IMG/VR virus record: IMGVR_UViG_3300027905_000014 | Coordinates: 1 to 34,816 of that record | Direction: 5' to 3' (one strand) | From: a virus | DNA length: 34,816 nucleotides | Part shown: one piece after another, positions 1-34,816 of the stretch | Layout: the number at the start of each line of letters is the position of its first letter | How positions within the stretch are numbered: the first letter of the stretch is position 1 | Program-made: the position numbers and the translations under genes | The notes under the pieces: model-generated | Seen by the model: the letters and a program-made list of their open reading frames with translations, nothing else | Database searches by the model: none | Told to the model about the DNA's origin: nothing

Positions 1-288
1 CCACGGGAACGCGAGGGGCCGCGTCTGCCACGGGAACGCGAGGGGCCGCGTCTGCCACGGGAACGAATGGGGCCGCGTCTGCCACGGGAACGTATGGGGC
101 CGCGTCTGCCACGGGAACGTATGGGGCCGCGTCTGCCACGGGAACGCGAGGGGCCGCGTCTGCCACGGGAACGCGAGGGGCCGCGTCTGCCACGGGAACG
201 TATGGGGCCGCGTCTGCCACGGGTGAGCGAGGGGCCGCGTCTGCCACGGGAACGCAAGGGGCCGCGTCTGCCACGGGAACGCAATCAG
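1..288 (+). repeat. 27-bp tandem repeat, about 10.7 copies
   Basis: The unit begins CCGCGTCTGCCACGGGAACG and recurs exactly every 27 bases, with unit starts at 19, 46, 73, 100, 127, 154, 181, 208, 235 and 262. Variation is concentrated in a few bases after GGGAACG (CGA, AAT, TAT or CAA), plus one copy with GGGTGAGCGA. Because 27 is a multiple of three, copy-number change keeps the reading frame of the protein it encodes. There are no spacers, so this is not a CRISPR array. Confidence 0.97.
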
Positions 289-473
289 TTGCCATCTCTT
301 CGGGATTAGAAGGCCGCGTCAAGGGTGCCATTGGTTGCGCCATCTGCTGCGTCGAGCGCGACGAAGACGACTATCACATCAAGTCCATCAAATCCGCGAT
401 TGTGGACGGTAAAAAGATCACGGCTAACACTTGGTACACGGTGCGAGGTGGAAAATGGATGGTGGTGGAATGA
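3..473 (+). CDS. C-terminal part of nonapeptide-repeat phage protein (5' end off window)
   Basis: The frame starting at base 3 is open from the window edge to the TGA at 471-473. It reads as about ten copies of a nine-residue unit, AASATGTxG (x = R, N, Y or Q), then VAISSGLEGRVKGAIGCA and a compact C-terminal domain ending GGKWMVVE. That end, with its VKG.IGCA, VERDE, VDGKKI and TWYTV elements, resembles the C-terminal domain of many phage hypothetical proteins with ATG-type repeats (I recall DUF7666, not checked). Frame 1 is also open here and gives PRERMGPRL repeats, but it stops at 309 without a domain, so I take frame 3 as real. The stop overlaps the next start (ATGA at 470-473). Function unknown. 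Confidence 0.75.
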   Translation, partial: TGTRGAASATGTRGAASATGTNGAASATGTYGAASATGTYGAASATGTRGAASATGTRGAASATGTYGAASATGERGAASATGTQGAASATGTQSVAISSGLEGRVKGAIGCAICCVERDEDDYHIKSIKSAIVDGKKITANTWYTVRGGKWMVVE

Positions 474-709
474 AACCCCTCATAATCGCATCATCCACGC
501 TTCTTGCCGTGGCGCTCCTTTCCTACTCGGCGGCGTCGTGGACCGCTCACCTGGACGCAATGGAGCAAGCCCGGCTTACCAAGGCTAATACCGAGGCCGT
601 CCACCAAGACACAAGGGCGTTACAGGCTATCCACGACAGGATTGCGCCCGCGCCGATGCCTAGCCCGCGACAAAGCGAAACTTTTGGGAACAAAGCTGAA
701 GGGAAGTGA
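470..709 (+). CDS. Small single-pass membrane protein
   Basis: A 79-residue protein whose ATG at 470 overlaps the stop of the upstream gene (ATGA). An in-frame ATG at 431 lies inside the upstream coding region and is less likely. Residues 3-23 (PLIIASSTLLAVALLSYSAA) form one hydrophobic segment, followed by a charged helical stretch (HLDAMEQARLTKANTEAVHQ) and a Pro-rich tail. The layout suggests an inner-membrane anchor with a soluble C-terminal helix. I do not recognise a family. A lysis accessory (spanin- or holin-like) role is possible only by shape, since the neighbours are early-type small genes. Confidence 0.6.
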   Translation: MKPLIIASSTLLAVALLSYSAASWTAHLDAMEQARLTKANTEAVHQDTRALQAIHDRIAPAPMPSPRQSETFGNKAEGK

Positions 710-712
710 ACC

Positions 713-952
713 ATGCAGCCCCAATGCCAATACTGTGAACTGCGATCCGATGAAGGCCCATGCTCGGTTTTGCGATACAACCTTGATCGCCTAGCGGGCC
801 TGAAATTCCAGGGCGAAGTCTCGCCCGGCTCTCTTTCCTCATGCTCGATGTTTGAGCCTAACCAAGAGGCCCGCGACCTCGACGCGGAGGACGCGGCGGC
901 GGAAGCGTATTTAACCAGAAAACAGAGGATGGAAGAGGAGGTGACGGCATGA
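713..952 (+). CDS. Small Cys-containing protein, possible zinc ribbon
   Basis: A 79-residue protein starting three bases after the previous stop, preceded by a GAAGGGAAG ribosome-binding region. Cysteines at 5, 8, 17 and 44 (CQYC first, then EGPC and LSSC) could bind one zinc ion. The C-terminal third is acidic and helical (DLDAEDAAAEAYLTRKQR). Its stop overlaps the next ATG (ATGA), so the two genes are probably translationally coupled. No family recognised. Confidence 0.6.
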   Translation: MQPQCQYCELRSDEGPCSVLRYNLDRLAGLKFQGEVSPGSLSSCSMFEPNQEARDLDAEDAAAEAYLTRKQRMEEEVTA

Positions 953-1143
953 CCGAGGATGAAGCGACAAATAAAACCTGCCCGATGCGATCTCGGTGGA
1001 TCGATTGGAATGGAGTCTCTGCATTTCGAGAGGCATTTTGCACCGCATCCGAGTGCATGATGTGGCGGTGGGATTTGAACAAATACTCAGGAGAAAAATT
1101 GCCAAAAAAAGAATGGTCCGGCCATTGCGGACTAGCGAGGTAA
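949..1143 (+). CDS. Small phage protein with C...C(x4)C...GHCGLA pattern
   Basis: A 64-residue protein with cysteines at 11, 31, 36 and 60. The arrangement TCPMR, then CTASECMMWRW, then a terminal GHCGLAR, matches a small protein seen in many phage early regions (usual form: C...SxCMAWRW...GYCGLAG). Four spaced cysteines suggest metal binding. Function is not established as far as I know. It overlaps the upstream gene by four bases and is followed by another tiny gene, as usual for an early operon. Confidence 0.65.
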   Translation: MTEDEATNKTCPMRSRWIDWNGVSAFREAFCTASECMMWRWDLNKYSGEKLPKKEWSGHCGLAR

Positions 1144-1147
1144 CGCC

Positions 1148-1315
1148 ATGACCATCGTTCACGCCGAACTTGACCCGAGGCATTTGCTTGCCCAGGCCCG
1201 TATTGAGTCTTTCGAGTCCTCTAACCGCCTCACAAACGAGTTGCTTGCGCGGCAGTTAAAGCGGCGGGATGAGGCGGAAGCGCGGCAGAAGGCCGAAGGG
1301 GGGAAAACCACATGA
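1148..1315 (+). CDS. Short helical hypothetical protein
   Basis: A 55-residue reading frame, MTIVHAELDP at the start and KAEGGKTT at the end. It fills the gap between the previous stop (1143) and the exonuclease gene, whose ATG at 1312 overlaps its TGA at 1313-1315. The sequence is charged and helix-prone (SSNRLTNELLARQLKRRDEA). The tight fit between neighbours and the four-base overlap support it being a gene. No family recognised. Confidence 0.55.
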   Translation: MTIVHAELDPRHLLAQARIESFESSNRLTNELLARQLKRRDEAEARQKAEGGKTT

Positions 1316-2103
1316 TTACCGTCAGGGCGTCAAGCCTTTCGACCTTATTTTCCTGCCCGGCCAGGTGGGAAGCGCAAAATGTCCTCGGTATGCGACTACC
1401 GCGTTCAGGCGCGGCCCAACTTGGTACAGCCGTACACGCCGGGACTGCCGCCTATGATGCTTCTCACCTGGCAGGTGACATGATTACCGCCGATGATGCA
1501 GCCGGTGCGCTTGTGGACGCAATACACACGCCGGAAGAGGATGTAGCATGGGACACTGACCTCGGCCCGGCGAAGGCGGAAGGGATCGCGCTTGCCCTCC
1601 ATGCAAAATACTGCCGGGAAATCGCCCCCAGGCAAGAATATGTCGGCGTGGAGGTGACGTGCGACCGGCTGGAAATCACGGACCTAGGCCTGGCGCTGAC
1701 CGGCACGACAGACCGGGTGCGCCGTTCGGATGACGGACTGGGAGTGGCCGACCTTAAAACGGGCAAAACAGCCGTCGGCGCGGACGGCACGGTGAAGATT
1801 GCAGGGCATGGGTTACAACTCGGCATTTATGAATTGCTCGCGTCCGCCGCGCTCGGTCAGCCTATTACCGCCCCGGCGCAAATCATCGGTCTGCAAACCG
1901 GAATGACGGACAAGGCCCAAAGGGTAGCCATAGGGGAAGTATCTGGAGCGAGGGACGCGCTGGTAGGAGATAAGAATTTCCCGGGGATGCTGGAATACGC
2001 CGCCAAACTACTCCACGGCGGTTTGTTTTTCGGTAACCCACGCGACTATCTTTGTTCACCAAAATACTGCCCGGCTTATGAGGGATGCCGTCACCGGGCC
2101 TAA
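1312..2103 (+). CDS. PD-(D/E)XK exonuclease, RecB/Cas4-like, probable Fe-S cluster
   Basis: A 263-residue nuclease of the RecB/AddB/Cas4 superfamily. Visible motifs in order: GTAVHAG with the superfamily His at residue 42; GTTDRV (Asp 134); DLKTGK (Asp 147, Lys 149, the core of PD-(D/E)XK); and QLGIY (Gln 169, Tyr 173). Cys 15 plus a C-terminal CSPKYCPAYEGC (Cys 248, 253, 259) give a one-plus-three cysteine layout like the [4Fe-4S] site of AddB and Cas4 proteins. The next gene is RecT-like, so the likely role is the 5'-3' resection partner of a phage annealing system. A ribosome-binding GGGGGG lies upstream, and the start overlaps the preceding stop. Confidence 0.85.
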   Translation: MITVRASSLSTLFSCPARWEAQNVLGMRLPRSGAAQLGTAVHAGTAAYDASHLAGDMITADDAAGALVDAIHTPEEDVAWDTDLGPAKAEGIALALHAKYCREIAPRQEYVGVEVTCDRLEITDLGLALTGTTDRVRRSDDGLGVADLKTGKTAVGADGTVKIAGHGLQLGIYELLASAALGQPITAPAQIIGLQTGMTDKAQRVAIGEVSGARDALVGDKNFPGMLEYAAKLLHGGLFFGNPRDYLCSPKYCPAYEGCRHRA

Positions 2104-2121
2104 ACTAAAAGGGGAAACGAA

Positions 2122-2997
2122 ATGACCGAATCCAAGCAAACCACCGTAACCGACTTAAAAGACCGCGTGAACGCGGTAGCGGTCAAGTCTGACAATCCGG
2201 TCACCATCGGACTGACTGACAGTCAATCTTTCGACCTAGCCCAACGAGTTGCCAAGCTATTCGCGGCGTCCGATCTTGTGCCGGTGCGCTACAAGGGCCA
2301 TATCGCCAATTGCGTGGTGGGGCTGAACATGGCCGCCAGGATGGGGGCTGACCCGCTCATGGTTTTCCAGAACCTTTATGTGGTGCATGGAACCCCCGCG
2401 TGGTCCGCGCAATTTATGATCGCAACATTCAACGCCTGTGGCCGCTTCTCCTCCATCCGGTACGAGTTTAAGGGAGAAGAAAACAAGGATTCTTGGGCCT
2501 GCCGCGCCTGGGCAATCGAGAAGGATACCGGAGAGCGTATTGAGGGCGCATGGGTCAGTATTGCGCTTTCAAAGGCCGAAGGATGGTATCAAAAAAACGG
2601 CTCCAAGTGGCAAACGATGCCCATGCAAATGCTCATGTACCGTGCCGCGTCCTGGTTTATCAGAGCCTACGCCCCGGAAATTTCGATGGGACTACATACC
2701 GCCGATGAAATCCGAGATACTTACGACCTGGACCAGGCCGAGGACGGCTCATTTTCGGTCAAGGTCGAGGACATGAAGTCGGAGTTCACACCGGAAGCCG
2801 GGTCAACCACCGCTCAAAAGGAATCGGCCAAGGACAAGAAGCCCAAAAAAGAAGCCGTCCCGGCCCCTGCCAGCGACGACCGCCCCGAGGTCGAGTGTCC
2901 GAATAAGGCCGATACCGATGGCAACGCGCTGAAAGTCCTCACCACCTACTGCGAAGGCAAGCCGTGCAAGGCGGCGTGTCCGAGCTGGAAGAAATAG
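2122..2997 (+). CDS. recT: RecT-family single-strand annealing protein
   Basis: A 291-residue RecT-type recombinase. It pairs complementary single strands exposed by the adjacent exonuclease. Family features are clear: NCVVGLNMAARMGADPL near residues 63-79, the LYVVHGTPAWSAQFMIA core (85-101), WVSIALSKAEGWY, and the signature KWQTMPMQMLMYRAASWFIR around 162-181, followed by PEISMGLHTADEI. After a Lys/Pro linker the C-terminus carries four cysteines (VECPNK, TYCEGKPCKAACPSWKK), a possible small zinc-binding tail beyond the annealing core. AGGGGAAA precedes the ATG. The pair with the PD-(D/E)XK nuclease is a standard phage recombination module. Confidence 0.93.
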   Translation: MTESKQTTVTDLKDRVNAVAVKSDNPVTIGLTDSQSFDLAQRVAKLFAASDLVPVRYKGHIANCVVGLNMAARMGADPLMVFQNLYVVHGTPAWSAQFMIATFNACGRFSSIRYEFKGEENKDSWACRAWAIEKDTGERIEGAWVSIALSKAEGWYQKNGSKWQTMPMQMLMYRAASWFIRAYAPEISMGLHTADEIRDTYDLDQAEDGSFSVKVEDMKSEFTPEAGSTTAQKESAKDKKPKKEAVPAPASDDRPEVECPNKADTDGNALKVLTTYCEGKPCKAACPSWKK

Positions 2998-3034
2998 CCC
3001 CACCCCTCCCCGTAGCCCGGCCGCATGGCTGGGC

Positions 3035-3083
3035 GCGGATGAGCGGATGAGTGGAAGAGCGGATGAGTGGAAGAGTGGAAGAG
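3035..3083 (+). repeat. Short direct repeats upstream of 3096 gene
   Basis: The 16-mer GCGGATGAGTGGAAGA occurs twice in tandem (3043-3058 and 3059-3074), flanked by a half copy GCGGATGA at 3035 and a half copy GTGGAAGAG at 3075. It lies between the recT stop and the ribosome-binding site AAAGGAGAG. It may be slippage-derived or a protein-binding site; the sequence alone does not decide. Confidence 0.85.
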
Positions 3084-3095
3084 AAAGGAGAGAAT

Positions 3096-3713
3096 ATGAC
3101 CGACGCAGAACGCATTGCCGAGATAGAGGCTAGGTTGGCGAAGGCTACGCCGTCAACCGTTCTGTTCTCCCCTTGGGGGGAGTCGGACGCATACAGAGAC
3201 ACAGTGCATTTCTTTTCACGCTCCGACACAGACATCCGCGACTTACTGGCCGAAGTGCGGCGGCAGAAAGAGCGCATTGAGAAGTTGGAGGGGGCATTGG
3301 AGTTCTATAGACTTAGTAGGCAAGGACTTGTTTCTTCAGGGGTTCTTTATAGACTATCCAACACCGAAGCAGAACGTGACGCCGCCCTTGAGCAAGTGCG
3401 GGACTACCAAGTCTGTCACGAAGACCACAAGCGTCTTGTCCGTGAAATTGACGTTATCATGCACGGCGAAGATGGAGCCGCCAAACAGGCGAGTTTGTGT
3501 GATCTTGTTAATCCTATCAAGATAATTACTGAACAAGTACGTAATCTGACTGCCAGAATAGACGCTCTTGAGGAGGATGGGTATCTAAAGAACGAAAAGA
3601 TAGATAAGCTGACCACCGTTGCGGATGCGGTGAAAATATACCTTGATGCCGACGGTTCAATAGCCGCAATAGAAATGATGTCCGCACTACGTGAAGCCGG
3701 ATATGAGGTATAG
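3096..3713 (+). CDS. Coiled-coil phage protein, Ea22-like N-terminus
   Basis: A 205-residue protein from the ATG at 3096, which has AAAGGAGAG just upstream. An in-frame ATG at 3051 would translate the short direct repeats and is less likely. The N-terminal half follows the pattern of lambda Ea22-type proteins: MTDAERIAEIEARLAKATPS, then VHFFSRSDTDIRDLLAEVRR and a heptad-rich stretch (RQKERIEKLEGALEFYRL). A second coiled coil lies near residues 140-175. The role of such proteins is not well known; they are non-essential accessory genes in many phages. It follows recT by about 100 bases, probably in the same transcript. Confidence 0.65.
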   Translation: MTDAERIAEIEARLAKATPSTVLFSPWGESDAYRDTVHFFSRSDTDIRDLLAEVRRQKERIEKLEGALEFYRLSRQGLVSSGVLYRLSNTEAERDAALEQVRDYQVCHEDHKRLVREIDVIMHGEDGAAKQASLCDLVNPIKIITEQVRNLTARIDALEEDGYLKNEKIDKLTTVADAVKIYLDADGSIAAIEMMSALREAGYEV

Positions 3714-3715
3714 CC

Positions 3716-3781
3716 ATGAAACTCGACCTGGAAGCGATTAAAGAGCGGTGGCACGCCTACTCACCCAGGAGGGATTTTTGA
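3716..3781 (+). pseudogene. Truncated small phage gene (21 codons)
   Basis: The start MKLDLEAIKERWHAYSP matches a phage protein opening of the DLEAIKARW...TPGPW kind, but the frame ends at TGA after 21 codons. The sequence right after this start is homologous to a different gene (P63C fragment) in another frame, so a recombination junction probably lies near 3750-3757. It may still be translated as a short peptide. Confidence 0.5.
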
Positions 3782-4041
3782 AATCCCTCGGTAGGGCCGG
3801 TAAAGCAAAAGGAGGGCAAGGAGCGTCGGTCGACAAATTGCCCGCTTTTATGGCCGCAAAGAACCTAAAGCCCTTTATTTCCGATGAGTTGGCCGAGTCG
3901 ACTAAACCGGTGCGCTTCCGATTTCCACAACTAATCAACTATTTTAAACTTACTACCTTAATCTGGGACATTCCGATAATTAAACCTGAATCTGCATCAA
4001 TTACCCATCTCCCTTTGTGCGTGACTTTACTTGGCATTTGA
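3748..4041 (+). pseudogene. P63C-domain protein fragment, both ends lost
   Basis: The segment from about 3757 to 3925 reads LLTQEGFLKSLGRAGKAKGG, then VDKLPAFMAAKNLKPFIS and DELAESTKPVRFR. This is the N-terminal part of P63C-domain proteins (Pfam P63C), typically over 200 residues and found in phages and bacterial accessory DNA. The usual continuation is missing. After FRF the frame enters AT-rich unrelated sequence and stops at 4041. The natural N-terminus is also missing, as the only start is a GTG at 3748. I read it as a broken remnant created by the insertion next to it. Confidence 0.65.
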
Positions 4042-4340
4042 GGGGTCCCCTACATGGCCTTTTTGAAGCCATTTTTTCATACAACCATTTAGAATGTAAT
4101 AGCTTTTGACGGGTCCGCTGCCATTACTAATAAACACCAACAGCCATTTTAATGGTCATATTGAATAAGTCCCCGTCTTTTCTATGGTTATACCTGAAGC
4201 AGAACTCATTAATGTAATTACCCAGATATTTTACGCTTACCTTGTGGAACTGGCCTACAATCCCCCTCTTCAAGAGAGCCCAGAAGGATTCAATACTATT
4301 TGTGTGGGTATTGCCGTTTACGTACCAGTATGTTCGGGCC
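3930..4340 (-). mobile_element. Remnant of ISXO2/IS1595-type insertion sequence
   Basis: This stretch is clearly more AT-rich than its surroundings and carries the C-terminal part of an IS1595-family transposase on the minus strand. It separates a truncated P63C fragment on the left from a truncated minus-strand small gene on the right. AGGGGTCCCCT at 4043-4053 is an 11-base palindrome that might mark an IS end. I could not identify a matching inverted repeat on the other side or a target duplication, so the boundaries are approximate. Only about 400 bases remain, so it cannot be autonomous. Confidence 0.6.
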
Positions 4341-4366
4341 GTGGCATCCGCCGGTAGTCCGCCCAC
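4127..4366 (-). pseudogene. IS1595/ISXO2-like transposase, C-terminal fragment
   Basis: Of the 79 residues, about 66 are transposase: YVNGNTHTNSIESFWALLKR, then GIVGQFHKVSVKYLGNYINE and FCFRYNHRKDG. These match the end of the ISXO2-like DDE domain (HTNTIEGFWSLLKRGI...YVDEFAFRYNNR). The first dozen residues (MGGLPADATAR) come from out-of-frame reading of the neighbouring phage gene, so the ATG is fortuitous. Two thirds or more of a normal transposase, including the N-terminal zinc-ribbon part, is absent. It is not expected to be functional. Confidence 0.8.
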
Positions 4367-4479
4367 GGGAAGGTAGGCACGGCGAACCGAATATTGACCA
4401 CTCCGGCGTTCGGTCCTGGCCTGGCGATGTACCAGCCCCGTGCAAGCGCCTCCCAGGTCGGAATACGGTTAATTTCCAT
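4318..4479 (-). CDS. Small hypothetical protein, probably truncated by IS remnant
   Basis: A 53-residue frame starting with an ATG at 4479, 12 bases after the HTH gene stop, with GGAAGG upstream. It reads MEINRIPTWEALARGWYIAR and continues through FAVPTFPWADYRRMP. Its last residues (around EHTGT) enter the IS-derived sequence, so the original C-terminus is probably lost. It is the last gene of the minus-strand operon. No family recognised. Confidence 0.5.
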   Translation of the reverse strand: MEINRIPTWEALARGWYIARPGPNAGVVNIRFAVPTFPWADYRRMPRPEHTGT

Positions 4480-4490
4480 GACTGGCCTTC

Positions 4491-4706
4491 CTATTCGACG
4501 TGGCCCGGCTCCGATCCCCGGCCGGGCCTGCCCCGCTTGAACGATTCCGCATTGTGCCGCAGTAGAACCCATTGGCGGCCCACCTTCGCGGCCGGTAGCC
4601 GCTTCTCCCCGATGTAGTCCAGGACTCGTTCCGGGCTTACGCCGATGATCTGCGCGGCTTCGGTGGCGCTTATGAGTTGGTCGAGGATCAACATTGTGGC
4701 GTTCAT
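4491..4706 (-). CDS. HTH DNA-binding protein, excisionase/MerR-like
   Basis: A 71-residue protein with a typical helix-turn-helix of the excisionase-type winged family: LISATEAAQIIGVSPERVLD, then YIGEKRLPAAKVGRQWVLLR. The pattern (SxxEAAxxxGVSxxxV...I..G.LPA.KVGRxWxxxR) recognises DNA in phage excisionases and small regulators. The C-terminus is basic (NAESFKRGRPGRG). Its ATG overlaps the upstream stop as TAATG, so it is translationally coupled to the 140-residue gene. No integrase is in the window, so calling it Xis would be a guess. It could regulate its own operon through the repeats at 6082-6149. Confidence 0.8.
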   Translation of the reverse strand: MNATMLILDQLISATEAAQIIGVSPERVLDYIGEKRLPAAKVGRQWVLLRHNAESFKRGRPGRGSEPGHVE

Positions 4707-5128
4707 TACTTCACCCTCCCTTCCGTCATCATGGCCTTACATTCTTCCACGTCGAAGTTCCCGAAGGTCCAGACCTTGCGCGAACCCCGCTCAAGGCGCA
4801 GGGCCAAAAAGTCAGCCGCTACCGCGTCCACTCCGTCCTCAAGCGCAAGAAAAATGGTCTGCGCCGGGAGGTTCACAACGATGATCGGGTATTCGTTGTC
4901 CGTCAGGTACGGCGAGATACCGAATCCCGTTTCGTCAAGCCGCTGTTCGTCCGGAACCATCCGCGAGAAGATGCACCGGGCCAGATAGGCGTTATCGTCC
5001 CAACGGCCAGGACAGTCGATCAGGGCGGACTTCAAGGCGTCCGCGATTTCAGGGCCAGACCAATGACCGTACAAGAAAATCTTGTTTCCGTCCTCGTACA
5101 CTAACGCGATGTTTGAACGTGCTCCCAT
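4706..5128 (-). CDS. Conserved phage protein, MGARSNI... type
   Basis: A 140-residue protein with AAGGAGGC just upstream of its ATG. The start (MGARSNIALVYEDG), YGHWSGPEIADALKSAL, RWDDNAYLARCIFSRM and TGFGISPYLTDNEYPIIVV are the recognisable blocks of a hypothetical protein found across many phages and prophages. Its function is unknown to me. It is probably a cytoplasmic alpha/beta protein, since there is no signal or membrane segment. It sits in the middle of the minus-strand operon, immediately upstream of the HTH gene with a one-base overlap. Confidence 0.75.
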   Translation of the reverse strand: MGARSNIALVYEDGNKIFLYGHWSGPEIADALKSALIDCPGRWDDNAYLARCIFSRMVPDEQRLDETGFGISPYLTDNEYPIIVVNLPAQTIFLALEDGVDAVAADFLALRLERGSRKVWTFGNFDVEECKAMMTEGRVK

Positions 5129-5152
5129 GATATGCCTCCTTCGGTTTGTGCG

Positions 5153-5374
5153 TTACGGGCGACGGCCCAGGCTGTCGCCGCAAGTGCATCCGCTGCGCCA
5201 GGACGGACAAAGCTTGGTGCGGATATTCGCGGCGGCGCGGCGCTCAACCGAGCTGGCCGTGCCGCGATTGATGGCGTCGGAAAGATTGTCCGCATCGTAA
5301 TGTGTGCGGCACTCGGTGCCGTGGAAATCATTGGTCAGGGTGGTCATCGGGCGGTTTTGCGTGGTAGCGTTCAT
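5153..5374 (-). CDS. Small phage protein with TLTNDFH and GCTC motifs (copy 2)
   Basis: A 73-residue protein with TAGGAGAG before the ATG. It contains TTLTNDFHGTECRTHY near the start and LCPSWRSGCTCGDSLGRRP at the end. This is a family often seen in phages, in which TLTNDFHNT is followed by an Arg-rich helix and an LCGxxGCTC end. The CxC pair may bind metal. The gene at 5699 has the same two motifs, so the two are probably diverged duplicates. A longer overlapping frame at 5101-5331 lacks these motifs and was not used. Confidence 0.65.
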   Translation of the reverse strand: MNATTQNRPMTTLTNDFHGTECRTHYDADNLSDAINRGTASSVERRAAANIRTKLCPSWRSGCTCGDSLGRRP

Positions 5375-5401
5375 GGTGTCTCTCCTATCGGTTGGGGTTG
5401 G

Positions 5402-5662
5402 TTAATAGGCGCGGAGGAAAAAAACATCTCCGGTTTGCGAAACCTGATAAACGCTTTGCGTGGGGAAATCTCGCTTGTCAGAGGAAATTTTGTAGCCACA
5501 GGCGTTGGCACCGACAAGTTGGTCCTTTGATAAGCGCAAGGCCTTTTCAAAAGCGACCTCTAACATGCCAAAGCAGTCTGTCCTTTGCGCCCGCTTACGA
5601 GAGTACATCAAGCAGAGCTTCCAGGTGGGGTTATAGTCTTGGGATTTAGTTTTGGCGTTCAT
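5402..5662 (-). CDS. Small hypothetical protein in minus-strand operon
   Basis: An 86-residue protein. I chose the ATG at 5662 because AAGGAGATCGCC lies directly upstream; the further ATG at 5695 has no such signal. It reads MNAKTKSQDYNPTWKLCLMY, then KRAQRTDCFGMLEVAFEKAL and a beta-rich end (SVYQVSQTGDVFFLRAY). Its leader resembles those of the flanking genes even though the protein is not obviously related to them. Family not recognised. Confidence 0.6.
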   Translation of the reverse strand: MNAKTKSQDYNPTWKLCLMYSRKRAQRTDCFGMLEVAFEKALRLSKDQLVGANACGYKISSDKRDFPTQSVYQVSQTGDVFFLRAY

Positions 5663-5698
5663 GGCGATCTCCTTGCGGTTGGTGGTGAGGATCATGGG

Positions 5699-5995
5699 CT
5701 AGGCTCCCAAGTAGCTGGCCCTCAAATCAATCACGTAGTCACGGTTGTCCAACTCATTGCATATCTCAAGGTAGTTTCCCCCGCGCGCGCCGAAAGTATC
5801 ACTGCAAGTGCAGCCAGATATCCCGCAAAGCTTCCTCTCTACGCGCTGAGCAGTGCGCCGGGAAATGCGGCGGTAGTTTTCGGAGGAGTAGCGGCTATCG
5901 TTGCACGGCAGCAGTCGCACAGTCGAAGAGGAGTTGTGGAAATCGTTGGTCAGGGTAACGGTGATCGAGCGGATCTTGGTATTCTTGGCGTCCAT
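5699..5995 (-). CDS. Small phage protein with TLTNDFH and GCTC motifs (copy 1)
   Basis: A 98-residue protein from the ATG at 5995, with GAAGGAGACCGCC upstream; the ATG at 6010 lies before this site. It reads SITVTLTNDFHNSSSTVR, then RRISRRTAQRVERKLCGI, SGCTCSDTFGARGG, and a C-terminal extension (YLEICNELDNRDYVIDLRA) not present in copy 2. It is the first gene after the minus-strand promoter. The family is common in phage accessory regions, without a known role to my knowledge. Confidence 0.7.
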   Translation of the reverse strand: MDAKNTKIRSITVTLTNDFHNSSSTVRLLPCNDSRYSSENYRRISRRTAQRVERKLCGISGCTCSDTFGARGGNYLEICNELDNRDYVIDLRASYLGA

Positions 5996-6038
5996 GGCGG
6001 TCTCCTTCACGGTTGGGGTTTATTGCCTCGTTGACTAA

Positions 6039-6067
6039 TAGATACGTACGACCAAAGGCTTTGTCAA
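6039..6067 (-). promoter_or_regulatory. Sigma-70-like promoter for minus-strand operon
   Basis: On the minus strand TTGACA (6067-6062) is followed after exactly 17 bases by TATCTA (6044-6039). The -35 box is perfect and the -10 box is a moderate match. Transcription would begin near 6032, about 37 bases before the ATG at 5995. The segment is AT-richer than the surroundings, and the repeat array starts 14 bases upstream of the -35 box. Confidence 0.65.
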
Positions 6068-6081
6068 GCGATTATTTAGGG

Positions 6082-6149
6082 CGACACGAAATAATTTATC
6101 GTAACACGATCAGGTTTGCGTAACACGAATCTTCCAAATCGTGCTACGA
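6082..6149. promoter_or_regulatory. Operator-like array of CGTAACACGA repeats
   Basis: Three direct elements share ACACGA: CGACACGA (6082-6089), CGTAACACGA (6100-6109) and CGTAACACGA (6119-6128). Their cores are spaced 20 and 19 bases apart. A fourth copy is inverted, TCGTGCTACG at 6139-6148, and forms with the third a 10-base inverted repeat (one mismatch) around a 10-base spacer. Spacing near two helical turns suggests protein bound on one DNA face. The array lies between the divergent transcription units, next to the minus-strand promoter. Confidence 0.65.
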
Positions 6150-6251
6150 TGTGAACACGGACCACGGAATAGTGCCAGGAATCTTTCCACGCCTTTTCAG
6201 GCTCTTATCCAAAAAGGATTAATCTTTTTTCAGGAAAATGCGAAATAATGC

Positions 6252-6280
6252 TTGACAGTCAACTCAAAAAGAATCTTAAG
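6252..6280 (+). promoter_or_regulatory. Weak candidate promoter for plus-strand late block
   Basis: TTGACA at 6252-6257 is a perfect -35 box, but the sequence 17 bases on (CTTAAG) is a poor -10 box. It may need an activator or may be fortuitous. It is the only such element in the gap before the 6385 gene. Confidence 0.3.
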
Positions 6281-6384
6281 AGAAGCCGGAGGCTTTGATA
6301 TGCCTTTGCAGCGTAAGCAGCGTAAGCAGCAGGCGAGTGAAGGCGCAAGACATAAGGCGCTACAACTTTGGTGTGAGAACCAAC

Positions 6385-6786
6385 ATGGCAAAGCCGATAA
6401 AGCCGATTAAGCCCAAAAAGCCCGAACGGACGACGCAGGGAAAATTCGGCAAAGGGAATTGCGCTAATCCCGCCGGACGCCCGCCTGATACCAAACGCCT
6501 CGACGCTCAAGACGCCATTGCCTACTTCAAGTTCAAGTCTTACGCTCTCACGGTTAAGGCCGTCGAACTTGCCCTAGCCGGTGACACGGTGCTTCTTAAG
6601 GCTGCACTAGCCAAGATCCTCCCCGACAAGATAGATTTAGGCGATTCGCTGTCCGGTGGGCTTGCAGCCATAGCCAGGGCCATTTTCGAAGAAAAACAGG
6701 CGCGTCAGGATGCCCCACGATCGTTCCTGGATATCCAAGCCATATCCCAGCATCCCCCCAAGGTAGGGCGGAATGACGGCTTTTGA
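6385..6786 (+). CDS. DUF5681-like protein, possible small terminase or packaging accessory
   Basis: A 133-residue protein from the ATG at 6385. The N-terminus is Lys/Pro-rich (MAKPIKPIKPKKPER) and leads into TTQGKFGKGNCANPAGRPPD, the G.F.KG.C.NPAGRP motif of DUF5681-type proteins that often precede terminase genes. The rest is helical (AIAYFKFKSYALTVKAVELA and a second helix to about 95). Its position at the head of the late block, ahead of TerL, fits a small terminase or packaging accessory, but that is inference. No other small terminase candidate is seen. The endolysin ATG lies inside its last codons (14-base overlap). Confidence 0.65.
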   Translation: MAKPIKPIKPKKPERTTQGKFGKGNCANPAGRPPDTKRLDAQDAIAYFKFKSYALTVKAVELALAGDTVLLKAALAKILPDKIDLGDSLSGGLAAIARAIFEEKQARQDAPRSFLDIQAISQHPPKVGRNDGF

Positions 6787-7348
6787 CCAAGCCATGATTT
6801 GGATACGCCAGGCCGAGGGCGGCTACGGCGTACCGGACGAACCAACCTATTGCGGCATTAATCGCAAGGATAATCCTACCTGGTCCGGTTGGCCGATCCT
6901 CGACCGGGCAGGCTGGCCGATCCCCAAAGATATCCTGGCCGAACTCAACAGCTTGGCCTCTTGCTTCTACCTCTCGATGTACTGGATCCCGCACAGTCTC
7001 GGTAACTTCCCGGGCGGTACCGCAATCGTGCTGCTCGACACGATGGTCAACCAGGGCAATAAGGGCGTGGGCATGATCCAGACTTGCCTCAACATGCACT
7101 ACGGCCTTTCGCTCGCGGTGGATTCGGTGTGGGGGCCAGCGACCTACGGCGCAATTTTCGGAATCGTCACGCAGGCTTGCCCGGCTGAAGCTGCTTTCAT
7201 TCAGATCATTCTCAATGCCAGGGCGGCCAATTACCTAGCCCTCGCGCAAGAGGAGCGGTTCGCCAAGTTCGAGCACGGTTGGCTCAACAGGCTCACCAAC
7301 TTGCGGGCTTACCTTGCAACTCTAGGCGGCTCACCATGCGCCGTGTAG
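6773..7348 (+). CDS. Endolysin, GH108 N-acetylmuramidase type
   Basis: A 191-residue lysozyme-like enzyme that would cut the glycan strands of host peptidoglycan at lysis. The N-terminus has the family motif WIRQAEGGYGVPDEPTYCGI, in which Glu 15 is the expected catalytic acid. The central LLDTMVNQGNKGVGMIQTCL and the following GLSLAVDSVWGPAT match the GH108/PG_binding_3 layout (D...VN.G...A...LQ, then VDG.WGP.T). There is no signal peptide, so release would need a holin or other aid. The neighbours fit a lysis cassette: a secreted protein and an XhlA-like membrane protein follow. Confidence 0.88.
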   Translation: MTAFDQAMIWIRQAEGGYGVPDEPTYCGINRKDNPTWSGWPILDRAGWPIPKDILAELNSLASCFYLSMYWIPHSLGNFPGGTAIVLLDTMVNQGNKGVGMIQTCLNMHYGLSLAVDSVWGPATYGAIFGIVTQACPAEAAFIQIILNARAANYLALAQEERFAKFEHGWLNRLTNLRAYLATLGGSPCAV

Positions 7349-8268
7349 CCGGTCTTGTCCTTGCCTGCGCTCTCGCCTTTACCCTTGGCGGGGTGTTCTC
7401 TGGATACGCTGGCCGTGCTTCCTCCCCGCGTGTTGGCGTATCCGCCCCTGCCGTTCAGGCCACCGCCCCCACGCTCGACCTGCAAGGCATGGTCAACTCA
7501 TGCACCACGGGGCTGGTCACGATCCCGGCGGGCAACTGGATCATCGGTAACGTCGTCTGCAACAATCCCATTCGCATCGAGGGTTCGACGCCCGACCTTT
7601 GCCAGATGTGGGGTACGATTACCTTCAACGCTTCGGGTTCCTCTCTCCGATCAGTTCAACTCAACGGGAGTGGGCCGGGTTCGGGTATAGGTGTCACCTT
7701 CGCCAACGCTACCGGCCTTTGTCTCTTCGACGCGCTGGTTCAGGACTTCGACACCGACTGCCAGGTCAACGCGGGTGGCGGCTGGCGTATCCTCTCGACC
7801 AACTTCTACACGCCTATCTCTTGGGGGCTTGTCGTCCAGAACGTCAACCAGCCCGATCAAGGCGACTGGTTCATTGGTGACGGGTGCGTGTTCTACGGCG
7901 GGGCTGATACCATCGCCGGGATACACTACCTGTCCTCGGGCGGCGGCAAGATCATCGGCAACAAGTTCTTGCTCGGTCAATGGGCCGTCCTTGGCGAGAT
8001 CAACGGTGTGACCTCTGACCTTATCATCACGGGCAATTCGATGGAGGCCCAGGCGGTGAACTTCGTCGCGGTCCATCCTTCGGGTTCTGGTTCATTCCGC
8101 AACGTCATCTTTACCGATAACCAGCTTACCAGCCCGGCGAATACTCAAGCCGCTCACTTCGACAATATCCCGGCAGTCATCGCTGGATTCAATCTCAATA
8201 CCAATGCCCACGGCGGGACAGTCTGCACGAATTCTGACCATATCGTCGCAAACGAACTACTCAACTAG
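7336..8268 (+). CDS. Secreted beta-helix-like protein
   Basis: A 310-residue protein. I chose the ATG at 7336 because it opens a signal peptide (MRRVAGLVLACALAFTLGG); the frame further upstream lies inside the endolysin gene. After a Ser/Ala/Pro linker there is a series of short beta repeats: GLVTIPAGNWIIGNVVC, IRIEGSTPDLCQMWGT, WFIGDGCVFYGG, KIIGNKFLLGQW and DLIITGNSMEAQ. These are typical of parallel beta-helix (pectate-lyase/tailspike-like) folds. I see no clear catalytic triad. It may be exported from the host, or displayed on the particle as a tailspike-like protein. The first 13 bases overlap the endolysin gene. Confidence 0.65.
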   Translation: MRRVAGLVLACALAFTLGGVFSGYAGRASSPRVGVSAPAVQATAPTLDLQGMVNSCTTGLVTIPAGNWIIGNVVCNNPIRIEGSTPDLCQMWGTITFNASGSSLRSVQLNGSGPGSGIGVTFANATGLCLFDALVQDFDTDCQVNAGGGWRILSTNFYTPISWGLVVQNVNQPDQGDWFIGDGCVFYGGADTIAGIHYLSSGGGKIIGNKFLLGQWAVLGEINGVTSDLIITGNSMEAQAVNFVAVHPSGSGSFRNVIFTDNQLTSPANTQAAHFDNIPAVIAGFNLNTNAHGGTVCTNSDHIVANELLN

Positions 8269-8285
8269 CTAGTCAAAGGATTCGA

Positions 8286-8588
8286 GTGGACACAGACGAA
8301 AAGAAGGCGGTGTGGGATGCCATTGACGAGATGCGCGTCCATCAAAACGAGAGCGCACACACATTGATTCGCACCGCAACCAACGTCGAGTGGATTGTCC
8401 AGAAGATGAAGGACGACCGCGACGGGCTGAAGGAATCTCTCAAGGGAGTTTGCGACGACCTCAGCCGGGTCAAGAGCGACGTAGGCGAGCTCAAGATAAA
8501 GGCGGGTATTGTTGCTGGTGCGGTAGCCCTGGCGATACTCGGTATCAAGCTGGCAATCGAATGGTTCGCGGGCCACGGAGGCAAGTAG
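8286..8588 (+). CDS. XhlA-like/holin-like small membrane protein
   Basis: A 100-residue protein starting at GTG 8286, with AAAGGA about six bases upstream; no better start exists. Residues 1-70 are a charged helix, probably coiled (MKDDRDGLKESLKGVCDDLS), and residues 72-94 are a single membrane segment (AGIVAGAVALAILGIKLAIE) followed by a short tail. This is the topology of haemolysin XhlA-type lysis accessories. Its position between the endolysin-linked genes and TerL supports a lysis role, though it could be another membrane-anchored phage protein. Confidence 0.6.
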   Translation: MDTDEKKAVWDAIDEMRVHQNESAHTLIRTATNVEWIVQKMKDDRDGLKESLKGVCDDLSRVKSDVGELKIKAGIVAGAVALAILGIKLAIEWFAGHGGK

Positions 8589-8589
8589 C

Positions 8590-10008
8590 TTGAGCGCAAT
8601 CCCGAAGCAAGACCTCACCAGCGTGGAGGTTCTACAATCCATCGTCCGGTATTGCTACCACGACCCCGAGTTATTCGTGCGCCGGGTCTTGAAGGCAGAG
8701 CCTACCGCGCAGCAGCGAGAAGGCTTGCGCGAGATTGCGAAGGACGGTGCGAAGGTAAGCATCAGGTCCGGCCACGGTGTCGGCAAGACGGGCTTGCTCG
8801 CGTGGGCGGCGGCCTGGTTCTTGATTACCCGGTGGGATTGCAAGATACCCTGCACCGCTCCGACGGCGGGGCAGTTGCGGGACGTGCTTTGGCCCGAGCT
8901 TTATAAGTGGCGCGAGGAAATGCCCGACGAGTTCCGGCACGAGATGATAATCCAGTCGGACAAGTTCTTTATCAAGTCCGCGCCGCAGATGCAGTTCGGG
9001 GTATTGCGGACGAGCCGCAAGGACCAGCCGGACAGCTTGCAGGGATTCAGCGCAAGGAATTTGCTCTACATCATCGACGAGGCACCGGGCGTACCGGATG
9101 CGATCTTTGATGTGGCACGGGCTGGCCTGTCCCGGCCTGGTGCGCGTATCCTCATGGCGGGCAACCCGATCAAAACGAGCGGGTTCTTCTACGATTCGCA
9201 CCACAAGTTCCGTACCCGGTGGACGCCGCTTCACTGGTCTTGCCTCGACTCACCTTTGCCCGCGCCGGACTACGCCAAGGACATGGCGACGGACTACGGC
9301 GAGGACTCGAATTTCTATCGCGTCAGGGTGCTTGGCGACTTCCCGAAGTCGGAGGCCGATCAGTTTATCGAATTGGATTTGGTCGAAGACGCGGTAGTCC
9401 GCGAAGATGTTGTAGCTGACGGCCCTATCGTATGGGGCTTGGACCCGGCCTACATGGGCGATTGCGAGACGGTGATGGCGAGTAGGCAGGGCGACGTGTT
9501 CGAGCCGTTACAGGCCGTCCGTGGCCTCGACACGATGGGTACGGCTGGCTGGGTGGCGGATATGTACGACAACGCCGAGAACAAGCCGGTGCAGATTGTT
9601 GTGGACATGATCGGGATTGGGGCCGGTGTTTACGACCGGCTACGCGAACTCAAGTTTCCGGTGGTGGGCTGCAACGTCGCGGAGAGCCCGTCGAACGGGC
9701 GGTACATGAATTTACGCGCCGAGTTGTGGGGCAAGTACAAGGGCTGGCTGCAACAGCGCCGGGGTAAACTGCCGGATGATCCGCGCTTGATGGGCCAGTC
9801 TTGCGTTATCAAGTACAAGTTCACCTCGTCGGGCAAGCTGCAGATGGAAAGCAAGATGGACATGCGCCGCCGGGGTGTGGCTTCTCCTGACCGGGCGGAC
9901 GCGGTATGTCTGACGTTCTACCAGACTCCGATTGCGGGTTCGGCCAGGACCAAGAAGACCGAGGCGGAATTGCAATCGTTGATCGAACAATACAGCCCGG
10001 TCTACTAG
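8590..10008 (+). CDS. terL: Terminase large subunit
   Basis: A 472-residue packaging motor, ATPase plus nuclease. Walker A is SGHGVGKT (60-67). Walker B is LLYIIDEA (158-165) with the catalytic Glu 164, and the coupling motif MAGNP is at 189-193. The nuclease domain shows its acidic residues at GLDPAYMGD (Asp 285), VVDMIG (Asp 339) and SPDRADAV (Asp 434/437). The start is TTG at 8590, one base after the previous stop. GGAGG lies about ten bases upstream and no ATG gives a full-length protein, so the rare start is credible. It directly precedes the portal gene, the usual order. Confidence 0.95.
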   Translation: MSAIPKQDLTSVEVLQSIVRYCYHDPELFVRRVLKAEPTAQQREGLREIAKDGAKVSIRSGHGVGKTGLLAWAAAWFLITRWDCKIPCTAPTAGQLRDVLWPELYKWREEMPDEFRHEMIIQSDKFFIKSAPQMQFGVLRTSRKDQPDSLQGFSARNLLYIIDEAPGVPDAIFDVARAGLSRPGARILMAGNPIKTSGFFYDSHHKFRTRWTPLHWSCLDSPLPAPDYAKDMATDYGEDSNFYRVRVLGDFPKSEADQFIELDLVEDAVVREDVVADGPIVWGLDPAYMGDCETVMASRQGDVFEPLQAVRGLDTMGTAGWVADMYDNAENKPVQIVVDMIGIGAGVYDRLRELKFPVVGCNVAESPSNGRYMNLRAELWGKYKGWLQQRRGKLPDDPRLMGQSCVIKYKFTSSGKLQMESKMDMRRRGVASPDRADAVCLTFYQTPIAGSARTKKTEAELQSLIEQYSPVY

Positions 10009-10017
10009 GGAAATCAA

Positions 10018-12012
10018 ATGGCTGACGACGATCTCAAAAAAGAATTTGACGAGGCATACCAAAACTCTTCGGAGAAGTGGTGGCCTTTCTGGCATGAAGC
10101 GGGCAGTGATACGAAGATGACGTTGAACGACCAGTGGGGAAGCGAGGATAAGACCAAGATCAAGAAGCAAGAACGCGAACCGATGTCGTGGAATAAGTGC
10201 AGGCGCATCGTCAACCTACTCTCGGGGTATGAGAGGCAGAACCGGCTATCCATCAAGCTGGACGCCATCGAGGGCGCGGACAGGCGCACGGTGGACCAGC
10301 ACTCGGGATCGCTGCAATACACCTGGAATAAGTGTCGCGGCTACAACGTCATCTCGAATACGTTCCAGTTCGGATCGGTTATGACCGGCCTGGGCATGAT
10401 TGAACTTTACATGGATTATACGTTCGACCCGCTCAACGGCGACATGCGAATGAAGCGGATGCCGTACCAATCTTTCATCCTCGACCCGTACCTGACCGAG
10501 CCGGACCTCTCGGACTGCGCCTATATCCTGACGCGCGATTGGTTGAGCATGGCGCAAATCAAGCTCATGGCCGTGAGCATGGACGACATTAAGGAAAAAG
10601 ACCTCAAGGACTTGCAGAAGCGAGGGAAGGACCACAAGTTTCCGAAGGCACCGCCGTCCAAGGACTTCAAGGGGAAAAATTACTTCCGCGTTGACCGCTT
10701 TTTCAGGCGTGATACCGACAAGGCAACGCTGCTTTACGAGCCAACCAGCGGAAGAAGCTGGGACTACGACGGCAAGCCGGGCGAACTCAAAGAGTTTTTG
10801 GCCTCTCCTATCCCCGAATTGGGGAAGAATTGGGGCGAGATTGTCCAGACGCACGAGTATCAGAAGGCCGTCGTTAAGATGGGCCTGTTGATTGAGGGGC
10901 AGGAGTTTTACAACGGGCTTGAGCCCCACGGACTGGATGATTACCCGTTCACCGCCTTCATGGGCTACTTCGTTCCCGAGCATGACGACTTCCGCAAGCG
11001 GTTGTGCGGCGTGGTCAGGGACATGCGCGACCCGCAGACCGACTTGAACCACCGGCACATGAAGCTGAACGACATCATGGATAACATGGTGGACTTCCTG
11101 GTGGTCAAGCCCGGTGCGCTCGTCAATAAGAAGCAGGCGTACCAGCGCGGCTCGGGCGTACTGTGGATGAAGGACGACGAGGAAGGCCGGTCCTACGAGT
11201 ACGGCAAGGACGTGAATCTCATCCAGGGGCGCGGCGCGGCTCCGGGTGTGCTTGAGTCTATCCAGTTGGCCGACAAGGCGCTTGACGAGGTTCCTGGAGG
11301 AAACGAAACCCTCATGGGTATGCCGAGCAAGGACGATCCGCAAGAAGCGTGGATGATGGGCAAGCTTCGGATGCTCGCCGGTCTGACCATCTTCCAACCG
11401 CTCTTCGATAACTTGGAGACCGGCATTGCGGACCTCGGCGTGAAGAGCCTCAAGATGATTCTGGCGAACTACCCGGCGAGCAAGATAGGCCGCATCCTTA
11501 ATCAACCGCCGACGAAACAGTTCTATGATAAGGACTTCGCGCAGTACGACGTTCTGGCAACGCAGGGCTTGCAGACCAAATCGCAGAAGCAAATGAAGTT
11601 CGCGCAGTTGGTCAGCCTGGCGCAGATGCAGCAGTTCCAAGGCAAGTTCCCGCTGTCCATGATTTTGGAAGCGAGTGACCTGGAATTGGCGACGGACTTC
11701 ATAGCCGAATTGAAGCAGGGCGAGCAGATGCAGAAGCAAATCGGCATGGTCACTTTGAAAGCAAAGCTGGCCGGTGACAACGCAGAATTGCAAGCCACCA
11801 TCGCCACCGCCGAACTCAAGAAGGCGCAGGCGCAGAAGGCGATTGCCGACGCGGCCAAGACAATGGCGCTCATCAAGCAAATCCCCGAGGACCAGATGCA
11901 CAAGCTGATGGAAATGATGATCGAACTCGATAAGAGCGGCGGCTTCGGCATGGAAGCCAGCGCCCTCCCGGCCGGGCCGCAAGCGCCGACAAACCCGATA
12001 ACGACGAGGTAA
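10018..12012 (+). CDS. Portal protein, P22-like
   Basis: A 664-residue protein immediately after TerL. The N-terminal region has WNKCRRIVNLLSGYERQNRL, followed by the expected beta-rich stem (YMDYTFDPLNGDMRMKRMPY) and FILDPYLTEPDLSDCAYI. This is the pattern of P22-type portals, which form the dodecameric ring for DNA passage. The last 130 residues are a long amphipathic helix (from QKQIGMVTLKAKLAG to QAQKAIADAAKTMALIKQ), resembling the C-terminal barrel of P22 gp1, here followed by a short Pro-rich end. Length fits P22-like portals (about 700). Confidence 0.9.
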   Translation: MADDDLKKEFDEAYQNSSEKWWPFWHEAGSDTKMTLNDQWGSEDKTKIKKQEREPMSWNKCRRIVNLLSGYERQNRLSIKLDAIEGADRRTVDQHSGSLQYTWNKCRGYNVISNTFQFGSVMTGLGMIELYMDYTFDPLNGDMRMKRMPYQSFILDPYLTEPDLSDCAYILTRDWLSMAQIKLMAVSMDDIKEKDLKDLQKRGKDHKFPKAPPSKDFKGKNYFRVDRFFRRDTDKATLLYEPTSGRSWDYDGKPGELKEFLASPIPELGKNWGEIVQTHEYQKAVVKMGLLIEGQEFYNGLEPHGLDDYPFTAFMGYFVPEHDDFRKRLCGVVRDMRDPQTDLNHRHMKLNDIMDNMVDFLVVKPGALVNKKQAYQRGSGVLWMKDDEEGRSYEYGKDVNLIQGRGAAPGVLESIQLADKALDEVPGGNETLMGMPSKDDPQEAWMMGKLRMLAGLTIFQPLFDNLETGIADLGVKSLKMILANYPASKIGRILNQPPTKQFYDKDFAQYDVLATQGLQTKSQKQMKFAQLVSLAQMQQFQGKFPLSMILEASDLELATDFIAELKQGEQMQKQIGMVTLKAKLAGDNAELQATIATAELKKAQAQKAIADAAKTMALIKQIPEDQMHKLMEMMIELDKSGGFGMEASALPAGPQAPTNPITTR

Positions 12013-12017
12013 CGAGG

Positions 12018-12197
12018 ATGAACGTAATTTTCATGGGCAAGCCGACCGACAAACAGCGCCAGGCTTCCGCGATGCGCCAACGGGTACACGGCATGGGGCA
12101 GCAGCCCGAGGTGAGTTTCACCGTGACCGTTGCCGGGAGTGAGGACGCCGCGCCGCCTGTTGTCGAAGACCATTCCGAAGAGGCGGACAATGGGTAA
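12018..12197 (+). CDS. Small hypothetical protein after portal
   Basis: A 59-residue frame with ATG at 12018, five bases after the portal stop and with ACGAGG upstream. It reads MNVIFMGKPTDKQRQASAMR, then a short beta stretch (EVSFTVTVAG) and an acidic tail ending EEADNG. The stop at 12195-12197 overlaps the glycosyltransferase start (12190). The exact fit between neighbours is the main support. Function unknown. Confidence 0.55.
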   Translation: MNVIFMGKPTDKQRQASAMRQRVHGMGQQPEVSFTVTVAGSEDAAPPVVEDHSEEADNG

Positions 12198-12771
12198 GCA
12201 CCTGCTCACAGTCGGGACGCCGCACAACGGCAGCATCCGCGCCGAGACGGCTATCTCAATCTTCGCGCTGGCCGATCATCCGGCCTTGGGCGTGGCGATC
12301 AAGTTTGAGCAGGGCGCGTACATCCACCGCAACAGGAACAAGATCATCAACAGCTTTGTCGGTGATTGGCTTCTGTTTGTGGACCACGACATTTCGTTTC
12401 AACCGGCGGACGTTCTCAAGCTGATTGAGTTAAACGCGCCGATTGCGGCCGGGATTTACGGGGACCGTCATGCCGAACGCGGGCCGATGGTCCTTGAGTT
12501 CTACGGCAAGGACATGAAGTACAAACGCATGAACCCCGAGCATATCCTCGACGTACCTTTCAAGGTGGACGGGATGCCTACGGGGTTCATGCTCATCAAA
12601 GCCGAGGTGGCGCGGCACATCCTAAGCAAGAATCATGCCCCATTCAACCACGACGAGGTGGACGGGGGCGGCGAGGACGTGGCGTTTTGCCGGGTGTGCA
12701 AGCGCATGGGCATTAAAATCTGGTGCCACCCCGGCGTGAAGGTCGGGCATATCGGGACGAAGGTTTACTAG
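12190..12771 (+). CDS. Glycosyltransferase-like protein, GT-A fold
   Basis: A 193-residue protein. I chose the ATG at 12190, giving MGKHLLTVGTPHNGSIRAET; the more upstream ATG at 12130 would overlap the previous gene in another frame. Family-like blocks are IHRNRNKIINSF, WLLFVDHDISFQPADV with a DxD-type Asp 65/Asp 67, DGMPTGFMLIKAEV, and the late acidic and metal-binding region GGGEDVAFCRVCKRM and GVKVGHIG. This suggests a nucleotide-sugar-dependent transferase. Phage versions can glycosylate virion proteins, DNA or host surface; the target here cannot be told. Its place between portal and capsid genes favours a virion target (inference). Confidence 0.78.
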   Translation: MGKHLLTVGTPHNGSIRAETAISIFALADHPALGVAIKFEQGAYIHRNRNKIINSFVGDWLLFVDHDISFQPADVLKLIELNAPIAAGIYGDRHAERGPMVLEFYGKDMKYKRMNPEHILDVPFKVDGMPTGFMLIKAEVARHILSKNHAPFNHDEVDGGGEDVAFCRVCKRMGIKIWCHPGVKVGHIGTKVY

Positions 12772-12772
12772 C

Positions 12773-12952
12773 GTGAAGGTGCTAGGCTTCCCGTGTAGGG
12801 CCAAGTTCCGGGGCGAGGTGGCGGGAGAGTTCGAGAAACTACGGATCAGTTTCGCCGGAGAGTTCGCCCGGCTTAACCCCGAGGACGACGCCAAGATGAT
12901 GGAAGAACTCAAGAAGGAATACGAGGAAGGAAACAATGCCGGGACTGATTAA
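12773..12952 (+). CDS. Small acidic helical hypothetical protein
   Basis: A 59-residue frame from a GTG at 12773, one base after the previous stop. It reads VKVLGFPCRAKFRGEVAGEF and ends in a charged helix (DAKMMEELKKEYEEGNN). It overlaps the following gene's ATG at 12936 by 17 bases. Support is positional plus the open frame. No family recognised. Confidence 0.5.
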   Translation: MKVLGFPCRAKFRGEVAGEFEKLRISFAGEFARLNPEDDAKMMEELKKEYEEGNNAGTD

Positions 12953-13364
12953 AACATCCTACGCGCCGAACCGCGACGGCCTGACCTTGGGCATCATGTC
13001 ATCCGAGTTGGAGGAAAGCCACCGAGCGCAGATGGATATGCTCGTAGGCAGGTTCGCCCACCTCAAAGAGTTCTGGGTGTTGATGGGTTGCCGGTCCAAC
13101 GGGACGCAACTCAAGCGCACCTACATGGCTTTCTCCGAAGTCCCGGCGGTGAAGCGGTTCGTCGGCGGGGAATTGCGTGCGATCCCGTTCATCGGGACGG
13201 TCTGCTACTACCGCGACAACACCTGGCCCGAGGACAAGTGGCTTCGCGTCTGGTGCTTGCTCCCCGACATGCCGATACCGGATTCGATGTTCGAAGGTGG
13301 CGAGGACTCCGACCCGAACCCGGCTGATGACGCCTGGCGGCTCGGTGTTCCGATGCTTTACTAA
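12936..13364 (+). CDS. Hypothetical phage protein
   Basis: A 142-residue protein with GAGGAAGGAA before its ATG. It reads MPGLIKTSYAPNRDGLTLGI, then KEFWVLMGCRSNGTQLKR, FIGTVCYYRDNTWPEDKW, and an acidic end (EGGEDSDPNPADDAWRLG). It is soluble with mixed alpha/beta character and several Trp and Tyr residues. Its position between the glycosyltransferase and the scaffold region suggests a head-assembly or accessory role, but I do not recognise the family. Confidence 0.65.
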   Translation: MPGLIKTSYAPNRDGLTLGIMSSELEESHRAQMDMLVGRFAHLKEFWVLMGCRSNGTQLKRTYMAFSEVPAVKRFVGGELRAIPFIGTVCYYRDNTWPEDKWLRVWCLLPDMPIPDSMFEGGEDSDPNPADDAWRLGVPMLY

Positions 13365-13384
13365 ACCCCCAAAGGAGAACGACC

Positions 13385-13519
13385 ATGAGCAAGAAGAAAA
13401 AGAAACCCAATCCGTTCGGCGGCAAACCGAAGCACAGCGTCCAGAAGCCGGAGATGACCGGCAAGGTCGTCGAACCGAACGAGAAGAAAAAGAAGAAGCG
13501 CGGCGGCGAGGACGACTAG
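13385..13519 (+). CDS. Tiny Lys-rich protein
   Basis: A 44-residue frame with a strong AAAGGAGAA just before ATG 13385. It is extremely basic at both ends (MSKKKKKPNPFGGKPK and EKKKKKRGGEDD). Basic peptides of this kind may bind nucleic acid or acidic scaffold proteins, but no function can be assigned. It starts 20 bases after the previous stop. Confidence 0.55.
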   Translation: MSKKKKKPNPFGGKPKHSVQKPEMTGKVVEPNEKKKKKRGGEDD

Positions 13520-13524
13520 CCGCG

Positions 13525-13716
13525 ATGGATATTTACTCGCAAGACATGCCGCCGCCGGGCGGGCGCTACTCGCTTTCTGACTCGGCAACGACTCTGGCAA
13601 GCGACGACGAGCCCACGGGCGAAATATCGGGCGTTCATAAGGAGAACGAAAATGAGCGAAGAAATGGAAGGCGATGTGATGGACCCTGCCGCCGAGGGTG
13701 TGTCCGCGCAGAGTGA
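13525..13716 (+). CDS. Doubtful small ORF before scaffold gene
   Basis: An ATG at 13525, five bases after the Lys-rich gene stop, opens a 63-residue frame starting MDIYSQDMPPPGGRYSLSDS. It runs 65 bases into the scaffold-candidate gene. The first 40 codons look plausible; the overlapping part is Arg-rich and looks like shadow sequence. No clear ribosome-binding site is present. If it is not translated, the gap 13520-13651 holds only this frame. Confidence 0.35.
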   Translation: MDIYSQDMPPPGGRYSLSDSATTLASDDEPTGEISGVHKENENERRNGRRCDGPCRRGCVRAE

Positions 13717-14308
13717 AGAGATGGTTCCCGTCTCCGCGATCAAGGGGATTCGGGAAGAGTTGAACGAACTCAAGGACCGCAACGCGATCACCGAGGCTTC
13801 CTTGCGTGAAGCGCGGGCGGCTCTGGCCCAAGGCCACCAGCCGCAAGCGAAGGCCGCACCGGCTGACGCGCTGGAAGGCGTCGAGGATGACGACATTCTC
13901 ACCGCCGGACAGGTCCGCAAGCTGCTCGGCCAGGCCAAGGGCGAAGTCGGGGCGCACCTGCAACTCTCGGCGGTCACCGGCCAGCCGGAGTTTACCGAGG
14001 TGTTTTCGACGTACTGGCCGCTGGCTTACAAGGCTGACCCCTCGCTGGTCGACGAGTTCAACGAATTGGGAAGTCCGGTGGCCCGCGCCAAGTTCGCCAT
14101 GCGAATGGGCAAGCTGACCCCGGAATACAAAGCGTCCAAAATCAAACCGGCCACGGATGGACCGGACCCGAGCAAACGAGAAGGCAAACCCCGCTCCCCC
14201 GCAGCCGCAGGCGGCACGTCCGCCAAGTCGGACGGCGCGGGATTCTACGCGGAAGCGTCGAGCGAAGAGTTTGCAAGGCATCGGCAAAAGGTCCGCGCCC
14301 GAGGCTAA
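13652..14308 (+). CDS. Scaffolding-like protein
   Basis: A 218-residue, highly charged protein directly upstream of the major capsid gene, with AAGGAGAACG before the ATG. The acidic N-terminus (MSEEMEGDVMDPAAEG) is followed by a predicted coiled coil (AIKGIREELNELKDRNAITE to about residue 60), an Ala/Gln linker, a helical domain (TAGQVRKLLGQAKGEVGAHL) and a basic C-terminal tail (EFARHRQKVRARG). Acidic coiled coil plus basic helical tail just before the capsid gene is the usual picture of a scaffolding protein, whose basic tail binds capsid subunits during assembly. Family match not certain. Confidence 0.75.
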   Translation: MSEEMEGDVMDPAAEGVSAQSEEMVPVSAIKGIREELNELKDRNAITEASLREARAALAQGHQPQAKAAPADALEGVEDDDILTAGQVRKLLGQAKGEVGAHLQLSAVTGQPEFTEVFSTYWPLAYKADPSLVDEFNELGSPVARAKFAMRMGKLTPEYKASKIKPATDGPDPSKREGKPRSPAAAGGTSAKSDGAGFYAEASSEEFARHRQKVRARG

Positions 14309-14322
14309 CAGGAGAACCTATT

Positions 14323-15294
14323 ATGGCTTCCTCAATCACCAGCACCACGCAGGTTGACCCGGCGATTGCCGCGTACTACAACCGCGTCCTGCTCGAACAG
14401 ATGTACCCCAAGTACATCCACGACCTTGCGGCCGAGCATTTCAGTCTGCCGCAGAAGTCCGGCACCATAATGAAATGGCGGCGCTACAACAAGTTGCCGT
14501 CCGCCCAGACCCCGCTTCCCGAGGGCGTGACTCCGCTGGCTAACCAGTGGGGTAAGATGGACCTGCTCGTCACCGTCCAGCCCTACGGCGCTTACGTCAT
14601 CCTGACCGACGTGGTGGACTACACCGTCGAAGACCCGACCATGAACAAGCTCGCGGACGAACAGGGCGAGCAGATGGGCCTGACGCTGGACAGCATCGTC
14701 CGTGACGTGCTGTACGCGACCGCCTCCTACATGGCCTGCACCGGCGGCAGCAACGCCAAGACCAACGGCATCTCCGAGATCAGCGCCACCGACTGCCAGA
14801 CCGCCGCCCAAACCCTTATCAGCGCGGACGCCGAAATGCTCGGCATGGCCCGCCCCGGTTCGGTCAAGGTCGGCACGTTGCCGGTTCGCCCAACGTTCTT
14901 CGTCATCGGCCATACCGACATGATCCCGGCCCTGGACGCTATCGCCAGTCCGCCGATGGTCAACGTCACCAACTACCCGACCAACGCGGACATTCACCCG
15001 GCCGAATGGTGCACCGTGGGCAACCTCCGGTTCTTCCTGTCCACCAACGGCAAGAAGGTCGCCACCGGCCCGAGCGTCTACACCAACTTCGTGTGCGGCA
15101 AGAAAGCCTACGGCGTCGTGGACATGGAAGGCGGCATGATCGAACACATCGCCAAGCCGTTCGATTCCGGCGACAAGAGCGACCCGCTCAACCAGATCGC
15201 TACCAGCGGTTGGAAGGTCTTGGGATTCGCCTCGCGCATCCTCAACGACTCGCTGATGATCGGCCTGGCCGCCACCAACAAAGCGTACACTTAG
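14323..15294 (+). CDS. Major capsid protein, N4-gp56 family
   Basis: A 323-residue protein with AGGAGAAC upstream. It matches the N4-gp56 major-capsid pattern: AAYYNRVLLEQMYPKYIHDL near residue 14, FSLPQKSGTIMKWRRYNKLP, TPLPEGVTPLANQ, YGAYVILTDVVDYTVEDPTM, then GMARPGSVKVGTLP, FFVIGHTDMIPALDA and IHPAEWCTVGNLRFFLSTNG. The C-terminus carries WKVLGFASRILNDSLMIGL. The fold expected is HK97-like, forming the icosahedral shell. Codon choice is markedly GC-biased (mostly C at third positions), as often for highly expressed genes in GC-rich genomes. Confidence 0.92.
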   Translation: MASSITSTTQVDPAIAAYYNRVLLEQMYPKYIHDLAAEHFSLPQKSGTIMKWRRYNKLPSAQTPLPEGVTPLANQWGKMDLLVTVQPYGAYVILTDVVDYTVEDPTMNKLADEQGEQMGLTLDSIVRDVLYATASYMACTGGSNAKTNGISEISATDCQTAAQTLISADAEMLGMARPGSVKVGTLPVRPTFFVIGHTDMIPALDAIASPPMVNVTNYPTNADIHPAEWCTVGNLRFFLSTNGKKVATGPSVYTNFVCGKKAYGVVDMEGGMIEHIAKPFDSGDKSDPLNQIATSGWKVLGFASRILNDSLMIGLAATNKAYT

Positions 15295-15306
15295 GAGGAA
15301 TGAGTC

Positions 15307-15909
15307 ATGCCCAGCGGAAAACTCGTGTACGGTTCGTTCACCACGACCAGCGGCCCCGCCGCCGTGAACCTGAACCTTGGCTTTCTGCCCGATGAGTTCC
15401 GCGCCTACTGCGCGGACGACACCACGGGCGACCTCGAAATGCTCCTGTATCTCGCCACTGCCGCCGCTGGCGCGGGCTGGAAGGAGACCATCATTGCCGA
15501 CTCCGGCACGACCGGCAGCAAGTCGATGGACTACGTTTCGAGTTCGTTCATCACCGCCTACAACCCCGGCAACACCAACGCCCCGGCGATTTGGAAGCCT
15601 TCCACGGCCTACAACGTCGGTGACGTGGTGATCGCCCGCGCCCCGCTGTCCGCCCCCCTGACGCTGGCCTTCCAGTGTACCACGGCTGGCACCAGCGGCA
15701 GCACCGAACCTGTCTGGCCGACCGCCGTTGCGGGCGTCTCGCCCTCGGACAACGGCACCTACTGGACCGCCATTGCCTACGGCGGCAGTTCGACCAGCTT
15801 CACCCCGACCGCGGCCGTCAGCGGCCCGCAGGGCGTGAGCATCCCGGCCGGTATCCTCAAGGCTTCGGTGACGTATCACTACGTCGCCGCGCGGCAAACC
15901 CTGAACTAA
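15307..15909 (+). CDS. Decoration or head-associated protein
   Basis: A 200-residue protein with the strong TAGGAGGAATG before its ATG. Residues about 1-95 form a beta-rich domain (MPSGKLVYGSFTTTSGPAA). The second half has the repeat-like module W..STAYNVGDVVIA, LAFQCTTAGTSGSTEPVWPT, DNGTYWTAIAYGG, a small carbohydrate-binding-like beta domain common in phage structural proteins. Right after the major capsid gene, a capsid-decorating role is likely. The protein could also be a head-fibre. Specific family not named. Confidence 0.65.
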   Translation: MPSGKLVYGSFTTTSGPAAVNLNLGFLPDEFRAYCADDTTGDLEMLLYLATAAAGAGWKETIIADSGTTGSKSMDYVSSSFITAYNPGNTNAPAIWKPSTAYNVGDVVIARAPLSAPLTLAFQCTTAGTSGSTEPVWPTAVAGVSPSDNGTYWTAIAYGGSSTSFTPTAAVSGPQGVSIPAGILKASVTYHYVAARQTLN

Positions 15910-15919
15910 ACGACAACAT

Positions 15920-15947
15920 CCGGGGGAGGTCGAAAGACTTCCCCCGG
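15920..15947 (+). terminator. Strong GAAA-capped RNA hairpin after capsid genes
   Basis: A 12-pair stem, CCGGGGGAGGTC (15920-15931) with GACTTCCCCCGG (15936-15947), contains one G-U pair and is closed by a GAAA tetraloop. There is no T-run after it (CAAAACGAGG follows), so it is not a classical intrinsic terminator. It more likely acts as an mRNA 3'-end stabiliser, processing site or attenuator behind the highly expressed capsid genes. Confidence 0.6.
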
Positions 15948-15963
15948 CAAAACGAGGTTTGAA

Positions 15964-16404
15964 ATGGCTTTTCAAAAAGGACAATCAGGGAATCCGAAAT
16001 ACAGGAAGGACACCCCGAAGGAGCAACCCAACATGAATTCGACCCCGAGCGCGGCTCTCGCCGCCCATGAACACAGGCCGATGCCCGCTGAGCCGATCAA
16101 CCCGGCCAAGGAATTGGTCAAGTTCAAGCTCTTTTCGTCCACCGAATTGTTGGCGGGCGGCAAGATCATCCCGGCCGTCGAGTTCTTTTTTCGCGCCCCC
16201 GGCGCTCCCGCCGACGAGATGCCGAAATACTACAAGTTCTTTCTTGGCAAGGAAGTCAACGAAGCGCCCCGCGAGGTGTTCGAGCACATCCAAAAGCTGG
16301 CCTATGACCAGTACGAGCAGCACGAAGACCCGCGCACCAAGGACGTTTACTTGGTCAAGAGCGGTTCGGAAACTCGCTTTGAAGTCGCCGCTGTAGCGAA
16401 CTAG
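15964..16404 (+). CDS. Hypothetical protein with DUF5681-like N-terminal motif
   Basis: A 146-residue protein. The ATG at 15964 follows GAGGTTTGAA. An in-frame ATG at 16033 also has AAGGAG at a good distance, so both may be used. The longer form begins MAFQKGQSGNPKYRKDTPKE, which strongly resembles the F.KGQSGNPKGR motif of DUF5681-type proteins. The remainder is unrelated: a beta-rich region (FKLFSSTELLAGGKIIPAVE) and a helical end (APREVFEHIQKLAYDQYEQH). It lies between the capsid and tail genes and may be a head-tail accessory. Function unknown. Confidence 0.6.
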   Translation: MAFQKGQSGNPKYRKDTPKEQPNMNSTPSAALAAHEHRPMPAEPINPAKELVKFKLFSSTELLAGGKIIPAVEFFFRAPGAPADEMPKYYKFFLGKEVNEAPREVFEHIQKLAYDQYEQHEDPRTKDVYLVKSGSETRFEVAAVAN

Positions 16405-16413
16405 GGGAACGTC

Positions 16414-17502
16414 ATGCTCAAGCGTCTACTGTTTTCGATACTCCTTCTGCCGCTCTTGGCGTGTTCGGCCTTCGCCCAAGGATATTGGGCGACGTACAAC
16501 TACGCCTTCATCCCGCAGCAGACCACGCAGGGCAGTTCGGACTACGCCAACATCGTCTTGAGCCAGACGCGGATCGACACGGCGCTTCACGGCATGGCGG
16601 GCTTCGCCACCAATATGGCGGGCATGTCCACCGGCCTGATGAAGTGGACCAGTTCGACCGGCGTAGTCTCGACTGCAACCCCAGGGACGGACTACCAGGC
16701 CGCGCTCGTCAACCCCGTAACCGGGACGGGGCAGCAATACTACCTCCCGTACTGGACCGGCACCGGGACTGTTGGGAAGCTGGCGACCGCAGGAACGACC
16801 GGGTACTACCTGGTAAGCAACGGGTCATCCGCCCCCCCAACTTGGCAAGCCGCGTCCGGTACTCTTCCAACGGTAACTAAGTATTTGAGCGGAAGCGGGA
16901 CGTACACGCTCCCGGCCGGATGCCTTTGGATCGAAGTCAAGATGGTTGGCGGCGGCGGCGGCGGCGTAGGAAGCGGTAGTTCCGGCATCGGTGCGGGCAA
17001 TAGCGGGACCAGTACGACCTTCGGCGGGAATACCGCCGGGTCCGGCAATAATGGAGGGTCTGCACAAGGAGGCGGGCCAGGGGGGACGGCCACGCTTTCA
17101 ACCGCGACCGGATGGTACGGCCTAGCGTTGCCGGGCAATTCGGGGGGGTCAGGCGGGGATACCGGGGGGACTGCAAGTATCCCCGGCGGTGTTGGTGCTG
17201 GGTCTCCGTTTGGCGGCGGCGGCCAACCTGGAGGTTGCAACGGAACAAGTGCGGGCGGCAACGGGTTGAATAATACCGGCGGCGGCGGCGGCGGCGGCGG
17301 GTTACACAAATCTGTTTCTGGTTTTTCAGGAGACGGCGGCGGGTCCGGCGGATTCATCGACGGTATCTGCACCGCTCCGGTATCCTCGTATTCCTACTCC
17401 GTGGGGGTCGGAGGTGTGGCCGGATCGGCGGGGGCAAGCGGTGCGACTGGCGGCACTGGCGGTAGCGGCTCGATTGAGATAATCGAGCATTACAGTTTCT
17501 AA
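16414..17502 (+). CDS. Signal-peptide-bearing Gly-rich tail/receptor-binding protein
   Basis: A 362-residue protein with CTAGGGGAACG before the ATG. It opens with a textbook signal peptide (MLKRLLFSILLLPLLACSAF, then AQG); LLAC might also serve as a weak lipobox. Residues 25-150 are Thr/Gly-rich with fibre-like phrases (GLMKWTSSTGVVSTATPGTD, GKLATAGTTGYYLVSNGSSA). Residues 155-360 form a Gly-rich domain that begins SGSGTYTLPAGCLWIEVKMV and ends YSYSVGVGGVAGSAG...SIEIIEHY. This is the layout of the phage Gly_rich tail-fibre domain, probably a polyglycine-helix receptor-binding tip. A signal peptide in a virion-block gene is unusual. Confidence 0.75.
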   Translation: MLKRLLFSILLLPLLACSAFAQGYWATYNYAFIPQQTTQGSSDYANIVLSQTRIDTALHGMAGFATNMAGMSTGLMKWTSSTGVVSTATPGTDYQAALVNPVTGTGQQYYLPYWTGTGTVGKLATAGTTGYYLVSNGSSAPPTWQAASGTLPTVTKYLSGSGTYTLPAGCLWIEVKMVGGGGGGVGSGSSGIGAGNSGTSTTFGGNTAGSGNNGGSAQGGGPGGTATLSTATGWYGLALPGNSGGSGGDTGGTASIPGGVGAGSPFGGGGQPGGCNGTSAGGNGLNNTGGGGGGGGLHKSVSGFSGDGGGSGGFIDGICTAPVSSYSYSVGVGGVAGSAGASGATGGTGGSGSIEIIEHYSF

Positions 17503-17514
17503 CCCGGGGCCGAT

Positions 17515-18399
17515 ATGACCAAGTGGAAACTCACGGTTGACAATGACGGGGCGCTTCATACCGCCACCTCGCCCTCGACGGCGACCGTCCTTGAACAACA
17601 GCTTCAAAGCCCGAACGGAACGAACTACGTCCTGACCGTAAGCAACGACGGGGCGTTGATCGTCGCAGCAGGGGCGGCTACCCCGCCCGTTGGGTACTGG
17701 ACCTACGCCAGAATCCAGAAGAAAATTCGGGAGTACACCGGGCTCTATACCGAGAACCAAATTTCGACGATCGAACTGCAACAGGAAATCGGCTGGTATA
17801 TGTCCACCGCCTTGCCGATTGAATTGCAGCCCGAGTCGGCCAGGGCTTATTGGGTGGCGACGATCACCGCAGGGAGCGAACTCATCAAACTGCCCGACAG
17901 CATCATCTCGCTTTCCGAGCCGATGACGTTGGACTACGGATCGCCGTCGAGCCAGTACGACCCCAACTATTTCTTCGACCCGATCAACGAGGACGACGCC
18001 AACCAGCTTTATTTCAACATGCTCGTGGTCGATACGCAGCCGCAAAACTTCTTCCAGACCTGGCCGAACAACCAGACCTGGGCGCAGGCACAGCCTTACG
18101 CGGTACTCTACTACGGACGCGAAATCCTTTTCCGACCGCCGCCGGACCAGACGTACACCTTCCGTTCTCCGGCGCTGGTAAAGCCTACCGCACTGGCGAA
18201 CAACCTAGACCTCTGCCCAAACGATGTGTGGGGCCAGTACATCGCCTACGCGGTTGCTCACAAGCTGATGTCCGAGCGGGGCGACTTGGAACGAGAAGCG
18301 ACCATGTTCAAGCGCAAGATCAGCGCGAAAAATCTTTGTGTTGAGGCGGATTTAATCGCTGACGGGGATTTGATGTTGAGACCCGTCGGGAGGTGGTAA
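17515..18399 (+). CDS. Head-tail adaptor-like protein
   Basis: A 294-residue protein. The first 55 residues are a duplicated short beta unit, WKLTVDNDGALHTA then YVLTVSNDGALIVA, followed by an adaptor-like core: WTYARIQKKIREYTGLYTEN with Q-type helices, YWVATITAGSELIKLPDSII, YFFDPINEDDANQLYF, YAVLYYGREILFRPPPDQTY and a C-terminal helix (CPNDVWGQYIAYAVAHKLMS). Helical proteins with this I...YTG...S...L...I pattern next to portal and hub genes act as connector rings between portal and tail. The fit is by pattern and position, so it is moderate. Confidence 0.6.
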   Translation: MTKWKLTVDNDGALHTATSPSTATVLEQQLQSPNGTNYVLTVSNDGALIVAAGAATPPVGYWTYARIQKKIREYTGLYTENQISTIELQQEIGWYMSTALPIELQPESARAYWVATITAGSELIKLPDSIISLSEPMTLDYGSPSSQYDPNYFFDPINEDDANQLYFNMLVVDTQPQNFFQTWPNNQTWAQAQPYAVLYYGREILFRPPPDQTYTFRSPALVKPTALANNLDLCPNDVWGQYIAYAVAHKLMSERGDLEREATMFKRKISAKNLCVEADLIADGDLMLRPVGRW

Positions 18400-18400
18400 A

Positions 18401-18694
18401 ATGGCAAGCCCTGTTTGGAATCCCGACGTACCGAGTTCGCTAGAAATGCCGTCGAATTGGCCGCTGGAGGCGCAGCAGATGTGGGCGTACATCCAGGCGG
18501 CCTTGGGGCAAGAGCACGTTTTCCCCGGCGTTATCGGCCCGCCGCAGACGGCCGGGGTTCACGCCTTCCCGATCCTGGACGCGGCACCTTCGGAGTCGCC
18601 TTCAACCCCTTCCGGTACGAGTCCGATTGTGATTTACAACAGCAAGCTCTATTACTGGACAGGCTCGGCCTGGGTCAGCATCGCGGGGAGTTAG
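18401..18694 (+). CDS. Small tail-region hypothetical protein
   Basis: A 97-residue protein whose ATG lies one base after the adaptor stop, with GGGAGGTGG as ribosome-binding site. The N-terminal half is helical (SNWPLEAQQMWAYIQAALGQ). The C-terminal half ends with IVIYNSKLYYWTGSAWVSIA, a short beta motif (LYYWTGSAWV) common at the ends of phage tail and capsid-associated proteins. Sitting between adaptor and hub genes, it is probably a virion or assembly component. Confidence 0.6.
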   Translation: MASPVWNPDVPSSLEMPSNWPLEAQQMWAYIQAALGQEHVFPGVIGPPQTAGVHAFPILDAAPSESPSTPSGTSPIVIYNSKLYYWTGSAWVSIAGS

Positions 18695-18700
18695 GGACAA

Positions 18701-20794
18701 ATGGCGTTCGCACCGTACACCATCGCAAACCAGCGCGTCGGCCTCGAACTCGACATAGACGCCTGGCTTTTGCCCAAAGACGGGTTCACCAAACTTGAGA
18801 ATTTCTTTCTGTACCAAGGGAGATTGACCAAGCGCAACGGGTACTCGCTCTTCGGGCAGATGGTTCATTCCGCGACGGTCGCGGTGGGAACGGGCAACGG
18901 CAGCACCAAAACCTTTTCCGGCGCTTTCACGAACGTACCTATCCGGTGGACAGATTTTTCGATCACCGACGCCGGGCTTGAGACTTTCACGGACATAAAC
19001 GGCACAGGGACGCTGGCCGGTAGTCTCGGCGGCGCGGGAACGATAAACTACACATCGGGCGTTTATTCGGTCACGTTCAAGAACGCGCCGAGCAATGACG
19101 TTCCAATCACCGCCGCCCTCAACTGGTACTCCGGCCTGCCGGTCATGGGCTTGTTCAACTACTCGACCGAGACGGGCGGGCAGACGCAGCTTGCTTTCGA
19201 TACCAAGCGGATGAATAGGTTCGACTCCGCGTCGGGTCAGTGGGTGGACGTGACCGGGACCGATATTTGGACCGGAACAAGTTCAAACTTTTTTTGGCTG
19301 CAAAACTGGCAGAACTCCGCGTATATCTGCAACAACAACGACCAGCTTTACGTCTACGACGGGACGACTCTCAAACCGTGGGTCATCGACACGATCAATC
19401 AGCAGTATTTCGCCTCGGGAATACAAGTCAATACGGGCGACGGCGTGACGACGACCTTCTCCGGAACCGGGCCTTTCGGCCTCGCCAGCTTTTCAAACAT
19501 CGTACCAGGTTCTTTTGGTGCGACGGACGGCCAAGAGAACTTCACCGACAACGGCAATGGCATCTTGACCGGGCAGGGCGGCGGAACCGGGACGATCAAC
19601 TACGCGACCGGCGCGTACTCGCTCACGTTCAATACCGCACCCACGGCCGCCGACGTTATCTCGGTTTCGTTCACGTACAACACTGCCTCGGGGTCGAACC
19701 ATGTCACCGGTTGTTCGTTCATCGCGCAATGGAAAAACCGGCTGATACTCTTCGCCCCGACCGAAGACGGTATTACGATGAATCAACGTATCCGGTGGTG
19801 CGATATCGGCAACCCGGATGTCTGGCCCGAGCAAAATTATCTCGACGCGGACACGACCAGCGTACTCATAGGCGGCGCGTGGATTTCCGACAACATACTC
19901 GGGTTCTTCAATCGCGGCGTCATGCTCCTGCAATACCTAGGAGAGATAAACCTCCCGTTTTTTTGGAAAGTTATCGCCTCAAACGAGGGAATCCTTGCCG
20001 TAAACACGCCCTTGGAGCTTGAGGACGAAGTGCTGTTCCTGTCCATCACTCGTTTTGCCACGACTGACGGCAACCAAGTCAACTACATCGACAGTAAACT
20101 GCCGAATTTTATTATCAATATGAATCAGTCCTTGGTTCATTTCGCCTCCTCTGGGTATTACGAGCCGCAGAGCCAGGCGTGGTTTTGCTACCCGAGCCTT
20201 GCCGCGACGACCGGCAACGACCAGATTTTGGTGCTGAATACCGAGGATAATTCGTGGGCGATTTTCAATATCCCCTTGACCTGCCTTGGCTACTACGAGC
20301 GCGGCAACAGCCTGATTTGGGCTGACCTCACGGACGTAACCTGGGCGCAGATGAACAGCCCCTGGGGCGCACCGTACTTGCAGGGCGGCTATCCGATCAT
20401 GCTGGGCGGCGATGCGAACGGCAATGTCTGGCAGATGGACCAGGGCGGTTTTGACGAGGGAACGGATTCGATCAACGCGATTGCAACCACCGGCCAGATG
20501 AACCCGTTCCTTGCGGCGGGGAAAAAGGCCAGGCTTGGCAAGGTGAAAATCCTTTGCGACACCAACCCGGCCGCGACCTTGACGCTCAATATGTACGTCG
20601 ATTCACAGTCCACGCCGTACCTGACCTATCAAATCCCGATGACCGACAACAAGGGCGGGGCGAAATCGTGGGTCACCGTGCCGTCTATGGCGGACGGGGA
20701 GTTTCACCAGTTCGATTTGGCGCATGACGGCCAGGGCGGCGGCGTCGTCATCCACGCGATCATTCCATATTTCTCCGAGGCAGGCCCGATATGA
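18701..20794 (+). CDS. Tail hub/DNA-stabilisation-like protein with duplicated beta domain
   Basis: A 697-residue protein placed where P22-like phages encode the gp10-type hub. The start (FLYQGRLTKRNGYSLFG near 36-52) and later blocks such as NWQNSAYICNNNDQLYVYDG, CSFIAQWKNRLILFAPTEDG and SSGYYEPQSQAWFCYPSLAA suggest a beta-propeller-like body. Two copies of a beta domain of about 82 residues are inserted at 61-142 and 242-327. Both follow G.G.T.TFSG...F.......FTD.NG.G.L.G..GG.GTINY..G.YS.TF..AP. The family assignment to gp10-like proteins rests on position and propeller-like repeats. The stop overlaps the next ATG. Confidence 0.65.
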   Translation: MAFAPYTIANQRVGLELDIDAWLLPKDGFTKLENFFLYQGRLTKRNGYSLFGQMVHSATVAVGTGNGSTKTFSGAFTNVPIRWTDFSITDAGLETFTDINGTGTLAGSLGGAGTINYTSGVYSVTFKNAPSNDVPITAALNWYSGLPVMGLFNYSTETGGQTQLAFDTKRMNRFDSASGQWVDVTGTDIWTGTSSNFFWLQNWQNSAYICNNNDQLYVYDGTTLKPWVIDTINQQYFASGIQVNTGDGVTTTFSGTGPFGLASFSNIVPGSFGATDGQENFTDNGNGILTGQGGGTGTINYATGAYSLTFNTAPTAADVISVSFTYNTASGSNHVTGCSFIAQWKNRLILFAPTEDGITMNQRIRWCDIGNPDVWPEQNYLDADTTSVLIGGAWISDNILGFFNRGVMLLQYLGEINLPFFWKVIASNEGILAVNTPLELEDEVLFLSITRFATTDGNQVNYIDSKLPNFIINMNQSLVHFASSGYYEPQSQAWFCYPSLAATTGNDQILVLNTEDNSWAIFNIPLTCLGYYERGNSLIWADLTDVTWAQMNSPWGAPYLQGGYPIMLGGDANGNVWQMDQGGFDEGTDSINAIATTGQMNPFLAAGKKARLGKVKILCDTNPAATLTLNMYVDSQSTPYLTYQIPMTDNKGGAKSWVTVPSMADGEFHQFDLAHDGQGGGVVIHAIIPYFSEAGPI

Positions 20795-21075
20795 GTAATC
20801 CTTCAACCCTCTTGCCGCTAACCCGGCCCATCTACTTCGACAAGGACCAGGCCCGCACGGACCCGCAGGGGCATCTCCAAGACGTTGTAAACGACTTGGG
20901 CAAGATGTATACGGAAATTGCGATTGCTCACAACACAAGCCCGCAGGCGGTCAAGCAGGCGCAACAGCCGACACCCGCGCCGGGGCAGATCATGGTTTGG
21001 ACGAGCCTCGCGGACGGGAAGACATATCTGCTTTTCAACAACGCGGGAACGATCAAGAAAACGGAGATGACCTAG
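20791..21075 (+). CDS. Small tail-associated protein
   Basis: A 94-residue protein, overlapping the hub gene by ATGA and the ATP-grasp gene by TAGTG, so the three are translationally coupled. It reads PLTRPIYFDKDQARTDPQGH, a helix (VVNDLGKMYTEIAIAHNTSP), a Gln/Pro linker and a short beta end (PGQIMVWTSLADGKTYLLFN). The C-terminal piece resembles ends of other small phage structural proteins. Exact role unknown. Confidence 0.6.
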   Translation: MSNPSTLLPLTRPIYFDKDQARTDPQGHLQDVVNDLGKMYTEIAIAHNTSPQAVKQAQQPTPAPGQIMVWTSLADGKTYLLFNNAGTIKKTEMT

Positions 21076-22400
21076 TGGGCAAAGGTATCTTGTTCGTCAC
21101 CAACTCCGGGGAAATCCTTCCGATTGCCTACCGCATGAGGCAAGAGGGCGCGGCCTGTGAGGTGTATATCCACCATCCTTCCTACCACCACGGCTATGAG
21201 GGCTTGCTCAATCGAGTCAAATTGCCCGACCTCAAGCGGGCGTTTCAGAAGAGCGATATGGTGGTGTTCGATATTACCCGGCCCAACAAGCGCGACAAGT
21301 GGGATTTGGCGATGCTCGGGATGTTCGGCCTCAAGGGAAACAACCGAAGCGTGTTTGGCCCGGTAGCGGACGTGATGAAGAAAACTCACCCGGTTATCGG
21401 CGGCGCGGAGTGGTGCGAGGACATAGAACTCGACCGCGCCTTGGGATTTGAGATCGCCCAAAAGATGGGCCTCAAGATACCGGAGTGGAAAGAGTTTTCG
21501 TCTTTCAAGGACGGCGAGAAATTCCTCGACGGCCAGAAGGATATGTGGATTCTCAAGCCGCAGTTCAACGAAGGATTCACCCACAAGGAAGAGTGGGCCG
21601 GTGAATTGCTCGCCAAGATCAAGGAGTGGAAGGCGAAGGGCAAGAAAGAGTTCGCCTTCATCCTCCAAAAGCTGGTCGCTGGCGTGGAGATTTCCACGGA
21701 AGCGTGGTTTGACGGCGTGAACTTCCGCACGTTCAACCACACAGCCGAGGAAAAGCTATGGATGACCGGAGGTCTTGGCTGCGCGATAGGCTGTCAGAAC
21801 ACCGTCGTATGGATGAAGGAGGACGAAAACGGACTCCTTTGCAACGAAATACGCAAGATCGAACCATACCTCCGGTCTTGCAAATACGTCGGTCCGGTGG
21901 ACCTCAACGTCATCGTGGACAACCAGACTATGTGGTTCTTGGAATTTACCCCGCGATTCGGGTACGACGCACTGTACGGACTCCTGACTCTGCTCGACGG
22001 CCCGGTGAGCAACTTCTTTTACTCGGGGTTCAGGGGGAAGTGGAAGAAAGGATATGCAGCGGCGGCCCGCATCACGATCCCGCCTTTCCCGTACCAAGAC
22101 GACAAACTTTTGAAGGAACTTGCCGCTGGGGTCCGCATCGAAAACGAGATCAACCGAACTCCCTGGTGCTGGTTTGAAGATGTTCGCCAGGGCGCGGATT
22201 GCCTTGAAGTTGTGGGCGCGGACGGGATTGTCGGCGTCGTGACGGCTCATGGGAAGACGATTGAAGAGTCCGCTAACGAGTGCTATTCGAGAATCAAGCG
22301 GCTCAAGATCGCGGGGAAACTGCAATACCGAACCGACTTAGGCAAGCGGGCTGTGCGGGCGATGACCAGATTACAGGGGTGGGGCCATGTCATTAGATAG
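21075..22400 (+). CDS. ATP-grasp ligase, PurD-like, encoded among virion genes
   Basis: A 441-residue protein from the GTG at 21075, which overlaps the previous stop as TAGTG. In-frame sequence further upstream lies inside the previous gene. An N-terminal Rossmann-like domain (GILFVTNSGEILPIAYRM, DMVVFDITRPNKRDKWDLAM) precedes an ATP-grasp domain: WILKPQ (Lys 161), ILQKLVAGVEISTEAWFDG (Glu 205, Glu 209), YVGPVDLNVIVD (Asp 276, Asn 278) and WFLEFTPRFGYD (Glu 290). The order matches phosphoribosylamine-glycine ligase (PurD), but EFT replaces the usual EFN at the Mg site, and GYD replaces GDPE. It probably ligates a carboxylate to an amine using ATP; the substrate is unknown. The neighbours are tail genes, not purine genes. 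Confidence 0.8.
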   Translation: MGKGILFVTNSGEILPIAYRMRQEGAACEVYIHHPSYHHGYEGLLNRVKLPDLKRAFQKSDMVVFDITRPNKRDKWDLAMLGMFGLKGNNRSVFGPVADVMKKTHPVIGGAEWCEDIELDRALGFEIAQKMGLKIPEWKEFSSFKDGEKFLDGQKDMWILKPQFNEGFTHKEEWAGELLAKIKEWKAKGKKEFAFILQKLVAGVEISTEAWFDGVNFRTFNHTAEEKLWMTGGLGCAIGCQNTVVWMKEDENGLLCNEIRKIEPYLRSCKYVGPVDLNVIVDNQTMWFLEFTPRFGYDALYGLLTLLDGPVSNFFYSGFRGKWKKGYAAAARITIPPFPYQDDKLLKELAAGVRIENEINRTPWCWFEDVRQGADCLEVVGADGIVGVVTAHGKTIEESANECYSRIKRLKIAGKLQYRTDLGKRAVRAMTRLQGWGHVIR

Positions 22401-22824
22401 CAACATCCGCCTCGTCCGCATCGACGACCCATTTCTGATCCCTCGGCATCTAATCGAGCAGTTGCCGCAGGACGTATTCGACGTGGGCAGCTTCCTACAG
22501 AATTATACCGCCAGCCCCGCGAACCTGCTTTTCCTTGTAACGGATCGCAAAGACGATTCCGAGCCGCGCAAGGGCTTTTTCTGGGCGCAGGCGAACACCT
22601 TGAGCAACACGCTTCAAATATGGGTGTTGAGCCTGGACAAGAATTTCAGCCGCGAACATCCCGCCTTTTTGCAACTCGTGTTGGTCCCTCACTTCAAAGG
22701 GGCAGCGCGAAAGGCGGGTATGAAGCTAGCTTGGAGCCGGTTCAGGCCGGTGCGACAAACCGAAACGAAACACGGCCGCGTAACCGAGTGGCGCAATTAT
22801 CTTTTGGAGGTGGCAAATGGGTAG
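22387..22824 (+). CDS. Hypothetical protein linked to ATP-grasp gene, possibly GNAT-like
   Basis: A 145-residue protein overlapping the ATP-grasp gene by 14 bases and the next gene by 8, so it is tightly coupled. The core NLLFLVTDRKDDSEPRKGFF, WAQANTLSNTLQIWVLSLDK and HPAFLQLVLVPHFKGAARKA has the strand-turn-strand-helix feel of an acetyltransferase-like (GNAT) fold. However, the usual acetyl-CoA loop (Q/RxxGxG/A) is not clear, so this is only a possibility. The C-terminus (VTEWRNYLLEVANG) completes a beta strand. It may act with the ATP-grasp enzyme. Confidence 0.6.
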   Translation: MSLDSNIRLVRIDDPFLIPRHLIEQLPQDVFDVGSFLQNYTASPANLLFLVTDRKDDSEPRKGFFWAQANTLSNTLQIWVLSLDKNFSREHPAFLQLVLVPHFKGAARKAGMKLAWSRFRPVRQTETKHGRVTEWRNYLLEVANG

Positions 22825-23767
22825 TGTCATGGGTTCAAGCCCGTCCGTTCAAACGATGAACACCCAAAACCCGATGCAGCAGGGTTTGATGTCGGAACTC
22901 GGGAACATCGTACAGGGACAGCTGGGCCAGGGCGTACCAATTACCCAGAGCCCTTTGCAGACATCCGCCTACGGCACGGCGCTGAATCAAGGCAACAACG
23001 TCCAGAACTACGCGGGCCAGATCGCGGGGGGACAGGGGCAACTGCTTTCGCTGGAAAACAACCTGTCCGACTTGTCGAGCAGCCTCAACCCGGTCAAGCA
23101 AAACCTCTCTTCGCTCGAAAGCGGCCTGGCCCCGACGATGCAGCCGTTCAACGCGGGCCAATCCTCGGCGCAGTTCGGAGCACAGGTCGCGGCCCCCGCG
23201 ATGAACAATTTCACGCAGAACGTCACGCCGGGTATCATGGAGCAGTTTGCGGCCTACGGCGGGGCGAACTCGGGCGGGGCGCGTAAGGCTCTCGCGGATG
23301 CGGGCGTGAACCTGGAAACCAACCTCTCCGGGCAGAAGTCGGCGTTCATGCAGAACCAGCAACAGCAATCCTTGCAAAACCTCGTGTCGGGAACGAGTCT
23401 GTCCGGCCAGCTTGCGGGCCAGCAAGGGACGCTCACTGGCTTGCAGGGCAACCTGACGAACACCTCCGGCAATCTGGTTCAGGATTCCTCGAACATGACA
23501 AAAATGTCGAGCGACATCATCAACCAGATTTTACAGGGCGGGTTATCGGCAGGGTCGAGCCAATTCAACGTCCAACAGGCGAGTCAGCCTTGGAATAACC
23601 CGTACCTCCAATACCTTATGCCGCTTATCTCGGAGCAGACGCAGACGGCGGTGGCCGATCCTGGGCAGAGTAGTGGGATTGGTGGAATACTTGGCGGTTT
23701 GGGGTCCATTGGCGGCGCACTCGGCGGGACTAGCGGGCTTCTCGCCGCACTGCCCGCTGCTATCTAA
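22817..23767 (+). CDS. Gln/Asn-rich internal virion (ejection-like) protein
   Basis: A 316-residue protein low in charge and very rich in Gln, Asn, Ser, Gly and Leu. It has repeated amphipathic segments (GGQGQLLSLENNLSDLSSSL, SLSGQLAGQQGTLTGLQGNL) and a hydrophobic Gly-rich C-terminus (GGILGGLGSIGGALGGTSGL). Composition and position, before a charged protein and a giant protein, resemble the ejection-protein gene group of P22-like phages (gp7, gp20, gp16). I infer it is packaged in the head and released into the host envelope. Its ATG overlaps the preceding gene by 8 bases. Confidence 0.6.
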   Translation: MGSVMGSSPSVQTMNTQNPMQQGLMSELGNIVQGQLGQGVPITQSPLQTSAYGTALNQGNNVQNYAGQIAGGQGQLLSLENNLSDLSSSLNPVKQNLSSLESGLAPTMQPFNAGQSSAQFGAQVAAPAMNNFTQNVTPGIMEQFAAYGGANSGGARKALADAGVNLETNLSGQKSAFMQNQQQQSLQNLVSGTSLSGQLAGQQGTLTGLQGNLTNTSGNLVQDSSNMTKMSSDIINQILQGGLSAGSSQFNVQQASQPWNNPYLQYLMPLISEQTQTAVADPGQSSGIGGILGGLGSIGGALGGTSGLLAALPAAI

Positions 23768-23780
23768 AGGAGGAAAGATC

Positions 23781-24596
23781 ATGCCGGGTATGCCGATAAT
23801 CCAACTCAACGGCGGACGCCAGCGGGAAAACCCGTTGAACGACTTGCCGCAAGCCCTAGGCAGTCTGATGGAAGGAATTAACAAAATTCGGGATGGGGTA
23901 AATCTGCCGAAAGACATGGCGACGCTTGCCGCATTGAAGAGTGATCCCAAGAACATCGACCCGAAAACGGGCGGGCTGACCACCGAAGCCTTGCGGACCG
24001 CACTTCCTGATTTGAAAAGCCAGCGCGCAAAAGATCAAATCAATCAGGCTTTGATGACGCAGTTGATCCCTCCCACCGTCGACCCGTACAAACAGTGGGA
24101 AATGCAGTTCAAGGCGAAGCAAGAGCAAGACCGGGTTGCTACCGAAGATATGAAGGAAAAGGGCAGGGAAGCTAGAGATGCGGCCCGAGAAGAACGTATG
24201 GCGAAGCAGAGTGCGATACAGGAAAAATTGCACCTTGCCACCATCGGGGCCAGCGATGAAAGACAGCGCAAAGCCCTAGAAGCCGCCGCCGCCACACAGC
24301 AAAGGAACTTCGAGCACCAAGAAGAGATGGAGCGGCGCAAGGAAGAGGCCAAGGACAAAGCGGCCGGACGCGGCACGACGACCGAGACCGTCACCAAGGA
24401 CGACGAGGGCAAGGAAACGAAGTCCACTACCACGACCAAAAAGGCTGGACCGGAATCGGGCAAGAAAGCCCTGGCCGCCCCGCCCTCTCCCGGTTCGGCG
24501 CTCGATGTAGGCACGGCCAAGAAATATCTGGACGCCAACGGCGGCGATAAGGCCAAGGCTTCTGCCCAAGCCAAGCAGGACGGTTGGAGTTTTTAA
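23781..24596 (+). CDS. Charged coiled-coil internal virion protein candidate
   Basis: A 271-residue protein. The ATG at 23781 has AAAGGAGGAAAG just upstream; the frame is open back to 23673 but that part lies inside the previous gene. After an N-terminal domain (PLNDLPQALGSLMEGINKIR) comes a long Lys/Glu/Arg coiled coil at about 105-200 (MQFKAKQEQDRVATEDMKEK, NFEHQEEMERRKEEAKDKAA), then a Thr/Lys-rich linker and a C-terminal piece (GTAKKYLDANGGDKAKASAQ, ending GWSF). Sited between two other ejection-type proteins, it is likely a virion internal protein. Its stop overlaps the giant gene start (TAATG). Confidence 0.6.
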   Translation: MPGMPIIQLNGGRQRENPLNDLPQALGSLMEGINKIRDGVNLPKDMATLAALKSDPKNIDPKTGGLTTEALRTALPDLKSQRAKDQINQALMTQLIPPTVDPYKQWEMQFKAKQEQDRVATEDMKEKGREARDAAREERMAKQSAIQEKLHLATIGASDERQRKALEAAAATQQRNFEHQEEMERRKEEAKDKAAGRGTTTETVTKDDEGKETKSTTTTKKAGPESGKKALAAPPSPGSALDVGTAKKYLDANGGDKAKASAQAKQDGWSF

Positions 24597-27500
24597 TGCC
24601 TGACGTTTTTGACCAAGCCCTTGGGCCTAATCCCACAGGGAAAGCGCCGGTCCCAAAAGCAAACGTCTTTGATGAGGCCGCCAAGGCTCCTGACGTTTTT
24701 GACCAAGCGGTCACACATCAGGCGACCGCGCCCGTTCTTGTCTCCAAAGACCCGGCGCAAGACCTCCTCGTCAAGAAAGGTGGCAAGGCGCTTCCTCCCG
24801 TGTCGCAGGCTCCGACCGCGCCGCTCAAGGACAAGGAAACGATCACGGACGGACCGGGCAAGCAAGAAACGCCTGACTATGACATGGCAGGGTATGAAGC
24901 AAAATACGGCAAGCCGGATCAGTCCAAGGGGCAACACCTTACGGACGAGTTCAAGCTCCCGAATCACATCACATTTTCGTCTGATAGCAAGTATAGTTCC
25001 GATGAAAAGCAGGGCGGCAAGTGGAGCAAAGACGATAAGGGAACTTGGCATTTCTCCCCTTCTGATTTCAACTTGAAGCAGCATAGCCGGGAAGAATTGG
25101 TCAACTACTTCAAGCGGGCTGAACCCGACTCAATTTTGGACTTGCCAGAAGAAAAGAGCCTCGGGCACGGACCGGCCAAGCCGCCAGCGAAGTCCGACCT
25201 CCCGACGCACCTTGCCCCCGACTACGAGCGATCCCTTGCCCACTGGGGCGAGATCAAGAAAGAGGCAACCCGATTCGGCGGCATGGTCACTACCCCGTTC
25301 AACGAGATGGTCAACGGTGCTGCCAAGACATTTGACGAACTCGCCAACGTGCCGCACAAAGTCGCCCCCGAAATCTTCAACGAGGAATCACCCGCGTTCC
25401 AAGATGCGATGAAAACGGCCATTGCCGCGCAACCCTCGCAACAGGAAATGGCGAAAGCCAGGCCCGGGACGCAGTTCGTCGGGCAACTTTTAGGCGGGCT
25501 ACTGCCCTATGCAGCCGCTTTCGCAGCCCCGGAGGCGGTGGGCGGTTTTCTCCCGATGTCAACGTTAATGCAGAAGGTGGGCTCCAACATCCTTGCCTTT
25601 GGCGGCGCGGACGCGATGAGGGCCGTGGGTAAGGGCGGCGGCATGAAGGAAGCCAATGAAGCCATAGCCGACGCGATACCTACGGCGGTTCTTTTCGCCG
25701 TAGCGGGGAGCATCCCTACCGGCAAGGCAAGTCCGTGGCTCTCCAAGGCTATCTCCTCCGTCGCGGGCGGTGCGGCCTTCGCTGGTAGTGCGGCCCTCCA
25801 GGGTGAACGAGACCCTTTCAAGCTGGCCGTGGACCTTGGCACTGGCATCGGGTTGAACCTCCTCCACGGCGGCAAGCCGGAAGAGATTGAGGCGTACAAG
25901 AAAGGATGGTCCGAGGGGAAAAAAGTCTCCGTCGATCAAATGGCGAAGGTGGATGAAATTCTCAAAGAGGTCGAGAAGTACAAACCCGAGCATCCCGACC
26001 CGGAATCCCGGGCGACGATCAATGCCCAAGCCGGAGTCCTCACCAATCCGAAGTCCACGAAAAAGACGATGATTGTAACGCCCGGGTCGCCCATGCCTGA
26101 CGATTTGCCCAAGGGCGCGACCACCGTGCAAACTCCTTACGGCACCGTCGTCACGACGGACAAAGAGGCGGCGGCAGTTCTGGCGCAGGAACCGACACAG
26201 GAAAACATCGGCAAGTACGTCCTGAACTTTGAGGGCGGCAAAGACCCAAAGGCGACCGTGGTTGTCCAGGCTCGGGACGCAAACGGGCTTGTTGTCGGTG
26301 AAATTGCGGCAACACCCGAGCAAGTTCCCGCCGCTACGGAGGCGATGAAGGGTCAAAGTCCCGTGGACAACGTGACCATAACCACGCCGGATAAGGCGCT
26401 GGAAGAGCGGGAGGCGCGGCGAGCGGAAGAACTCCCCGTCGAAACCGGGGAGCATGGCGTAACCATCGGAGAAGCGGAAGAAGTCTCGCCAGCGCAACCG
26501 TCCATCCCTGAATCCCTGGCCGCCAATGCGGCTTGGGCTAAAGAGGAAATTGCCCGAGTGAAGGCCGAGCCCGGCGACCCGGTTTTGTCCCATGTCTGGG
26601 GCAGATTGGAAGCGGCAAGCCTGGACAAACAACAACTGCGCGACATTCGGGAGAAGTACGGGCCAGGCATCTTTGCCAAGAAAGGCAAGGGCCGGGCAAT
26701 AGATCAACTAGAGCAAGACCTCGAACGAAACGGCAACCCGCTCCGCTCCGACGTGGGCAGCGACAACCTTGCAAGCTATCTTATCGAGCGCGGAGAGCCC
26801 CGGCGTGATACCATTGCCAAGGGTGTGGCGGCAGTCCACGCCGAGCGTGAGCGCATGGATGAGATGATTCGCAAGGAAGGGCCGTATGGCGGAATCGTCA
26901 CCGTCCACGGCGGTCCTGAAGCTCCCCAGGCCGTCAAACAGGCCATTGAGGACACGGCTCAAATACTTAAAGACGCCCCCAGTCAGATCAAAGGCGCATG
27001 GGACGCGATCAAAGAAACCGGGCAAAAGGCTTGGGACTGGTACAAGGAACCCCCGAAGTTTACCGAGTTTAAGGGACTGCTCGGGCGCTACCTTGGCGAC
27101 CGCCAAGTGGCGGGCCTGGCGAACCAGCGCATCCTCAAGAAGATTGCCGCCGCCGTGCCGTCCAAGGTGGCGCGGGAGGGCATCACAAACTGGATTCAGG
27201 CAGGGGGCGACAAATCCATCCTGCAATCCAGGGCCGAGGCGTCCAAGGGCGCATTGAAGCGCGGCTACGAGGCGGCGTTGAAACTCACCCCTGCCGAGGA
27301 AACTTTGGCCCGAGGCATCTCCTCGCAGTATGCCGACCACCTTGAAGAAGCCCGGCGGTCTGGTGTCCTTGAGAACGGCCTGGAAAATTACGTCAACCAG
27401 CTTTGGGACCGGAGCGGCCAGAACAAAAAGGCGTGGGCCAAGATGCGCTCGCAAATCAACGCGGGTATGCTCAACACAAATTTCAAGTACGCCATGCAGC

Positions 27501-29305
27501 GCGTTTTTGACAGTTACTTCGAGGGCGAGCAAGCCGGGTTTAAGCCTCTAAACAAGGATATCGCCTACCTGTTCGGCCATTACCACCAGAGCATGTTTGA
27601 GGCCATTTCCGCCCGCAAAGCGATCAAGTCGATGTTTGAGGGCAAGGCCAGCGACGGTCAGCCGCTTGTCTCGGTGGCCGGTGGGCGCGTTATTCCCCAA
27701 GAAGCGGATAGCCCCCACCTTCTGCGACCGAAGGCCATGTACGCCGAGTCTGTGTCCGGCGAACGGTACAAGCCAATCGACCATCCTGCCTTGAGAAAGT
27801 GGAAATGGGTGGAGAATGGCGAGGAAGGGAAGCCAATTTTCATGCAGGGCGATGTTTACGTACACCCCGAGGCGTACAAACACCTGAAAAACGTACTGTC
27901 TCGGTCAGCCGTTCAAGACAACGTGGTTGGCCGGGGAGCATTGGCCCTTTCCCGAGACTTCAAGAGCTTGCTCTTGTCGGGGATGCCCTCGGGATTTCAC
28001 CAAGTCAACCTTGCCACTCACGCCCTTTTTCACAAGATCAATCCGATGAACTGCCCACCGATTGATTTTGACCAGCCGTTGCAACGCCAACTCGTGGACC
28101 ACGGCATCATGGTTTACAACCATAGCGCCCTGGCCGAGTTTTCGGAAGGCATCGGCACTACCAAGGGAAGCCTGGCCCAAAAAATTCCCGGCATGGGCCG
28201 CCTCACGCAAAAATATTCCGAGTACCTTTTTCAAGACCTGATTCCCCGGTTTAAGATGAAGCTCGGCGTCGAGGCTTACGCAAGAAATTTGGAAAGGTAC
28301 GATGGGAAATACACCAACGACCAGATTTTAGAACTCACCGCCAACCAGGCCAACGCCGCGTTTGGCGAACTGAATTACAAATACATAGGCCGTAACCCCA
28401 CGCACCAAGATATTTTCCGCCTCATGGCGCTGGCACCAGACTTTCTCGAAGCCCGCGTCAAATTTGTAGGCCAGGCTTTGAAACCGGGCGGGCGCGAGCA
28501 GGCCGCCGCTCTGATCCGAGGAACTCTTGGAATGTACGCGATTGGCGTGGTAGGCAATCTCCTTTTCAGTGACGACCACGAAGCGCATTGGGACAAGCCC
28601 TTCACAATGGTCCTCAACGGGAAGGACTACTCTTTGCGCTCCATCCCCGGCGATATGGAACACCTCTTCAAAGACCCGCGCAGTTTCGCTTACCACCGGC
28701 TCAACCCGACAACGACCAAACCGCTTGGCGAATTTATGTTAGGGGGGCGTGACCAGTGGGGGCGCAAGCGTGACATTTGGCAACAGGGCGTGGACTATTT
28801 GAAAGGCGCAGTCCCTATTTCACTTCAAGGCATGGTCAACAAGAAAGAACAGACCATTTGGGATTCGGTGCTGCAATCCCTTGGCGTGACCTCCTACAAG
28901 CATCGGACCGCTTCGGACCAGATTATCGGGGATTACTTTGACAGCCACGCATTGCTAAACCAGACCCAGGAAGAGCGGGCAAAGGGCGAGCATCGGCGCG
29001 ACTTGGTGAAACTCGGCCAATCGGGCAAGCCGGACTTCGAGGCGAAGCTGAAAGCCGACACGAACCTGACCGACAAGCAGAAGGCCAACATCCGAGCCAG
29101 GGTGAAAGACGAAAAGGGCTACCTGTTCAAGCAGGTAAAAGATATTGACGTTGCTTTCGAGGCGTATCAGAAGGGAACGCAGGAAGAAAAAGCGGTGTAC
29201 GGCCCGATCCTCAAAAAAAGGATCATGCACCTGCTCGACAGCGACCCGAAGAAGTACAAAAAATATCGAGACATGCTGAAACAAGAGAACCAAAAGGAGC
29301 AATAG
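24596..29305 (+). CDS. Giant internal virion/polyvalent-type protein (1569 residues)
   Basis: The largest gene in the window. The ATG at 24596 overlaps the upstream stop. The N-terminus repeats a short motif, PDVFDQAL, NVFDEAAK and PDVFDQAV, within 45 residues. A hydrophobic Gly/Ala segment lies near 292-390 (QLLGGLLPYAAAFAAPEA, AIPTAVLFAVAGSI). Residues 400-800 are charged and beta/helix mixed. From about 820 a helical domain begins (FKGLLGRYLGDRQVAGLANQ) and continues through GMPSGFHQVNLATHALFHKI to a charged C-terminus. The layout suggests a large polyvalent or ejection protein that travels with the DNA, like P22 gp16 or N4-type internal proteins, but much longer. I see no definite enzyme motif. 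Confidence 0.75.
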   Translation: MPDVFDQALGPNPTGKAPVPKANVFDEAAKAPDVFDQAVTHQATAPVLVSKDPAQDLLVKKGGKALPPVSQAPTAPLKDKETITDGPGKQETPDYDMAGYEAKYGKPDQSKGQHLTDEFKLPNHITFSSDSKYSSDEKQGGKWSKDDKGTWHFSPSDFNLKQHSREELVNYFKRAEPDSILDLPEEKSLGHGPAKPPAKSDLPTHLAPDYERSLAHWGEIKKEATRFGGMVTTPFNEMVNGAAKTFDELANVPHKVAPEIFNEESPAFQDAMKTAIAAQPSQQEMAKARPGTQFVGQLLGGLLPYAAAFAAPEAVGGFLPMSTLMQKVGSNILAFGGADAMRAVGKGGGMKEANEAIADAIPTAVLFAVAGSIPTGKASPWLSKAISSVAGGAAFAGSAALQGERDPFKLAVDLGTGIGLNLLHGGKPEEIEAYKKGWSEGKKVSVDQMAKVDEILKEVEKYKPEHPDPESRATINAQAGVLTNPKSTKKTMIVTPGSPMPDDLPKGATTVQTPYGTVVTTDKEAAAVLAQEPTQENIGKYVLNFEGGKDPKATVVVQARDANGLVVGEIAATPEQVPAATEAMKGQSPVDNVTITTPDKALEEREARRAEELPVETGEHGVTIGEAEEVSPAQPSIPESLAANAAWAKEEIARVKAEPGDPVLSHVWGRLEAASLDKQQLRDIREKYGPGIFAKKGKGRAIDQLEQDLERNGNPLRSDVGSDNLASYLIERGEPRRDTIAKGVAAVHAERERMDEMIRKEGPYGGIVTVHGGPEAPQAVKQAIEDTAQILKDAPSQIKGAWDAIKETGQKAWDWYKEPPKFTEFKGLLGRYLGDRQVAGLANQRILKKIAAAVPSKVAREGITNWIQAGGDKSILQSRAEASKGALKRGYEAALKLTPAEETLARGISSQYADHLEEARRSGVLENGLENYVNQLWDRSGQNKKAWAKMRSQINAGMLNTNFKYAMQRVFDSYFEGEQAGFKPLNKDIAYLFGHYHQSMFEAISARKAIKSMFEGKASDGQPLVSVAGGRVIPQEADSPHLLRPKAMYAESVSGERYKPIDHPALRKWKWVENGEEGKPIFMQGDVYVHPEAYKHLKNVLSRSAVQDNVVGRGALALSRDFKSLLLSGMPSGFHQVNLATHALFHKINPMNCPPIDFDQPLQRQLVDHGIMVYNHSALAEFSEGIGTTKGSLAQKIPGMGRLTQKYSEYLFQDLIPRFKMKLGVEAYARNLERYDGKYTNDQILELTANQANAAFGELNYKYIGRNPTHQDIFRLMALAPDFLEARVKFVGQALKPGGREQAAALIRGTLGMYAIGVVGNLLFSDDHEAHWDKPFTMVLNGKDYSLRSIPGDMEHLFKDPRSFAYHRLNPTTTKPLGEFMLGGRDQWGRKRDIWQQGVDYLKGAVPISLQGMVNKKEQTIWDSVLQSLGVTSYKHRTASDQIIGDYFDSHALLNQTQEERAKGEHRRDLVKLGQSGKPDFEAKLKADTNLTDKQKANIRARVKDEKGYLFKQVKDIDVAFEAYQKGTQEEKAVYGPILKKRIMHLLDSDPKKYKKYRDMLKQENQKEQ

Positions 29306-29307
29306 TC

Positions 29308-29661
29308 ATGGCCTACATCTTCCCCGGATTTATGATCCGTCCCGACCACAACCAGAACCAAAACACCCTTACCATCGGCGCGAACCAGACGGCGGTGGAC
29401 GACGTTGCGGTGACGACCGTAGCGCAGACGATCAGTGTCCCGACCGACGCGAGCGGGAACTATCCCAAAGTGGTCAACTTCTCCGGCTCGGGCAACTTCT
29501 ACGTCAACTTCTCGGGCGGCGCGGCGACGGTCCCGAACGCCAACGTAACCGGCGGCGGCGGCTCGATACTGAATCCCGGCGCGAGGTCGATTGTCGGCAT
29601 CACGTCGTTTTCGATCATCTGCCCGGTGGCCTGTGTCGTGTCGCTGGAATGGTACAGTTAG
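29308..29661 (+). CDS. Small beta-rich virion protein
   Basis: A 117-residue protein with AAAAGGAGCAA before the ATG. It is rich in Gly, Val, Asn and Thr with alternating beta patterns: NTLTIGANQTAVDDVAVTT, YPKVVNFSGSGNFYVNFSGG and SFSIICPVACVVSLEW. It resembles small beta-sandwich decorations or trimer-forming tail proteins. It begins the fibre cluster. No family named. Confidence 0.6.
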   Translation: MAYIFPGFMIRPDHNQNQNTLTIGANQTAVDDVAVTTVAQTISVPTDASGNYPKVVNFSGSGNFYVNFSGGAATVPNANVTGGGGSILNPGARSIVGITSFSIICPVACVVSLEWYS

Positions 29662-29663
29662 CC

Positions 29664-29843
29664 ATGATCGCCAGCCCCTTTTCCGGCGCGAAACTCGGCA
29701 GCTTTTTCAGCCGCCCGCCGCTGGTTGGGGGGCAAATCTACTTCGCCAAAGAACCGGAGCGGCTCAAGACGGAAGAACCGGGATCCACCGAAGCCCCGGC
29801 GGACGACGACGACTTTACTTTCGATTTCGGAGAAATGCCGTAG
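29664..29843 (+). CDS. Small acidic-tail hypothetical protein
   Basis: A 59-residue protein. I chose the ATG at 29664, three bases after the previous stop, over the ATG at 29649 that would overlap it. It reads MIASPFSGAKLGSFFSRPPL, YFAKEPERLKTEEPG and an acidic end (ADDDDFTFDFGEMP). There is no strong ribosome-binding site, so translation is probably coupled to the upstream gene. Function unknown. Confidence 0.5.
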   Translation: MIASPFSGAKLGSFFSRPPLVGGQIYFAKEPERLKTEEPGSTEAPADDDDFTFDFGEMP

Positions 29844-29855
29844 GAGGCAACGCCC

Positions 29856-30800
29856 ATGCCAGAATTTAATCCCTTCAATTCCTACGCCATGCCCACCGCC
29901 GGGACGTGGCATAGCGGCTCGGGAGTTCCTTCGTCAAACCTCGGTATTGACGGTGATATGTACCTCAACGCCAACAATGCCGACGTTTACGGCCCGAAGA
30001 CGGCCGGGAATTGGGGCGGTGTCGCGTACAATATCGTCGGCCCGCAGGGCATCCAGGGAGTGGCCGGGCAGGGATTCGTCATCGCCAAGACATACGCGAC
30101 TCTCGCCCTTTTATTGGCGGACACTTCACCCACGGGCATTTCTTCGGGCGAGTTCGCAATGGTGACGAGTGCCGACCTGGACGACGGCAAGTTTTATCTC
30201 TGGACCGGCTCGGCGTGGTCGTACAAGGGCCAAGTCCTTGGGCCTCAAGGCATCCAGGGAGTACAGGGCGTCCAAGGTGCCCAAGGCAACACCGGGGCCA
30301 CCGGATATTCCGCCGTCTGGAATATAGGCGCGAGCGCGCCTTCGGGCGGGACCGGCAACGTCGGTGATATGTATTTGGACTCGACGACCTCCGACGTTTA
30401 CGGCCCGAAGACCGGCGGCGGATGGGGAAGCATCGTCTGCAATATTAAGGGGATTCAAGGCATCCAAGGGATTCAAGGCATCCAAGGCATCCAGGGAATT
30501 CAGGGTGTCCAGGGAAATCCCGGAACCACCGGCCAAGGCGTTCCGACCGGGGGAACCACCGGCCAAGTGCTCCGAAAAAAGTCCAACACTGATTTCGACG
30601 ACGAGTTTCACACCCTGTCCGCCGCCGATGTCGGACTTGGCAACGTGACCGATGACGCACAAGTAAAGCGTTCTGAGATGGGCGCTAACTCGGGTATAGC
30701 CACGCTTGATAGTGCTGGTAAAGTGCTTAGTTCACAGTTGCCCCCAATAAGTTCCACCGGCTCAACCATCATCGAAGCATCCATCATGGGAGGTATGTAA
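29856..30800 (+). CDS. Collagen-like tail fibre protein with duplicated module
   Basis: A 314-residue fibre with TAGGAGGCAACG upstream. It holds three Gly-X-Y runs: GPQGIQGVAGQG, GPQGIQGVQGVQGAQGNTGA, and a longer GIQGIQGIQGIQGIQGIQGV. They alternate with a duplicated beta module, GDMYL...ADVYGPKTAGNWG (about residues 33-56) and GDMYL...SDVYGPKTGGGWG (about 169-191), and a third single module (GKFYLWTGSAWSYKG). The C-terminus (AADVGLGNVTDDAQVKRSEM, then LDSAGKVLSSQLP) is the usual tail-fibre trimerisation-type ending. A trimeric, collagen-helix fibre that binds host receptors is expected. Confidence 0.88.
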   Translation: MPEFNPFNSYAMPTAGTWHSGSGVPSSNLGIDGDMYLNANNADVYGPKTAGNWGGVAYNIVGPQGIQGVAGQGFVIAKTYATLALLLADTSPTGISSGEFAMVTSADLDDGKFYLWTGSAWSYKGQVLGPQGIQGVQGVQGAQGNTGATGYSAVWNIGASAPSGGTGNVGDMYLDSTTSDVYGPKTGGGWGSIVCNIKGIQGIQGIQGIQGIQGIQGVQGNPGTTGQGVPTGGTTGQVLRKKSNTDFDDEFHTLSAADVGLGNVTDDAQVKRSEMGANSGIATLDSAGKVLSSQLPPISSTGSTIIEASIMGGM

Positions 30801-30801
30801 C

Positions 30802-31197
30802 ATGGCCGTCACCGCCACTCCGGTTTATCCTCAGGCTAACAACACCCAGGACACCAACATCGCCACAGCAGCGACCAATACCACCGTTTTCACGGCGGGC
30901 GCGAACGGCGGCTATGTCTACGACATTCTGATCTCGACCAACGACACGGCGAATCAGGTGGCACAGCTCTTCAAAAACACCTCGACCATCCCGCTCGCTT
31001 CGATCTCAATTCCGATAGGCGCGGGCGGAGCAAACGGCAACAACGCCATCAACCTCATGTCGGCGGTGTCCTGCTACGCCGACGAATACGGAAACCGGGT
31101 GCTGCGTCTCAAGGCCAACGAAATCCTCAAGGTCGCCATCACCGCCATCACCAGCACCAAGTCGTTCCAGGTGTTCGCCCAGGGAGCGGACCTGTAA
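30802..31197 (+). CDS. Fibre-cluster beta-rich protein
   Basis: A 131-residue protein, one base after the collagen-like fibre stop, with GGAGG about twelve bases upstream. It has strings of Thr/Asn/Ala and beta segments (GGYVYDILISTNDTANQVAQ, IPLASISIPIGAGGANGNNA, VLRLKANEILKVAITAITST). The fold is probably a beta-sandwich decorating or tip domain. Its stop overlaps the next start (TAATG). Family not recognised. Confidence 0.6.
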   Translation: MAVTATPVYPQANNTQDTNIATAATNTTVFTAGANGGYVYDILISTNDTANQVAQLFKNTSTIPLASISIPIGAGGANGNNAINLMSAVSCYADEYGNRVLRLKANEILKVAITAITSTKSFQVFAQGADL

Positions 31198-31952
31198 TGG
31201 GCTCCCCTCTCGGCGTCAGGATGCCCCGGCGGGGGACGGCGAAGCGGTCATGGCCTTCTCCGGCAACCAACGACGCCAACTGCATTTTGCTTCTGCACGG
31301 AGGCGGCGCGAACGGCTCGACCACGTTTCAAGACGAATCGTTTGCAGGAAACAATGGAAACGGAGCGTCGATAACCAATCAAAACGGAACAGGGTATTCC
31401 ACGGCGCAAAGCAAATTGACCACGTCATCCATTCGATTCAATGGAACAAACCAAAGTCTGACCTGGGCGGCGCGACAGGCCGACATCCAATTCGGTTCCG
31501 GAGAGTTCAATATCGGCATGTTTTTTAAGGCTGACAATCCCAACACAAGTCAAGGAGTTCTCTGCACAACGGCCGGCGGAGCGGCGTCAGCGTGTTCATT
31601 CCACCTCGAACAGGCGAACAACAAGGTGCATTTTAATTTCTATTACGATGCGGCGAATAGCATAGTTTCCGTTGAAACCGCCATGTCCGACACGAATTGG
31701 CATTGGGCCGAGGTCTGCCGGGACTACAATACCCTACGCCTGTATCTCGACGGGGTGCAGGGGGCATCCGCCGACCTCACCGGCAAGTCGATGAACGGCG
31801 GAACGAATCCGCTTGTTTTTGGTTCTTACTATTCTTACAACATCTGGTGGGGCGGCTACCTGGAAGAAATTTACATCAGCAATATTTGCAGACACCGTAG
31901 TGGGACTTCGTATGCGCCCCCGACTTCCCAAATCGGCCCGAACGCGAGGTAA
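31197..31952 (+). CDS. LamG/concanavalin A-like lectin-domain protein
   Basis: A 251-residue protein. After a basic leader (GVRMPRRGTAKRSW) it shows the pattern of a laminin-G-like jelly-roll: CILLLHGGGANGSTTFQDES, SSIRFNGTNQSLTWAARQ, FGSGEFNIGMFFKADN, NWHWAEVCRDYNTLRLYLDG and GYLEEIYISNICRHRSG. These match the LamG_3 domain, in which W/H...R....LYLDG and a late (E)(I)(Y)ISNIARH motif are typical. Such phage proteins usually bind sugars on the host or act as fibre tips. It is probably part of the receptor-binding apparatus. The start overlaps the upstream stop by one base. Confidence 0.78.
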   Translation: MGSPLGVRMPRRGTAKRSWPSPATNDANCILLLHGGGANGSTTFQDESFAGNNGNGASITNQNGTGYSTAQSKLTTSSIRFNGTNQSLTWAARQADIQFGSGEFNIGMFFKADNPNTSQGVLCTTAGGAASACSFHLEQANNKVHFNFYYDAANSIVSVETAMSDTNWHWAEVCRDYNTLRLYLDGVQGASADLTGKSMNGGTNPLVFGSYYSYNIWWGGYLEEIYISNICRHRSGTSYAPPTSQIGPNAR

Positions 31953-31955
31953 ATC

Positions 31956-32540
31956 ATGCTCAAATATACCAAGGGAATCGATTACGCGCAGTTCGACCAC
32001 ATGCTTTTCGTTGGCTTAGTCCAGGCGCAATTCCCCGGCGCAGCCGTCAATTCCGAGGGCGACAACCCGGCGCTGGGAACGCCCGGCTTCGTGACCGTCG
32101 ATCTATCCGGCGCGGACGGCCCGGCCGTGCTGGCTATCCTGACCACGGCGCTGTCGGCGGCGATCGCGGCGCAGCAACTCGCCCAAGTGCAAGCCCAAGT
32201 CTGCACCGAAATAAACGCCTCTTGCCTCGCGGTGATGTACGGGGTTTTCACCGACTTGAGCGGTAACACCTGGCAAGTGGACCAAAACAGCCGGGCCAGA
32301 ATATTCGAGACGGAGACGAAACTCGCCAACGGCATGACGCTCCCGGCTGGGTTCACCTGGCGGACGACAAACAACGTGGAAGTGCCGATGAACGCCGCCG
32401 AGTTCACCGCCTTGACACAGGCGATATGGCAATGGGATCAGGACTTGAAAACGGCCAGGACAACAGAGAAAGCGGCGGTAAGGGCTATGACCCTTGCTCA
32501 AGTCCAAGCCTACGTGATACCGGCTTGGCCTACGTGGTAA
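31956..32540 (+). CDS. DUF4376-like fibre-associated protein
   Basis: A 194-residue protein with GAGGTAAATC before ATG. The C-terminal half has LSGNTWQVDQNSRARI, LPAGFTWRTTNNVEVPM, NAAEFTALTQAIWQWDQDL and KAAVRAMTLAQVQAYVI, the W.T.DN..V.....E...L pattern of DUF4376 and tail-fibre assembly proteins. The N-terminal half is unrelated (YAQFDHMLFVGLVQAQFPGA). Tail-fibre chaperone or assembly factor is the likely role given its position after the fibre genes. Confidence 0.7.
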   Translation: MLKYTKGIDYAQFDHMLFVGLVQAQFPGAAVNSEGDNPALGTPGFVTVDLSGADGPAVLAILTTALSAAIAAQQLAQVQAQVCTEINASCLAVMYGVFTDLSGNTWQVDQNSRARIFETETKLANGMTLPAGFTWRTTNNVEVPMNAAEFTALTQAIWQWDQDLKTARTTEKAAVRAMTLAQVQAYVIPAWPTW

Positions 32541-32564
32541 ACCAATAACCAAGGAGAAGAGGCG

Positions 32565-32780
32565 ATGCAGTTGAAACTTTCCGGCCCCTGGACCCACATT
32601 GAAAGCACCGTCGAGGGCGGTATCGGTCTGGCCCTGACCTTGGGCCTGTTCACCGCCGCGCAGGCGGCCAATCTGGATTCCATCGTCACCACCGTGGCAA
32701 CGCTGGTCGCGCTGGTCCTGTCCACAATCAAGCTCTTTCAGGCTCCCCCGGCTGACCCGACTTCGCCCACCAACCCCTAA
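32565..32780 (+). CDS. Small membrane protein, holin candidate
   Basis: A 71-residue protein with AAGGAGAAGAGG upstream. Residues 18-34 (EGGIGLALTLGLFTAAQ) and 38-58 (DSIVTTVATLVALVLSTIKLF) are two hydrophobic segments with a short turn. A soluble N-terminus and a Pro-rich tail flank them. This is the shape of a class II holin. It sits just before the lipoprotein and cysteine-peptidase genes, so a late lysis or envelope role is plausible, alongside the XhlA-like protein at 8286. Confidence 0.55.
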   Translation: MQLKLSGPWTHIESTVEGGIGLALTLGLFTAAQAANLDSIVTTVATLVALVLSTIKLFQAPPADPTSPTNP

Positions 32781-32798
32781 ACGAGAAGGAAAACGAGC

Positions 32799-33269
32799 AT
32801 GGAAAGAACCTTTCTGAAATTGTGGGGCGTCTTGCAGGTCGTCATTGTCGCCGTCATGGTCCTGGCCGTCCTTTCGGGCTGCTGCAAGCTGACCGACGCG
32901 AACGGCGTCACCACGACCTCTTGCCTGAACTGCATCACCACCGCCGAAAACTACGCCTGCAACCCGCCTGCCGCCGTGATGAACACCATCAAGGCCGCCT
33001 CCGGCGTCATCGCGGATATCATCAACCTGGCCGCGCCGGGTACTGCCGCGTTCATCAACGCGACCACCGCCGCTGGTGCGATTGCCACCTTGCAGCAAAC
33101 CGGGTGCGTCACCCTGACTTCGCTGGACAGCCTCGTCACCTATTTGCAGACCGTGACCAACCCGGCCAAGGCGGCTACGATTGGCGTCAAGATGAAGGTG
33201 GTGTCCCCGGTGGACCTCGGCCCGCTGGTGGATTACGCAAACGCGCAGCACTACTTCAAGAAATTCTAG
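32799..33269 (+). CDS. Lipoprotein
   Basis: A 156-residue protein with GAGAAGGAAAACGAG before the ATG. The N-terminus has a membrane segment followed by a lipobox: VVIVAVMVLAVLSGCC with LSGC at 25-28, so Cys 28 would be lipidated. The mature part has TTTSCLNCITTAENYAC and a late CVTLTSLDSLV, giving five or six cysteines in all. It includes two Ala/Ile-rich helices (KAASGVIADIINLAAPGTAA, ATTAAGAIATLQQTG). Phage lipoproteins at the end of late operons can be outer-membrane spanins or superinfection-exclusion factors. Neither is proven here. Confidence 0.68.
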   Translation: MERTFLKLWGVLQVVIVAVMVLAVLSGCCKLTDANGVTTTSCLNCITTAENYACNPPAAVMNTIKAASGVIADIINLAAPGTAAFINATTAAGAIATLQQTGCVTLTSLDSLVTYLQTVTNPAKAATIGVKMKVVSPVDLGPLVDYANAQHYFKKF

Positions 33270-33278
33270 GGGGGAACT

Positions 33279-34028
33279 ATGCGCTTTCTCGGCCGCCGTC
33301 CGCACAGGCATGACCCCCGGCATTTGCACTTGAGCAAATACCTCGTCGCCCCAGCCCTGCCGCCGATCCCGGCCGTCGTGGACAATTCCACGGCGGTTGC
33401 GGATTGGGGCATGGACGCGAACGACCAAATAAGCGACTGCACTTGCGCGAGTATGGACCATTGCGAAAAGCTGTGGAACGCGCTCGCGGGCAACCCGTTC
33501 ACCAGCATCGCCCAAAACGTCATCGCCGTGTACTCCGATATCACCGGCTACGACCCGAACAAGCCCGGCACTGACAACGGCGCGGAGTTGATTAACTGCC
33601 TGAAATACTGGCAACAGACCGGATACCTCGGGCATAAGGTCTTGGCCTACGCCAAGGTGGACCCGACGAACGCGGAAACGATGAAGGCCGCACTGTACCT
33701 GTTCGAGTGCCTTTACGCGGGCGTAAACCTACCCTGGACGGCACAGGACCAGCCCGTATGGTCCGTAACCGACCCCGAATTGAAGGGCGATGCGGCCCCG
33801 GCGTCGTGGGGCGGCCATGCGGTCCCACTGGTGAAGTGCGGGCCGGACGGCTGGTCATGCGTCACATGGGGGGCGGTACAGCCGATGACCGGCGATTTCC
33901 TGACGACCTACTTTGATGAGGTGTGGGCTGTGGTCACGGCGGATGCAATCAAAAAGATTACCCAGTTATCCCCGGCCGGGTTCAACATCGCAACGCTGGT
34001 GTCGGACTTGACATTGGTTCAAAGATAG
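33279..34028 (+). CDS. Papain-like cysteine-peptidase-fold protein
   Basis: A 249-residue protein with AGGGGGGAAC before the ATG. It has the layout of a phage papain-like family: WGMDANDQISDCTCASMDHC with the probable catalytic Cys 54 and a Gln/Asn at the oxyanion position (Gln 50), TGYDPNKPGTDNGAELI, a region with helices (GHKVLAYAKV), and a late SWGGHAVPLVKCG with His 180, followed by VTWGAVQPMTGDFLTTYF. The next-to-catalytic Asp/Asn would be in the WGA region. A cysteine peptidase or amidase acting on peptides or cell-wall bridges is likely; a lysis-related function is possible because no other endopeptidase is seen. The basic N-terminus (LGRRPHRHDPRHLHLSK) is unusual. Confidence 0.7.
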   Translation: MRFLGRRPHRHDPRHLHLSKYLVAPALPPIPAVVDNSTAVADWGMDANDQISDCTCASMDHCEKLWNALAGNPFTSIAQNVIAVYSDITGYDPNKPGTDNGAELINCLKYWQQTGYLGHKVLAYAKVDPTNAETMKAALYLFECLYAGVNLPWTAQDQPVWSVTDPELKGDAAPASWGGHAVPLVKCGPDGWSCVTWGAVQPMTGDFLTTYFDEVWAVVTADAIKKITQLSPAGFNIATLVSDLTLVQR

Positions 34029-34084
34029 GACAAAAGAGGTCTTCGCCTCGCTTTGCCGGTGTTACCGGCCCTTCATGGTACGGG

Positions 34085-34137
34085 TAAGGGGAGAAGACAG
34101 CCTGCCAGGGTATCGCTTCTCCCCTTAACTTTTATTT
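34085..34137 (+). terminator. Intrinsic terminator after late block
   Basis: The stem TAAGGGGAGAAG (34085-34096) pairs perfectly with CTTCTCCCCTTA (34116-34127) across a 19-base loop and is followed by ACTTTTATTT. It lies about 57 bases after the last plus-strand stop. A small GCCGGT/ACCGGC hairpin precedes it at about 34059-34073. This should end the long late transcript. Confidence 0.8.
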
Positions 34138-34204
34138 ATGTCTTCGCTCCCCTTTCCGGTCCAAGCGCCCATCCCCCTGAAAGCCTGAGGTAAATTCATC
34201 ACGG

Positions 34205-34230
34205 GGCCGGGACTACACACCGGCCTTTTT
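34205..34230 (+). terminator. Second intrinsic terminator
   Basis: GGCCGG (34205-34210) and CCGGCC (34220-34225) form a GC stem around a nine-base loop, followed by TTTTT at 34226-34230. It lies at the 3' boundary of the convergent minus-strand gene and is a back-up for the plus-strand late transcript. The 34128-34204 stretch between the two terminators shows nothing else. Confidence 0.7.
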
Positions 34231-34655
34231 CATTCTTCCACCTCGTATTCTCCGGTCAAAACGATATGTTGTTGGCCCCACGCTTTTACGGGGTCCGGTC
34301 TACCTGCCACATCAAGGGATGTATATGCAACATCGCCGTCCGGCTCTCCGTTGATCCCGATAGGCATATACATTTTGATCGTCTTCTTCACCTTCCTCTT
34401 CGGCCTCGGCTGCGGGGTGACGTGGATGGAGTTGGGCCAGTGCAATTTGGGATTCAGGTCATTTAGGGCATATCGCCCATCGGGGCAAAACCACCAAATC
34501 CCGATGTTGTGATAAAATTGTACCCCAATTTTATCTGCCCTCCCAGACTCGGCAATTTCCACTATTTTACCCTTACCGTGGCGGTCAGTCTCCACCTCGT
34601 CCCCCACCTGTGCGCCCTCAAACGTGGTCGATAATTCCGTCTTCTCACAAGCCAT
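34230..34655 (-). CDS. KOW/Tudor-like small phage protein
   Basis: A 141-residue protein from the ATG at 34655, with CGGAGGTG directly upstream; an ATG at 34676 lies before this site. Near the start it has VGDEVETDRHGKGKIVEI and DKIGVQFYHNIGIWWFCPDG, then RYALNDLNPKLHWPN. This is the phage GD.V....HG.G.I..I...V.F......DGRY...D..P.L.W pattern, a small beta-barrel with a possible nucleic-acid- or protein-binding role. The C-terminal part (KRKVKKTIKMYMPIGING, VKAWGQQHIVLTGEYEVEE) is beta-rich. It faces the late block tail to tail and probably belongs to an early minus-strand transcript. Confidence 0.7.
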   Translation of the reverse strand: MACEKTELSTTFEGAQVGDEVETDRHGKGKIVEIAESGRADKIGVQFYHNIGIWWFCPDGRYALNDLNPKLHWPNSIHVTPQPRPKRKVKKTIKMYMPIGINGEPDGDVAYTSLDVAGRPDPVKAWGQQHIVLTGEYEVEE

Positions 34656-34681
34656 CTCACACCTCCGGTTTCCCATTTTCC

Positions 34682-34816
34682 CTACTCGTCAAACCCACCG
34701 TCAAGCATCGCCTTAAATTGATTCTTTTGGGCGGCCCCGGCGTCGGCCCCGGCCCAGGCGGCGACCCCGGCGGCCCTGGCGGCGGCCCCGGCGGCGGCCC
34801 CGGCGGCGGCCCCGGC
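34682..34816 (-). CDS. Alanine-rich repeat protein, C-terminal part (5' end off window)
   Basis: On the minus strand the frame is open from the window edge to the TAG at 34684-34682, 44 codons. It reads repeats of AGAA (AGAAAGAAAGAAARAAGVAA), then WAGADAGAAQKNQFKAMLDG and GFDE. Ala-rich tetrapeptide repeats ending in a short Q..(F/L)..ML.. tail are typical of a class of phage hypothetical proteins of unknown function. The next minus-strand gene starts 27 bases downstream of its stop, so both are likely one operon. Confidence 0.65.
   Translation of the reverse strand, partial: AGAAAGAAAGAAARAAGVAAWAGADAGAAQKNQFKAMLDGGFDE
34736..34816. repeat. 12-bp GC-rich tandem repeat at right edge
   Basis: The unit CCCCGGCGGCGG recurs with a period of 12 near the edge, with degenerate copies to its left (GGCCCTGGCGG, CGTCGGCCCC). 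In the minus-strand reading it encodes the AGAA tetrapeptide. The period of twelve keeps the frame if copies are gained or lost. Confidence 0.8.

Follow-up and report, generated by a model that had tools for sequence, protein, structure and literature searches.

A PurD-derived ATP-grasp ligase family in the late virion operons of environmental phages, with a predicted new substrate

INTRODUCTION

The enzyme PurD (GAR synthetase; PF01071, PF02843, TIGR00877) binds phosphoribosylamine (PRA) through two loops, GREHA and GPEAPL. The amine of glycine is held by a glutamate, E295 of E. coli PurD (E292 of the Aquifex enzyme) (PMC8880213). Viral purD and GART genes have been read as auxiliary metabolic genes (AMGs) of purine synthesis (PMC11360552, PMC11097641, PMC12043954). 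Roles for other ATP-grasp enzymes of phages have been predicted too. Amidoligase systems of the LUZ24/phiEco32 type (PF14395, PF12224, GATase and ATP-grasp) were predicted by Iyer et al. 2009, as cited in PMC10580990, and in UFV-P2 the LUZ24-type ATP-grasp enzyme is found among the early genes (PMC3890496). The R2K clade of ATP-grasp enzymes (CDC123 family) is stand-alone in caudate phages, where a protein-modifying role was proposed (PMC4431377).

Here we analyse an ATP-grasp gene in an IMG/VR virus record of 34,816 bases, the whole of which is called the window. Its product shares with PurD the full-length fold, the ATP-grasp core, the C domain with its RxDIG end, and the Glu, Lys and Arg residues of the ATP and carboxylate site. 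It differs from PurD in having no GREHA or GPEAPL loop, in the change of EFN to EFT or EFS and of DPE to sequences of the YDA or WPL type, and in the replacement of Glu185 by Gln (Aquifex numbering); moreover it lies on a separate branch of the tree, in a late phage operon and with no purine genes. The literature searched, which was a partial set, contained no description of this family.

The window ligase resembles the enzyme of the LUZ24/phiEco32-type systems in being a phage-coded ATP-grasp protein for which the formation of peptide or amide bonds is proposed, but it lies in a late operon and not among early genes. Kinship with the ATP-grasp enzyme of the UFV-P2 amidoligase cluster was not detectable (hhalign probability 0.9%), and the proteins of that cluster had no match among the window ORFs. 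PF14395 and PF12224 were likewise unmatched in the window, a result of little weight since the positive controls were unmatched too. The likeness to R2K is that of a stand-alone phage ATP-grasp ligase; the window ligase matches PurD and not R2K, which we take to be set apart from it. The genes of the viral surveys are alike in appearing PurD-like to annotation tools, a comparison made by description and not by sequence.

RESULTS

The ligase gene lies in a tail and ejection operon

The late genes of the window are arranged in a T7-like order, i.e. tail, 94-aa protein, ligase, 145-aa protein, two internal-virion-like proteins and a 1573-aa ejection-like protein, similar to the order of genes 12, 13, 14, 15 and 16 in T7. 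The window also encodes a P22-type portal (PF16510, E 1.6e-59). The arrangement is that expected of a podovirus-type tail/ejection operon, in which most tail and ejection labels come from synteny rather than from family matches.

All the genes of this operon are on the plus strand. The 697-aa tail protein (18701-20794) is T7 gp12-like by position, has homologues preceding the ligase in loci L021-L024, and weakly matches proteins annotated as phage particle or tail components. Its gene is overlapped by 4 bases by that of a conserved 94-aa protein (20791-21075), which has homologues at the equivalent position in L021-L023 (E 5.5e-6). The ligase (21075-22400) follows, and then the 145-aa gene (22387-22824). 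The next gene encodes an internal virion or ejection-like protein of 316 aa (22817-23767), T7 gp14-like by position, whose homologues are directly 3′ of the 145-aa gene in L021-L024. A second internal-virion-like protein (23784-24596, with an inferred start codon in a frame open from 23673) is placed as in L022, L024 and L105, and the 1573-aa protein (24584-29305) corresponds in size and position to the giant ORFs of L022, L024 and L110, with neither a PHROG nor a Pfam match. A scan for promoters and terminators across the operon gave results at chance level.

The original prediction placed the ligase among tail and ejection genes with every junction coupled, and both points agree with the synteny and coordinates. 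The ligase shares one base with the gene upstream and overlaps the 145-aa gene by 14 bases, and the latter overlaps its own successor by 8. The upstream partner in this overlap is the 94-aa ORF, however, and not the tail gene as had been proposed.

Elsewhere in the window there is a glycosyltransferase family 2-like gene just 3′ of the portal gene (12130-12771; PF00535 E 1.5e-4, just below the cut-off). L105 has a GT2-like gene between internal virion genes (10846-11496) that is not closely related to it. A lectin-like protein (31197-31952; Laminin_G_3, E 8.6e-13) is encoded in the probable tail-fibre region.

The ligase is derived from the PurD fold

The reading frame of the ligase is open from a TTG at 20997, and the likely start is the GTG at 21075. 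It overlaps the upstream stop codon by a single base (TAGTG) and follows a GGAG at a distance of about 9 nt, and the relatives L021-L024 use the same start. The product is 440-441 aa in length, ending at 22400.

As a single sequence the ligase matches TIGR00877 with E 7e-8, but at 31.7 bits this is well below the equivalog cut-off of 288 bits, and its matches to GARS_A and GARS_C are also under their cut-offs. A profile of 23 family members matched Aquifex PurD (2yw2) along its whole length with E 5.6e-43, and the first eleven PDB matches of that profile are all PurD. The AlphaFold model (pLDDT 93.3, pTM 0.91) has the full PurD fold, and the fifteen PDB structures closest to it in fold are without exception GAR synthetases. 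Thus the overall fold with N, A, B and C domains is found by profile, by AlphaFold and by PDB comparison, as had been predicted for a full PurD-like ATP-grasp protein. The window ligase has both the fold and the catalytic Lys, Glu and Arg set of the ATP-grasp carboxylate ligase superfamily. Pairs of family members with unsaturated dS have dN/dS values of ~0.05-0.1, which in these comparisons indicates purifying selection on the family. Given this low ratio, the TIGR00877 match and the profile match to 2yw2, the ORF is not a chance one.

It had also been claimed that no purine pathway gene is near. Indeed AIRS_C and Formyl_trans_N were unmatched in the record while the positive controls were detected, and the other scanned ORFs of the window had no match to purine families.

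A large family on environmental contigs

Single-sequence scans with the window ligase found no close relatives. Relatives were reached only through an alignment seeded by the copy in the Manatee Spring phage (MW202796), and IMG/VR was then searched by patterns drawn from the alignment of the ligase family. Relatives were thereby located on at least 571 contigs of IMG/VR, counted among the first 600 pattern matches listed. Among 50,697 GenBank phages MW202796 is the sole clear member. Its copy (42140-43471) is a full ORF that is unannotated there; the record is labelled Myoviridae sp., and its gene order looks T7/podovirus-like. The window ligase had no match among the PHROGs, and the family is without a named PHROG, three members weakly matching one unnamed PHROG.

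Other phage-record matches that were examined are ordinary PurD. Three candidate members, MT838306, MT835991 and phage Y11 (L018-L020), were rejected on that ground. Two of these records from phage collections, L018 (MT838306) and L020 (OQ572412), carry ordinary bacterial purD, and L018 is a fragment of a bacterial pur operon with other pur genes; both probably represent host sequence and not genes of a phage.

In a species-level genome collection two contigs were found by pattern. One (L100) has its ligase amid tail and ejection genes, and the other (L101) agrees with the viral contig L059 in length and in match position. Relatives on plasmids are rare. Scored with the phage profile these are from Halarchaeum (L218, 355 bits), Roseomonas (L219, 250 bits) and Sphingomonas (L217, a truncated copy, 209 bits). 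Those of Halarchaeum and Roseomonas lie outside phage modules; the Roseomonas gene adjoins a type III polyketide synthase and an aminotransferase, and the truncated Sphingomonas copy adjoins a SET-domain gene. The plasmid relatives are possible cellular sources or recruits.

A maximum-likelihood tree was calculated from 66 rows, including 16 cellular PurD, the three plasmid relatives and one divergent plasmid PurD-like row (L220). The 16 cellular PurD together with L220 are divided from the phage family and the three plasmid relatives by a split with support of 100/100 and long branches. The window ligase falls within a clade of ten rows (support 100/99), of which the nearest are ~45-49% identical to it.

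The catalytic core is kept and the substrate sites are changed

Residues were compared in a joint alignment of the 16 cellular PurD and 46 phage members, using E. coli numbering. The functional sites of PurD, as given in PMC8880213, were mapped by means of the Aquifex PurD profile match and the joint alignment. E102, K145, K216, E286, R290, G292, R416 and D418 are kept in all 46 phage members, and in each of them there are the conservative changes K105 to R, D214 to E and E187 to Q. By contrast, R11-E12-H13 of the GREHA loop is found in none of the 46, and the GPEAPL loop is replaced or deleted in every one, while both loops are present in cellular PurD.

The segment equivalent to EFNxRFGDPE of PurD is E289-F-T-P-R-F-G-Y-D-A298 in the window ligase (21942-21971, plus strand), where it would contribute to the substrate and metal site. 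The EFT triplet itself (21942-21950) was correctly identified in the original prediction. At the position of N288, which is asparagine in 16/16 cellular PurD, 45 phage members have threonine and the remaining one serine, so that in this alignment the change of EFN to EFT or EFS is a trait of the whole ligase family. D293 is replaced by Y, W or F in 46/46. Conserved glycine-ligase residues had been named as something that would speak against a new function; E295, the residue holding the glycine amine, is lost throughout, with A (40 members), L or C in its place.

This pattern says that the ATP and carboxylate site should be working, and that donor and acceptor should be new. With its catalytic and ATP-site residues kept, but neither the PRA loops nor the glycine-amine Glu left, the protein is very probably a carboxylate ligase, active and ATP-dependent, and not a GAR synthetase. 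The family has lost the parts by which PurD recognizes its substrates and, judged by these residues, probably joins another pair of molecules late in infection. The proposal that the altered motif reflects a new substrate is therefore well supported.

The position of the gene differs between clades

The genomic setting was surveyed at 113 dereplicated loci, where gene labels came mostly from synteny. The ligase is in the tail slot at 10 loci, by the terminase or portal at 29, and near ejection-like clusters at 36; at a further 26 the locus includes a structural cluster of some other label, and the remaining 12 are without one. In all, 101/113 loci thus carry a labelled structural gene cluster, near the ligase or elsewhere on the stretch analysed. 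The evidence on the terminase/portal side comprises a terminase (phrog_2, E 1e-22), a capsid protein (phrog_9953) and a weak portal match. Both neighbours are on the ligase strand at 93 of 109 loci.

A Pfam survey of 142 neighbours within four genes of the ligase gave holins, lysozyme, peptidases, cell-wall hydrolases, fibre domains and single glycosyltransferase matches. Purine, amidoligase and base-modification families were absent from the 22 Pfam families listed for these neighbours, and a search for enzymes that recur beside the ligase gave only lysis, fibre and isolated glycosyltransferase genes.

The ligase occupies the tail slot, the terminase/portal region or a position after the giant ejection protein, depending on the clade, so that no single structural protein is its constant partner. 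Such variation in position favours a diffusible enzyme over a component fixed in a single assembly. We also note a family of ~130 aa with a conserved HExxE-like motif that is frequently the immediate neighbour of the ligase (at L046:9266-9667 and 13 further loci).

The neighbouring GNAT-fold protein

The 145-aa gene has the place of T7 gene 13 (PF11090), between the tail tube gene 12 and the internal virion gene 14. Sequence kinship with T7 gp13 was not found by hhalign, and the PHROG and Pfam families differ. The proposal that the product is GNAT-like is supported by its predicted fold and by its relatives. An AlphaFold model of the family (eleven rows) is GNAT-like with pLDDT 83.5, and its PDB matches are GNAT acetyltransferases including RimI (best E 1.6e-5). 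The relatives in L102 and L103 pass Pfam Acetyltransf_1 and match phrog_1249, and the window copy has no Pfam match, Acetyltransf_1 included. An identity as YutD (E 0.25) was rejected.

In the acetyl-CoA pyrophosphate loop (R/Q-x-x-G-x-G/A) the glycine is absent from the window copy. The x-K-G of the CoA loop is kept in the three copies from loci without the ligase (L102-L104) and eroded in several that adjoin it, in a small sample compared by eye. The 145-aa protein is a degenerate GNAT-fold protein, and in the window it is probably no longer an acetyltransferase.

The gene is directly 3′ of the ligase in the window clade (L022, L024, L105, L107, L108 and L110, and in an overlapping frame in L109). 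On the fragment records L102, L103 and L104 the tail gene is followed by the small gene, GNAT and then the internal virion gene, and the ligase is missing, whereas the ligase is found without GNAT in L100 and in other clades. Ligase and GNAT are therefore not an obligate pair. In the Manatee Spring phage the GNAT gene is in the tail slot, with the ligase four genes further on. The GNAT gene is thus one of the tail/ejection slot, and beside it the ligase has been either inserted or lost. The original prediction of a system composed of the ATP-grasp enzyme and a small partner is not upheld; it had asked whether phage copies form a clade always linked to the gene at 22387, and they do, with the plasmid relatives, form a group apart from PurD on the tree, but a constant link to that gene was not found.

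SET-domain proteins (PF00856, E 6.7e-8) share the structural module with the ligase at L013 (105-779), L012, L084 and L090. The SET-domain gene of L013 is directly 5′ of the internal virion gene, the slot taken by GNAT in other phages.

DISCUSSION

That this is a real, widespread family of phage enzymes, belonging to a known superfamily and acting on a new substrate, is well supported. As a whole, we tentatively favour the explanation that it is a PurD-derived, active late ligase, distinct from GAR synthetase, with a late protein of the phage as its first-choice target. The enzyme would have arisen from PurD or a PurD-like amide ligase, and would no longer be a GAR synthetase. From the catalytic residues kept, a carboxylate would be phosphorylated by ATP and then joined to an amine, giving an amide product. 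Glycine is not the expected carboxylate, given the loss of the Glu that held its amine, nor is PRA the expected amine, since both of its loops are gone. The ligase would most likely act during assembly or lysis, since it is made from a late virion operon. We infer that the phage's own tail and ejection proteins made late in infection are the first candidates for the target, to which an amino acid or other small acid would be attached. The GNAT-like protein would be the product of a separate tail/ejection-slot gene. A broader proposal, i.e. that widespread and undescribed late enzymes of phages ligate an amino acid or small carboxylic acid onto their own virion or ejection proteins, and that part of the viral 'purD' AMG record is the same enzyme misnamed, seems to us rather doubtful.

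A different target is quite possible. The ligase might form an amide from a metabolite of host or phage, such as a nucleotide, a secondary metabolite or a precursor of peptidoglycan, and this product would help with late infection, with lysis or with superinfection exclusion. Small molecules are the substrates of PurD-type ligases, lysis genes adjoin some of the phage copies, and the plasmid relatives, one of them beside a polyketide synthase and an aminotransferase, suggest that members of this family could form amides of small molecules. Yet no other pathway enzyme recurs beside the ligase, and its gene is in late virion operons rather than in metabolic or early modules. The place of the window ligase between tail and internal virion genes would also suit an effector packaged in the virion and injected with the ejection proteins, modifying a host protein early, as in proposals for R2K ATP-grasp enzymes and polyvalent proteins; enzyme domains of late genes have been tied to packaging (PMC5512222, PMC4431377). 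Such a role is unlikely for an enzyme that is stand-alone, without a packaging domain, and that in another clade is located between terminase and portal.

Two further readings are less likely still. Were the protein a catalytically dead PurD derivative with a structural or chaperone function in the virion, its location among structural genes would be explained, and the GNAT-like neighbour in the same operon does seem to be without its cofactor loop; but all the catalytic and ATP-site positions tested are kept or conservatively exchanged in 46/46 members, making this very unlikely. Least probable is an ordinary auxiliary metabolic gene, in which a divergent PurD would boost purine synthesis. 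The closest solved structures are all PurD, and the viral surveys cited above report purD/GART as AMGs, but the loss of the PRA loops and glycine-amine Glu in every phage member, the separation from PurD on the tree, the score of 31.7 bits against a cut-off of 288, and a record in which no other purine gene was found all stand against it.

The preferred reading, a late ligase acting on phage proteins, would if correct provide a new kind of modification of virion proteins, and any action on host proteins would equally be a new one. The family is common in environmental phages and nearly absent from isolated ones, and it has kept the core of the ligase and rebuilt the substrate site inside late virion operons. 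Whatever the substrate, a virome gene that is automatically called 'purD/GART' may not be one for purine synthesis, and reports of viral purD/GART AMGs merit rechecking. The residues of GREHA, GPEAPL, EFN and DPE serve as a test that separates the ligase family from PurD.
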